DNA of 45,318 bases from a virus: IMG/VR virus record IMGVR_UViG_3300048033_000919, positions 1-45,318 of that record. One strand, written 5' to 3'. Positions 1 to 45,318 of this stretch are shown here, piece by piece. Made by a program: the position numbers and the translations under genes. The notes under the pieces were generated by a model. It saw only the letters and a program-made list of their open reading frames with translations. It made no database searches and was not told the DNA's origin. Position 1 is the stretch's first letter, and every line of letters begins with the position of its first letter.

Positions 1-191
1 TCGTTGCTGACCCATCTGCGCCTGATGCTTTCGTAGATGGCATTATGGAAGGCAAAGAGTGGGTTTGGGATAACGGAATTCTAAGGGAATCCACTATCAG
101 TGAATACCACGATGAAATAAAACATGCTAAATCTAAACAACTTGAAGAAGTGAAGTTGAGGTTATTCACCGACTTCATGCAGAAGTTATAA
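1..191 (+). CDS. 21: Prohead core protease gp21, C-terminal fragment
   Basis: Only the last 62 codons are present, read in the frame that begins at base 3 and ending at TAA 189-191. The visible part contains GKEWVWDNG and ends TDFMQKL. I recognise this as the C-terminal tail of the T4-type prohead core protease. Its position directly before the scaffold and capsid genes is the invariant 21-22-23 order of T4-like phages. gp21 is a serine protease that matures the prohead by cutting scaffold, capsid and internal proteins after (L/I)-x-E. The catalytic part lies upstream of the window, so nothing can be said about its active site. The identification rests on the tail sequence and on synteny. Confidence 0.85.
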   Translation, partial: VADPSAPDAFVDGIMEGKEWVWDNGILRESTISEYHDEIKHAKSKQLEEVKLRLFTDFMQKL

Positions 192-202
192 GTTTATAAG
201 AT

Positions 203-210
203 TATAAATA
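203..210 (+). promoter_or_regulatory. T4-type late promoter for gp22
   Basis: TATAAATA, the T4 late promoter consensus, lies 37 bases before the gp22 start and 12 bases after the gp21 stop. A strong ribosome binding site (AAAGGAG, 231-237) follows. In T4 this box is read by host RNA polymerase carrying gp55, which is encoded at 6648. Confidence 0.8.
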
Positions 211-246
211 AGAGTAAGTAGATAACTAAAAAAGGAGATTAATCTC

Positions 247-1347
247 ATGCTAAAAACATTCTCAGAGCAAATTGCTGAAGAAAAAGAAGTGATGACAGAA
301 GATACAGTATCAGAAGAGTTGGACGCGGTTCAAGCCTCTGAAGATGCAGTTGAAGAGGTTATCGCTGAAGATAAAACAGAAGAAGTCACAGAAGAAACTT
401 CTGAAGAAACTACTGAAGAAGTAGTTGCTGAAGAAGCGACTGAAGAAGACCTCGAAGAAGCAAAGAAATCTGTCAAGTCTGAAGAAGAAGACGAAGACGA
501 AGATGACGATGCTGAAGACGAAGAAGATGGTGATGATGATGAAGAAGAGGAAGCCGAAGAAGGTAAACTCTATGCATCCGCCAAGAAAAAGAAAATGAAA
601 GAAGAAGTAGAAGAAATGAAAGTAGATATGAAGGCTGATGTCGATGCTCTACTTACAGGTTCTGATGCAGAACTTTCAGAAGAATTTAAAGATAAAGCGA
701 CTACTATCTTTGAAGCGGCAGTCAAAGCAAAAGTATCAGAAAGCATTGACAGCATCGTAGAAAAGACAGAAGCAGAATACGAAGCCAAACTTGAAGAAGC
801 CCGTGAAGAACTGGCTGTTAAAGTTGACGATTATCTAAACTACGTTGTTGAAGCGTGGGTACAAGATAACGCACTTGCTATCGAAAAAGGTATTCGTACT
901 GAAATCGCAGAAGAATTTATGGCTGGGTTGAAAAATCTTTTCGTAGAGAACTACATTGATGTTCCTGAAGAGAAAGCAGACCTTGTTGACGAACTTGCTA
1001 CAAAGTCGGATGACCTTGAAGCAAAATTGAACGAAGAATTTGAGAAGTCCGTTGCCATGAAAAAAGAACTAGACGAATTCAAAGCAGAAAAGGCACTTTC
1101 TGAAGCAACAACTGGTCTCGTAGACGTTGATGCTGATAAATTGCGTTCTCTCGCTGAAGGAGTTGAGTTTGAGACTATTGACCAGTACCGTGAGAAGTTA
1201 GAAACTATCAAGGAATCATATTTCCCTAAAGTAAGGGCGACTGGCGCAGAAAAAGAAGAAAGCATTGACGATGGTGCGGCACCTAAAAAAGAGTTGTCGG
1301 AATCAATGTCAGTATATGCTAGAACTCTTTCAAGCATGAGGAAGTAA
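247..1347 (+). CDS. 22: Prohead core scaffolding protein gp22
   Basis: This 366-aa protein forms the inner scaffold of the prohead and is degraded by gp21 during maturation. It lies between gp21 and gp23, as in T4. The N-terminus MLKTFSEQIAEE resembles T4 gp22 and the T4 capsid-targeting sequence, with an I-A-E site at 9-11. Residues about 40-110 are an extremely acidic, low-complexity Glu/Asp stretch that has no equivalent in T4 gp22 as I remember it. The rest is predicted helix and coiled coil rich in E, A and K. It is longer than T4 gp22 (269 aa), mostly because of the acidic stretch. AAAGGAG with a 9-base spacer fixes the start. The C-terminus (SVYARTLSSM) matches the T4 pattern. Confidence 0.9.
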   Translation: MLKTFSEQIAEEKEVMTEDTVSEELDAVQASEDAVEEVIAEDKTEEVTEETSEETTEEVVAEEATEEDLEEAKKSVKSEEEDEDEDDDAEDEEDGDDDEEEEAEEGKLYASAKKKKMKEEVEEMKVDMKADVDALLTGSDAELSEEFKDKATTIFEAAVKAKVSESIDSIVEKTEAEYEAKLEEAREELAVKVDDYLNYVVEAWVQDNALAIEKGIRTEIAEEFMAGLKNLFVENYIDVPEEKADLVDELATKSDDLEAKLNEEFEKSVAMKKELDEFKAEKALSEATTGLVDVDADKLRSLAEGVEFETIDQYREKLETIKESYFPKVRATGAEKEESIDDGAAPKKELSESMSVYARTLSSMRK

Positions 1348-1352
1348 GTCCG

Positions 1353-1360
1353 TATAAATA
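1353..1360 (+). promoter_or_regulatory. T4-type late promoter for gp23
   Basis: TATAAATA sits 6 bases after the gp22 stop and 75 bases before the gp23 start. It would give the major capsid gene its own strong late transcript. The Shine-Dalgarno AAAGGAG is at 1419-1425. Confidence 0.8.
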
Positions 1361-1434
1361 GTATTACGAACAGACTTCGGAATGTTTTTATTAACAGTTA
1401 AAACTAATATCTAACTTTAAAGGAGATAACAGAT

Positions 1435-2694
1435 ATGTATCTATCAGAAGAATCCCAAAAAAAGTGGGAGCCAATCCTTGAGCATGCCGATGCACCAGCG
1501 ATTGCCGACCCATACAAAAAAGCGGTAACTGCCGTACTCTTGGAAAACCAAGAAAAAGCAATCCGTGAACAGAATGAGCAAATGGGCTTGTTCGAAGCAG
1601 GTCCTCTAAACCAGACTGCTAACGTAAATAACTTTGACCCCGTACTGATTTCATTGGTACGCCGTTCAATGCCACAACTCATTGCATATGACGTTGCAGG
1701 TGTTCAGCCTATGACTGCACCTACAGGTCTTATCTTTGCAATGCGTGCCAAAGACGGTGCAGGCAATGAAGTATTCTACAACGAAGCCGACACAGACTTC
1801 GCTGGTGCAGGTACTCATGCTTCTACAGGTGGCGAAATGGCTGCTGACCCAGATGGCGCAGGTACTGAATTCACAACTGGTACTGGTATGACAACTGGCG
1901 CAGGCGAAGCACTTGGTGCATCAGGCGGCGGTACATTCAACGAAATGCAATTCTCAGTAGAGAAGATTTCTGTTGAAGCCAAAACTCGTGCATTGAAAGC
2001 AGAATACACTGTTGAACTCGCACAAGACTTGAAAGCAGTTCATGGTCTTGACGCAGAAACAGAACTGGCAAACATCTTGTCAGGCGAAATTCTTGCTGAA
2101 ATCAACCGCGAAGTTATGCGTACAATCTATCGTTCTGCTAAACTCGGTGGTAACTCAGGTGCATTCGACCTTACTAACGATTCCGACGGCCGTTGGTCAG
2201 TTGAGCGTTACAAAGGCTTGATGTTCCAAATCGAGCGTGAAGCAAACGCTATTGCTAAAGAAACTCGCCGTGGTAAAGGTAACTTTATCATCTGTTCATC
2301 TGATGTTGCCTCAGCATTGGCAGCCGCAGGTGTTATGGATTATAACCCAGCCCTTAACACTAACCTTAATGTAGACACTACTGGCAACACATTTGCTGGT
2401 GTTCTTAACGGTAAGACCCGTGTATACGTTGACCCATATGCATCTGGTGACTTTGTTGTTACTGGTTACAAAGGTGACAGCGCATACGATGCAGGTATCT
2501 TCTACTGCCCATACGTACCACTACAGATGGTTCGTGCAGTTGGTGAGAACACATTCCAGCCTAAGATTGGATTTAAGACACGCTACGGCATGGTCGCAAA
2601 CCCATTCGCAGAAGGCGGAACAGCAGGTGCAGGCGCATTGAACACACGTTCAAACGTTTACTACAGAGGTTTCTCAGTAAGCAACCTTCTATAA
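1435..2694 (+). CDS. 23: Major capsid protein gp23
   Basis: This 419-aa protein is the HK97-fold hexamer-forming shell protein of the T4-like head. It follows gp21 and gp22 in the canonical order, has its own late promoter and a strong Shine-Dalgarno, and is followed by a strong terminator, as expected for the most abundant virion protein. Recognisable gp23 segments include the FDPVLISLVRR region near residue 68, PMTAPTGLIFAMRA near 93, and the C-terminal GFKTRYGMVANPF. It is shorter than T4 gp23 (521 aa), as in other marine T4-like phages. A gp21-type site, L-F-E then A, at residues 52-55 is a plausible propeptide cut; this cut is inferred. No gp24 paralogue is seen in the window. Confidence 0.96.
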   Translation: MYLSEESQKKWEPILEHADAPAIADPYKKAVTAVLLENQEKAIREQNEQMGLFEAGPLNQTANVNNFDPVLISLVRRSMPQLIAYDVAGVQPMTAPTGLIFAMRAKDGAGNEVFYNEADTDFAGAGTHASTGGEMAADPDGAGTEFTTGTGMTTGAGEALGASGGGTFNEMQFSVEKISVEAKTRALKAEYTVELAQDLKAVHGLDAETELANILSGEILAEINREVMRTIYRSAKLGGNSGAFDLTNDSDGRWSVERYKGLMFQIEREANAIAKETRRGKGNFIICSSDVASALAAAGVMDYNPALNTNLNVDTTGNTFAGVLNGKTRVYVDPYASGDFVVTGYKGDSAYDAGIFYCPYVPLQMVRAVGENTFQPKIGFKTRYGMVANPFAEGGTAGAGALNTRSNVYYRGFSVSNLL

Positions 2695-2725
2695 TAAGAG
2701 TAGAGTTTAATCTACCTACTTTAAA

Positions 2726-2754
2726 GGGGCGGTCTTCGGACTGCCCCTTTTTTT
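2726..2754 (+). terminator. Rho-independent terminator after gp23
   Basis: A 9-bp stem (GGGGCGGTC / GACTGCCCC, one G-U pair) is capped by a UUCG tetraloop at 2735-2738 and followed by seven T. It lies 31 bases after the gp23 stop and directly before the next late promoter, so it insulates the capsid transcript. Confidence 0.95.
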
Positions 2755-2759
2755 ATGCT

Positions 2760-2767
2760 TATAAATA
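2760..2767 (+). promoter_or_regulatory. T4-type late promoter
   Basis: TATAAATA follows the gp23 terminator by 5 bases. The extended context TTATAAATAGTAGTGA is nearly repeated at the 3504 promoter. It would start transcription of the small protein and tail-tube-like gene. Confidence 0.78.
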
Positions 2768-2799
2768 GTAGTGAGCAAACTATTAATAGGGTCGCAATA

Positions 2800-3012
2800 A
2801 TGTCTGATAGCGGTTTAATATTAATCCAAGATTTGATTGATAGTAAACTACGAAAAGAAAAAGAGTTGAAGTTTTACCAAGAAGAACTTGATAAACTTCA
2901 GACGAAAATGTGGTGGGTTAGAAAAGAAATCAATCTAACTGAAACTATCATCGACATTATTGAGAAAGAAAAAGTTATGGACCTACAAGAACACATTAGG
3001 AAAAAGAGATGA
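2800..3012 (+). CDS. Small coiled-coil protein, unknown function
   Basis: I do not recognise this 70-aa protein (MSDSGLILIQ...). It is highly charged, with a heptad-like Lys/Glu/Leu pattern from about residue 15 to 60 that suggests one long helix or coiled coil, and it ends in RKKR. An upstream in-frame ATG at 2755 lies inside the terminator and upstream of the late promoter, so it cannot be used on the late transcript. The ATG at 2800 is therefore preferred, although its Shine-Dalgarno (AGGG) is weak. The stop overlaps the start of the tail-tube-like gene by 4 bases (ATGA), so the two are probably translationally coupled and expressed late. Confidence 0.6.
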   Translation: MSDSGLILIQDLIDSKLRKEKELKFYQEELDKLQTKMWWVRKEINLTETIIDIIEKEKVMDLQEHIRKKR

Positions 3013-3497
3013 GTGCAAATCAACCAACCAACATGAATAACGCTTCAGTGAACAACTTTAAGTTTGTCATGGCGAAGATTCCTGAGATTGAATATTTCTG
3101 CCAGTCAGTTAATATTCCATCTATTACAATGGGAGAAGCAATTCAACCAAACCCACTTATAGATAGACCAATACCTGGTGATAAATTGACTTTTGGTGAA
3201 TTGTCGATTGAATTTATTATTGATGAAGAACTACGTTCATACGAAGCACTTCATAATTGGATGAAGTCTATCACTACACCAGAAACTACAAATCAATATG
3301 CTGGCGAAAGTTCTGTATACACAGATGCCGCATTGATTGTTACAACAAACTCATCAAACCCATTGCTAGAAATTACTTTCAGAGATATATTCCCAACATC
3401 TTTAGGTGACTTGAACTTTTCTACAGGTGGAAATGCAGACCCTTTGATTGGTGATGCATCATTCAGATTTAGGTCATATGAAATAAGGCGTCTATAA
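3009..3497 (+). CDS. Tail-tube-fold protein (gp19/gp54 superfamily)
   Basis: This 162-aa protein shows the pattern of T4-type tail tube proteins: FKFVMAKIPE near residue 17, a CQSVNIPSITM strand, PIPGDKLTFGELSIEF around 54-69, an HNWM helix near 82, and the C-terminal FRDIFPTSLGDL that parallels KGLWPTNVGELQL of T4 gp19. Such proteins stack as hexameric rings to form the tail tube or its ends. The expected gp19 gene normally sits before gp20, which is outside this window. This copy may therefore be a tube initiator or terminator, or the product called gp3 at this locus in some marine phages. It is coupled to the small upstream gene and followed by the uvsY late promoter. The fold assignment is firm. 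The exact T4 counterpart is not. Confidence 0.7.
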   Translation: MSANQPTNMNNASVNNFKFVMAKIPEIEYFCQSVNIPSITMGEAIQPNPLIDRPIPGDKLTFGELSIEFIIDEELRSYEALHNWMKSITTPETTNQYAGESSVYTDAALIVTTNSSNPLLEITFRDIFPTSLGDLNFSTGGNADPLIGDASFRFRSYEIRRL

Positions 3498-3503
3498 AAC
3501 TGT

Positions 3504-3511
3504 TATAAATA
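3504..3511 (+). promoter_or_regulatory. T4-type late promoter before uvsY
   Basis: TATAAATA sits 6 bases after the tail-tube gene stop and 46 bases before uvsY. The flank GTTATAAATAGTAGTGAACA closely matches the box at 2760, which suggests an extended late promoter consensus. A late promoter for recombination genes also occurs in T4 near uvsY. Confidence 0.75.
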
Positions 3512-3557
3512 GTAGTGAACAGAACATATTACATAATGTTAAATAATGAGGTAAATT

Positions 3558-3992
3558 ATGAAATTAGAAGAAATACAGAACTTGTGGTTTGAAGATTGTA
3601 AAATAGAGGATGACATGCTAGATGAAGAAGCATTAAAAATTCCTCGTCTTCACCAAAAATACTATAAAATCTACACTAATGAAAGATTGCTACTGAAGAA
3701 GTTGCAAGCAGACTTGAAAATCTTTCAGCAAATCAAATACGAATACTATAGCGGAGAGATGGCGCAAGAAGACCTTGCTGAACAAGGTTGGGAACCATTC
3801 TACAAAAAAGTCCTTAAAGCAGACATTGCCCGCTATGTCGATTCCGACAAACAAATCATAGAGCGTACTCTAAAGATTGCCCATCAACAAGAAAAAGTAG
3901 AATTTTGCGACAATATCATTCGCAGTTTGAGAGACCGTGGGTTTCTCATTAAAAATGCGATTGACTGGCGTAGATTTACAAACGGTGCTTAA
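3558..3992 (+). CDS. uvsY: Recombination mediator UvsY
   Basis: The 144-aa protein matches T4 UvsY (137 aa) in length and in pattern: an N-terminal Leu-Trp helix (MKLEEIQNLWFEDC), a central basic/aromatic segment with KYYKIYTNE near 34, and the C-terminal segment ending near IDWRRFTNGA. UvsY forms hexamers that load the UvsX recombinase onto gp32-coated single-stranded DNA during recombination-dependent replication. It is directly followed by uvsW with a one-base overlap (TAATG), as in T4. UvsX itself is encoded far downstream at 28669. The start is set by GAGG at 3548-3551. Confidence 0.9.
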   Translation: MKLEEIQNLWFEDCKIEDDMLDEEALKIPRLHQKYYKIYTNERLLLKKLQADLKIFQQIKYEYYSGEMAQEDLAEQGWEPFYKKVLKADIARYVDSDKQIIERTLKIAHQQEKVEFCDNIIRSLRDRGFLIKNAIDWRRFTNGA

Positions 3993-5437
3993 TGGAAAAA
4001 ATTGTTATACAGAAACATGACGAAGTTCATGTCAAGGTTATCTGTGAGGCAGGAACAGCGTATGAGATACAAGACTATTTCACGTTTCTAGTTCCTGGTT
4101 ATCAGTTTATGCCCTCATATCGTAATAAGATATGGGATGGGAAAATACGTCTGTATAACGTCTACACAAAGACACTGTATATGGGATTAGTTGAGTACCT
4201 AGTCAAGTTTGCTAATGAACGTGATTATGAGATAGAATTTGACGGACTTGAGCAGGCAGATGAGTTTTCGCTATTTGAAGCAAAAGAGTTTGCAGAGACG
4301 TTAGGTCTACCATTTGCACCAAGAGATTATCAGTATAAAGCATTTGTTCATTCAGTAAGAAACAGACGCAGTTTACTGTTGTCACCAACAGCATCAGGTA
4401 AATCGCTGATTATCTATTTGCTTGTACGTTGGTTTCATGCAAAGACACTTATCATTGTACCTACTACCTCACTTGTACATCAACTTGTTTCTGACTTTAA
4501 AGACTATGGTTGGGAGAGTGACGAAAACTGTCACAAAGTTATGGCGGGTATTGACAAGGTTTCAGATAAGCAAGTTATTGTATCGACATGGCAGTCAGTA
4601 TACAAACTAAACCAAGAATACTTTGACCAGTTTGATGTTGTGATTGGCGATGAAGCACACTTATTCAAAGCGAAGTCTCTAATGACATTGCTTGAGAAAA
4701 TGAAGGATTGCAAATATCGCTTTGGTCTAACAGGCACCTTAGACGGAACACAAACGCACAAATTAGTCTTAGAGGGTTTATTTGGACCTGTTAAAAAGGT
4801 TACATCAACAAAAGAGTTGATGGATAATAAACAATTAGCAGACTTCAGAATTAAAGCACTTGCGCTAAATTACTCAGACGCAGAGAGACAAGAAGTCACT
4901 AAAATGAAGTATCAGCAAGAAATGGATTTTCTTGTAAGACATGAAAAGAGAAATAGGTTCATAAGAAACTTGACAATCAGCCAAGAAGGTAATACACTAT
5001 TACTCTTTCAATTTGTAGAGAAGCACGGAAGGGTGCTTTTTGATGATATAAATAATAGAGTAGGGGATAAGAGAAAAGTATTTTTTATCCACGGTGGTAC
5101 AGACGCAGAAGACCGTGAAGAGATTAGAAAGATTACAGAACAGTCTGAAGACGCAATCATTGTTGCATCATTCGGTACTTTCTCAACAGGAATCAACATT
5201 CGTAATCTTCATAACATTATCTTTGCATCACCTTCGAAGTCTCGTATCAGAAATCTTCAATCTATCGGTCGTGGCTTGCGATTGAGCGAAAGCAAGAAAG
5301 TTGCTACACTGTATGATATAGTTGATGATTTGAAATGGAAGTCTCGTAAGAATTTTACACTAGAGCATTTCCTAGAGAGAATGAAAGCATATAATGAAGA
5401 AAAATTTAAAGTTAAACTATACAAGATTGAGATATGA
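3992..5437 (+). CDS. uvsW: ATP-dependent DNA/RNA helicase UvsW
   Basis: The 481-aa protein is a superfamily 2 helicase. Walker A is SPTASGKS (131-138), the DEAH box is at 220-223, and motif VI reads QSIGRGLRL near residue 427. The N-terminal 110 residues match the small DNA-binding domain of UvsW (FMPSYRNKIWDGKIRLYN). In T4 it unwinds R-loops and branched intermediates and drives the switch from origin-dependent to recombination-dependent replication. It overlaps uvsY by one base and the next gene by four, so the three form one operon. T4 UvsW is slightly longer. Confidence 0.94.
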   Translation: MEKIVIQKHDEVHVKVICEAGTAYEIQDYFTFLVPGYQFMPSYRNKIWDGKIRLYNVYTKTLYMGLVEYLVKFANERDYEIEFDGLEQADEFSLFEAKEFAETLGLPFAPRDYQYKAFVHSVRNRRSLLLSPTASGKSLIIYLLVRWFHAKTLIIVPTTSLVHQLVSDFKDYGWESDENCHKVMAGIDKVSDKQVIVSTWQSVYKLNQEYFDQFDVVIGDEAHLFKAKSLMTLLEKMKDCKYRFGLTGTLDGTQTHKLVLEGLFGPVKKVTSTKELMDNKQLADFRIKALALNYSDAERQEVTKMKYQQEMDFLVRHEKRNRFIRNLTISQEGNTLLLFQFVEKHGRVLFDDINNRVGDKRKVFFIHGGTDAEDREEIRKITEQSEDAIIVASFGTFSTGINIRNLHNIIFASPSKSRIRNLQSIGRGLRLSESKKVATLYDIVDDLKWKSRKNFTLEHFLERMKAYNEEKFKVKLYKIEI

Positions 5438-5868
5438 AAGTTACTAGTAAACAAGGTGTCAAAATAATCAAACTGACCAATATGGAAGATTTGGTCGGAG
5501 AGGTATTCTCTGGCGAAGACCCATCAGGTCAACAGTGTATCTTAATCAAGGATGCGTTCTTAGTCAGTATTCTAAATGGTGCTGACCCGTCTAACAGTTT
5601 GATGAATGTCACACCGTTCTCACCCTTGTCAGATGATGATTTCATCCCTATATACTACGACAGTATTGTAACGATGTTCAATGCGAAGAAATCGTTTGTC
5701 GAATATTATAATGGGATTAGAAAGAAGTGGAAAAATCTACCAGAACCAGTAGATGAATTTAAGACTACTTCTGAACATTTAGATGAAATCGAAGAACCCT
5801 CAGATGAGCAACTAGACTTGTTAGAAGCGATGTTGAGAATGAATAAAGGTGATGGGACTATACACTAA
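5434..5868 (+). CDS. Small beta-rich (Sm-like) protein, unknown function
   Basis: This 144-aa protein is not one I can name. Its first 75 residues look like a small beta-barrel: a short strand with IIKLTNMEDLVGEV, a glycine-rich turn, CILIKDAFLVSIL, then FSPLSDDDFIPIYYDSIVTMF. The order resembles Sm-like proteins and resembles the separate protein at 23093 (FLRLQTGEEII ... CAVLVPQQ ... MPWMPYA). The C-terminal 40 residues are acidic (DEIEEPSDEQLDLLEAML). It overlaps uvsW by four bases and the oxygenase by one, so it is co-translated with the recombination operon. The Sm-like relationship is inferred from the pattern alone. Confidence 0.55.
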   Translation: MKVTSKQGVKIIKLTNMEDLVGEVFSGEDPSGQQCILIKDAFLVSILNGADPSNSLMNVTPFSPLSDDDFIPIYYDSIVTMFNAKKSFVEYYNGIRKKWKNLPEPVDEFKTTSEHLDEIEEPSDEQLDLLEAMLRMNKGDGTIH

Positions 5869-6425
5869 TGAATAACTTAACAAATATACCATATCGTGTT
5901 TACTCAATTAAAGAACACAAAAAGATAAAGAACAGTCTACTAAAGATTATTGAGAATGACCCACTAGGTGAGACTGCATTTAATATTTCTAGGGTTGATT
6001 TCTATAGAAGACAGAATACACCTGGTGGTGATAATCCGTCAAACTCTGAATACATGCAAAAATTACTGCCTGTAATACAGCCGTCAGTAGATAAATTTGT
6101 AAGAAAGTTTTCACATGATAGTGAAATAAACTTTAAACACTATGATATCGTAAACTTTTGGTATCAGCAATATACTCATATGCAAAAGCATCAATGGCAC
6201 ATTCATGGTAAATGCGACATATCATTAGTATATTACTTAGAACTGCCTAACGGCAGTTCACCTACGGTGTTTAAAGATTTTAATGGGGGAGTTGTTAAAC
6301 CTGATGCGAAAGAGGGCGACTTACTTGTGTTTCCATCATTCGTACCTCACTGTTCTCCTCCAGTGTTGACAAACACTAGAAAATCTATCATAGCAATCAA
6401 TCTTACCCTTGATGAGAGTTATTAA
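5868..6425 (+). CDS. 2OG-Fe(II) oxygenase family protein
   Basis: The 185-aa protein fits the putative 2OG-Fe(II) oxygenase family common in marine T4-like phages. The metal-site region is QWHIHGKCD with H111 and H113, followed by the typical SLVYYLELP strand. The second conserved block is KEGDLLVFPSFVPHCSPP with the distal histidine H161, and the 2-oxoglutarate-binding arginine is R171 in TRKSIIAIN. All key positions are present, so activity is plausible. The substrate (protein, nucleic acid or small molecule) cannot be read from sequence. It is the last gene of the uvsY-uvsW operon. A leftward promoter lies just after its stop and would make RNA antisense to it. Confidence 0.78.
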   Translation: MNNLTNIPYRVYSIKEHKKIKNSLLKIIENDPLGETAFNISRVDFYRRQNTPGGDNPSNSEYMQKLLPVIQPSVDKFVRKFSHDSEINFKHYDIVNFWYQQYTHMQKHQWHIHGKCDISLVYYLELPNGSSPTVFKDFNGGVVKPDAKEGDLLVFPSFVPHCSPPVLTNTRKSIIAINLTLDESY

Positions 6426-6460
6426 TAGATACAATAAGATATTATCATCTCAACATCTGT

Positions 6461-6489
6461 AATATACTACATTGTCAAGGGAAAGTCAA
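6461..6489 (-). promoter_or_regulatory. Leftward (antisense) sigma70-like promoter
   Basis: On the minus strand the sequence reads TTGACT (6489-6484), a 17-base spacer, and TATATT (6466-6461). This is the same -35, spacer and -10 used by the rightward promoters at 14321 and 16744. Transcription would run left into genes that all read rightward, so the product would be antisense to the oxygenase and possibly further. No supported leftward gene is visible. It is divergent to the gp55 promoter 69 bases away. Confidence 0.5.
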
Positions 6490-6557
6490 GGGAAAAGTGC
6501 AAAAGTTTTCAACAAATACCAAAATAATTTATTTTACCAAAAAAATGTACAATTCCC

Positions 6558-6586
6558 TTGACATTTAACCAGGAATGTTGTATATT
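6558..6586 (+). promoter_or_regulatory. Sigma70-like promoter for gp55
   Basis: TTGACA (6558-6563), a 17-base spacer and TATATT (6581-6586), preceded by CCC and an A/T-rich tract that could act as an UP element. It starts the gp55-gp47-gp46 unit and should be read by unmodified host polymerase, as expected for early or middle expression of the late sigma factor. The 222-base gap 6426-6647 holds only this promoter, the divergent one and a GTCAAGGGAAA direct repeat. Confidence 0.8.
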
Positions 6587-6647
6587 GTGAACTATATTAT
6601 ACATCCAAGCGTGGGAGGTATCTACCCAAAACAGGAGAAACTGAATT

Positions 6648-7235
6648 ATGACAAAGAAAAAAAGCAACCACTATGTGGACAATAAAAAATTCTTAGAGGC
6701 ACTTAAGGATTATAAAGAAGCAGTAAATGACGCAGAAGCGTCTGGTGACGATAGACCAAGAGTGCCCGAATACGTTGGAGAATGTTTCTTACTGATTGCA
6801 CAGCGACTATCTTATCGTCCCAACTTTATGAATTACACGTTTAAAGATGATATGATTTCAGATGGTATTGAAAACTGTCTTGCATACATCGATAACTTTA
6901 ATCCAGAAAAATCAAATAATCCTTTTGCATATTTTACACAAATTATCTATTATGCTTACCTTAGACGCATTCAGAAAGAAAAGCGTCAAACGTATATTAA
7001 GTATAAAGCGACAGAGAAAGCAAACATTTTTGGTGAACTCGCTGAACACGCAGACGATATTGAAGAAATTCACTATATCTCAAACGGTCACATGGAAGAA
7101 TTTATCGGCGACTACGAAGAGACAAAGCGCAAGAAAAACGAAAAACGTAAACAACGTGGTATAGAAAAACTTCTTGCCGAGCAAGAACTAGCGGAGCAAG
7201 AAGCAGAAAATTTGAATAACTCTGAAGAGGACTAA
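6648..7235 (+). CDS. 55: Late-transcription sigma factor gp55
   Basis: The 195-aa protein matches T4 gp55 (185 aa), the minimal sigma factor that directs host RNA polymerase to TATAAATA late promoters. Recognisable elements are YVGECFLLIAQRLSYRPNFMNY near 42-63, DDMISDGIENCLAYIDNFNP (sigma region 2-like, near 67-86), and NPFAYFTQIIYYAYLRRIQKEKRQ near 91-114. The C-terminal 60 residues are highly charged, as in other gp55 proteins, which use their C-terminus to contact the gp45 sliding clamp. Seven TATAAATA boxes at gene ends or in intergenic gaps in this window are its expected targets. It has its own sigma70-like promoter and is two bases from gp47. Confidence 0.92.
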   Translation: MTKKKSNHYVDNKKFLEALKDYKEAVNDAEASGDDRPRVPEYVGECFLLIAQRLSYRPNFMNYTFKDDMISDGIENCLAYIDNFNPEKSNNPFAYFTQIIYYAYLRRIQKEKRQTYIKYKATEKANIFGELAEHADDIEEIHYISNGHMEEFIGDYEETKRKKNEKRKQRGIEKLLAEQELAEQEAENLNNSEED

Positions 7236-7237
7236 TT

Positions 7238-8314
7238 ATGAAAATCTTGTTGATTACAGACCAGCACTTTGGTGCTAGGAATGATAGTGTTGCTTTTTTA
7301 GATTATTACGAAGAATTCTATTCAAATATTGTAATTCCATATATCGATGATAACAACATTGATACTATCATTGACTTAGGTGATACATTTGATAGACGAA
7401 AGTATGTAAACTTTGCTACGCTAGAACGTGCAAAGAAGATGTGGTTTGACCCAATAGCAGAACGCAATATAAAACTGCACACCTTGATTGGTAACCACGA
7501 CACATACTACAAAAACACAAACGAAGTAAACTCACCCGACTTACTACTATCAGACTATTCTAATATCGTCACTTATCCAGAGGCGAAAGTAGTTGAGTTT
7601 GATGGTACGCCTATTGCTATGTTGCCTTGGATTTGTTCTGGTAACTATACAGAGAGTTTAGATTTTATACAGACAGCAAAAACAGATATTCTCATGGGTC
7701 ACCTAGAGTTGTCTGGGTTTGCTATGATGAAAGGATTTGAGAATGACCACGGAATGGATAAGTCTCTGTTCAATCGTTATGACACAGTATTTACAGGTCA
7801 CTATCATCATAAAAGTGATGATGGTCGCATTTATTATTTGGGCAATCCTTATGAACTTACCTGGTCAGACTACAATGATTATCGTGGGTTCCATGTTTTT
7901 GATACTGATACTCGTAACCTTGAATTCATACGAAACCCGTATCGCATGTTCAGAAAAGTTTTCTACAATGACAGTGCCGTTGAAGAATTCACCGAATTAG
8001 AACTTGACAAAGACAAACTTTTAGAGTATACTGGTAAGAACATCAAGGTAGTAGTTCAGTCTAAGAATAACCCCTACTGGTTCGATATGTTTGTTGACCA
8101 GTTATACAAGACTGACCCTGCCCAATTGTCTATCGTAGAAGACCATATGAATATGGATGAACTTGAAGACGATGATATTGTGAGTGAGGTTGACGATACA
8201 TTGACGATACTTGAAAAGTATATTGACAGCCTTGAAATTGATGCAGATAAGAAGAAGTTAAATTCTTTGATGCGAAATCTATATCAAGAGGCTATGACAG
8301 TAGAGACTGCATGA
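7238..8314 (+). CDS. 47: Recombination endonuclease subunit gp47 (Mre11-like)
   Basis: The 358-aa protein carries the phosphoesterase motifs of the Mre11/SbcD family: DQHFG (D8, H10), LGDTFD (D49), IGNHD (N86, H87, D88), MGHLEL (H155) and TGHYHH (H188, H190). With gp46 it forms the nuclease that resects double-strand ends and helps degrade host DNA in T4. It is slightly longer than T4 gp47 (339 aa). It overlaps gp46 by four bases (ATGA), which fits the need for a fixed ratio of the two subunits. A TTGACA-17-TATACT sequence at 8004-8032 inside the gene could be an internal promoter for gp46, but is less convincing than the others. Confidence 0.95.
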   Translation: MKILLITDQHFGARNDSVAFLDYYEEFYSNIVIPYIDDNNIDTIIDLGDTFDRRKYVNFATLERAKKMWFDPIAERNIKLHTLIGNHDTYYKNTNEVNSPDLLLSDYSNIVTYPEAKVVEFDGTPIAMLPWICSGNYTESLDFIQTAKTDILMGHLELSGFAMMKGFENDHGMDKSLFNRYDTVFTGHYHHKSDDGRIYYLGNPYELTWSDYNDYRGFHVFDTDTRNLEFIRNPYRMFRKVFYNDSAVEEFTELELDKDKLLEYTGKNIKVVVQSKNNPYWFDMFVDQLYKTDPAQLSIVEDHMNMDELEDDDIVSEVDDTLTILEKYIDSLEIDADKKKLNSLMRNLYQEAMTVETA

Positions 8315-10020
8315 TTATATTTAAAAACATACGTTGGAAGAACTTTCTTTCGACAGGCAATCATTTTACTGAAGTGCAACTTGACCGTTCGCCCAACACA
8401 CTAATTGTTGGTAATAACGGTGCAGGTAAATCAACCATCTTAGATGCGTTGACATTTGCGCTATTTGGTAAACCGTTTCGCAAGATTAGTAAAGCCCAGT
8501 TGGTGAACAGCATCAACGGGTCTGGTGCGCTTGTTGAGGTTGAATTCAGCATTGGTACTAAAAACTATCTTGTACGCAGAGGTATCAAAAAGAACATCTT
8601 TGATATCGAATTGAATGGTATTAATGTTGACCAGAATGCAAACGTGCGTGACCAGCAAGAGATGCTTGAGAAGAACATTCTCAAACTAAACTATAAAGCA
8701 TTCACTCAGGTTGTTATTCTAGGTAGTGCATCATTCACACCATTTATGCAATTGTCTGCATCAAATCGAAGAGAAGTTATTGAAAATCTGCTTGATATTG
8801 AGATTTTCAGTATTATGAATTCATTGCTTAAAAGCAAACAAAACAAACTCAAAAATGACTTACAAGAGTGTCAATATCAATTAGATTTGACAGAAGAAAA
8901 AGTGCGTCTACAACGTCAATACTTGCAGGAGTTAAAGACAGACAATGCAGAAAAACGTAAGAATAATGAGAGAGAGATTACAAAATCGCAGGCGAGCATT
9001 GCTACACATGAGGCAAAAATTGAAGACCTCAGAGAAGGAATCGAAGACCTACAGCGAACTATTTCCGATGAAACCAAAGTCAGTAACCTGAAGTCGAATA
9101 TTGTTTCGATGAAATCTAAGTTGACAAAGACTACTAAAAAGCATAATGAAGAGATTATGTTTTATAAAGAAAATGATAATTGTCCTACTTGTCAGCAACA
9201 GATTGAAGAGAATTTTAAAGAAACTAAGATTGAAGAGTACAGCGATAAGATTGGTGAAATTGCGACAGCGATACCTAAATTAGAGACACAACTTGAAGAG
9301 GCAACAACACGCCTCAGTGAGATAGCAGACGTTCATTCGCAGATTAGTACACTGAACACAGATTTACATGTAGAGCAATCCAGTATTTCTGGGTTGCAAA
9401 AGTATATCAGTGAAATGCAGAAACAGTTGACAAAACTGATTGAAGATGATAAAGTCGCAGATGAAGATAAGATTGCAGACTTGCAGAGTAAGATTGATGT
9501 ATTAGGTAAAGCAAAAGAGAAGTTAGTTGACCAGCAGTATATCGGCAATTTCGCTGGTAGTCTGTTGAAAGATACTGGTATTAAGACAAAGATTATTCGA
9601 CAGTATCTACCTATCATCAACAAACTAGTGAATAAGTATCTTTCTAGTATGGACTTCTTTGTTCAGTTTGAACTAGATGAAGCATTCAGTGAAACAATTA
9701 AATCTCGCCACAGAGATGATTTTTCATATGACAGTTTCTCAGAAGGTGAAAAGATGCGTATCGATTTGTCGTTACTGTTTACATGGCGTGCAGTTGCTAA
9801 GATGAAGAACTCTATCAACACAAACCTACTTATATTAGATGAAGTGTTTGACAGTTCTTTAGATGGCAGTGGTACAGATGAATTTATGAAGATTTTAAAT
9901 ACCATAAGTAATGATACAAATGTTTTTGTAATCTCACACAAAGGAGACCAGTTGTTTGATAAATTCCACAGTGTCCTACAGTTTGAGAAAGTTAAAAATT
10001 ATTCAAGGATAGCAAAATGA
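8311..10020 (+). CDS. 46: Recombination endonuclease subunit gp46 (Rad50-like)
   Basis: The 569-aa protein is an SMC/Rad50-type ATPase. Walker A is GNNGAGKS (34-41), the zinc-hook CPTC is at 291-294 in the middle of a long coiled coil (about 180-420), the ABC signature is SEGEKM (477-482), and Walker B ends in LDEVFD (D510, E511). It partners gp47. The length is very close to T4 gp46 (560 aa). The four-base overlaps with the genes on both sides show that it is in the middle of a tightly coupled operon. Confidence 0.95.
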   Translation: MIIFKNIRWKNFLSTGNHFTEVQLDRSPNTLIVGNNGAGKSTILDALTFALFGKPFRKISKAQLVNSINGSGALVEVEFSIGTKNYLVRRGIKKNIFDIELNGINVDQNANVRDQQEMLEKNILKLNYKAFTQVVILGSASFTPFMQLSASNRREVIENLLDIEIFSIMNSLLKSKQNKLKNDLQECQYQLDLTEEKVRLQRQYLQELKTDNAEKRKNNEREITKSQASIATHEAKIEDLREGIEDLQRTISDETKVSNLKSNIVSMKSKLTKTTKKHNEEIMFYKENDNCPTCQQQIEENFKETKIEEYSDKIGEIATAIPKLETQLEEATTRLSEIADVHSQISTLNTDLHVEQSSISGLQKYISEMQKQLTKLIEDDKVADEDKIADLQSKIDVLGKAKEKLVDQQYIGNFAGSLLKDTGIKTKIIRQYLPIINKLVNKYLSSMDFFVQFELDEAFSETIKSRHRDDFSYDSFSEGEKMRIDLSLLFTWRAVAKMKNSINTNLLILDEVFDSSLDGSGTDEFMKILNTISNDTNVFVISHKGDQLFDKFHSVLQFEKVKNYSRIAK

Positions 10021-10808
10021 GTGAAGAAAAGAAAGAGTTTAATTACTTAACACAATCTCCAGCACCCGATGGTAATGTGATTTCTTTTGCAGAAAGAGTT
10101 GCAAATAGAATTAAAGCAGAAGGTGAAAAGAGAAAGTTAGAAAAATTAAAAAGCATCGAACTTGAAGTAGTCGGTGGTGATGTTAAACCATCATACGATG
10201 ATGATTATAAGTTTATGCTTATAAGTAAGAAACAGTATTTTCCTATAGGTAATGACTTGTCGCAAGATGATGGGTGGGAAGGTTTTACTTCTTGTGGGTA
10301 TTATGACTTCAATAATTTTCCTATTATTACAAGAGAAGATAACGTATTTGGTTTAGAACCCAAACTTTTTGCAGGTATGATGGAAGAGTTTGCAGGCGAT
10401 AAGGGTGATGGAGATAAAATGTTTCATGCTGTTTGGATGGGGCAGAAATACGATGCATTCGTTGTTAAGAACCCAGGCAATCAAGGTCCAACATATGAAG
10501 CATTCTTCAATGCTCAGTTACTAGATGTGTCAGAAGAAGACAAGCGTGAAGTAGAATACTCTGGTTTCTACCCTGGACTTCGCCCAGAAATTGTGCGCCC
10601 TTTGAAGATACTTGTTGCTTGGACTGATAGAGATGGTGAGAATTGTTTAGATGTGCTTGAGAATGACTGGGCAAGATATTTCTTACAAGGATACGAGCAA
10701 ACACGAGGCAGACCATATTGGAAAAATGCAGATGATATTGCATTAGCGAAAGCAAAAAAAGATAGAGAAACAATGTTAATGGGATTAGAAATGGGGGAGT
10801 TAAAGTAG
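10017..10808 (+). CDS. Conserved phage protein, unknown function
   Basis: I do not recognise this 263-aa protein. It overlaps gp46 by four bases and is followed one base later by another unknown. The N-terminal 50 residues are basic and helical (RVANRIKAEGEKRKLEKLK). A central region is rich in aromatic residues and Gly/Asp (WEGFTSCGYYDFNNFP near 87, MFHAVWMGQKYDAF near 137), which suggests a beta-rich domain. The stretch PGLRPEIVRPLKILVAWTDRDGENCLDVL (split around 190-218) looks like a protein-binding or small enzyme core, but has no motif I can name. The C-terminal helix is charged. There is no signal peptide or membrane segment. Position suggests a role in DNA metabolism. Confidence 0.6.
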   Translation: MSEEKKEFNYLTQSPAPDGNVISFAERVANRIKAEGEKRKLEKLKSIELEVVGGDVKPSYDDDYKFMLISKKQYFPIGNDLSQDDGWEGFTSCGYYDFNNFPIITREDNVFGLEPKLFAGMMEEFAGDKGDGDKMFHAVWMGQKYDAFVVKNPGNQGPTYEAFFNAQLLDVSEEDKREVEYSGFYPGLRPEIVRPLKILVAWTDRDGENCLDVLENDWARYFLQGYEQTRGRPYWKNADDIALAKAKKDRETMLMGLEMGELK

Positions 10809-10809
10809 T

Positions 10810-11190
10810 ATGAAGTATATTGAATTGATTGAAAAAGCAGGCATCGAAGTTTGCGAAGGCGGACCATTTGGTTACTTAGATTTTGGACCAGCATGGGTAA
10901 CACTCTATGATTGTCATTTGAGTGTAGTTACAAAAATTGAAGACCATACAGTTGTTATGATAGAGTGGTTTGACGAAACTAAGAATGAACTTTATTCTTG
11001 GGTAAATCCTTCTATTTCAAATATGATGCGAGAAGAAGATGTAGATGGAGTGACAACTAAACCTGTTGAAACTTCAGATGAAGTATTGAACTTGTGGTCA
11101 TCATATAAAGCAGACAAGTACGGTGAAGAGGGTAATTTCCCAAACATTGAAGAGGGTGTAATCGAAGATGATGAAGCCGAAGTTCATTAA
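10810..11190 (+). CDS. Small acidic protein, unknown function
   Basis: This 126-aa protein is acidic, especially at its C-terminus (IEEGVIEDDEAEVH). The first 60 residues look like alternating beta strands (FGYLDFGPAWVTLYD, THTVVMIEWFD-like pattern), followed by helices. It starts one base after the preceding unknown and its 3' end overlaps the dCMP deaminase by 23 bases, so it belongs to the same transcript. No family was recognised. Confidence 0.55.
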   Translation: MKYIELIEKAGIEVCEGGPFGYLDFGPAWVTLYDCHLSVVTKIEDHTVVMIEWFDETKNELYSWVNPSISNMMREEDVDGVTTKPVETSDEVLNLWSSYKADKYGEEGNFPNIEEGVIEDDEAEVH

Positions 11191-11572
11191 GGCACACATG
11201 AACGCCGCAGAAGTATATGCACAATTGTCTTCTGCGGAACGTCTCAAAGTGGGTTGTGTTGTTGTTAAAGACGATAAGATTATCAGTATCGGTTACAATG
11301 GCATGCCTGCAGGTTGGACTAATGAGTGTGAACATAACGGTGAAACTAAAAAAGAAGTATTACACGCAGAAGCAAATGCAATAACAAAGATTGCAAGGAG
11401 TACAGAAAGCGCAGAAAACGCAATTCTATTCTGTACAGCATCACCTTGCATTGATTGTGCCAAGTTAATCTACCAGTCTGGAATTCAGACTGTATATTAT
11501 AAAGATTACTATAAGAGTAAAGAAGGCATCAACTTTTTACTTAAAAGTGGTGTACAAGTGAGTAAGATATGA
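11168..11572 (+). CDS. cd: Deoxycytidylate (dCMP) deaminase
   Basis: The 134-aa protein is a zinc-dependent cytidine/dCMP deaminase. The HAE motif (H66, E68) and PCIDC (C94, C97) supply the zinc ligands and catalytic glutamate. It would convert dCMP to dUMP, the precursor of dTMP, and fits with the dUTPase at 21127. It is shorter than T4 Cd (193 aa) and lacks the insertion of the T4 enzyme. A second ATG lies one codon downstream at 11171 and either could be used. It overlaps the AsnB-like gene by four bases (ATGA), so deaminase and the modification gene are co-translated. Confidence 0.82.
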   Translation: MMKPKFIKAHMNAAEVYAQLSSAERLKVGCVVVKDDKIISIGYNGMPAGWTNECEHNGETKKEVLHAEANAITKIARSTESAENAILFCTASPCIDCAKLIYQSGIQTVYYKDYYKSKEGINFLLKSGVQVSKI

Positions 11573-12381
11573 TTGACAAACTAATAACAAAAATAGTAGA
11601 AGATGAAGCACCAGGAAAAGACATTGCAGTTTTAATGTCTGGTGGTGTTGATAGTCTGACATGTGCATTCTCAGCACAACGTCTTGGTAAAAATGTTCAC
11701 ACATACACAATGTATGTAAACGGGCAAGAAACGCCTGACAGCATTGCCGCAAAAGAAGCGGCTGAGATTTTTGGGTGGGACCACCATGAGATTGATGTCC
11801 CAGTCAATAATGTAAAAGATGATTTCTTACGTTTGATGCGTTACTACGATTGTAAGAAGAAAACACATGTAGAATGCACTTTTCCGTTTCTATACGTTTA
11901 TCCACATATTAAAGAGAAGCATGTACTTTCGGGTGTTGCCGCAGATGGTTGGTATGGTGTCTCTAAACGTGCTAACATTCACTTCAAGCATACAAAAGAA
12001 CTATTTGACAAGTTTCGTAACGATTACTTTGGTGCAGAAAATCCTGCTGGCATATTACAACAAGAACAACTAGCAGAAGAGATTGAGGCGAACTTAGTCG
12101 CACCTTATGTGCGTGAAAGTGTGAAGCAGTGGATGATGCAGTACGACCATGACTTCTTCAACAAACCATATCAGAAGGCACCAATCATTGAAGCGTACCC
12201 AGAATTCAATGAACTACCTAAAAAACGAAAACATGCAAACCTGCAATTAGTTGCTGGTATTCCAGAACACTTCGAAAAGTTGTTAGAAGACAAGCAGTTG
12301 AACTTTAAGAATAGACAAAGAACTATGGACTTGGTTAGAGATTATGTCGGGTATCAACCAAAAACTTCACTTTTTGCTTGA
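11569..12381 (+). CDS. AsnB-like PP-loop synthetase domain, no glutaminase
   Basis: The 270-aa protein matches the synthetase half of asparagine synthetase B. The PP-loop is LMSGGVDS (S24-S29), the following strand-helix has the AsnB pattern (PDSIAAKEAAEIFGWDHHEIDV, 56-77), and HVLSGVAADGWYG (118-130) corresponds to the SGxGADExFGG loop. The N-terminal glutaminase domain of true AsnB is absent. Enzymes of this family adenylate a carboxylate and let an amine or ammonia attack it, giving an amide. Only the order of genes suggests a substrate: the next two genes are a DNA cytosine methyltransferase and a carboxy-SAM synthase-like protein. The glutamate normally following the loop aspartate (ADE) is replaced by glycine. 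Alternatives are another amidotransferase or a tRNA-modifying PP-loop enzyme. Confidence 0.75.
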   Translation: MIDKLITKIVEDEAPGKDIAVLMSGGVDSLTCAFSAQRLGKNVHTYTMYVNGQETPDSIAAKEAAEIFGWDHHEIDVPVNNVKDDFLRLMRYYDCKKKTHVECTFPFLYVYPHIKEKHVLSGVAADGWYGVSKRANIHFKHTKELFDKFRNDYFGAENPAGILQQEQLAEEIEANLVAPYVRESVKQWMMQYDHDFFNKPYQKAPIIEAYPEFNELPKKRKHANLQLVAGIPEHFEKLLEDKQLNFKNRQRTMDLVRDYVGYQPKTSLFA

Positions 12382-12406
12382 CAATGCCGCAGAAAAGTGT
12401 TATATT
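12378..12406 (+). promoter_or_regulatory. Sigma70-like promoter for the DNA methyltransferase
   Basis: TTGACA (12378-12383) overlaps the stop codon of the AsnB-like gene, followed by a 17-base spacer and TATATT (12401-12406). The spacer contains the first copy of a 13-base direct repeat. Confidence 0.78.
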
Positions 12407-12432
12407 AGCAGAAATAAATCCGCAGAAAAGTG
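12387..12432 (+). repeat. 13-base direct repeat in methyltransferase promoter
   Basis: CCGCAGAAAAGTG occurs at 12387-12399, within the -10/-35 spacer, and again at 12420-12432, about 20 bases into the predicted transcript. A shorter repeat, GAAATAAAT, is at 12411-12419 and 12432-12440. The layout is that of an operator pair; a regulator is not known. Confidence 0.55.
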
Positions 12433-12441
12433 AAATAAATT

Positions 12442-13581
12442 ATGAGATATGAGAAATATACTGTCGAAGACGTTAAAAAAGCGTCTTCAGAAAATCGCTT
12501 TACGACTATTAGTTGCTTTGCTGGTGGCGGAGGTTCTAGCACTGGTTATAGGTTGGCTGGTGGTAACATACTACTAATCAATGAATTTGTCGAAGCGGCT
12601 GTTGAGACTTATACAGCAAACTTCCCAGACACAAAGGTACTAGTAGATGATATCAAAAAATACTCACCCGAAGACTTTCTCAACATGGCAGGAGTTGCTA
12701 AAGGGGAACTCGACATACTTGATGGTTCACCCCCATGTTCTGCTTTCTCTGTTGCAGGAAAGCGTGAAAAGGGATGGGGCAAAGAAAAGAACTACTCAGA
12801 TGGAAAGAAGCAAGTAGCAATCGAAGACTTGTTTTATGAATTTATTCGTATTGCAGAAGGTGTTCAACCAAAAGTAATTATCGCAGAGAATGTAAAGGGT
12901 ATCACGTTTGGTGAAGCCAGAGGTAAGTTGAACGCATTTATTAATGAGTTTGAAAAGATTGGTTATGATGTTACATACGAAGTTTTGAATGGTGCAAACT
13001 ATGGTGTGCCTCAAGCAAGAGAACGTACAATCTTTATTTGTGTGCGTGAAGACGTAGCAGAAAAAGTCGGTTTATCATTTCTCAATCTACATAATGTTTT
13101 TCCAAAACCGACTATTAATAAACATATTTCAATGAAAGAAGCACTCGCTGATATTGAAAATGACGAAGAAGAAGTGCAGATGTTACTTGATTTTGTTCAA
13201 GGGTCATATCAGAAGAAGTTTATCGAACCTCTTCCGTTCAACCCACCAAAGCATACAAAACCAAGTGACCCACAGTTTAGAGAATGGAATCCGAAGGCAA
13301 GTTGTTTTAACATGATACGTCCGTGTCCTGATATGCCATCACCAACTCTAACTCAGCAAGGTCAGAAACGAGGTATGTCTGGTGTTTTTCATCCAGAAGC
13401 AAATCGAAAACTGACTATTAAAGAATGCAAGCGTTTGATGGGTTTCCCAGAAGACTTTGTTTTGAAAGGCGATTTTGATGCTCAAGTTGAACGTCTAGGT
13501 CGTGCAGTAGCACCCTTGATGTATAAAGCAGTAGCAAACTCAATATATGATAACATTTTAAAGGAATATAATAATGGCTGA
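12442..13581 (+). CDS. DNA C5-cytosine methyltransferase, atypical motif X
   Basis: The 379-aa protein has the ordered motifs of C5-MTases: motif I CFAGGGGSS (25-33), motif IV GSPPCS with the catalytic C99, motif VI AENV (E149, N150), motif VIII QARER (191-195), a target-recognition region about 205-300, motif IX RKLTIKECKRLMGF (322-335) and motif X. Motif X normally reads G-N-(A/S)-V, where the Asn is close to the SAM methyl group. Here it is G353-R354-A-V. Replacing this Asn by a basic residue is the change known from engineered M.MpeI N374K to allow carboxy-SAM as cofactor. The 3' end overlaps the CmoA-like gene by 8 bases. The target site cannot be read from sequence. No restriction endonuclease is adjacent. 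It has its own promoter. Confidence 0.92.
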   Translation: MRYEKYTVEDVKKASSENRFTTISCFAGGGGSSTGYRLAGGNILLINEFVEAAVETYTANFPDTKVLVDDIKKYSPEDFLNMAGVAKGELDILDGSPPCSAFSVAGKREKGWGKEKNYSDGKKQVAIEDLFYEFIRIAEGVQPKVIIAENVKGITFGEARGKLNAFINEFEKIGYDVTYEVLNGANYGVPQARERTIFICVREDVAEKVGLSFLNLHNVFPKPTINKHISMKEALADIENDEEEVQMLLDFVQGSYQKKFIEPLPFNPPKHTKPSDPQFREWNPKASCFNMIRPCPDMPSPTLTQQGQKRGMSGVFHPEANRKLTIKECKRLMGFPEDFVLKGDFDAQVERLGRAVAPLMYKAVANSIYDNILKEYNNG

Positions 13582-14260
13582 TTTTACTTTTGCACACCGT
13601 GATGAGGGTTTCGATACTCACATTGATAAATCAATTCGTGGGTACTCTACACTACATGATGATATTGTTAAAATGTCTCGCTACTTTGTCGAAGACGATA
13701 CAAACGTTTATGACTTGGGTTGTTCTACAGGCAAAACACTTGCACATATGATTGAACAAAATAGAAGTTTCGCACCTAGCGCACATTACGTTGGTATTGA
13801 ACATGCTGAAGGTTTCAAAGAGAACATGCAAGAACGCATGATGGCATACGAAGTTGACGACCTCGAATTGCGGTTCGAAGATGTCCGTGAAGCAGATATG
13901 CACAATGCGTCTTTGATTACTTCTATCTTTACTTTACAGTTCATGCCACGCAAAGACCGTCAGCAAACACTTAATGATGTATATGATGCGTTGAATCCAG
14001 GTGGTGCATTTATTTTCGCAGAAAAGACATATTCCTGTTCCCCTAAAGTGCAAGATATGCTAACATTCATGTATTATGACTTCAAGCGTGAGAGTTTCGA
14101 TGCGACAGATATCATGGACAAAGAACAGACGCTACGCAACATGCTCAAACCAAATACATGGTCAGAACTCAACTATATGCTTGAAGAAGCGGGTTTCAGT
14201 AGCGTTCAGACGTTCTGGCAGAACCATCTTTTTGTGGGTGCAATCGCTATTAAGGGATAA
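13574..14260 (+). CDS. CmoA-like carboxy-SAM synthase homologue
   Basis: The 228-aa protein aligns along nearly its whole length with E. coli CmoA (247 aa). Shared blocks are RGYSTLHDDI (22-31; CmoA PGYSNIISMI), VYDLGCSTG (45-53; VYDLGCSLG), FTLQFMPRKDRQ (119-130), LNPGGAFIFAEK (140-151; LNPGGALVLSEK), YYDFKRE (167-173; HHDFKRA) and the C-terminal FQCFNFGSL-like WQNHLFVGAI. CmoA converts SAM and prephenate to carboxy-SAM. E. coli R199, which binds the carboxylate, aligns with E184 here, but R188 lies one helical turn further where CmoA has Glu, so the charge pair appears swapped. It has AAGGA at 13561 and overlaps the methyltransferase. No CmoB is in the window. If it is not a Cx-SAM synthase, it could be a Cx-SAM-binding or ordinary SAM methyltransferase. 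Confidence 0.8.
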   Translation: MADFTFAHRDEGFDTHIDKSIRGYSTLHDDIVKMSRYFVEDDTNVYDLGCSTGKTLAHMIEQNRSFAPSAHYVGIEHAEGFKENMQERMMAYEVDDLELRFEDVREADMHNASLITSIFTLQFMPRKDRQQTLNDVYDALNPGGAFIFAEKTYSCSPKVQDMLTFMYYDFKRESFDATDIMDKEQTLRNMLKPNTWSELNYMLEEAGFSSVQTFWQNHLFVGAIAIKG

Positions 14261-14286
14261 CCCCTTGATTTTACTGAAGAAAAAAA

Positions 14287-14312
14287 ACCAAAAAAAACCT
14301 GATTTTTTTGGT
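14287..14312. repeat. A/T-rich inverted repeat before CobT-like promoter
   Basis: ACCAAAAAAA (14287-14296) pairs perfectly with TTTTTTTGGT (14303-14312) around a six-base loop. It lies 8 bases before the -35 box of the next promoter. It could be a weak terminator for the CmoA-like transcript or an UP-type element. A similar repeat is at 32514-32536. Confidence 0.5.
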
Positions 14313-14320
14313 ATATTCCC

Positions 14321-14349
14321 TTGACTTTCTCGTGGAAATGCATTATATT
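14321..14349 (+). promoter_or_regulatory. Sigma70-like promoter for CobT-like gene
   Basis: CCC-TTGACT (14321-14326), a 17-base spacer and TATATT (14344-14349), followed by GTATAGTAAT. The block from TTGACTTTCTCG through GTATAGTAAT is nearly repeated before the CobS-like gene at 16744, so the two genes are probably co-regulated. Confidence 0.8.
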
Positions 14350-14384
14350 AGTATAGTAATTGATGATGTGAGAATAAATATATT

Positions 14385-16577
14385 ATGAAAAACAAGTTAG
14401 CAAACACCAAAAGTCAACTCGCCAAACTGATGGCGACAGAGAACGTTACTGTGCAACACCAGAACGTTCCGACTGCATCTTTCGATGTAAAGAACCGTGT
14501 TCTTACTCTTCCTAATTTAGAAGACGGTCTAAGCGTTAACCTTTATGATTTGATGACAAGCCACGAAGTTGGTCACGCTCTCTGGACTCCAGAAGACGGC
14601 TGGCATGATGCTGTTTGCGATAAGGGTCAAGTCTTTAAAGGCTTCATCAACGTTGTTGAAGATGCCCGTATCGAAAAGAAAATCAAAGCAAAATATCCTG
14701 GTCTTCAAAAGTCATATCGTGAGGGTTATGCTGAATTGCTTCAGCGTGATTTCTTCGGTATCGCTGGTAAAGACATTACTGAAATGGCGTTTATCGACCG
14801 TATCAATCTTCACTTCAAACTAGGTACTCTTGTGAACCTCAAGTTCGAAGGTGAAGAAGCAGAATGGGTTGAGAAAATCGAAAATGCTGAAACATTTGAA
14901 GATGTGATGGCAATTTCTAATTCACTCTATGACCAACAGATTGAACAGGCTGAAGAACAACTTGAAGAAGAAGTTGAGCAGTTGATGAGCGGTCAAGGTC
15001 AAGAGGGTGAAGAAGAAAACGAAAACGAACCTACTCCTTCTAACGGTTCTAATGAAGAACCTGAAGAACCTGAAGATGAAGATTTCTCTGGTTCTTCTTT
15101 TGGTGACGATGAAGATGATGAAGAAGACTATGATGATGACGATTTCGACCTTGATGAGTTAGAAGAACCTTCTACTCCAGAAGAGTTGATTGAAAGTCAA
15201 ACTGATGCATCTTTCCGTGCGAATGAGGGTTCACTAGTTCAGAACAACGGGCGTGAGTATGAATACCTTACTCTCGGTAATATCAAGTCTGATGATTTCG
15301 TTGTTCCTTTCAGCAAAATCAACGACCTCTATAAAGGTATGCTTTCACAACCTTCTATTGATGCTGAAGTTTCTGCGAAGTGGGCAGAGTGGCGTTCAAA
15401 CAACCAGAAGGTTGTGAACTACATGGTCAAAGAATTTGAAATGCGTAAAAAAGCAGATGAATACAAGCGGGCTTCTACTGCAAAATCTGGTGAACTTGAT
15501 ATGAGCAAAATCTTCTCATACAAGTATAACGATGACCTCTTTAAGCGTGTTACTACAGTTACTGGTGGTAAGAACCACGGCTTTAGCATGTTACTTGACT
15601 GGTCTGGTTCTATGGCACCAAACATGGCGGCGACAATCGACCAGATGCTGAACCTTGTAATGTTCTGCAAAAAAGTGAAAATTCCTTTTGAAGTTTATGC
15701 TTTCTCTGACCAGTATTCAGAATATGATTATAATTGGTCTGAAATGCGTCAAACAGAATATCGCTTGAAAATGAAAGCAAAGATGGACGCTCTAAAAACT
15801 CAACCACTAGGTACTCTTGTTCCTAGTGACCGTGACATTCACCTGATGACCTTGTTTACAAGCGAAATGAAATTGTCAGAGTTCAATGATGCGTGTAAAG
15901 GTATGATGGCGTTGCGTGAATGTCTCGCAAATGGTCGTTACTACCGTTTCGATATTCCTCGTGCATTGCAGTTGGGTGGTACACCGCTTGATAGCGCATT
16001 GACAATTATGCCAGACATTTTGAAGAAGTTCCGTGAGCGCACCCGTGTTCAAGTTGCAAACTTGGTTGTTCTGACAGATGGCGATAGTCACTCATGTGAT
16101 GCAGTTACCCAGTATGAAGACAGCCAAGAAATTGTTACTACTGGTGTTTACTGTGGCTACCGTAAAACAACGGTTATCCAAGATGCTGTTACCAAACAGC
16201 AATACAAAGTGAAAGACCGTTCAGTAACCAATACACTAATCGAAATGATTGGTGACCGTCTTGGTGTCAACACTATTGGGTTCTTCATCATGGACAATCG
16301 TCCTCGTGAAATTCGTGGTCAAGCGGCACGTTATGGCGTTTACGACCAAGACGTTGTGAAAAGCATTCGTGCTAACAAGTTCCTTGAAGTGAAAAGTGCT
16401 GGCTACCAGTCATACTTCTTAATTCCTGGTGGTGACGATATGCTGACCGCTGACACTGGGTTAAATGTTGATGCTGGCGTTTCAAAAGCACGATTGAAAA
16501 CAGCGTTTATGAAAAACTCAAAAAGCAAAACAGCGAACCGTGTATTGCTTAATCGACTAATGGAGGTTGCCGCCTAA
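14385..16577 (+). CDS. CobT-like protein with HExxH and VWA domains
   Basis: The 730-aa protein has an N-terminal zinc-peptidase-like motif SHEVGHALW (H60, E61, H64) with a following VEDARIE helix that may give the third ligand. Next come a strongly acidic low-complexity region (about 185-255) and a C-terminal von Willebrand A domain with MIDAS motif DWSGS (405-409) and TDGDS (564-568). This order (helical region, acidic linker, VWA) is that of CobT, the cobaltochelatase subunit. Marine and ViI-like phages carry cobT/cobS-like pairs, and the AAA+ partner is encoded at 16837. MoxR-type AAA+/VWA pairs also act as chaperones or remodelling machines, so a role in cobalamin synthesis should not be assumed, especially with the HExxH site. 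It is co-translated with a 56-aa gene through TAATG. Confidence 0.78.
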   Translation: MKNKLANTKSQLAKLMATENVTVQHQNVPTASFDVKNRVLTLPNLEDGLSVNLYDLMTSHEVGHALWTPEDGWHDAVCDKGQVFKGFINVVEDARIEKKIKAKYPGLQKSYREGYAELLQRDFFGIAGKDITEMAFIDRINLHFKLGTLVNLKFEGEEAEWVEKIENAETFEDVMAISNSLYDQQIEQAEEQLEEEVEQLMSGQGQEGEEENENEPTPSNGSNEEPEEPEDEDFSGSSFGDDEDDEEDYDDDDFDLDELEEPSTPEELIESQTDASFRANEGSLVQNNGREYEYLTLGNIKSDDFVVPFSKINDLYKGMLSQPSIDAEVSAKWAEWRSNNQKVVNYMVKEFEMRKKADEYKRASTAKSGELDMSKIFSYKYNDDLFKRVTTVTGGKNHGFSMLLDWSGSMAPNMAATIDQMLNLVMFCKKVKIPFEVYAFSDQYSEYDYNWSEMRQTEYRLKMKAKMDALKTQPLGTLVPSDRDIHLMTLFTSEMKLSEFNDACKGMMALRECLANGRYYRFDIPRALQLGGTPLDSALTIMPDILKKFRERTRVQVANLVVLTDGDSHSCDAVTQYEDSQEIVTTGVYCGYRKTTVIQDAVTKQQYKVKDRSVTNTLIEMIGDRLGVNTIGFFIMDNRPREIRGQAARYGVYDQDVVKSIRANKFLEVKSAGYQSYFLIPGGDDMLTADTGLNVDAGVSKARLKTAFMKNSKSKTANRVLLNRLMEVAA

Positions 16578-16747
16578 TGATGTACAAAACAGCCATTGAC
16601 AAAAACATTCAAACCGCTTATGATAATTACATCATGGCGGTTCGAAGAGGCGACAAAAATGAGATTGATGATGCAAAAATGGTGTTCGATATGATGATTG
16701 ACGAAAAAAACCAAAAAAACCACCAAATTAACCAAAATAATCCTTGA
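16577..16747 (+). CDS. 56-aa protein coupled to CobT-like gene
   Basis: An ORF of 56 codons begins with ATGATG at 16577, overlapping the CobT-like stop by one base (TAATG), with GGAGG at 16562-16566. The product is helical and charged (KTAIDKNIQTAYDNYIMAV) with an Asn/Gln/Lys-rich tail. Its last codons run into the -35 box of the next promoter. The position and start context support a real gene. Its function is unknown. Confidence 0.55.
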   Translation: MMYKTAIDKNIQTAYDNYIMAVRRGDKNEIDDAKMVFDMMIDEKNQKNHQINQNNP

Positions 16748-16772
16748 CTTTCTCGGTTAAATAGGTTATATT
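16744..16772 (+). promoter_or_regulatory. Sigma70-like promoter for CobS-like gene
   Basis: CCTTGACT (-35 at 16744-16749), a 17-base spacer and TATATT (16767-16772), followed by TGTATAGTAAT. It is almost a copy of the promoter at 14321. The A-rich, ACCAAA-repeated tract before it (about 16700-16740) may act as an UP element. Confidence 0.8.
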
Positions 16773-16836
16773 TGTATAGTAATGATTGATAAGAGACATA
16801 GTGTCTCAAACGTGAAAACTCTAATGAGGATATATT

Positions 16837-18018
16837 ATGAAAAACATGACTAATGAACAAAATCGCTTTGTTGAAGCGTGTGTGTCTAAATTCGGTCCGA
16901 TTGTGACCAAGCAAGAGATTGTCGACCTTGCTGAAGAGATGGGTGTTAATCGCCCACGATTTATTTACACTGACAAATCAATTCGTGTTGGGCGTGGTAA
17001 GTATCGCCTTCCAACTTTAAATCAACCTACTGCTCCAGTAGCGCCAGCACCAGTTGCTGATGTTGCTCCCGCTATGGCGGCTGCCGCAGTTATTCCGATG
17101 AAGCCTGTTACGATGACCCAGACTGTTTCTGAAAATTTCGTTCCTGCTAAAGATGCGCTTTATGTGCCTTTCGGTTTCTTCAATGATTTGAAAAACATTC
17201 TTGTTTCTAAGATGTTCTATCCTGTCATGGTCACTGGTCTATCTGGTAACGGTAAAACGTTCATGGCTGAACAGGCTTGTGCCGCCGCAGGGCGTGAGAT
17301 GATTAAGGTCTCTATCTCAATTGAGACTGATGAAGATGATTTGATTGGTGGTAACACACTAGTCAACGGTAACGTTGTTTACCGTGAAGGTCCTGTTCTG
17401 AATGCGATGCGCCGTGGTGCTGTTCTAGTGCTTGACGAAATCGACCGTGGTTCTAACAAGTTGCTTGCAATTCAAGCAATCATGGAAGGCAAGCCTTACA
17501 TCAACAAAAAGACTGGTGAGATTGTTGAACCAGCACCTGGTTTTAATGTTGTTGCTACTGCTAACACTAAAGGTAAAGGTTCTGATGACGGTCGTTTTAT
17601 CGCCGCTCAAATCCTTGATGAAGCGTTCCTTGAGCGTTTCCCGATTACTGTTGAGCAAGAATATGCAAGCACCACTGTTGAGAAGAAAATTCTCGGCAAA
17701 GTGTTCAACTCTCTTAACCTTGAAGATGACGGTTTCATCGGCAAGTTAGTTGACTGGGCTGATATCATTCGTAAGACTTTTTACGAAGGTGGTGTTGATG
17801 AGATTATCGCAACTCGCCGTCTGGTTCACATTGCAAAAGCATACTCTATCTTTGGTGACAAAATGAAAGCCATCGAATTGTGTGTGAACCGTTTCGATGA
17901 AGAAACCAAAACATCATTCCTCGACCTTTACACTAAGGTCGATGCTGATGCGATTGCTCCTTCTACTGAAGGTGAACAAACTGCTGAGAATACAACTGAC
18001 GCCTATGCGCCATTCTAA
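16837..18018 (+). CDS. CobS/MoxR-like AAA+ ATPase
   Basis: The 393-aa protein is an AAA+ ATPase of the MoxR/CobS clade. Walker A is GLSGNGKT (134-141), Walker B is VLVLDEID (D200, E201), and a sensor-1 region VVATANTKG is near 235. Residues 1-60 look like a small DNA-binding or winged-helix domain (VTKQEIVDLAEEMGVNRPRF), followed by a Pro/Ala-rich linker (about 63-90). Such ATPases form hexamers that remodel a target with a VWA partner; the partner here is the CobT-like protein just upstream. CobS homologues are frequent in marine T4-like phages and were annotated from cobaltochelatase, but the actual target in phages is not settled. The gene has its own promoter and is followed by a terminator at 18036. 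Confidence 0.85.
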   Translation: MKNMTNEQNRFVEACVSKFGPIVTKQEIVDLAEEMGVNRPRFIYTDKSIRVGRGKYRLPTLNQPTAPVAPAPVADVAPAMAAAAVIPMKPVTMTQTVSENFVPAKDALYVPFGFFNDLKNILVSKMFYPVMVTGLSGNGKTFMAEQACAAAGREMIKVSISIETDEDDLIGGNTLVNGNVVYREGPVLNAMRRGAVLVLDEIDRGSNKLLAIQAIMEGKPYINKKTGEIVEPAPGFNVVATANTKGKGSDDGRFIAAQILDEAFLERFPITVEQEYASTTVEKKILGKVFNSLNLEDDGFIGKLVDWADIIRKTFYEGGVDEIIATRRLVHIAKAYSIFGDKMKAIELCVNRFDEETKTSFLDLYTKVDADAIAPSTEGEQTAENTTDAYAPF

Positions 18019-18035
18019 TTCGGAGGGCAGTGCTT

Positions 18036-18067
18036 GGGGAGATTGTCTATTGACAGTCTCTCCTTTT
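18036..18067 (+). terminator. Terminator after CobS-like gene, overlapping next promoter
   Basis: A 12-bp stem with two G-U pairs (GGGGAGATTGTC / GACAGTCTCTCC) with a TATT loop is followed by four T. Its right arm contains the TTGACA -35 box of the next promoter, so terminator and promoter share the same bases. Confidence 0.65.
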
Positions 18068-18078
18068 CCTGTTATAAT
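18050..18078 (+). promoter_or_regulatory. Sigma70-like promoter for the replication operon
   Basis: TTGACA (18050-18055), a 17-base spacer and a consensus TATAAT (18073-18078). The start of transcription would fall about 10 bases before the first ATG at 18095, leaving almost no leader. It would drive the diphosphohydrolase-like gene and gp45-gp44-gp62-regA. Confidence 0.75.
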
Positions 18079-18094
18079 GTTTAAAAATTGATAT

Positions 18095-18694
18095 ATGAGT
18101 GATAGTGTAAAGAAGTATTATGAAATTTATGGTGACCCATTCGACAGAGGTAATGAATACAATGTTCCTATTTTTGAAAAAGATGATGAACCTAAAACCC
18201 ATTATGATAATGTGTACAGCGGTCTGCATGAATATGGATTTGATGATGAAGGAGAAGATGATATGAGTAAGTGGAATAAAAGTGAAACAGGTGCAATGCG
18301 TGAAGCAATCGGTGTACCTTACTTTCGACAGTTGCCCTTAGAGGCACTAGCGGCAGGTGCCGCGGCACTTGAGTATGGTGCCCAAAAATATGACAATCGT
18401 AACTGGGAAAAGGGTCTACCCTACCAGCAAATGATTGATAGTCTTAAACGACATATAGCAGATTTCGAACGTGGTCGTGATTACGATGACGCCGAAGGTG
18501 GTAGTGGTCTACCACATGTGGCATTGATTATGTCCTCTGCACTGATGCTTAGTGCTTCAGTGATACGAGGTATTGGTCAAGATGACAGGTTGCCCGCTGT
18601 CGATGATGATGCAATGACTGCCAAAGAGGCGGCAAAGTGGATTCAAAATACTTTAGATGATGCAAATAAAATTATGAATGGAGAAACATTATGA
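18095..18694 (+). CDS. dATP/dGTP diphosphohydrolase-like (DUF5664) protein
   Basis: Residues about 60-199 match the phage family first named DUF5664 and linked to dATP/dGTP diphosphohydrolases: LPLEALAAGAAALEYGAQKY, NRNWEKGLPY near 102-111, SLKRHIADFERGRDYD near 117, and GSGLPHVALIMSSALML near 137. These helical MazG-like proteins hydrolyse dNTPs to dNMPs and adjust nucleotide pools. The first 56 residues are acidic and unrelated to the domain. An in-frame ATG at 18263 (M57) has a good Shine-Dalgarno (AAGGAG, 18249-18254) while the ATG at 18095 has none and would be almost leaderless. The shorter 143-aa form may therefore be the main product, or both may be made. The stop overlaps gp45 by four bases. 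Confidence 0.7.
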   Translation: MSDSVKKYYEIYGDPFDRGNEYNVPIFEKDDEPKTHYDNVYSGLHEYGFDDEGEDDMSKWNKSETGAMREAIGVPYFRQLPLEALAAGAAALEYGAQKYDNRNWEKGLPYQQMIDSLKRHIADFERGRDYDDAEGGSGLPHVALIMSSALMLSASVIRGIGQDDRLPAVDDDAMTAKEAAKWIQNTLDDANKIMNGETL

Positions 18695-19362
18695 AAATAA
18701 GCAATGAAACTTTGAATGTGTTGAAGAACTTTTCGACCATCAATACAGGTATCGTAGTTCAAGGCGGTACACAAATCCGAACAGTGAGTGGGCAGAAAAA
18801 CATTTTGGCTGAAGCAGGTGTAAGTGAAGACTTCACACAACCTTTCGCTATCTATGATTTGAACCAATTCTTGGCGACAGTATCACTATTTGAAAACCCA
18901 GACTTTGAGTTTGGAGACAACTCAGTTGTAATTTCAAGCGGCAAGAACCGTTCGACATATTTCTATACTGATGCAAGTATGATTATTTCTCCACCAGAGA
19001 AAGACTTGTCACCTCTACTTGAAGGTTGTGAAATTAACTTCTCAGTCACGCAAGGTCAAATCGCTGAGGTACTTCGTGCGGCATCAATTCTTGCAGTGCC
19101 AGAAGTAGCAATTGTTGGTCAGTCAGGTCAAGCAATTACCTTGAGTGCTTTCGATAGTAAGAACTCTACATCAAACACCTTTGATGTTGATGTTGAGACA
19201 GTCGCAGATGCCGACTTCAAAATGGTTTTCCGTACAGAAAACTTGAAGATGATTGGTGGTGACTATGGGGTAGAAATCACTTCGAAAGGTATTTCACGTT
19301 GGACAGGTAAGAAAGCAACTTACTATATCACAACCGAGACCTCATCTACATATAATTCTTAA
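18691..19362 (+). CDS. 45: DNA polymerase sliding clamp gp45
   Basis: The 223-aa protein corresponds to T4 gp45 (228 aa). It starts with MKISNETLNVLKNFSTIN, a typical clamp N-terminus with INxG after it, and is followed by gp44, gp62 and regA in the T4 order. The trimeric clamp tethers gp43 to DNA and, in T4, also activates late transcription through gp55 and gp33. No gp33 was recognised in the window. The start overlaps the previous stop by four bases and has GGAG at 18681-18684. Confidence 0.92.
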   Translation: MKISNETLNVLKNFSTINTGIVVQGGTQIRTVSGQKNILAEAGVSEDFTQPFAIYDLNQFLATVSLFENPDFEFGDNSVVISSGKNRSTYFYTDASMIISPPEKDLSPLLEGCEINFSVTQGQIAEVLRAASILAVPEVAIVGQSGQAITLSAFDSKNSTSNTFDVDVETVADADFKMVFRTENLKMIGGDYGVEITSKGISRWTGKKATYYITTETSSTYNS

Positions 19363-19382
19363 ATTGAAAGAGGTACTATATT

Positions 19383-20321
19383 ATGCGTGAAGATTTTTTG
19401 TGGGTTGAAAAATACCGTCCTAAGAAAATTGCAGATACAATTCTGCCCGAAGGTCTAAAGAAGACTTTCCAAGAATTCGTTGATAATGGCGAATTGCCGA
19501 ACATGCTTCTATCAGGTACGCAAGGTACAGGTAAGACTACTGTTGCCCGTGCGTTGTGTGAAGAAGTTGGTGCGGACTACATCATTATCAACGGTTCGAT
19601 GAATGGTAATATCGATACATTGCGTAACGATATTAAGAATTTTGCATCAACAGTGTCACTCAATGGTGAACGTAAAGTGGTGATTTTAGATGAGGCTGAT
19701 TATCTCAACCCTCAATCTACTCAACCAGCATTGCGTGGTTTCATTGAAGAATTCAGTAAGAACTGTTCATTCATTCTTACTTGTAACTTCAAAAACCGTA
19801 TCATTGCGCCTCTACATTCTCGTTGTTCAGTCATTGACTTTAAGATTGAGAATGGTGAGAAACCTAAACTTGCAGGTCAATTCTTCAAGCGTGTGAAAAA
19901 CATTCTTGCTGATGAGAACGTAACTGCAAATGACAAGGTTGTTGCAGAACTAATCAATCGTCACTTCCCAGACAATCGCCGTATTCTGAATGAACTACAG
20001 CGTTATGGTGCAAGTGGTACGATTGATGAAGGCATCCTATCTGTCAGTAGTGATGCTAGTATGAAAGAACTGATGCAAACTTTGAAAGATAAGAACTTTA
20101 AGGGTGTGCGTAAATGGGTTGCGTTGAATATCGACAATGACCCAGTGCAACTTTTTCGTAGTCTCTACGATGGTTCTTCAACGTATGTGTCACAACGTTC
20201 AATTCCACAACTAGTGGTAACTCTCGCTGATTATCAATACAAATCAGCATTTGTCGCAGACCAAGAAATCAATATGGTTGCTTGTCTGACTGAAATCATG
20301 GTCGAATGTGAGTTTTCCTAA
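19383..20321 (+). CDS. 44: Clamp loader large subunit gp44
   Basis: The 312-aa AAA+ protein has Walker A GTQGTGKT (45-52), Walker B ILDEAD (D103-D106), a sensor-1 region ILTCNFKNRI near 131, and SRC at about 146-148, the Ser-Arg-Cys motif of clamp loaders. It forms the ATPase motor, four copies with one gp62, that opens gp45 and places it at primer ends. Its length is near T4 gp44 (319 aa). It lies 20 bases after gp45 and 14 bases before gp62. Confidence 0.95.
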   Translation: MREDFLWVEKYRPKKIADTILPEGLKKTFQEFVDNGELPNMLLSGTQGTGKTTVARALCEEVGADYIIINGSMNGNIDTLRNDIKNFASTVSLNGERKVVILDEADYLNPQSTQPALRGFIEEFSKNCSFILTCNFKNRIIAPLHSRCSVIDFKIENGEKPKLAGQFFKRVKNILADENVTANDKVVAELINRHFPDNRRILNELQRYGASGTIDEGILSVSSDASMKELMQTLKDKNFKGVRKWVALNIDNDPVQLFRSLYDGSSTYVSQRSIPQLVVTLADYQYKSAFVADQEINMVACLTEIMVECEFS

Positions 20322-20335
20322 GGAGTATATATATT

Positions 20336-20731
20336 ATGAGTAACCCATTTGATTATGTGAATAGCATCAATTCTTCAAAAGAAAACTTGATGCGTGATAC
20401 AGAGAATGACGAACTAGCAGAAAAAGGTTATGAACCTTTTCTAACAAACCGCTCACTCTCTTATTTTGATGATACGATTGGTATGGCAAATGAAATGAAC
20501 TTCAGAAGTCACGCCGATAAAATTCTACAATATGAGTTTTTACTAAATACTATCAGAAAGCGGAAACGTTTCTCTAAATGGATAAAACCAGAGAAAGATG
20601 ATACAGTAAAAATTCTACAAGAGTTTTACGGTTACAGTCGCACTAAAGCAGAACAAGCGGCAAATGTATTATCTAATGGACAAATTAATGAGATAAAAAA
20701 TAAACTAGAACAAGGTGGATTGAAAAAATGA
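20336..20731 (+). CDS. 62: Clamp loader small subunit gp62
   Basis: The 131-aa protein lies between gp44 and regA, the fixed position of gene 62. It begins MSNPFDYVNSIN, typical of gp62 in marine T4-like phages (NPFDxxNxIN), and contains NRSLSYFDDTIGMANEMN near 38-55. It is clearly shorter than T4 gp62 (187 aa), as in other marine relatives, so the C-terminal part is reduced. It overlaps regA by four bases. Confidence 0.9.
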   Translation: MSNPFDYVNSINSSKENLMRDTENDELAEKGYEPFLTNRSLSYFDDTIGMANEMNFRSHADKILQYEFLLNTIRKRKRFSKWIKPEKDDTVKILQEFYGYSRTKAEQAANVLSNGQINEIKNKLEQGGLKK

Positions 20732-21126
20732 CAGTGACAGTTGAAGACCTCGTAGAGGTAAAATTAGAAAAAGAAGATGACTTTCTTAAAGTCCGAGAAA
20801 CGCTAACTCGCATTGGCGTAGCATCCCGAAAAGATAAAAAGTTGTATCAGTCTTGCCACATTCTTCACAAGAAGGGCAAGTATTACATCGTACACTTCAA
20901 AGAATTGTTTGGACTTGATGGCAAGCCTACAAACTTTGCAGAAGCAGATGTAGGCAGACGTAACACAATCGTCAATCTTTTGGTTGAATGGAAACTTGTA
21001 TCAGTGGTAACTCCTTCGCAAATCGAAGACCCAGTTTCACCATTGTCGCAAATTAAAATTCTTCCACACAAAGATAGAGGTGAGTGGGAACTTGTAGCAA
21101 AATACAACATAGGGAAAAAGAAGTAA
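20728..21126 (+). CDS. regA: Translational repressor RegA
   Basis: The 132-aa protein is easily recognised: DDFLKVRETLTRIG near 17-30, KKLYQSCHILHKKGKYYIVHFKE (split, 37-59) and WELVAKYNIG near the end all parallel T4 RegA (122 aa). RegA binds the ribosome binding sites of several early mRNAs and blocks their translation. It overlaps gp62 by four bases and is directly followed by the dUTPase. Which of this phage's messages are targets cannot be read from the sequence. Confidence 0.95.
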   Translation: MTVTVEDLVEVKLEKEDDFLKVRETLTRIGVASRKDKKLYQSCHILHKKGKYYIVHFKELFGLDGKPTNFAEADVGRRNTIVNLLVEWKLVSVVTPSQIEDPVSPLSQIKILPHKDRGEWELVAKYNIGKKK

Positions 21127-21648
21127 ATGCAAACAATTATACAAAAGCCATTGGGGTTCTACAAAGAGCATCCCAATGTGCGTGACCCACATATTGGTTC
21201 AGAAGGCGCGGCATGCTTTGATTTACATGCATACTTTCGAAAAGAAAAACCTGTAGTTGTTTATACTTCTATGAATAATAAATTGGAACAGAAAGTGAAA
21301 TCAGACTTTTCACTTGATGTTCAGCCTGGTTGGAGATGCTTAATCCCAACTGGACTAGTCTTTGATATTCCAGTAAATACAAGTATCAGACTTCATGCGA
21401 GGTCTGGTCTTTCATTGAAGCAGGGACTTGTTCTTGCGAATGCTGAGGGTGTCATTGATTGTGACTATGTAGAACCTGTATTTGCGATGATTACAAACAT
21501 TTCTGAAAAGACTGTAACCATCAATAATATGGACCGCATATGTCAAGCAGAATTGGTAGTTCAACCTACATTTGCGTTGATGCCAATTCAAAATAAACCA
21601 GAACAAAAAACTGACCGAGATGGTGGTTTTGGAAGCACTGGTGTATAA
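21127..21648 (+). CDS. dut: dUTPase
   Basis: The 173-aa protein has the five trimeric dUTPase motifs: I AACFDLHAYF (near 29-38), II ARSGLSLKQG (near 94-103), III NAEGVIDCDY (near 107-116), IV DRICQAELV (near 137-145) and V DGGFGSTG at the C-terminus. It hydrolyses dUTP to dUMP, keeping uracil out of DNA and supplying dTMP synthesis together with the dCMP deaminase at 11168. An insertion of about 20 residues follows motif I, and the usual RGE after motif III is VEP. The start directly abuts the regA stop. The stop codon overlaps a late promoter box. Confidence 0.9.
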   Translation: MQTIIQKPLGFYKEHPNVRDPHIGSEGAACFDLHAYFRKEKPVVVYTSMNNKLEQKVKSDFSLDVQPGWRCLIPTGLVFDIPVNTSIRLHARSGLSLKQGLVLANAEGVIDCDYVEPVFAMITNISEKTVTINNMDRICQAELVVQPTFALMPIQNKPEQKTDRDGGFGSTGV

Positions 21649-21651
21649 ATA
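21644..21651 (+). promoter_or_regulatory. T4-type late promoter for hsp20
   Basis: TATAAATA overlaps the dUTPase stop codon and lies 70 bases before the Hsp20 start. It implies late expression of the small heat-shock protein. Confidence 0.72.
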
Positions 21652-21720
21652 AGAATGCTACGCTGAAGCGACAGGTAGCAAATTTTATTATTAACTCGCT
21701 TAAATTAAGGAGAAAAACAA

Positions 21721-22131
21721 ATGAGAACATTTGACCCTTTTGCGGTTGGCTTTGACCGCATCTTTGACGAAGTAGAAAACCTTGCAAAGAGAACACACAA
21801 AGTTAATTATCCCCCATATAACATCCGCCGAGCAGGTAATCAGTACAGTATTGATATGGCTGTTGCTGGGTTCAAAAAGGAGGATATTTCAATCGAACTG
21901 AACAAGAACACCCTTACGGTTTCTGGTACAGTAGGCAACCCGCTAGAAGAAGAAGCAGAAAACGTGGTTTATCTTCACCGTGGACTTGCTAATCGAAACT
22001 TCCAAAACAACTTTAAAGTCGCAAGCAATGTAGAAGTAAAAGATGCCAAACTAGAAGATGGTATTCTTTCTATTCTGCTTGAAGAGTTTGTGCCTGAAGA
22101 GGACAAACCAAAAAAGATTGAGTTGAACTAG
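21721..22131 (+). CDS. hsp20: Small heat-shock protein Hsp20
   Basis: The 136-aa protein is an alpha-crystallin domain chaperone. Residues about 35-125 include IDMAVAGFKKEDISIEL (near 43-59), LTVSGTV, YLHRGLANRNFQNNFKVASNVEV (split, 82-104) and a final GILSILLEE strand. The N-terminus RTFDPFAVGFDRIFDEVE is typical of IbpA-like proteins. Hsp20 genes are widespread in marine T4-like phages, where they probably help folding or assembly of virion proteins. It stands alone between a late promoter and a terminator. The start follows AAGGAG at 21708-21713. Confidence 0.92.
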   Translation: MRTFDPFAVGFDRIFDEVENLAKRTHKVNYPPYNIRRAGNQYSIDMAVAGFKKEDISIELNKNTLTVSGTVGNPLEEEAENVVYLHRGLANRNFQNNFKVASNVEVKDAKLEDGILSILLEEFVPEEDKPKKIELN

Positions 22132-22152
22132 AAGTATTGAACTAAATAATGG

Positions 22153-22176
22153 GGGGCGAGGTTTCTCGCCCCTTTT
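22153..22176 (+). terminator. Rho-independent terminator after hsp20
   Basis: A perfect 8-bp GC-rich stem (GGGGCGAG / CTCGCCCC), loop GTTT, followed by four T, 21 bases after the Hsp20 stop. Confidence 0.92.
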
Positions 22177-22204
22177 GAGTTACACATAAAACAGAGGAAG
22201 TAAT

Positions 22205-23077
22205 ATGAGTTTTAAATTTGACTTCACTAAAGAACATCTTGGTGAGATTATCAAAGATGACCCAGATAACTGGTATGACGCACTATGCGAACTACTACCA
22301 AAATACGGCATCGTAACAGAACGCCGTGTAGCACATTTCCTAAGTCAGTGCGCCCACGAAAGTAGAGGTTTCACTGCACTAGAAGAAAATCTAAACTATT
22401 CCGCAAAAGCACTACGTTCAGTATTCGGTCGCTACTTTGGTGATGCACCAAAAGCAGATGCAGACGAATATGCCCGTAACCCAGAAATGATTGCCAACCG
22501 TGTTTACAACGACAAATATCGTAAATACAAAATGGGCAACACTGAAGAAGGTGATGGCTGGCGTTTTCGTGGTCGTGGTCTAAAGCAACTTACAGGACGT
22601 GAAAACTACACGAACTTTGGTAAGTCTGTTGATATGACCGCAGAAGAAGCGGCAGAATATGTTGCAACACCTGCTGGCGCAATTGAAAGCGCATGTTGGT
22701 TTTGGAACCACAGAAATCTAAACGACATTGCAGATGGCGATGACGTAAAACGAATGACTAAAATCATTAATGGCGGTTCGATTGGACTTGAAGACCGTCA
22801 GAAGCGATATACACATGCACTAAAAGTATTGGGTATGGATGCTGAAGCACTACAAGCAGACGATGACGATATTGAAGATATCTTGGATGATATCGGCGTA
22901 CTACGCAAAGGTTCTCGTGGCGAAGGTGTTAAGTTGATGCAAGAAGCACTAGGTATTGGTGCTGATGGTGTGTTTGGTCCTGGTACTGAACGTGCATTGA
23001 AAGAGTGGCAAGCATCTAATGGACTATCCGCAGATGGTATTGCAGGTCCAGCCACGTTTGATAAACTATTTGATTAA
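22205..23077 (+). CDS. Endolysin: GH19 glycosidase with peptidoglycan-binding domain
   Basis: The 290-aa protein has an N-terminal GH19 (chitinase/lysozyme-like) domain with FLSQCAHES (E52) and LEENLNYSA (E61), then GDGWRFRGRGLKQLTGRENY near 117-136 and the tryptophan-rich ACWFWNH near 163. Residues about 228-290 are a PG_binding_1 domain (GVKLMQEALGI, DGVFGPGTERAL, LSADGIAGPATFDKLF). It would cut cell-wall glycan at lysis. There is no signal peptide, so it needs a holin; candidate small membrane proteins are at 28259, 43384 and 43653. It follows the hsp20 terminator without a clear promoter of its own. Confidence 0.9.
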   Translation: MSFKFDFTKEHLGEIIKDDPDNWYDALCELLPKYGIVTERRVAHFLSQCAHESRGFTALEENLNYSAKALRSVFGRYFGDAPKADADEYARNPEMIANRVYNDKYRKYKMGNTEEGDGWRFRGRGLKQLTGRENYTNFGKSVDMTAEEAAEYVATPAGAIESACWFWNHRNLNDIADGDDVKRMTKIINGGSIGLEDRQKRYTHALKVLGMDAEALQADDDDIEDILDDIGVLRKGSRGEGVKLMQEALGIGADGVFGPGTERALKEWQASNGLSADGIAGPATFDKLFD

Positions 23078-23092
23078 ACTGAGAGGAATATT

Positions 23093-23392
23093 ATGAGTAA
23101 TGTTGTTTTTCTGCGATTGCAGACGGGTGAAGAAATCATCACCCAAGAAAAGAATGGTAAGTATGTAAAGTGTGCAGTTTTGGTGCCACAGCAATCTGGT
23201 AGTCTGGGTATCATGCCTTGGATGCCATACGCCGCTGGTACACAAAATGAAGAAGGTATCGAAATCGCAGATGACCACATTACATTCAAAACTAAATGTG
23301 CTAGAGAACTCGAAAATGAGTATAACAAAGCATTTGGTTCAGGTCTTGTGATGCCATCAATTGGCGAGAAGCAAGAAATCCTAAAAGGATGA
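23093..23392 (+). CDS. Small Sm-like protein, unknown function
   Basis: The 99-aa protein starts NVVFLRLQTGEEIITQ and continues with CAVLVPQQ and MPWMPYAAG, then a segment ending in a helix with CARELENEYNKAFGSGL. The strand pattern is that of small Sm-like beta barrels and parallels the larger protein at 5434, which suggests two distant paralogues. No function is known. It overlaps the ferredoxin gene by four bases. Confidence 0.6.
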   Translation: MSNVVFLRLQTGEEIITQEKNGKYVKCAVLVPQQSGSLGIMPWMPYAAGTQNEEGIEIADDHITFKTKCARELENEYNKAFGSGLVMPSIGEKQEILKG

Positions 23393-23682
23393 TTACATTC
23401 TACTCCATTCAACGGGGTAGAAAATTAAAACACCAAGCAAGCATAGGAGACAATCTTATGCTTGCCCTTGGTATCATGGGTGACTGCGGAGGCGAAAACA
23501 TTTGCAGTACATGTCACGTTAAGATAGACCCACCCATTTCTGCACCCACTGAAGACGAAAAATTTACCCTTGACATTGCTGAAAATGTCGAGTATAATAG
23601 TCGTCTATCGTGCCAAGTGCATGTCGATGAAACTTTACAAGATAAAACGGTGAGAATAGTTAATAATGAGATTTTATACTAA
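23389..23682 (+). CDS. Adrenodoxin-type [2Fe-2S] ferredoxin
   Basis: The 97-aa protein carries the full cysteine set of ISC/adrenodoxin-type ferredoxins: C33, C39 and C42 (DCGGENICSTCH) and C75 (SRLSCQ). It would carry electrons to an unknown partner. Possible clients are host or phage enzymes, including ribonucleotide reductase (NrdA starts at 45132). It is coupled to the Sm-like gene and overlaps the DNA polymerase gene by 17 bases. A consensus promoter lies inside it (23570-23598) and would start the polymerase transcript. Confidence 0.88.
   Translation: MITFYSIQRGRKLKHQASIGDNLMLALGIMGDCGGENICSTCHVKIDPPISAPTEDEKFTLDIAENVEYNSRLSCQVHVDETLQDKTVRIVNNEILY
23570..23598 (+). promoter_or_regulatory. 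Internal sigma70-like promoter for gp43
   Basis: CCC-TTGACA (23570-23575), a 17-base spacer and TATAAT (23593-23598) within the ferredoxin gene, 68 bases before the polymerase start. Both hexamers are perfect. Confidence 0.72.
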
Positions 23683-26188
23683 CGTACAAGTTGCAGGCAA
23701 TAACCTACTCGTAAGAGAATATGATAAGGGTACTCGTAAGCAATATAAGTTGCCCTACAAACCTACTCTATTTGTTCCTTCAAACAAAGAGACAAAACAC
23801 AAAACACTTGACGGCAAGTATGTCGCACCTATTCAACCGGGCGGTATCAGAGAGACCCGTGATTGGGTAAAGCAATATAAAGATGTTGAAGGGTTTGATA
23901 TCCACGGGTATCAGAACTACACTTATTGCTATATCTCAGATGAATATCGAGGTGTTATTGAGTATGAAAAAAGCAGACTTGTTATCGCAAATATCGATAT
24001 CGAAGTCGGTTCTGAAAATGGTTTCCCAGACCCAGACAAAGCAGAAGAAGAACTTACTGCAATCACATTTAAAGCACAAGGCAAGTATTTCGTTCTAGGC
24101 AATCAGCCTTTCGATACTAGTAAGATGACGCAGAATATTGAGTATGTTCATTGTGATGATGAATATGAAATGTGTCGTTTGTTCTTAGATTTGTGGGAAA
24201 GCGTTGCACCAGATATCGTAACTGGTTGGAATATTCAATTCTTTGATATTCCCTATCTCTACAATCGTATCACTAAAGTTATGGGTGAGAAAGACGCTAA
24301 ACGTCTTTCGCCTTGGCGTATTGTTGGTGAACGAAAAGTTACAATGATGGGTCGTACTCTGTATACCTATGACTTGCCTGGTATCTCTGTACTTGATTAC
24401 ATTGAATTGTACAAGAAGTTTACTTATACAAACCAAGAGAGTTATCGACTTGACTATATCTGTCACGTTGAACTTGGTGAACGTAAACTTGATTATTCTG
24501 AAGTTGAAACACTACACCAACTTTACAAAACCGATTATCAAAAGTATATCGAATACAACATCCGTGACGTTGAACTTGTAGATAAACTTGAAGCGAAGAT
24601 GAAACTGATTGACATGGTTATTGGTCTTGCGTATGACGCAAAGGTTAATATCAACGATGTGTTCTCTCAGGTTCGTATGTGGGATACACTAATTTTCAAT
24701 CACCTGCGTGAAAAGCATATCGTTCTACCTGATAAGAAAACAGTATCAAAGAATGACAAGTATGCTGGTGCGTATGTGAAAGACCCTCAAGTAGGTTCAC
24801 ATGACTGGATGATGTCTTTTGACTTGAACTCACTGTATCCTCACTTGATTATGCAGTATAATATTTCACCAGAAACACTCATACAAAATGAACGAATGAG
24901 TGTTGATGTTGATAAACTTCTCAACCAAGAAGTTGATTTGTCTAATCTCAGTGGCAAAACAATATGTGCTAATGGTGCTATGTTTAGAACTGATAAGCAA
25001 GGTTTCTTGCCTGAGATGATGCAGAGAATGTATGATGACCGTAAGCGTTACAAGAAATTGATGCTTGAAGCGCAGTCAGAATTGCAGGTAGAGAAGAATG
25101 CAGATAAGCGTAGAGAACTTGAATATAAAGTTTCGACATATAACAATACCCAAATGGCGAAGAAAATTCAATTGAACTCTGCTTATGGTGCGATTGGTAA
25201 TCAATACTTCAGACACTATGATTTGAGAATGGCAGAAGCAATTACGCTATCTGGTCAGGTCAGTATTCGTTGGATTGAGAGAGCAATCAACAAATATATG
25301 AATAAATTATTGGAGACAGACAATGAAGATTATGTCGTTGCAAGCGATACGGATTCGGTATACATCCGCTTTGACAGACTTGTTAATAGCGTGTTTAAAG
25401 ATAGAGATGATTTATCGAAAGACGAATTTACGAACAAAGTGGTATCATTTCTTGACCGAGTGGCTTCACAGAAAATTGAACCGTTTATTGATAAGAGTTA
25501 CCAAAATCTTGCTTCGTATGTAAATGCATTCGAACAGAAGATGTTTATGAAGCGTGAAGTTATCGCTGACAGAGGCATCTGGACTGCAAAGAAGCGTTAT
25601 ATTCTAAATGCATGGGATGTTGAGGGTGTGCGATATGATGAACCCAAACTAAAAATCATGGGCATTGAAGCAGTCAAATCATCAACACCTGAAGTCTGCC
25701 GAGATAAGATTAAAGAAGTATTGAAGATTATCATGCAGGGTTCTGAAAAAGATGTACAAGAGTTTATTGGTAAATTCAAAGAAGACTTTTTTGAATTACC
25801 TATCGAAGACATTTCTTTCCCAAGAGGCGTAAATAACCTGACTAAATATACTAGTAGTGTAAGTGTATTTACTAAAGGCACGCCAATGCATGTGCGTGGT
25901 GCTTTAGTGTATAACGATATGATTAAAAAAAATAACCTTGATAGACGCTATCCAGTTGTGCAAGAAGGTGAGAAGATTAAGTTTTGCTATTTGAAAGAAC
26001 CAAATCCTTCAATGCAAAATACGATTGCATTCCCATCTTCACTGCCAAGAGAATTGAAACTACACAACTATATCGACTATGAGACACAGTTTGCGAAGGC
26101 ATATTCAGAACCTCTTCAAACTATTCTCACATCGATTGGCTGGAAAGCAGAAAAGCAAGGTGTATCATTGGAGGATTTCTGGACATGA
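23666..26188 (+). CDS. 43: Family B DNA polymerase gp43
   Basis: The 840-aa protein is the replicative polymerase with proofreading. Exonuclease motif I is NIDIE (D111, E113). Polymerase motif A is DLNSLYP (386-392), motif B is around KIQLNSAYGAIGN (near 500-512) and motif C is DTDS (561-564). The C-terminal region ends LEDFWT; a clear PIP-like clamp-binding tail is not obvious to me. It is shorter than T4 gp43 (898 aa), as in other marine T4-like phages. No intein or intron is seen; motifs A-C are uninterrupted. It overlaps the ferredoxin gene by 17 bases and the next gene by four. Confidence 0.97.
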   Translation: MRFYTNVQVAGNNLLVREYDKGTRKQYKLPYKPTLFVPSNKETKHKTLDGKYVAPIQPGGIRETRDWVKQYKDVEGFDIHGYQNYTYCYISDEYRGVIEYEKSRLVIANIDIEVGSENGFPDPDKAEEELTAITFKAQGKYFVLGNQPFDTSKMTQNIEYVHCDDEYEMCRLFLDLWESVAPDIVTGWNIQFFDIPYLYNRITKVMGEKDAKRLSPWRIVGERKVTMMGRTLYTYDLPGISVLDYIELYKKFTYTNQESYRLDYICHVELGERKLDYSEVETLHQLYKTDYQKYIEYNIRDVELVDKLEAKMKLIDMVIGLAYDAKVNINDVFSQVRMWDTLIFNHLREKHIVLPDKKTVSKNDKYAGAYVKDPQVGSHDWMMSFDLNSLYPHLIMQYNISPETLIQNERMSVDVDKLLNQEVDLSNLSGKTICANGAMFRTDKQGFLPEMMQRMYDDRKRYKKLMLEAQSELQVEKNADKRRELEYKVSTYNNTQMAKKIQLNSAYGAIGNQYFRHYDLRMAEAITLSGQVSIRWIERAINKYMNKLLETDNEDYVVASDTDSVYIRFDRLVNSVFKDRDDLSKDEFTNKVVSFLDRVASQKIEPFIDKSYQNLASYVNAFEQKMFMKREVIADRGIWTAKKRYILNAWDVEGVRYDEPKLKIMGIEAVKSSTPEVCRDKIKEVLKIIMQGSEKDVQEFIGKFKEDFFELPIEDISFPRGVNNLTKYTSSVSVFTKGTPMHVRGALVYNDMIKKNNLDRRYPVVQEGEKIKFCYLKEPNPSMQNTIAFPSSLPRELKLHNYIDYETQFAKAYSEPLQTILTSIGWKAEKQGVSLEDFWT

Positions 26189-26580
26189 GTAGAAACATAC
26201 CACAAGAATACCTCGACACTCCCTACGACTTCGGTTTCAGCGCAGTCGATGAGAGCGAGGTTAAAAGAGTAGAACAAGACGCAGAAACAGCAAACGCTGT
26301 TGCTGAAGCAGTCACTTCATCCGCTGAAGGTGTAACACGCCTTGAGGGTAAAATCGATATGTTGCTTGATGCAATTGCAGGACAATCGACAGAAATTGAA
26401 CAGCGCAAGGCTGAAGTTGAAGAAGACGTAAAAGAAAAATTAACACAAGTTGAGAAACTTATCATGCCACTTCTAGTAAAACTATTGAAGACGGCAGATA
26501 AAGAATATATCAAATGGGAAGACCGAGGACCTGCAATTCAGTCTCAGATTGATAAGTTACTCGCATTAACCCGAGGATAA
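26185..26580 (+). CDS. Coiled-coil protein downstream of gp43
   Basis: The 131-aa protein begins with an acidic, partly disordered segment (RNIPQEYLDTPYDFGFSAV) followed by a long amphipathic helix region (about 30-115) with heptad-like Ala/Val/Leu spacing. I know similar proteins next to gp43 in marine T4-like phages, but not their function. It is coupled to gp43 by a four-base overlap and one base from the membrane protein gene. Confidence 0.6.
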   Translation: MSRNIPQEYLDTPYDFGFSAVDESEVKRVEQDAETANAVAEAVTSSAEGVTRLEGKIDMLLDAIAGQSTEIEQRKAEVEEDVKEKLTQVEKLIMPLLVKLLKTADKEYIKWEDRGPAIQSQIDKLLALTRG

Positions 26581-26581
26581 T

Positions 26582-27802
26582 ATGACAATACTTGTATTTC
26601 TCGTGGCAATCGCAATATCAGCGGTTGCCGCATACTATTCAATCGTAGGACTAGTCACAATTTTTGCGGCAAGTGCAATTCCTGTTGCTATTATGGGAAC
26701 TGTACTTGAAATAGGTAAACTTGTTACAGCAACATGGTTGTATCGAAATTGGAAAGATATCGCCTGGTGGTTGAAATCTTATTTAACAATCGCAGTTGTT
26801 GTACTCATGTTGATTACCAGCATGGGTATTTTTGGTTTTTTAAGTAAAGCACATATTGAACAAACGGCAGAAGCAGAACAAAATCAGAGTTTAATTGTTC
26901 GTATTGATGAGCAAATTGTAGATAATGAAGAACGTATCTTTTTGTTGCAAGACGCAGGTAGTGTAAACAATGAGAAACAAAATTCACAAATTGAACAGAA
27001 TACGCAACAAATTGAGCAGATTAATTCTCGTTATTCAATACTCATTGAAGAGCAAAATAGTTACATCGAAGAAGCAAGAAGCAATTTAGACCTGCTTGAA
27101 AAGTATATCGAAGAGAATGATATAAGAAAACTTCAAGCATTAGTAGGAGCAAGAGTAGATGGTTCATATGGTAGCGGTACTGCTAGAAGAGTTGAACAAT
27201 TCAGAGAGAATGAGACAGAAGCATCCAGACTTATTGTGTCGGAAGCCAGGGGTCGAATTGGAGAATTGCGTAAGTTGCAACTTTCTGAAGTTAGTGCGCT
27301 TACGGAAGCCAACGCAAGGTTGCAGACTGAAATTGGGACAGTAGTTGTAGATGCAGAACAAATTGCACAATTAGAAGAACAAGTATCAGAACTAAGAGAT
27401 AAGAAGTTCGAACTTGAAACAGACTTCAGAAAACTTGAAGCAGAATTTGGTCCTGTTAAATATATCTCAGAACTAATCTATGGTGATGAAGCAGAAACAA
27501 AATTAGATGACGCAGTAAGAATTGTAATTCTTCTTTTGATATTTGTATTTGACCCTCTTGCAGTCTTACTATTGATTGCGTCAAATCATGGTTATGTTAA
27601 GAGAAAGAAAGAAGAACCAGAAACACCTAAACAAGAACCACCTCTCACTGGTGGTAGAGTTGTTGAAGAAAAAGTAGTTAAAGTTAAAGATGCTGACGTT
27701 GAAGTGAAGTATAACAAAACTAATAATGAATTTGATTTCGTCACGCAAGATATTAGGGATGACAGAAATTATCCCGACCTGAGAGCGAAAAAGGAGCAGT
27801 GA
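26582..27802 (+). CDS. Membrane protein with long periplasm-type coiled coil
   Basis: The 406-aa protein has about three hydrophobic segments at residues 2-20, 21-42 and 66-88, then a coiled-coil region (about 95-295), another membrane segment (about 311-338) and a charged Lys/Glu-rich tail. Within the coiled coil, ALVGARVDGSYGSGTARRVE (186-205), followed by QF, resembles the core of a PG_binding_1 repeat. The overall arrangement suggests a protein of the inner membrane with a large extramembrane part. Proteins of this layout occur in marine T4-like phages. A role in superinfection exclusion, lysis control or membrane anchoring of replication would all be guesses. It is one base from the coiled-coil gene and the SNase. 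Confidence 0.65.
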   Translation: MTILVFLVAIAISAVAAYYSIVGLVTIFAASAIPVAIMGTVLEIGKLVTATWLYRNWKDIAWWLKSYLTIAVVVLMLITSMGIFGFLSKAHIEQTAEAEQNQSLIVRIDEQIVDNEERIFLLQDAGSVNNEKQNSQIEQNTQQIEQINSRYSILIEEQNSYIEEARSNLDLLEKYIEENDIRKLQALVGARVDGSYGSGTARRVEQFRENETEASRLIVSEARGRIGELRKLQLSEVSALTEANARLQTEIGTVVVDAEQIAQLEEQVSELRDKKFELETDFRKLEAEFGPVKYISELIYGDEAETKLDDAVRIVILLLIFVFDPLAVLLLIASNHGYVKRKKEEPETPKQEPPLTGGRVVEEKVVKVKDADVEVKYNKTNNEFDFVTQDIRDDRNYPDLRAKKEQ

Positions 27803-27803
27803 T

Positions 27804-28259
27804 TTGGAATACAAATATAACGTTAAGATTAAAAAAGTTGTTGACGGTGATACCGTTGATGTTGATATTGACCTCGGTTTCGGGGTGTGGCTACATAAAG
27901 AAAGAGTGCGAATTATGGGCATCGACACACCAGAAAGTCGAACAAGAGACAAAGTTGAAAAACTCTTCGGACTTGCCTCAAAAGAGAAACTTAAAGAACT
28001 TCTTCCTCTCAGTTCAATGCAGGTTTTAGTCGTTGAAGAGTATGACGCAAAAGGTAAGTTTGGTCGTATTCTAGGTGACTTTGAAATTGAAGATAAAAGA
28101 GTAACAGATATTCTAATTGAAGAAGGTCATGCAGTAGCATACTTCGGTGGAAGCAAAGAAGAAATTGAATTGAAACACCAAGCGAATAGACAGAAACTTT
28201 TGCGTGAAGGTGTCGTTACCAGCGACCAGGTTAATAACGCAATCAGAGAAATGGAATAA
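27804..28259 (+). CDS. Staphylococcal nuclease-like (SNase) protein
   Basis: The 151-aa protein is a thermonuclease homologue. The DGDT motif starts near residue 14, RVRIMGIDTPE (near 35-45) contains the catalytic Arg, Asp and Glu, and GKFGRILGDF supplies the second Arg. The start is a TTG at 27804 with AAGGAG at 27791-27796 and a seven-base spacer; no ATG fits. SNase folds cut DNA and RNA with Ca2+. A role in degrading host DNA is likely. A signal peptide is absent, so it acts in the cytoplasm. It overlaps the next gene by one base. Confidence 0.88.
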   Translation: MEYKYNVKIKKVVDGDTVDVDIDLGFGVWLHKERVRIMGIDTPESRTRDKVEKLFGLASKEKLKELLPLSSMQVLVVEEYDAKGKFGRILGDFEIEDKRVTDILIEEGHAVAYFGGSKEEIELKHQANRQKLLREGVVTSDQVNNAIREME

Positions 28260-28609
28260 TGATTGAAAGAATAAAATTAGCAGGTAGAAAATTTTCAGAA
28301 GCGTTTATTGCGTGTGGACTTACTATGGTTCAAGGTGATATAACGGTTTTGTCAATTGGTCATGTGAAAGTAGCAAGTCAGGTAGGTGTTCTCACAGCAC
28401 TTGCTATATTTGTTACATCATTCTTTGTTTTGAGTGAAAAGAATAAAGAACTACTCTTTTTATATCTAACAGGATTGTTTACTATGCTTGCTGATTATAT
28501 TGTACATCCAGGAACGCTCGGACCGCAATGGATGGAAGCAGTTGTGACTGGTCTTGGTGCAGTATTTATTGCATTATTTTTCAATAAATTTATTGCAAAA
28601 AACCCTTGA
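28259..28609 (+). CDS. Small three-helix membrane protein, candidate holin
   Basis: The 116-aa protein has three hydrophobic helices (about 41-59, 65-83 and 92-113) after a basic N-terminus and a short positive C-terminus. Size and topology match class I holins, but the sequence shows no family I can name and the gene lies 5 kb from the endolysin. An unrelated membrane function is equally possible. It is the last gene before the uvsX promoter. Confidence 0.55.
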   Translation: MIERIKLAGRKFSEAFIACGLTMVQGDITVLSIGHVKVASQVGVLTALAIFVTSFFVLSEKNKELLFLYLTGLFTMLADYIVHPGTLGPQWMEAVVTGLGAVFIALFFNKFIAKNP

Positions 28610-28634
28610 CAAATCGAATTAAATAGTGTATATT
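28606..28634 (+). promoter_or_regulatory. Sigma70-like promoter for uvsX
   Basis: CCC-TTGACA (28606-28611), a 17-base spacer and TATATT (28629-28634), overlapping the last codons of the membrane protein gene and 34 bases before uvsX. Confidence 0.8.
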
Positions 28635-28668
28635 TGCACTAATAAACTTAAACAATGGAGTATATTAT

Positions 28669-29763
28669 ATGAGTGATTTTCTTAAAGGTCTTGGTAAGAC
28701 TATCGGCAATGAGTTTGCTGGTATTGTTGAAGACGGAATTGTAGCAGGAGATGTAGATGGATATATTGATACTGGTAGTTATGTGCTTAATGCTCTTGTA
28801 TCGGGAAGTTTGTTTGGTGGGATTCCAAACAATAAGATTACTGCTTTTGCAGGCGAGAGTGCGACTGGTAAAACTTTTTTCGTACTAGGTGCAGTACAAC
28901 AGTTTTTGAAAGACCATCCAGATGGTGGTGTCATTTACTTTGAATCCGAATCCGCACTAACAAAGAGTATGATTAGTGAACGTGGTATTGATACAAAACG
29001 TATCGCAATGGTACCCGTAGCAACAATCGAAGAGTTTGGTACTCAAGCAGTGAAAACACTCGACAAGTACCTTGAGCAACCTGAACAAGACCGTCAACCA
29101 TTGTTGATTGTACTTGATAGTTTGGGTATGCTTTCTACAGTTAAAGAGATGACTGATACAGAAAGTGGTTCAGATAAACGTGACATGACACGGGCACCTA
29201 AAATTCGAGGTATCTTCCGTACACTGACACTGAAACTTGGTCGTGCAAAAGTACCAATGCTGATTACTAATCACACATATGCAGTTATCGGTTCGTATGT
29301 TCCGATGAAAGAAATGTCTGGCGGGTCTGGTCTGAAGTATGCGGCATCTAATATTCTTTTCTTGTCTAAAAAGAAAGAGAAAGATGGTAATGAGATTGTT
29401 GGTAACATCATCAAAGTTGCAAATCACAAGTCTCGTTTAACTAAAGAAAACAAACTAGTTGAAGTTCTATTGACATATGATAAAGGTCTAAATCGTTATT
29501 ATGGTCTACTTGAACTAGCAGAAGAAGCAGGCATCTTTAAGAAAGTATCAACACGTTATGAACTGCCAGACGGTTCAAAGCAGTTTGGTAAATCAATCAA
29601 TCAGAACCCAGAGAAGTATTTTACTGAAGATGTTCTACAGCAAATTGAAAGTCATGTTGGTAAGACATTCTTGTATGGCAAACCATCAGAAGAAGAACTT
29701 GATGAAGAAGTTGCAGAGTTATCACTTGAACCAATTGAGGGCGAACAGAATGAGAATTTATAA
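28669..29763 (+). CDS. uvsX: RecA-like recombinase UvsX
   Basis: The 364-aa protein is the T4-type strand-exchange protein. Walker A is GESATGKT (62-69), and Walker B lies in [11 protein letters not shown] near 145. The sequence [18 protein letters not shown] (38-55) is typical of UvsX. It acts with UvsY (3558) and gp32. It is a little shorter than T4 UvsX (391 aa); the C-terminus is acidic ([14 protein letters not shown]), as in RecA proteins. It has its own strong promoter, and its stop overlaps the next gene by 14 bases. Confidence 0.95.
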
Positions 29764-30157
29764 TCAGACAGAAGAAGACGGTGGAAAGATTGACATAAAA
29801 GAACATTATGCTTTTAGTCCGTCTGCCGAAGGTGATGAAATGCATATTGAACTTATTGGTGATACCCAGTTTAAGGGTACAATATTTAAGTTTGGGAAAG
29901 TTGGTGTGGCACTGAAAGAGGAATACAAAGAAATGGTTCCTGAAGATGCGCCAGCAGATGCCTTGACATTGAAGTACGAATATGATATAATCACCGTACC
30001 TTCAGACATTGCAGGAGTTGATATTCCTGACGAAGAGTTTGAAGATTTTGAACGTCTACTTGGTGATATTCTTGTAGACATAATGGAAAAAGACTTTACA
30101 GATAAGCAAGGTGAAAATGAGACTGACACAAACAATACTGAAGCATCTATTCATTGA
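29750..30157 (+). CDS. Acidic protein between uvsX and gp41, unknown
   Basis: The start chosen is the ATG at 29750, giving 135 aa ([12 protein letters not shown]). An upstream reading frame extends into uvsX but has no support. The first half looks beta-rich ([36 protein letters not shown]); the second half has an acidic segment ([20 protein letters not shown]). This is the place of T4 gene 40, but I see no clear similarity to gp40. It overlaps uvsX by 14 bases and gp41 by 41 bases. A consensus promoter for gp41 lies inside. Confidence 0.6.
29963..29991 (+). promoter_or_regulatory. Internal sigma70-like promoter for gp41
   Basis: CC-TTGACA (29963-29968), a 17-base spacer and TATAAT (29986-29991), within the unknown acidic gene and 125 bases before gp41. 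Both hexamers are perfect. Confidence 0.68.
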
Positions 30158-31532
30158 TGAAGACTATGCGAGAAAAGTCCTCCCATTCATCAAAGAAGAG
30201 TATTTTGCAGATGCTATGGAAAAGGTCGTTTATTCGCAGATTTTTGATTATGTTGACCGCTTTAATACTCTACCTACGAAAGAGGCTGTTATCATCCAAT
30301 TGGGTGAAAAAAAACTTAACGAAAGCGAATACGACAGCGCAACCAAAGTTATATCAGAAGCCCTTGAAGAAGAAGACAGAAAAGAAAACCTTCAGTGGCT
30401 CCTAGAGAAAACTGAAGACTGGTGCCAAGAACGTGCTGTTTATAATGCAATTATGAATAGCATTCAAATCATGGATGGTAATGACAAGAATAATGATAAG
30501 GGTGCAATCCCTAAAATCTTGTCTGACGCCCTTGGTGTTTCTTTTGACAGTCATATTGGTCACGATTTTATTGAACAGTCTGATGACCGTTTCGACTTCT
30601 ATCATCGTAAAGAAGAACGCATTCCTTTTGACTTAGAACTTCTAAACACTATCACAAAAGGTGGTCTTACTAATAAGACACTGAATGTTGCACTTGCAGG
30701 CACAGGCGTAGGTAAATCTCTATTCATGTGTCACTGTGGTGCGGGTCATCTAGCGCAAGGTAAGAATGTTCTCTATATCACTATGGAGATGTCAGAGGAA
30801 AAGATTGCAGAACGTATTGATGCGAACTTACTTGATGTTACTATCGATGATTTGAAGTCTTTGTCAAAAGACATGTATGACAGAAAGATTGATAGACTAG
30901 CAAAGAAGACACAAGGTAAACTCGTAATCAAAGAGTTTCCTACTGCATCTGCACACGTTGGTCACTTTCGTCACTTGTTGAATGAACTCAATCTGAAGAA
31001 GAACTTTCGACCAGATATCATCTACATTGACTATCTAAATATTTGTGCATCTGCAAGAGTTAAGAATACACAAGCAAACTCATACACAATCATCAAATCT
31101 ATCGCAGAAGAAATTCGTGGTCTTGCTGTTGAGTTTAATGTTCCTGTTGTTACTGCAACCCAAACAACTCGTTCTGGTTATTCTAACTCAGACGTAGGGC
31201 TTGAAGATACCTCAGAATCCTTTGGTTTGCCTGCAACCGCAGACCTTATGCTTGCCTTGATTTCTACAGAAGAACTTGAAGAACTTGGTCAGATTATGAT
31301 TAAACAATTGAAGAACCGAAACGGCGACCCTAATATACACAAGAGGTTTGTTGTCGGTGTCGATAGAAGCAAAATGCGTCTATATGATTGTGAACAAGAA
31401 GCACAAGATGGCTTGACTGATGCAGGTTCAAGTAAGAGAGATGTTCCTGCGTTTGATAATAGTAATTTTGGTCAATCAGAATTTAAAATAAAAAGACGAA
31501 ATAAAAGTTTCGGTGAATTGAACTTTGAATAA
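30117..31532 (+). CDS. 41: Replicative DNA helicase gp41
   Basis: The protein (471 aa from ATG 30117) is a DnaB-type hexameric helicase. Walker A is GTGVGKS (195-201), Walker B lies in PDIIYIDYLN near 301, and an arginine-rich motif is near KQLKNRNGD (about 400). The N-terminal domain corresponds to the DnaB-like helical domain. The length matches T4 gp41 (475 aa). A GTG two codons upstream (30111) is possible, but ATG with AAGG at 30107-30110 fits better. It works with primase gp61 (44085), which here lies far away, as in marine relatives. Confidence 0.95.
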   Translation: MRLTQTILKHLFIDEDYARKVLPFIKEEYFADAMEKVVYSQIFDYVDRFNTLPTKEAVIIQLGEKKLNESEYDSATKVISEALEEEDRKENLQWLLEKTEDWCQERAVYNAIMNSIQIMDGNDKNNDKGAIPKILSDALGVSFDSHIGHDFIEQSDDRFDFYHRKEERIPFDLELLNTITKGGLTNKTLNVALAGTGVGKSLFMCHCGAGHLAQGKNVLYITMEMSEEKIAERIDANLLDVTIDDLKSLSKDMYDRKIDRLAKKTQGKLVIKEFPTASAHVGHFRHLLNELNLKKNFRPDIIYIDYLNICASARVKNTQANSYTIIKSIAEEIRGLAVEFNVPVVTATQTTRSGYSNSDVGLEDTSESFGLPATADLMLALISTEELEELGQIMIKQLKNRNGDPNIHKRFVVGVDRSKMRLYDCEQEAQDGLTDAGSSKRDVPAFDNSNFGQSEFKIKRRNKSFGELNFE

Positions 31533-31545
31533 GAACGGAGATAAT

Positions 31546-32187
31546 ATGATAAACGTAGCAGGTAAAAAGACTGGTGCAATCTCAACAGAAGCACCTATCG
31601 AAGACGCTGAATTTGAGGATATTCCTCAAGTCGAAGAAAATACAGATACTTCATTAGGCAGATATGTAAAGGTGTGGGACTTAGCATTGCCAGAGAAGTA
31701 TTGTAAGAAAATGATTGAGATGTATTCAGAAGGTGGTGAGTTTCAATTAGTGAGAACAGACCAAGGTTCTTTTGTTTCATTGAATATTGACCGCTCAGAT
31801 GCGTTTTCTAAAATATCTGAAACTCAGAAGAACATCATTGAAGCAACTTTACCTGTATATGCTGAGGCAGTACAACCAGATAGTTCTGTATTTCCTGAAC
31901 AATCTAGTATCGAAGATATGCACATATATCATTTCAGAAATGAAAATGACTTTAAAGAAATGGGGCATGACATTAAGCACTTTTCACAAGCAAGGCGATA
32001 TCTTGCATTGTATTGGTTCTTGTCTGAAGACCCAGACTTCTATTTGCAGTTCGGTACATTTGGTGCCAAAGTAGAAAGTAAGGTTGGTCGACTAGTAATG
32101 TTCCCATCTAGTTGGACATATCCATATCAAATTCTGAACTCAGATAAGCAAAATTTCCTACTAAAAACTCACTTAAATTTTATGTAG
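31546..32187 (+). CDS. 2OG oxygenase-like protein, degenerate metal site
   Basis: The start at ATG 31546 (213 aa) has GGAG at 31537-31540; a TTG seven codons upstream is not supported. The C-terminal 100 residues follow the prolyl-4-hydroxylase layout: IYHFRNENDF, GHDIKH (HxD-like region), ARRYLALYWFLSED, then SKVGRLVMFPSSW and FLLKTHLNF. In active enzymes the FPS block is followed by a His; here it is WTYPYQI, so the distal metal ligand is missing. It is probably an inactive or altered member of the fold. The first 40 residues are acidic and likely flexible. It is the last gene before the long non-genic stretch. Confidence 0.58.
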   Translation: MINVAGKKTGAISTEAPIEDAEFEDIPQVEENTDTSLGRYVKVWDLALPEKYCKKMIEMYSEGGEFQLVRTDQGSFVSLNIDRSDAFSKISETQKNIIEATLPVYAEAVQPDSSVFPEQSSIEDMHIYHFRNENDFKEMGHDIKHFSQARRYLALYWFLSEDPDFYLQFGTFGAKVESKVGRLVMFPSSWTYPYQILNSDKQNFLLKTHLNFM

Positions 32188-32200
32188 CGACAATTTGCCT

Positions 32201-32208
32201 TATAAATA
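32201..32208 (+). promoter_or_regulatory. T4-type late promoter of small transcript
   Basis: TATAAATA 14 bases after the preceding stop. It has no ordinary gene downstream before the terminator at 32398. A TATAAT is at 32215-32220 but lacks a -35 box at a suitable distance. Confidence 0.7.
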
Positions 32209-32291
32209 ATCTGGTATAATATGTGTGGGTGAAAGATTAGGTGTCAAACGATAATTAATGCCGAGATGCAATCAATCGGCGATAGGAAGAG

Positions 32292-32399
32292 TTGGGGTGT
32301 ATATTGCACAAACACTTTAAGTATTTACAACTGGAAAAGCGATTAACTGCTTCAGTGCAGTCTGGTGGGGTTCCTGGTCGCATATCTATAGACACCTGA
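32292..32399 (+). CDS. Possible 35-aa late protein
   Basis: A TTG-started ORF of 35 codons (MGCILHKHFKYLQLEKRL..., ending PGRISIDT) stops exactly where the terminator stem begins. AGGA is at 32285-32288, close to the TTG. The composition (LEKRLTASVQSGG) looks protein-like and not random, and the promoter-ORF-terminator layout fits a mini-gene. The non-ATG start, short spacer and small size leave real doubt. Confidence 0.35.
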   Translation: MGCILHKHFKYLQLEKRLTASVQSGGVPGRISIDT

Positions 32400-32437
32400 G
32401 GGTGCTACTCTTCCAGAGGGTAGTACCCTCTTTTTTT
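32398..32437 (+). terminator. Strong rho-independent terminator
   Basis: A 13-bp stem (32398-32410 with 32418-32430, two G-U pairs), a seven-base loop (TTCCAGA) and seven T (32431-32437). Confidence 0.96.
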
Positions 32438-32448
32438 GTCTAAAATAT

Positions 32449-32536
32449 GTACCCGAAATGGGTACTATCATACCCAAACTGGGTCTTAATCCCCTAAAAT
32501 AGACAACATATTACCAAAAAATATCAACTTTTTTGG
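32449..32536. repeat. Cluster of inverted repeats between terminator and promoter
   Basis: GTACCC-GAAAT-GGGTAC (32449-32465), ACCC-AAACT-GGGT (32472-32484) and CCAAAAAA-TATCAAC-TTTTTTGG (32514-32536) follow each other. The first two share the ACCC/GGGT core and a five-base loop, as in paired protein-binding sites. Confidence 0.6.
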
Positions 32537-32577
32537 AATCCTCATATAAATCAACCACTTACGAACCAAGGTTTTCC

Positions 32578-32606
32578 TTGACTATTCCCTCTGTACAGCA
32601 TATAAT
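32578..32606 (+). promoter_or_regulatory. Sigma70-like promoter for 32640-33710 operon
   Basis: CC-TTGACT (32578-32583), a 17-base spacer and a consensus TATAAT (32601-32606), 33 bases before the first gene. Confidence 0.78.
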
Positions 32607-32639
32607 ATATATGTAAGTTGAGAGAAGAGAGAGAAAACT

Positions 32640-32891
32640 ATGTTCCGCATTCCCCATTTCTACGAAGAAGACTTTAATTTTGACGAAGCAGTTGACGTTA
32701 TGAAGCGTCATGGGCGTGGCGACTTGCTTGAAGGTTTGCAAGCAATGGACCGTGTCTGGGAGGAATATCTTGCTAGTCAAGGTAAAGAAAACGCTCGGTT
32801 TGAAGAAGACGATGACTTCTATGAGTATTACAGTTATGAAGTAAATGCTTATAATGTTGTCGTTGAAAATATGCGCCCCCTTTTTGTTTGA
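32640..32891 (+). CDS. Small acidic protein, unknown function
   Basis: The 83-aa protein (MFRIPHFYEEDFNFDEAVDV) is acidic and aromatic, probably two or three helices, with DDDFYEYYSYE near 66-76. I do not recognise it. It is the first gene of a three-gene unit with its own sigma70-like promoter, followed by a metallopeptidase and a deaminase, and so is expressed early or in the middle phase. Confidence 0.55.
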   Translation: MFRIPHFYEEDFNFDEAVDVMKRHGRGDLLEGLQAMDRVWEEYLASQGKENARFEEDDDFYEYYSYEVNAYNVVVENMRPLFV

Positions 32892-32904
32892 TTGAGGACT
32901 TAGT

Positions 32905-33327
32905 ATGAATAACGCTGTTGCTGTTTATGGTTCGACTAAAGAAAAGCGTGAGATTGTTGAAAAAGCAGTTTCGTGGTGTATCAGAGAATTGATGCCACGA
33001 ATGAAGACACTTGAAGTTTTTGTTCATATCAAAGACTTGAAGGGTAAAGCATACGGTTACTGTATGGAGCAAGATACTAACCGTGAGTTTGAAATCGAAG
33101 TTGACAAGAAATTGAGTTTGTATGATTTGATTTCTACAATATGCCATGAGATGGTGCATGTCAAGCAATATGCCCGCCGTGAGTTGCGTGTAGATAAGTA
33201 TGGTAACACTCTTTGGAAAAAGAGCGGTTCGTTTAACAATACAGATTATATGGATTGTCCTTGGGAAAAAGAGGCATTTCGATTAGAGGGCGAACTAGCG
33301 TTGCGTTGCTTCCAAGAAGCATTGTAA
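32905..33327 (+). CDS. Small zinc metallopeptidase-like protein
   Basis: The 140-aa protein has a HEMVH motif (H81, E82, H85) followed by VKQYARREL and, about 35 residues later, CPWEKEAFRLE (E121 or E123 as possible third ligand). This is the layout of small gluzincin-type or SprT-like enzymes. The substrate is unknown. No signal peptide is present, so it should act in the cytoplasm. It overlaps the deaminase by one base (TAATG). Confidence 0.72.
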   Translation: MNNAVAVYGSTKEKREIVEKAVSWCIRELMPRMKTLEVFVHIKDLKGKAYGYCMEQDTNREFEIEVDKKLSLYDLISTICHEMVHVKQYARRELRVDKYGNTLWKKSGSFNNTDYMDCPWEKEAFRLEGELALRCFQEAL

Positions 33328-33710
33328 TGACAGAGGACAGGATTCTCTCTCATCTTCATCGACTTGCAATGAAGAGTGAAGGTATTGACGGTGGTCGTGT
33401 TCGCATGGCTGCCGCAGTCGTACATAAAAAGCGAATAGTATCTACGGGTGTAAACAGAATGAAAACACACCCGATTATGTTGAATTCAGGTTATCGCAAC
33501 GGTCAGTATTTTGTTCACGCAGAAGCAGATGCTATTGTTCGTGCAGGTCTAAAAGATTTTTCAGAATATGATTTGTATGTCGTGCGTATTCTAAAGAATG
33601 AAGAGTTTGCACTTGCTAAACCGTGTGACGGTTGTAACGAACTTGTAGGGACTTACAACTTCAGAAATGTATATTATACAACAGATAATGGCACCTTGTC
33701 TGTCTTATAA
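33327..33710 (+). CDS. Second cytidine/dCMP deaminase-like protein
   Basis: The start at ATG 33327 gives 127 aa. An upstream frame extends into the metallopeptidase but lacks support. The motifs VHAEADAI (H64, E66) and KPCDGCN (C100, C103) make a complete zinc deaminase site. It lacks the extra zinc-binding and loop features of dCMP deaminases such as the enzyme at 11168, so its substrate may be different (a free nucleoside, a nucleotide or RNA). Two deaminases with different backgrounds in one phage region are unusual. Confidence 0.75.
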   Translation: MTEDRILSHLHRLAMKSEGIDGGRVRMAAAVVHKKRIVSTGVNRMKTHPIMLNSGYRNGQYFVHAEADAIVRAGLKDFSEYDLYVVRILKNEEFALAKPCDGCNELVGTYNFRNVYYTTDNGTLSVL

Positions 33711-33713
33711 ATA
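33706..33713 (+). promoter_or_regulatory. T4-type late promoter for the 33759-43366 block
   Basis: TATAAATA overlaps the deaminase stop and lies 46 bases before the next gene. It marks the change back to late, virion-type genes. Confidence 0.72.
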
Positions 33714-33758
33714 TAGATGAAAGTATATTTGAAAATCACTTAATATTGAGGTGCAGAA

Positions 33759-34712
33759 ATGGTAGCAAAAACCTTATCCCAATTCATGGCTGAGGCACAA
33801 GGTCCTGATAGTATCGATGTACTACAGGCAGGTTGTATTGAACTCGGTTTTAAAGACTTTAAGAAACTTAGCGGAAAACGTTTCGCTGTTCTTACCAACG
33901 ATAATAGAGTAGAACTACTCAATAAATTAGCAATGCACTTTGCACAGTTCGGTGCAGTTTATGACCCAGACTTTGGTTCTTCCTCAGTCGGTGGTGTTCG
34001 CATTGGTCCATTCGGCATTTTCGCCGCCCCAAAATCTAAGCAAGGAAAAGCAAGCGCAGGACTTGATAGTGAATTTACGCTAATCAAAATGATTAACGAT
34101 GCACTAGAAGATGGTCCACTTAATATTGTATTCAATGCTGGTAGCAAGAAATTCACAATCCCAAATGCTGTTCGTGCAGAAGGCGCTGGTAGCGACACGA
34201 AAGGTCGTAAGAAATCAGACGTAAACGTATTCGACACTGACGGTAATGTTTACCCACTATCGCTGAAAAAAGATAAAGCAGAGATGTGGGAATCTGCGGA
34301 TTCGTACTATGGCGACAAGATGAAAAAGATTGTCGATAGAGAACTTAAAGCAGGTAATGTTCGTGTAGACCCTCATCCAAAAGTACGTTCAGTATTTACA
34401 ATCACACCAAATCTAGCAGTAAAAGCAAGCGCACAAGAAGTAAAGAATGTTGTATTCGGTTCAGACATTCTGCCTAATGGTGCAGTATTAGAAAAGACAT
34501 TTACAGGCAAATATAAGATTGACGGAGACACAGAAAGTGTTATAATAGATGTCAGTCATATTATTACAAGCCCAAGAGAATTAAAAGGCAACTACGAAGT
34601 ATATTTCTTAATTAGAAATGACAGTTCACGCAAAGGGTCTAAGATACCTGGTTTGCGTGTTCTTGCTGTTAAGAAAACTCGTATCAATCGTAACGTGAAG
34701 GTAGTTAAATAA
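33759..34712 (+). CDS. Probable internal protein, PD-(D/E)XK-like
   Basis: The 317-aa protein starts MVAKTLSQFMAEAQ, which resembles the T4 capsid-targeting sequence, with a gp21-like M-A-E at 10-12. In the middle, SEFTLIKMINDAL (near 104-116) is followed by KKSDVNVFDTDGNVYPLSLKKD (split, 151-172). This E...D...SLK pattern resembles PD-(D/E)XK nucleases. The C-terminal part ends in basic strands (VKKTRINRNVKVV). It has a late promoter and is coupled to the next gene by a one-base overlap. Nuclease activity is inferred only from the motif layout. A promoter-like TTGACG-16-TATAAT (34519-34546) lies inside. Confidence 0.6.
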   Translation: MVAKTLSQFMAEAQGPDSIDVLQAGCIELGFKDFKKLSGKRFAVLTNDNRVELLNKLAMHFAQFGAVYDPDFGSSSVGGVRIGPFGIFAAPKSKQGKASAGLDSEFTLIKMINDALEDGPLNIVFNAGSKKFTIPNAVRAEGAGSDTKGRKKSDVNVFDTDGNVYPLSLKKDKAEMWESADSYYGDKMKKIVDRELKAGNVRVDPHPKVRSVFTITPNLAVKASAQEVKNVVFGSDILPNGAVLEKTFTGKYKIDGDTESVIIDVSHIITSPRELKGNYEVYFLIRNDSSRKGSKIPGLRVLAVKKTRINRNVKVVK

Positions 34713-35965
34713 TGAAGAGTTTCCTAACATATCAACAATTAGATGAGCAAGCAGGTAAGAACTTACACCTTGAGCATTTAGAAGATGAGATTTTAAATAA
34801 CGGCATCAATGGTGGTCGTGCGGCAATTAACTTTTTGCGTTCATTGCGTGACATGCTCAGAGGTGATGCTTCATCCAAAGTAAACGTAACTGTCAAATGG
34901 GACGGTGCGCCAGCAGTTTTCTTTGGTGTTGACCCAGAAGATAATCAGTTTTTTGTTGCAAAGAAGGGTATCTTTAATAAGAACCCTAAAGTATACAAAT
35001 CACATGCAGACATAGACGCAGACACTTCTGGCGACTTGTCAACTAAACTGAAACTATCATTCGACTATCTTTCTAAGTTGAAACTTGGTGGCGATGTATA
35101 TCAAGGTGACTTGATGTTTACTAAAGGCGACCTTGGTTCAGAAACAGTAGATGGTGAAAAACTCATCACATTTCAACCTAACACAATCGTTTATGCAGTG
35201 CCTACTGATAGCGACTTGGGTAAAACAATTAAGAAATCGAAAGTCGGTATTGTAATTCATACGAAGTACAGTGGCGGTCCAACGTTGCAAGATATGAGTG
35301 CATCATTCAATGTTGATGTATCTAAATTCGGTACAGTATCTGGTTTGTGGTACCAAGACGCAGAGTATAAAGATGTGTCTGGTAAAGCAATGCTTACTAA
35401 AAAAGAAACTACAGAACTAGACGTTCTACTTTCAAAAGCAGGTAAAGCATTCAGAGGTATCAATTCACGGGACTTCAATGCACTGCTTAAAATGCAAGAT
35501 ACAATGGAAGGGCAGTTTGCAGGTGCTAAATTAAAGACGTTTATCAACTCAAATATCCGTGAACAAAAGTACCCAAATGCAAAAACTGCCAGTGCTGAAT
35601 ATTATAAATATATTGAAACCTTCATGCAAAAGCAAATTGACAAGGTTAAGACGGACAAGGCGAAAGAGAGCAAAGCAACAATAAGAGACGAATATTTGCG
35701 TCAAGTTAAAAAGAGTGCAAAAACAATCGCCGCACTGTTCGCATTCTATCAGTTGATTATTGATAGTAAATTGCTTTTGGTGCGAAAGTTAGAGAGTGTT
35801 CAGCAATTGACGAAGACTTTCACTCGCACAGATAATGGTTTCGAAGTAACAGAACCTGAGGGTTTTGTAGCAGTTGATAAAGTCGGTGGTAGTGCAGTCA
35901 AATTAGTTGACCGCCTGACATTCTCGTACAATAACTTCACCGCGGCGAAGAATTGGACAAAGTGA
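34712..35965 (+). CDS. Conserved phage protein with ligase-like KxDG motif
   Basis: This 417-aa protein belongs to a family I know as common in marine T4-like phages (I believe DUF6267), without assigned function. It contains VKWDGAP (K62-D64-G65) and FVAKKGIF (81-88), then VYQGDLMF (129-136) and KVGIVIHTKY (177-186). The order KxDG, K/R-x-G, x-G-D/E-L, G-I-V-I-x-x-K parallels nucleotidyltransferase motifs I, Ia/III and IV-V of ATP-dependent ligases. The N-terminus MKSFLTYQQLDEQ carries an L-D-E site at 10-12, suggesting capsid targeting and gp21 cutting. It overlaps the previous gene by one base. Confidence 0.7.
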   Translation: MKSFLTYQQLDEQAGKNLHLEHLEDEILNNGINGGRAAINFLRSLRDMLRGDASSKVNVTVKWDGAPAVFFGVDPEDNQFFVAKKGIFNKNPKVYKSHADIDADTSGDLSTKLKLSFDYLSKLKLGGDVYQGDLMFTKGDLGSETVDGEKLITFQPNTIVYAVPTDSDLGKTIKKSKVGIVIHTKYSGGPTLQDMSASFNVDVSKFGTVSGLWYQDAEYKDVSGKAMLTKKETTELDVLLSKAGKAFRGINSRDFNALLKMQDTMEGQFAGAKLKTFINSNIREQKYPNAKTASAEYYKYIETFMQKQIDKVKTDKAKESKATIRDEYLRQVKKSAKTIAALFAFYQLIIDSKLLLVRKLESVQQLTKTFTRTDNGFEVTEPEGFVAVDKVGGSAVKLVDRLTFSYNNFTAAKNWTK

Positions 35966-35987
35966 AAATCGATAAAGGATAATACAA

Positions 35988-38696
35988 ATGAAAAAGTTTA
36001 AAGACATAAAAGAAGCAAAAGAAAAATCAGTCGTGTTTTCGTTTGGTCGATTTAATCCACCAACAACAGGACATGAGAAAATGATTAAGGCGGCAAGCAA
36101 CATTGCGAAAGCGCAAGGTGCCGACTTGAAGATTTTTCCTTCACAATCGCAAGACCCAAAGAAAAATCCTTTGTCATTCACCGACAAAGTTAAGTTTATG
36201 CGTAAGATGTTTCGTTCTTATGCAAAGAACATTGTCGCAGATAAATCACTAAAAACCACATTTGATGTAATATCAAAACTACACAGCATGGGTTACACAA
36301 GAGTAACTATGGTTGTTGGTGGCGACAGAGTGAATGAGTTTGACAAACTACTCAACAAATATAACGGCAAAGAAGGTCGTCATGGTTTCTATGAGTTTGA
36401 GAACGGCGTAGAAATTAAGTCTGCTGGTAATCGTGCAGACCCAGATAGTGACGAAGCAAAGAAAATGACCGCTGATGCTATGTCGGCATCACTACTACGC
36501 AAAATTGCGGCAGATGGTGACTTTGACACTTTCGTTAAAGGCGTACCAGACACATTGGGCGATACAGACAAGCGTGTATTATTCAACAAAATTCGTAAGG
36601 GTATGAAACTTGCGGCAATCAACGAAATGTTTGAATTGCTGTTTGGTGAAGCACTATTGAATGAAGGTGAGCAAATCTCGGAAGATGCTCCACCAGACCC
36701 AGAAATCGAAAAGTGGTTAGAAAAAGACAAAACAAAATCAGAATTCAAAAGACGCTACGGCGATGACTGGGAAAAAGTCATGTACGCAACAGCGTGGAAA
36801 ATGTATAACGACAAAAACAAAAATGAAGAGTGGAACATTGACGAAGAACTTGATGAAGAGTGGACATACCCGCAACCAAGTGTTGATGAACTATTTGAAG
36901 AATTTGTTGCTGAGGCTGATGAAAAGAAAATCACACCTCAAATTCTAAAAGACATTGAAAAGTATGCAGACAAATTGTTTGCAAAACTAGGTATCGATGT
37001 TGAATTTACAAAACACTTCTTGGACCGTGTGAACGATGCACGAAACAAGAAGCAAATCTCACAATCAGAACTAATTCGTTTGTTCAAGCAAGTACGTCAA
37101 AAGCACGGTAAGAAAATCGCACAGATGGGTCCTGATGCTGAAGCAGTAATGAAGGACATGCAGACTGATGTGAACATGCCGTTCATCTTACAGTGGGATA
37201 AGAAGAACCAAGAACTTGACTTGATTGCAAAGACAGTTATGCGTAAGAAAGGCTTCAAAACGCCTGACCCAGAATACGTTGTTGCAGGTGATGTAAAAGA
37301 AGCAGTCTCAGTTTCACTAGACGGCGACTTCACAATGAAGCAAGACAGAATTGAGAAAGCAGTTAAAGCACTAGATGGTATTTGGGATGGACAGAAGTTT
37401 ACTTTCAAAGATATCGAAAGTGCAGAGAAATTTAAAGATTTAATCGCACAAGAGGCGGTCAGTCCTGCACAACAAGCGGCGATTGCTATTGCTAAGAAAA
37501 AGAAAGAGGGTAAGACACTTAAAGACGTTAAAGAAGCATACATTGCAGAAATCACTTCAAACAATCTACCTCAAATTGGTGACGTTGATGGTGACGGGCA
37601 AGAAGATGACCCATATATGTCAGTGCAAGTACGCTTTGTTCCGTTTGAAGTTAAAATCAAAGGCTTCCCGGCATTCATTCTATGGTCTGAAAGTATCGCA
37701 AATGTACGTTCACATGTTCGTGTAACTCTGAAGTATATGGATGACCTAGAGTACATCCAACGTATTACTGATGCAGAAGCAAGAGCAATGCACAAAAGAC
37801 GTTACGATAAATCACCTGCATCTGCCTCTGTTCTAAGAACAAGAGAAATGGGTGTCGATAGAGATGGTGATGGTGTAGATGACGCATACAAGCAAAGACA
37901 AGACGCATATTACAGAGAAGCACTTGAATACGGTTCAGATGAACTTGTAAAGTCTTACAAGAAAGCAACACCTGGCGAACTTGATGAAGCACCTCGATGG
38001 ATTAAAGAACTTATTGCAAAATACTTTAAGCAAAATAAATACGAAAAAGCGGCACAAGGTCTTCTACGTTATATAGAAAAAGAGGACCCCAAACAGAAGA
38101 AACATTCACTAGACTATTATGCTGGTGAAGTTGTTCGTATGGTAGGTTCTACCCTAGATGCTCGTATTCTTGCAAAGACAGCAAAAAAGATTATGGCGGC
38201 AGAAGCAGTATTCTACGCTAAAGAAAACAACATTCCGTTACACAGTGTATATCGCCCTCATTCAGAGATGTATTATGAACTCTTTGATGTTGCAAGAGAG
38301 TTGAATATTATTGTAGAAGGGACGGATAAATACTTGTTAGAAGATACCAATATTGGTGAATTTGAACGTTATGATGGTGAATTTGTTCCGCTTGACATTC
38401 CTCTTGTAGAAGACTACATTGAAGAAGAAGCAGAATTGAATTCTCCTAAACGAGGCGGGTCAAAGAAATTTTATGTATATGTAAAGAATGATAAAGGTAA
38501 TGTTGTGAAAGTCTCATTTGGTGACACAAGTGGTTTGAAAGCAAAAATCAACGACAAAGAAGCGGCGAAGAATTTTGCATCACGCCATCAATGTGACACA
38601 AAGAAAGACAAAACAACGCCGGGTTATTGGGCATGTCGCTTGCCGATGTATGCTAAAGAACTTGGACTTGAGGGTGGAGGGGATTACTTTTGGTAA
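35988..38696 (+). CDS. Large multidomain protein: nucleotidyltransferase plus others
   Basis: The 902-aa protein begins MKKFKDIKEAKEK (I-K-E at 7-9, capsid-targeting-like). Residues about 14-215 are a nucleotidyltransferase of the HIGH superfamily: FSFGRFNPPTTGHE (17-30), VVGGDRVNEF near 104 and MSASLLRKIA near 165. A KxxFxxRYGDxWxxVMYATA helix follows (near 245). The part around 345-425 (FTKHFLDRVNDARNKKQ) is a separate domain found in marine phages. Two DxDGDG loops (532-541, 624-632) look like calcium sites. The C-terminal 80 residues (KFYVYVKNDKGNVVKVSFGD) are another widespread phage module. Linkers contain many (I/L)-x-E sites, so it may be a packaged protein that gp21 splits. The exact enzyme activity is unknown. 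Confidence 0.7.
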   Translation: MKKFKDIKEAKEKSVVFSFGRFNPPTTGHEKMIKAASNIAKAQGADLKIFPSQSQDPKKNPLSFTDKVKFMRKMFRSYAKNIVADKSLKTTFDVISKLHSMGYTRVTMVVGGDRVNEFDKLLNKYNGKEGRHGFYEFENGVEIKSAGNRADPDSDEAKKMTADAMSASLLRKIAADGDFDTFVKGVPDTLGDTDKRVLFNKIRKGMKLAAINEMFELLFGEALLNEGEQISEDAPPDPEIEKWLEKDKTKSEFKRRYGDDWEKVMYATAWKMYNDKNKNEEWNIDEELDEEWTYPQPSVDELFEEFVAEADEKKITPQILKDIEKYADKLFAKLGIDVEFTKHFLDRVNDARNKKQISQSELIRLFKQVRQKHGKKIAQMGPDAEAVMKDMQTDVNMPFILQWDKKNQELDLIAKTVMRKKGFKTPDPEYVVAGDVKEAVSVSLDGDFTMKQDRIEKAVKALDGIWDGQKFTFKDIESAEKFKDLIAQEAVSPAQQAAIAIAKKKKEGKTLKDVKEAYIAEITSNNLPQIGDVDGDGQEDDPYMSVQVRFVPFEVKIKGFPAFILWSESIANVRSHVRVTLKYMDDLEYIQRITDAEARAMHKRRYDKSPASASVLRTREMGVDRDGDGVDDAYKQRQDAYYREALEYGSDELVKSYKKATPGELDEAPRWIKELIAKYFKQNKYEKAAQGLLRYIEKEDPKQKKHSLDYYAGEVVRMVGSTLDARILAKTAKKIMAAEAVFYAKENNIPLHSVYRPHSEMYYELFDVARELNIIVEGTDKYLLEDTNIGEFERYDGEFVPLDIPLVEDYIEEEAELNSPKRGGSKKFYVYVKNDKGNVVKVSFGDTSGLKAKINDKEAAKNFASRHQCDTKKDKTTPGYWACRLPMYAKELGLEGGGDYFW

Positions 38697-38959
38697 ACCC
38701 ATATGATGATATCGATAGTATCAGAGTTTTCTCTAAAGACGTACTACCAGAAAATCTAGTCTGGCATAGAGACAAGGCTGATAGAATTGTAACAGTGCTA
38801 GAAGGTTCTGGTTGGAAGTTTCAGAGAGATAACGAACTACCATTTGAATTGCACCCCGGTGATATGTTCTTTATAGAAGCATTTGAGTATCATAGAATTA
38901 TTAAAGGCAACAACGAATTAAAAATAAAAATCGAGGAGAAAAGAGATGTCAATGTTTAA
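38690..38959 (+). CDS. Small cupin-fold protein
   Basis: The 89-aa protein has the cupin pattern: WHRDKADRIVTVLEGSGW (H26, D28, E38), ELHPGDMFFI (H55-D58) and EYHRI (H68). The start is TTG at 38690 with GGAGGGG at 38676-38682; no ATG is suitably placed. It may bind a metal and a small ligand. It overlaps the long gene upstream by seven bases and the next by fourteen, so its translation is coupled with virion-type genes. Confidence 0.65.
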   Translation: MVNPYDDIDSIRVFSKDVLPENLVWHRDKADRIVTVLEGSGWKFQRDNELPFELHPGDMFFIEAFEYHRIIKGNNELKIKIEEKRDVNV

Positions 38960-40007
38960 TGACCCGCTAACAAAAGCACTTGCTGGAGTTGCACAAAACA
39001 TTATGGAAAAGAAAGTCATGTGCGAAGCATGTGGCAAGATGCACGAAGAAGGTTCGTGTGGTATGACTGAAGGTAAGATGTCAGAACTAGATATGGCTGG
39101 TACTGAACTTATCAAGTACGCAAAGAAAAATGGTGGAATCGATAAGAAAGATTTCTTCAAAGCGGCAGAACTAATTCAAAAGGGCGACTTACCCAAACTT
39201 GTCAAGTTTACAAATAACCTAGACACTGAACCAAGAGACCTTATCATTATGATGGTTGCAGATGCGATTGGTGTCAAACAGGCTGGTAAACTATTCAAAG
39301 TAAGTATTCGTGCATCAAAGATGTATGAAACACTCGACAAAGCAGGACTTAAAGAAGAACTTGAAAAAGATGCTGATGACCCATGTTGGAAGGGTTACGT
39401 TCAGGTTGGTATGAAAAAAGGCAAAGACGGTAAAGAAGTACCGAATTGCGTACCAATGGATGAAGCATTCGAATTGCCAGAAGACTTGCAGGACGAAGAC
39501 GTAGGTGACTTTGTTGTTGCCGCGGCTGCCGCTAAAAAAGCAGGCAAGAAGAAGTTCAAGTTTGGTGGTAAAGAGTTTCCTGTAACAATCAAAACTGATA
39601 TCAAAACTGAAGGTTTCGAAGGTTGCAAAGACTGCGAACTAACAGAAGAGAAAGTTGAATGCCCAAAGTGTAAGGGCGAAGGTTGCGAACACTGTGACGG
39701 TAAAGGTTACCACGAAAAAGACTTAAAAGAGTACGGTTATGTCAAATCAAACTATACAGTCAAGCACAAAACATTCTCATCTGCAATTCAACATGCAGTA
39801 GAAATGGCGGCAAAGAAGGGTTACGAAGTTGACCCAGACGATTACGATGCAAAAGTAGCACTAGGTCCAAAGAAACCTTCAAAAGGTAAAACCAATTCCT
39901 ATTCACTCAAACTGACTAAGAATGGTAAAGAACAACGTAAAGCATTGCAGGTTCAAATCGCAAACTTGGATAACAAGTTTTTTGAACTCAACATGTACAT
40001 TCAATAG
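38946..40007 (+). CDS. Probable internal protein with cysteine zinc clusters
   Basis: The 353-aa protein has an N-terminal segment ending IMEKK (I-M-E, 19-21), then CEACGKMHEEGSC (26-38), a probable zinc site. Residues about 145-168 have DDPCWKGYVQVGMKKGKDGK, a sequence I know from marine phage proteins. A DnaJ-like cysteine block CPKCKGEGCEHCDGKG is near 240-255. The C-terminus is basic and beta-rich. Function is unknown; the place among capsid-targeted proteins suggests a virion or internal component. It overlaps the cupin gene by 14 bases. Confidence 0.6.
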   Translation: MSMFNDPLTKALAGVAQNIMEKKVMCEACGKMHEEGSCGMTEGKMSELDMAGTELIKYAKKNGGIDKKDFFKAAELIQKGDLPKLVKFTNNLDTEPRDLIIMMVADAIGVKQAGKLFKVSIRASKMYETLDKAGLKEELEKDADDPCWKGYVQVGMKKGKDGKEVPNCVPMDEAFELPEDLQDEDVGDFVVAAAAAKKAGKKKFKFGGKEFPVTIKTDIKTEGFEGCKDCELTEEKVECPKCKGEGCEHCDGKGYHEKDLKEYGYVKSNYTVKHKTFSSAIQHAVEMAAKKGYEVDPDDYDAKVALGPKKPSKGKTNSYSLKLTKNGKEQRKALQVQIANLDNKFFELNMYIQ

Positions 40008-40018
40008 GAATTAATATT

Positions 40019-40765
40019 ATGTCAAACGTAAACGATTTTAAAAGCATGAGAAACATAGGTAACGCTTATGTTGAAATGCGTAAAAAAGAAGTAGAGGCGG
40101 CGCAAGCGAAAGCAGAAGCGGCACAAACTGTTGTAGAAAAAGAAACTGCACCAACGCCCGCAGATGCGACAGTTGAACCAACTGAAGTGAAAGAAGAAGT
40201 TATTCCTCAGAAAAGTGGCGCACAAGCATTCAAACAAGGTTCTTCAGCAAAGTTGCAGAAGACACATGCTAGTAATTTAAAGACTGCTATCAAAAAATCA
40301 CAGTCACTAACGGCTGGTGATGAAGAACCTGAAGATGAAAAAGATACTAAGAAAGCGAAGAATAAAGTAACTATCAATCCCGATTTGAAAGAAGACGGGC
40401 ACACTGATGTTTCTTCTGCTATTCGTAAATGCAAGACTATTGTAGAAGACGCACAAGAAATTATGACTGCACTTCAGGCAATGGGCGCAGAAGGTGACTT
40501 GCCTACTTGGTGGACAAACAAAATGGCTGTTTCTGCAAACTCCTTGAATAGTATGCGTGACTACATTAAGAACCCATCTGAAGTAACCGAAGAAACTTTA
40601 ACAGAGAAGCCTGCAGGTTGGATTGCGATTTACAACGGTAAATCACTAGAAATTAGAATTGACAAAGATGCAAAAGATTTGTTTACTGCAAAGCAATTTG
40701 CAATCAGCCACTTTAAAGTGCCGAAATCTAAGCAAGGTCTTCTAGCAATCGCACCAGCATATTAA
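40019..40765 (+). CDS. Conserved marine phage protein, unknown function
   Basis: The 248-aa protein has a helical, Ala/Glu-rich first half with a basic Lys/Ser segment, then a compact domain from about residue 125 (GHTDVSSAIRKCKTIVEDAQ), WWTNKMAVSANSLNSMRDY near 169, and a C-terminal beta segment (WIAIYNGKSLEIRI). The SWW/TWW plus SANSLNSxRDY pattern recurs in marine T4-like phages. Function is unknown. It is spaced 11 bases from both neighbours. Confidence 0.58.
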   Translation: MSNVNDFKSMRNIGNAYVEMRKKEVEAAQAKAEAAQTVVEKETAPTPADATVEPTEVKEEVIPQKSGAQAFKQGSSAKLQKTHASNLKTAIKKSQSLTAGDEEPEDEKDTKKAKNKVTINPDLKEDGHTDVSSAIRKCKTIVEDAQEIMTALQAMGAEGDLPTWWTNKMAVSANSLNSMRDYIKNPSEVTEETLTEKPAGWIAIYNGKSLEIRIDKDAKDLFTAKQFAISHFKVPKSKQGLLAIAPAY

Positions 40766-40776
40766 GGGTTACTTCA

Positions 40777-41328
40777 ATGAAAACAGTAGCAGATTTTCTA
40801 AAAGAGGCAGAGGGTGATAATGGTCTCCCGCAGATTTACTGCGATATGGATATGGTTCTTGTTGACTTCATTGGTGGTGCAGATAAAGCACTTGCTGATG
40901 CAGGAGAAAAAGGTAGATTTGCTGAAAAGGGCGAACACAATCATAAAGATAAAAAGTGGGAAATTCTGAAAGGGGTACCTAAGTTTTGGGCGAAATTAAA
41001 ACCAATGCCAGATGGACTGGCGTTATTCAAGTTCATCAAAAAATTCAACCCATATATACTTTCAACTCCATCAAAAAGGATGCCCACAAGCAAACCAGAG
41101 AAGAAAGAATGGCTGAAGAAAAATCTTGGTATGAAGAACATAAAAGGCGTTCATCTAGTACCAAGAGAAGACAAACAAAAATGGGCAGTTACGAATGGTA
41201 CGCCTAATATTTTGATTGACGATTACATTAAGAACATTAGAGAATGGGAAGCAAAAGGCGGTATTGGTGTGCATCATACATCTACTGCAAAAAGCATTGC
41301 GAAATTGAAAAAACTAGGATTTAAATAA
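40777..41328 (+). CDS. HAD-like 5'(3')-deoxyribonucleotidase-type protein
   Basis: The 183-aa protein begins MKTVADFLKEAEG (L-K-E at 8-10, capsid-targeting-like). HAD motif I is CDMDMVLVDF (D23, D25), motif II is around YILSTPS (near 93), motif III near KKEWLKKNLG, and motif IV is NILIDDY (near 148). HAD nucleotidases remove the phosphate of nucleotides. Combined with the N-terminal signal, it may be packaged and delivered with the DNA; this is inference. Confidence 0.75.
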   Translation: MKTVADFLKEAEGDNGLPQIYCDMDMVLVDFIGGADKALADAGEKGRFAEKGEHNHKDKKWEILKGVPKFWAKLKPMPDGLALFKFIKKFNPYILSTPSKRMPTSKPEKKEWLKKNLGMKNIKGVHLVPREDKQKWAVTNGTPNILIDDYIKNIREWEAKGGIGVHHTSTAKSIAKLKKLGFK

Positions 41329-41339
41329 AGGAAAATAAT

Positions 41340-41561
41340 ATGTCACAACCAAAATGGGCAACTGCCCCAACAAAAGATGCAATCGCAACCGCACAAGGTT
41401 GGAAATCACCAAAGGGTGAATTACTTGTTTCGCACAAAGGTCTTGATGCAAAGATTAAAGCACTTGGTGGAACACCACCAGAGATTGCTGTAGAAGTCGT
41501 TGAACTTGGTGCTGAAGAAGCAACAAAAGAAACTTCTAAGAAAAAGAAAAAGAAGAAGTAA
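41340..41561 (+). CDS. Small conserved basic protein, unknown function
   Basis: The 73-aa protein starts SQPKWATAPTKDAIATAQGW and ends in a Lys-only tail after KETSK. WKSPKGELLVSHKGL near 21-35 recurs in similar small proteins of marine phages. The tail suggests nucleic-acid contact. It lies four bases before the next virion protein gene. Confidence 0.6.
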   Translation: MSQPKWATAPTKDAIATAQGWKSPKGELLVSHKGLDAKIKALGGTPPEIAVEVVELGAEEATKETSKKKKKKK

Positions 41562-41565
41562 GTAA

Positions 41566-42294
41566 ATGCCAAAAGGTTATCTCTCAGACGAAAAATATAT
41601 GGTTGCTTTAGGACGTATTCCTAAGGCAAGTCATATACACAAGTTTGGTAGTCGTACAGGTATTAATACGACTAGCACAACTGTCTGGGATGATGGTCTA
41701 GTCACATATCCTTGGAGCGCATTTGATAGCACACAAGCACTTACAATAGTGGGTGCATCTGATGCAGGTAAGTCAGTAACCGTAGTCGGTTTGGATGAAA
41801 ATTATGATGAGATTGAAGAAACTATTGAAGTGGGTTCAACAGGCGGTATACTTTTTAAGCGAGTGTATCGGGCTTTTGTTAATGGTACTGTTGCTAATGC
41901 TGGTGACATTACTATTCGGACTGGTGGGTCTGGTGGGACAATTGTTGCACAAATTAGAACTGGTTATGCTCAAACATTAATGTGCGTATATACAGTACCA
42001 AGAAATCACACAGGACTTATGTTGAAAGGCGTAGCGACTTGTAGTGCAGACAAAGATATGCTTATAGAATTCTATGGGCGTTTTTTGGGTGAAGATGGTA
42101 ATTACACACCATTCAGAATTCAGCACATTGCAAACATATATCAAAATAACTATCAGTATGAATTTGGAATTCCACTAGCACTTCCTGAGAAAACAGACTT
42201 AGATGTTAGGGTGAGAGGTTACTCAAATGACAGTGGTGCGAAAGTATCTGCGGCATTTGACATTGTATTATATGAGGATAAAACGGATTATTAA
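41566..42294 (+). CDS. Probable virion surface/decoration protein
   Basis: The 242-aa protein is beta-rich with no long helix. FGSRTGINTTSTTVWDDG (27-44) with YPWSAF, LTIVGASDAGKSVTVVGLDENYDEI (split, 58-82) and QTLMCVYTVPRNHTGLML (135-152) follow a pattern found in many phage capsid-associated proteins. It may decorate the head or form short fibres. It sits among late genes. Its exact place in the particle is unknown. Confidence 0.65.
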   Translation: MPKGYLSDEKYMVALGRIPKASHIHKFGSRTGINTTSTTVWDDGLVTYPWSAFDSTQALTIVGASDAGKSVTVVGLDENYDEIEETIEVGSTGGILFKRVYRAFVNGTVANAGDITIRTGGSGGTIVAQIRTGYAQTLMCVYTVPRNHTGLMLKGVATCSADKDMLIEFYGRFLGEDGNYTPFRIQHIANIYQNNYQYEFGIPLALPEKTDLDVRVRGYSNDSGAKVSAAFDIVLYEDKTDY

Positions 42295-42690
42295 ATGAAA
42301 TTTGAAAATTTGAATGAGAAGAATGTACTTCTCTATGCTATGAATAATTATGAAAATCCTGATGCTGAAGAAGAAGGCATGAATGCATTCGACAGCGATT
42401 GGAAGCACATAAAATATATTCGTAGATTGTTAAACAAGTATCAATCTGACGGTGAATTAAAAGAGCGTTTGATATTAAATCATATCATCGTCTTACATAA
42501 TATTTTTGGTAAAGCGGCAGTACGCATTTTATTTGCAAAACTACCTAGTTATCAGTGGAGTGAATTAAAAACATTTCTACTCTACTTAGAACTAATGCCA
42601 AATAAAGTTCAAGGTATTCACGGTATTGATATAGTTGAAAGTAATATCAGTATAAATACTAATATAGTTAAGAAATTAAGAGAGTTGTAA
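42295..42690 (+). CDS. Conserved T4-like phage protein (DUF7207-type)
   Basis: The 131-aa helical protein carries the pattern LYAMNNYENPDA, DWKHIKYIRRLLNKY and LKERLILNHIIVLHNIFG, which recurs in a family found across marine T4-like phages; I believe it is DUF7207. Function is unknown. It starts directly after the stop of the decoration-type gene and one base before the next. Confidence 0.68.
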   Translation: MKFENLNEKNVLLYAMNNYENPDAEEEGMNAFDSDWKHIKYIRRLLNKYQSDGELKERLILNHIIVLHNIFGKAAVRILFAKLPSYQWSELKTFLLYLELMPNKVQGIHGIDIVESNISINTNIVKKLREL

Positions 42691-42691
42691 A

Positions 42692-43366
42692 ATGGCAGAT
42701 TTAACAGGCGTTTTTGACGCAGTTGTTACATATCAATTTCTGAAGTTGGTGTCTCAACCATTCAATGAATGGAAGGCATATGAACTCGGTATTATTGATG
42801 AAGAAGGTAACACACTAAAAAAGAGACGCAGTTTAAAAACAAAAGAAGAAAAGAATTCTTTCACTTCTTTTCATGTTGTCATTCGCAATCTCAAACGCAT
42901 TATTGAAAAGACACAGTTCGGTAAGAGTAAACTAGTAACCTTCGCCGCGGCACTATTTTTAATTAAAGAAAACCGTGATAATATCAAGGAATACAGCGTA
43001 GAAGAACTCTCTGAACATATAAATAGAATTGTAGAACAAAATAATACTAAACGATGGTTTATAGAATACTGTGCGAAGGAAGATATTTTGACAGAAGATA
43101 TTTCCGCCGCAACTACAACAGGTGATGTTGCTATGGTAGACAAGCCTATGAATTTTGCAGGTAATAGAGTATTTAAAGTGCCGACTGCAACATTTATGAA
43201 TGCAAGACTAGGAAAGAAGAAGTATACGAAATGGCAGAATTATGTGGGAGAAGCAGAAAACTTTGAAGAGATAAGAAGTTTCGCTTTGAAGAACCCCAAG
43301 AGTGCAGTTATACTTCAAGACCAACAAACCGGCGCAATGATGTATCTTAGATACGGTCGAAAATAA
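42692..43366 (+). CDS. Conserved T4-like phage protein, unknown function
   Basis: The 224-aa protein has a helical N-terminus (DAVVTYQFLKLVSQPFNEW) with a following basic segment (LKKRRSLKTKEEKN), a central FHVVIRNLKRIIEK and a C-terminal part ending MMYLRYGRK. I recognise it as a conserved protein of T4-like phages, always near the preceding gene, but not its role. The basic stretch may bind DNA or another virion protein. Confidence 0.6.
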   Translation: MADLTGVFDAVVTYQFLKLVSQPFNEWKAYELGIIDEEGNTLKKRRSLKTKEEKNSFTSFHVVIRNLKRIIEKTQFGKSKLVTFAAALFLIKENRDNIKEYSVEELSEHINRIVEQNNTKRWFIEYCAKEDILTEDISAATTTGDVAMVDKPMNFAGNRVFKVPTATFMNARLGKKKYTKWQNYVGEAENFEEIRSFALKNPKSAVILQDQQTGAMMYLRYGRK

Positions 43367-43383
43367 CTTTAGGATAACACACT

Positions 43384-43629
43384 ATGGCAATCAATCAATC
43401 AACGAAACTAGAAAAAGAAAATCTGGAAGTTCATGTCGATATGTGCGCTATGCGCTATGAGCAACTAGAAACCCGACTTGGGAAGGTCGAAGAAAGAATA
43501 GACGATGTAGCAGACCTAATCCAGAAGTCTCAAGCATCAACAAGTAAATTACTAATATCATCTACAGCCACCATCATCGCTGGTGTGGTTTCAGTTATTA
43601 TTGCTATTGTATTAAAAGGTGGGCTGTAG
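43384..43629 (+). CDS. XhlA-like small membrane protein
   Basis: The 81-aa protein has an N-terminal coiled coil (about 8-48, with QLETRLGKVEERIDDVADL) and one hydrophobic C-terminal helix (about 55-77). This is the layout of the haemolysin XhlA family, which helps phage lysis, but no signature residues prove membership. Together with the next protein it could form a membrane complex. Confidence 0.58.
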   Translation: MAINQSTKLEKENLEVHVDMCAMRYEQLETRLGKVEERIDDVADLIQKSQASTSKLLISSTATIIAGVVSVIIAIVLKGGL

Positions 43630-43652
43630 GTATTAATTAATACGGAGCCCAA

Positions 43653-44006
43653 ATGCGTCAACAGGAAGCAATAATAAAATCAGCAAGAATATGGATAAGA
43701 TATGGTGTAGTCTCACCATTATTGTTCATTGCATTTTCATGGTGTGCTTATCACTTTGATATAATCCACGTCAACTTACTATTACTAGCAGGCGCTTCAG
43801 TCGCCATAATTACTTGTTTCGTTTGGTGGTTTTGGGCATTGCGTGTTATCATAGATTTATCTGCAATAACAGGTAACGCACAAAATGCCTTGACAGATAT
43901 CAAAAACCTTGTTATAATGACGAACAATGAGGTTAAAGAACAGCGTAATTTATACGATGTTTTGAAGAGAGAAATAAAAGAGGGAAAGATTTCTAAAAAA
44001 GACTAA
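43653..44006 (+). CDS. Two-helix membrane protein, unknown function
   Basis: The 117-aa protein has two hydrophobic helices (about 17-34 and 41-66) and a helical C-terminal tail rich in Asn, Lys and Glu. The size is holin-like but the long cytoplasmic tail is not typical. A perfect TTGACA-17-TATAAT promoter lies in its 3' half and would drive gp61. Confidence 0.55.
   Translation: MRQQEAIIKSARIWIRYGVVSPLLFIAFSWCAYHFDIIHVNLLLLAGASVAIITCFVWWFWALRVIIDLSAITGNAQNALTDIKNLVIMTNNEVKEQRNLYDVLKREIKEGKISKKD
43890..43918 (+). promoter_or_regulatory. Internal sigma70-like promoter upstream of gp61
   Basis: TTGACA (43890-43895), a 17-base spacer and TATAAT (43913-43918), both perfect, inside the membrane protein gene. 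A second promoter is 124 bases downstream. Confidence 0.65.
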
Positions 44007-44013
44007 CTTTCCC

Positions 44014-44042
44014 TTGACAATTGACCAAAAAGGTGTTATATT
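44014..44042 (+). promoter_or_regulatory. Sigma70-like promoter for gp61 and nrdA
   Basis: CCC-TTGACA (44014-44019), a 17-base spacer and TATATT (44037-44042), 42 bases before the gp61 start. Confidence 0.8.
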
Positions 44043-44084
44043 TGTAATCTGAATATAACACTTTTTTTGTGGGTAACTTTTACT

Positions 44085-45113
44085 ATGAGCATATACATTG
44101 ACCATAAATTTGTCGGGTTAGTATCACCTAGACTTGATAGATTTTCTCGTAAAGACAGCAATCTGTACAACTTCAGATGCCCGATTTGTGGCGACAGTCA
44201 GACTAACAAATCTAAGGCACGAGGTTATGTTTATGAACGTAAGGGTGGGTTGTATTTCCGTTGTCACAACTGTGGTTCATCGATGAGTGTAGGTAACTTC
44301 ATCAAAACGATGGACGCAGAAATGCACAAAGAATACATACTTGAAAAGTATAAAGAAGGTGCAACTGGTCATGGTCGGGTATCTGAGAAGAAAGACCCAA
44401 CTACATTATTTGATTTCAAAGCACCAAAATTTTCCAACAAAACTCCCACAATCGAAGGAGTTTTCCGTATAGATAGTTTACCAAAAGAACACAAAGCGGT
44501 TCTATATCTCAATGCGAGAAAGATACCAGAGACAAAATATAAAAGTCTCTACTATACAGAAAATTTTAAAGAGTGGGCAACTTCATTGGCTCCGAAGTAT
44601 GATAATCTTCCTGACAATGAAGAGCGGATAATTATTCCGTATTTTGATGACAAAGGCAATCTTTTTGCGGCGCAGGGTAGAAGTTTAGATGCAAACAACA
44701 AACTTAGATATATCACTGTTCGGTTCGATGAAGACACACCAAAAGTCTATGGTCTCAACACCTGGGACAAATCAAAAAATACCATTATAGTCGAAGGACC
44801 TATCGACAGTCTTTTCTTAGAGAACTGTCTTGCGATGGGTGGGGCAGATATTCCCTTTGAACTTTTCGACACAAATAACACAGTGTTTTGTTTTGATAAC
44901 GAACCACGAAATAGAGAGATTGTAGAAAGAATAGAGAAGACAATAGATAAAGGGTTTAGCGTATGTTTTTTCCCAGATTCCGTAGAACAAAAAGATATCA
45001 ATGACATGGTTCTCGCTGGCGCTACTTCTGAACAATTGATGAAAATTATTGAGAAGAACTCATACAGTGGTCTGTCTGCATCTGCAAAATTTACAAATTG
45101 GAAAAAAATATAA
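44085..45113 (+). CDS. 61: DNA primase gp61
   Basis: The protein (342 aa from ATG 44085, the same length as T4 gp61) has an N-terminal zinc ribbon, RCPICGDS (C32, C35) and RCHNCGSS (C60, C63), and a Toprim-type catalytic part with IIVEGPIDSLFLE near 227-239 and FDNEPRN near 268. It makes RNA primers for lagging-strand synthesis with helicase gp41. A start six codons upstream (GTG 44067) lies in a T-rich leader and is less likely. It lies 18 bases before nrdA. Confidence 0.93.
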   Translation: MSIYIDHKFVGLVSPRLDRFSRKDSNLYNFRCPICGDSQTNKSKARGYVYERKGGLYFRCHNCGSSMSVGNFIKTMDAEMHKEYILEKYKEGATGHGRVSEKKDPTTLFDFKAPKFSNKTPTIEGVFRIDSLPKEHKAVLYLNARKIPETKYKSLYYTENFKEWATSLAPKYDNLPDNEERIIIPYFDDKGNLFAAQGRSLDANNKLRYITVRFDEDTPKVYGLNTWDKSKNTIIVEGPIDSLFLENCLAMGGADIPFELFDTNNTVFCFDNEPRNREIVERIEKTIDKGFSVCFFPDSVEQKDINDMVLAGATSEQLMKIIEKNSYSGLSASAKFTNWKKI

Positions 45114-45131
45114 CAGAGGAAGAGGTAACTA

Positions 45132-45318
45132 ATGAATAACGGTATTATGGTAGTAAAGAGAGATGGTGCAAAAGTCCCATTAGATTTAAATAAATTTCAC
45201 AAAGTTGTGATGTGGGCATGTGAAGGTATTAACGGAGTATCTGCTTCAGAGATTGAATTGAAATCTCATATTCAGTTTTACGAAGGTATCGAAACAAGAG
45301 ACATACAAGAAACATTAA
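45132..45318 (+). CDS. nrdA: Ribonucleotide reductase large subunit NrdA, N-terminus
   Basis: Only the first 62 codons are in the window. MVVKRDGAKVPLDLNKFHKV (6-25) and the following helix (WACEGINGVSASEIELKS) form an ATP-cone, the allosteric domain at the N-terminus of class I ribonucleotide reductases. GAGG and AGAGG precede the ATG. The gene continues beyond base 45318, so the active site is not visible. It fits the phage's other nucleotide enzymes (dCMP deaminase, dUTPase, diphosphohydrolase). Confidence 0.88.
   Translation, partial: MNNGIMVVKRDGAKVPLDLNKFHKVVMWACEGINGVSASEIELKSHIQFYEGIETRDIQETL

Follow-up and report, generated by a model that had tools for sequence, protein, structure and literature searches.

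Tagged enzymes of a marine T4-like phage are probably delivered into the host with its DNA

The late module and the head genes

The window, by which we mean the whole 45,318 nucleotides of IMG/VR record IMGVR_UViG_3300048033_000919, carries the genes for the gp22 scaffold and the gp23 major capsid protein together with a module of seven forward-strand genes, four of which (ORF1, ORF2, ORF3 and the gene for a HAD-type protein) begin with peptides that resemble the capsid-targeting sequence of T4 (Table 1). The T4-type late promoter sequence TATAAATA occurs 11 times in the window (2.6 expected; none of 100 shuffles reaches 11), and the copy upstream of ORF1 is conserved in seven relatives; the module is thus predicted to be expressed late, together with the head genes. 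The gp21 protease of this lineage is a Peptidase_S77 protein (E = 4.5e-35) read from the near-identical contig L241, and a search for it in the window placed its coding sequence upstream of the first base. With gp22 and gp23 in the window and gp21 in L241, the phage has both the prohead core and the protease. In most of 37 aligned gp23 proteins the T4 cleavage position has [LMI]xE with A or T after it, and the propeptide here would, to judge by its site, be cut at a sequence of the type that closes the tags.

Table 1. Features of the window (a slash marks the predicted cut; brackets give the glutamate before it)
Feature	Coordinates	Strand	Remarks
T4-type late promoter TATAAATA	203..210	+	upstream of gp22
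gp22 scaffold (T4_CASP)	247..1347	+	E = 2.5e-67
gp22 N-terminus MLKTFSEQIAE/E (E11)	247..279	+	
T4-type late promoter TATAAATA	1353..1360	+	upstream of gp23
gp23 major capsid protein	1435..2694	+	propeptide site LFE/AG, codons 52-54 (1588-1596)
T4-type late promoter TATAAATA	33706..33713	+	46 bp upstream of ORF1
ORF1, 317 aa, phrog_12709 protein	33759..34712	+	candidate PD-(D/E)xK nuclease, motif only
ORF1 tag MVAKTLSQFMAE/A (E12)	33759..33794	+	capsid-targeting-like
ORF2, 417 aa, DUF6267 (PF19782)	34712..35965	+	E = 9.6e-105
ORF2 tag MKSFLTYQQLDE/Q (E12)	34712..34747	+	
ORF3, 902 aa	35988..38696	+	cytidylyltransferase/NMNAT-like domain and further domains (phrog_23027, phrog_7595)
ORF3 tag MKKFKDIKE/A (E9)	35988..36014	+	
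Small cupin-like protein	38690..38959	+	without tag
Module gene, 353 aa	38946..40007	+	without clear tag (MSMFNDPLTKALAGVAQNIMEKK)
Module gene, 248 aa	40019..40765	+	without clear tag
HAD/NT5C-like 5'-3' deoxyribonucleotidase, 183 aa	40777..41328	+	phrog_2643, E = 8.9e-23
HAD protein tag MKTVADFLKE/A (E10)	40777..40806	+	register of T4 MKTYQEFIAE/A

A preliminary description of this DNA had read the four tagged products as head cargo comprising a nuclease-like protein, a ligase-like protein, a nucleotidyltransferase and a HAD phosphatase. The last two labels are supported: the N-terminal domain of ORF3 scores 25.1 bits against Pfam CTP_transf_like, above the curated cut-off of 21, and matches phrog_395 (E = 3e-54), and the HAD protein is of the NT5C/5'-3' deoxyribonucleotidase type (PHROG 9e-23), its Pfam NT5C score of 20.0 bits (E = 7e-4) lying under the curated cut-off of 24.8. 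For the other two the motifs are present, with E105, D154 and S168-x-K170 invariant in ORF1 and a KWDG motif (K62-G65) invariant in 17 sequences of ORF2, which is possibly a nucleotidyltransferase or ligase. Foldseek comparison of AlphaFold models of ORF1 and ORF2 with the PDB gave no significant match for either, the alignments being shallow (T4 Rnl2 was in the top 50 for ORF2, with E of at least 0.45), and a PDB sequence search for the two folds returned nothing useful. The proposal that the cargo acts on nucleic acids or nucleotides is perhaps too restrictive, since the cytidylyltransferase of a relative is annotated as NMNAT, an enzyme of NAD synthesis. The [ILM]xE sites within ORF3 avoid its domains (0/15 vs 15/62 glutamates, P = 0.026); processing of ORF3 by gp21 as a polyprotein stays a lead because the linkers are acidic.

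N-terminal tags in the window

The five N-termini singled out in the preliminary description, those of the four module proteins and of gp22, all lie at the positions given in Table 1, and each closes with [ILM]-x-E, the gp21-type site being [LI]-x-E in all but ORF1, where M replaces L/I. The tag peptides of the module are MVAKTLSQFMAEA, MKTVADFLKEA, MKSFLTYQQLDEQA and MKKFKDIKEA. Hydrophobic residues occupy T4 positions 4 and 7 fully in ORF1 and the HAD protein and partly in ORF2 and gp22, and the ORF3 tag shows the hydrophobic pattern only in a form one residue shorter. The core [FYLIVM]xxF[ILMFV]xE, sought within residues 1-14 throughout the window, finds ORF1, the HAD protein and one spurious antisense ORF; in the whole T4 genome the core with the same spacing finds IPII, IPIII and two spurious starts.

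The [ILM]-x-E site alone is a weak signature, its relaxed form occurring at ~8% of internal Met windows in cyanophage S-CREM2, and we discarded it as evidence by itself. The 54 window genes were ranked with a scoring matrix built from T4 and S-CREM2 alone, with p values taken against internal 18-mers. ORF1 ranks first (p = 8e-5), followed by gp22 (p = 8e-5), the HAD protein (p = 6e-4) and ORF2 (p = 0.01); the ORF3 tag alone is not significant by this matrix.

The tag among relatives and in virions

Among orthologues in IMG/VR loci, 69 of 87 distinct N-termini of module families keep the pattern, compared with 46 of 279 in non-module families, and the two orthologue groups of ORF3 retain it in 7/7 and 16/17 distinct N-termini. 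ORF2 and ORF3 are supported at the family level only, because singly they are weak or non-significant while the pattern persists across the module families. Chance does not explain the fuller tag pattern.

The tag is an N-terminal extension whose sequence varies as its pattern is preserved. It is missing from the ORF1 homologues of Mendera, S-8S55 and KVP40 and from the ORF2 homologues of S-PM2, P-HM1 and S-8S55; elsewhere the ORF2 tags are variable yet keep the pattern. In the AlphaFold models, residues 1-13 of ORF1 and 1-19 of ORF2 have pLDDT <50 and fall outside the predicted fold. Tag and cargo fold are separable. Its targeting half is better conserved than its cleavage half, because in some ORF1 orthologues (L010-L013, L016 and L017) the glutamate is one off register (FMEQ, FVEN).

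A blind scan of IMG/VR recovered >120 tagged genes, compared with 5 for a reversed-order control, and these are concentrated between gp41 and gp61 and sit on many unrelated proteins. T4-like homologues are present at 59 of 80 scan loci and module homologues at 38 of 80, with 0 of 5 for the control. The set of tag-bearing proteins varies among lineages, and by hhalign ORF1 shows no homology to the tagged protein that occupies its slot in Melnitz/HTVC008M. By eye, some of the tagged IMG/VR proteins resemble ADP-ribosyltransferase.

The strongest evidence comes from published virion proteomes of relatives. A cytidylyltransferase related to the N-terminal domain of ORF3 was detected in the virions of S-SM1 (tag MKKFSAFLNEA), S-CREM2 (MKNFSSFLTEA) and S-SCSM1 (MKSFLQFLKEA). 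In the S-CREM2 genome a T4-type motif with F at position 7, fixed when the virion list was already known, occurs at five genes, all five encoding virion-detected non-structural proteins (hypergeometric P = 4.4e-5), and a looser T4-derived pattern finds five virion and five non-virion genes (P = 0.0065). The S-CREM2 module proteins gp155 and gp156 are virion-detected without a clear tag, and the S-SCSM1 annotation lists module genes 89-93 as virion proteins.

Interpretation and known systems

We conclude, with a probability of about 0.8, that this late module holds exchangeable cargo and that the N-termini of its tagged proteins are capsid-targeting sequences of the T4 type; core binding, cutting, ejection and the enzymatic roles are inferred. 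The T4 rules of targeting and cleavage are taken from the literature. Products of the four tagged genes, made late from a T4-type promoter, would bind the gp22 scaffold core through an N-terminal stretch of 9-12 residues whose T4 positions 4 and 7 are hydrophobic, and this stretch would take them into the prohead. There gp21 would cut after [ILMF]-x-E, the type that ends the gp23 propeptide, freeing the enzymes within the head; at infection they would leave with the DNA and work in the cell ahead of any phage gene expression. Capsid targeting, as the preliminary description proposed, is well supported by the match to the T4 signal, its addition to unrelated proteins, the late promoter, the gp21 homologue, the gp23 site and the virion proteomes of relatives; the proposed trimming after the glutamate and ejection with DNA would follow the T4 model, and the nuclease and ligase labels remain motif-based. 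Because the tag is T4-like and tagged relatives have been found inside purified virus particles, the enzymes probably enter the host cell with the viral DNA.

The tags might instead bring proteins to the prohead core as scaffold or internal structural parts, the enzymes doing no work in the next host. T4 IPIII mutants with assembly defects (literature) would fit this, as would the other virion proteins, including an S-layer-like one, encoded in the same module; however, most of the tagged cargo looks like enzymes and varies from phage to phage, unlike a structural part, and T4 Alt and IPI, once ejected, work inside the host; we regard a purely structural role as improbable. Less probable still is mere co-purification with virions of tagged enzymes that are abundant in the cytoplasm late in infection, the N-terminus being a degron, an assembly contact or something else. 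The tagged proteins are indeed late, and the authors of both the S-CREM2 and S-SCSM1 proteomes raised contamination by co-purification, but the virion proteins recurring in S-CREM2, S-SM1 and S-SCSM1 are the tagged ones, and the tag, in T4 register, closes with a gp21-type site. That look-alikes were merely picked from common Lys-/Glu-rich helical N-termini with [ILM]xE, as the frequency of the bare site and the non-significant ORF3 tag might suggest, is scarcely credible, being ruled out by the reversed-order control and the family comparison and opposed by the five-of-five virion detection in S-CREM2.

The capsid-targeting reading can be extended, with slightly better than even odds in our view, to the gp41-gp61 interval of marine T4-like phages as a swappable island of injected effectors, in which a ten-residue tag turns any enzyme into head cargo and the contents serve first-minute takeover and counter-defence. 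Under that extension the contents would include NMNAT-like proteins, SAM lyase, deoxynucleotidase, kinases, NUDIX and ADP-ribosyl-type proteins. If the tag acts as proposed, sequence alone would show which proteins ocean phages inject, and metagenomes would allow prediction of those that some abundant ocean phages deliver before transcription starts.

For marine phages, the literature searched has no report of a capsid-targeting tag of T4 type on an exchangeable cargo module. Head ejection proteins of the giant phages SPN3US and phiKZ likewise have propeptides cut after glutamate by a prohead protease and are ejected with DNA, but their protease is only distantly related and the motif is another. 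T4 Alt, an ADP-ribosyltransferase, is similarly a head-packaged enzyme delivered with DNA after gp21 removes an N-terminal propeptide; its tag (MELITELFDED) is less similar and the cargo of this phage is not an ADP-ribosyltransferase. The T4 internal proteins IPI, IPII and IPIII, with MKTYQEFIAE/A, are alike in length, register, hydrophobic positions 4/7 and E-A site, and their tag too is separable from the cargo. They are, however, few, small and basic, with scattered genes, whereas this phage has several unrelated enzymes in one late module whose cargo is exchanged among relatives. In the cyanophages S-SM1, S-SCSM1, S-CREM2 and S-CRM01, an NMNAT/cytidylyltransferase, a SAM lyase and a kinase carry tags at the N-terminus and are supported as virion proteins by mass spectrometry, and the cytidylyltransferase of S-SM1, S-SCSM1 and S-CRM01 has the same gene neighbourhood as here. 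These enzymes were reported without a packaging mechanism and were partly suspected of being contamination; cyanophage virion proteomes repeatedly hold such unexpected enzymes, their authors undecided between cargo and contamination, and a recognisable head-loading tag would offer them both a mechanism and a direct test.

The late gene cluster and its N-terminal tag

The window, 45,318 bases long, covers part of the genome of a T4-like myophage (IMG/VR record). It starts with the scaffold and major capsid genes gp22 and gp23 and also carries replication genes. Counterparts of its late gene cluster (the module) lie between the gp41 helicase and gp61 primase genes of Methylophilales phage Melnitz, Pelagibacter phage HTVC008M and several cyanophages. 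The N-termini listed in the preliminary description as resembling the T4 capsid-targeting sequence (here the tag) read as quoted, and each is closed by [ILM]-x-E, the gp21-type site; by itself [ILM]-x-E is a common element.

Coordinates of the features discussed, by locus
Locus	Position	Feature	N-terminus or site
Window	33759-41328	Late gene cluster (module)	
Window	33759-34712	ORF1	
Window	34712-35965	ORF2 (DUF6267)	
Window	35988-38696	ORF3 (cytidylyltransferase/NMNAT-like, 902 aa)	
Window	40777-41328	HAD protein	
Window	247	gp22 start	
Window	1435	gp23 start	
Window		gp23 propeptide site (gp23 alignment)	LFE/AG
L099	82-1131	Melnitz RimK-like ATP-grasp protein	MTQKFSQFITEE
L102	7704-10313	S-CREM2 gp12	
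L135	3965-4420	Small tagged protein	
L137	659-1219	Small tagged protein	
L151	10446-10832	Small tagged protein	
L237	3278-8756	S-SCSM1 genes 89, 90, 92, 93	MDSKTFNSLSEA (89), MATVAETLLALNE (90)
L239	6422-6973	S-CRM01 g128	
L240	6243-9161	S-N03 gp138	
L241	2317-2721	Small gene, portal-gp21 gap	MRTFKDFKNSLKEEFDD

In T4 the tag directs targeting through residues 4 and 7 and processing through residues 8 and 10 (PMC9026906). The T4-spaced motif [FYLIVM]xxF[ILMFV]xE finds IPII, IPIII and two spurious starts in the whole T4 genome, and ORF1, the HAD protein and one antisense ORF in the window. When the training set of a matrix was limited to T4 and S-CREM2, ORF1, gp22, the HAD protein and ORF2 ranked first to fourth among 54 window genes, and ORF3 was unremarkable.

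Sequence comparison indicates that the tag is an add-on to the cargo proteins. It is missing from the ORF1 homologues of Mendera, S-8S55 and KVP40 and from the DUF6267 proteins of S-PM2, P-HM1 and S-8S55, all of which begin directly with the domain, and its residues have pLDDT < 50 in AlphaFold models. Across the window lineage, Melnitz and metagenomic relatives of both, its sequence varies with the pattern retained (DUF6267: MKSFLTYQQLDEQ, MLNFSGYLAED, MIKFSSFITED; cytidylyltransferase: MKKFKDIKEA, MKTFREIREA, MAKLLSNFRTRLNEA; HAD: MKTVADFLKEA, MKTLKDILSEA), in 69 of 87 distinct module-family N-termini versus 46 of 279 elsewhere. Some ORF1 orthologues have the glutamate one residue early, and thus the targeting half appears better conserved than the cutting half.

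A blind query of IMG/VR DNA (ribosome-binding site, then M-K-x-F-x-x-F-[FLIM]-x-E) returned at least 120 tagged stretches, versus 5 when the residue order of the motif was reversed. Among 80 scan loci examined, 59 had T4-like or window/Melnitz/HTVC homologues and 38 had module homologues, versus 0/5 control loci in both cases. The tagged proteins are mostly unknowns and span many families (DUF6267, cytidylyltransferase, zeta/AAA_33 kinases, HAD, NUDIX, DUF192, HiPIP); in an alignment of 54, the only invariant columns are M1, K2, F4, F7 and E10, all preset by the query. The slot directly upstream of DUF6267, held by ORF1 in the window, is filled by at least six different tagged proteins (L126, L130, L140, L158, L171, L180). 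Outside the main module, the Melnitz RimK-like protein carries a strong tag.

Virion association in relatives

Mass spectrometry identified 52 S-CREM2 virion proteins (PMC10665884). The T4-spaced motif occurs in five S-CREM2 genes (SAM lyase gp6, gp13, kinase gp14, gp136, cytidylyltransferase gp154), all virion-detected and none classically structural (hypergeometric P=4.4e-5 among non-structural genes, the motif version having been fixed only after these N-termini were viewed); a looser, wholly T4-derived pattern gives 5/10 in virions (P=0.0065). The cytidylyltransferase was detected in virions of S-SM1 (PMC3037559) and, as NMNAT, of S-SCSM1 (PMC9602691), with N-termini, inspected after these reports, of MKKFSAFLNEA and MKSFLQFLKEA. 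The S-CRM01 kinase (MISFDQFLSEK), in virions according to a statement in PMC10665884, is encoded within the module, unlike the S-CREM2 kinase cassette.

Module genes 89-93 of S-SCSM1 are annotated as virion proteins; 89 and 90 have looser tag-like N-termini, and 92 and 93 have none. In S-CREM2 gp12, a virion protein annotated as Cas9-like, as in S-CRM01 g128 and S-N03 gp138, roughly residues 18-27 resemble a capsid-targeting sequence and follow a similar leader, SRWxxWxxG.

Cargo and head-assembly genes

The cargo had been described as nuclease-like, ligase-like, nucleotidyltransferase and HAD phosphatase. Family searches bear out a cytidylyltransferase domain and a HAD/5'-nucleotidase-type protein; fold search confirmed neither a nuclease fold for ORF1 (D...SxK signature) nor a ligase fold for ORF2 (invariant KWDG). 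From its sequence, ORF3 could be packaged as a polyprotein and processed by gp21, and its three recognised domains contain no [ILM]xE site. These sites are confined to linkers (0/15 vs 15/62 glutamates), and the C-terminal domain is a separate gene in HTVC008M.

On L241, a contig with gp23 97% identical to the window's, a prohead protease gene (Peptidase_S77, E=4.5e-35) lies upstream of a near-identical gp22. Across 37 aligned gp23 proteins, an [LMI]xE site closes the propeptide at the T4 position, and the next residue is mostly A. The window contains 11 copies of the T4 late promoter TATAAATA, against an expectation of 2.6. Copies precede gp22, gp23 and ORF1, and the one before ORF1 is kept in seven relatives. 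The small L241 gene has an in-frame start giving a further tag-like N-terminus amid prohead core genes.

Comparison with T4

Most likely, the late enzymes follow the T4 route: they would bind the core and be loaded into the head, be trimmed by gp21 in the window phage, and be ejected together with the DNA to act in the host. What the analysis establishes is the tag itself, its genomic setting and the association of tagged relatives with virions. In the non-subscription literature searched, we found no report of the tag in marine phages; works using the phrase 'capsid targeting sequence' concern, by title and abstract, T4, P1, SPN3US, P22 or T4-based platforms. The small tagged proteins of L135, L137 and L151 have YHGTS/HYTS/YHAT motifs (L135 against phrog_5470, 6e-4); they look like ADP-ribosyl or RNA 2'-phosphotransferases and in this recall T4 Alt.
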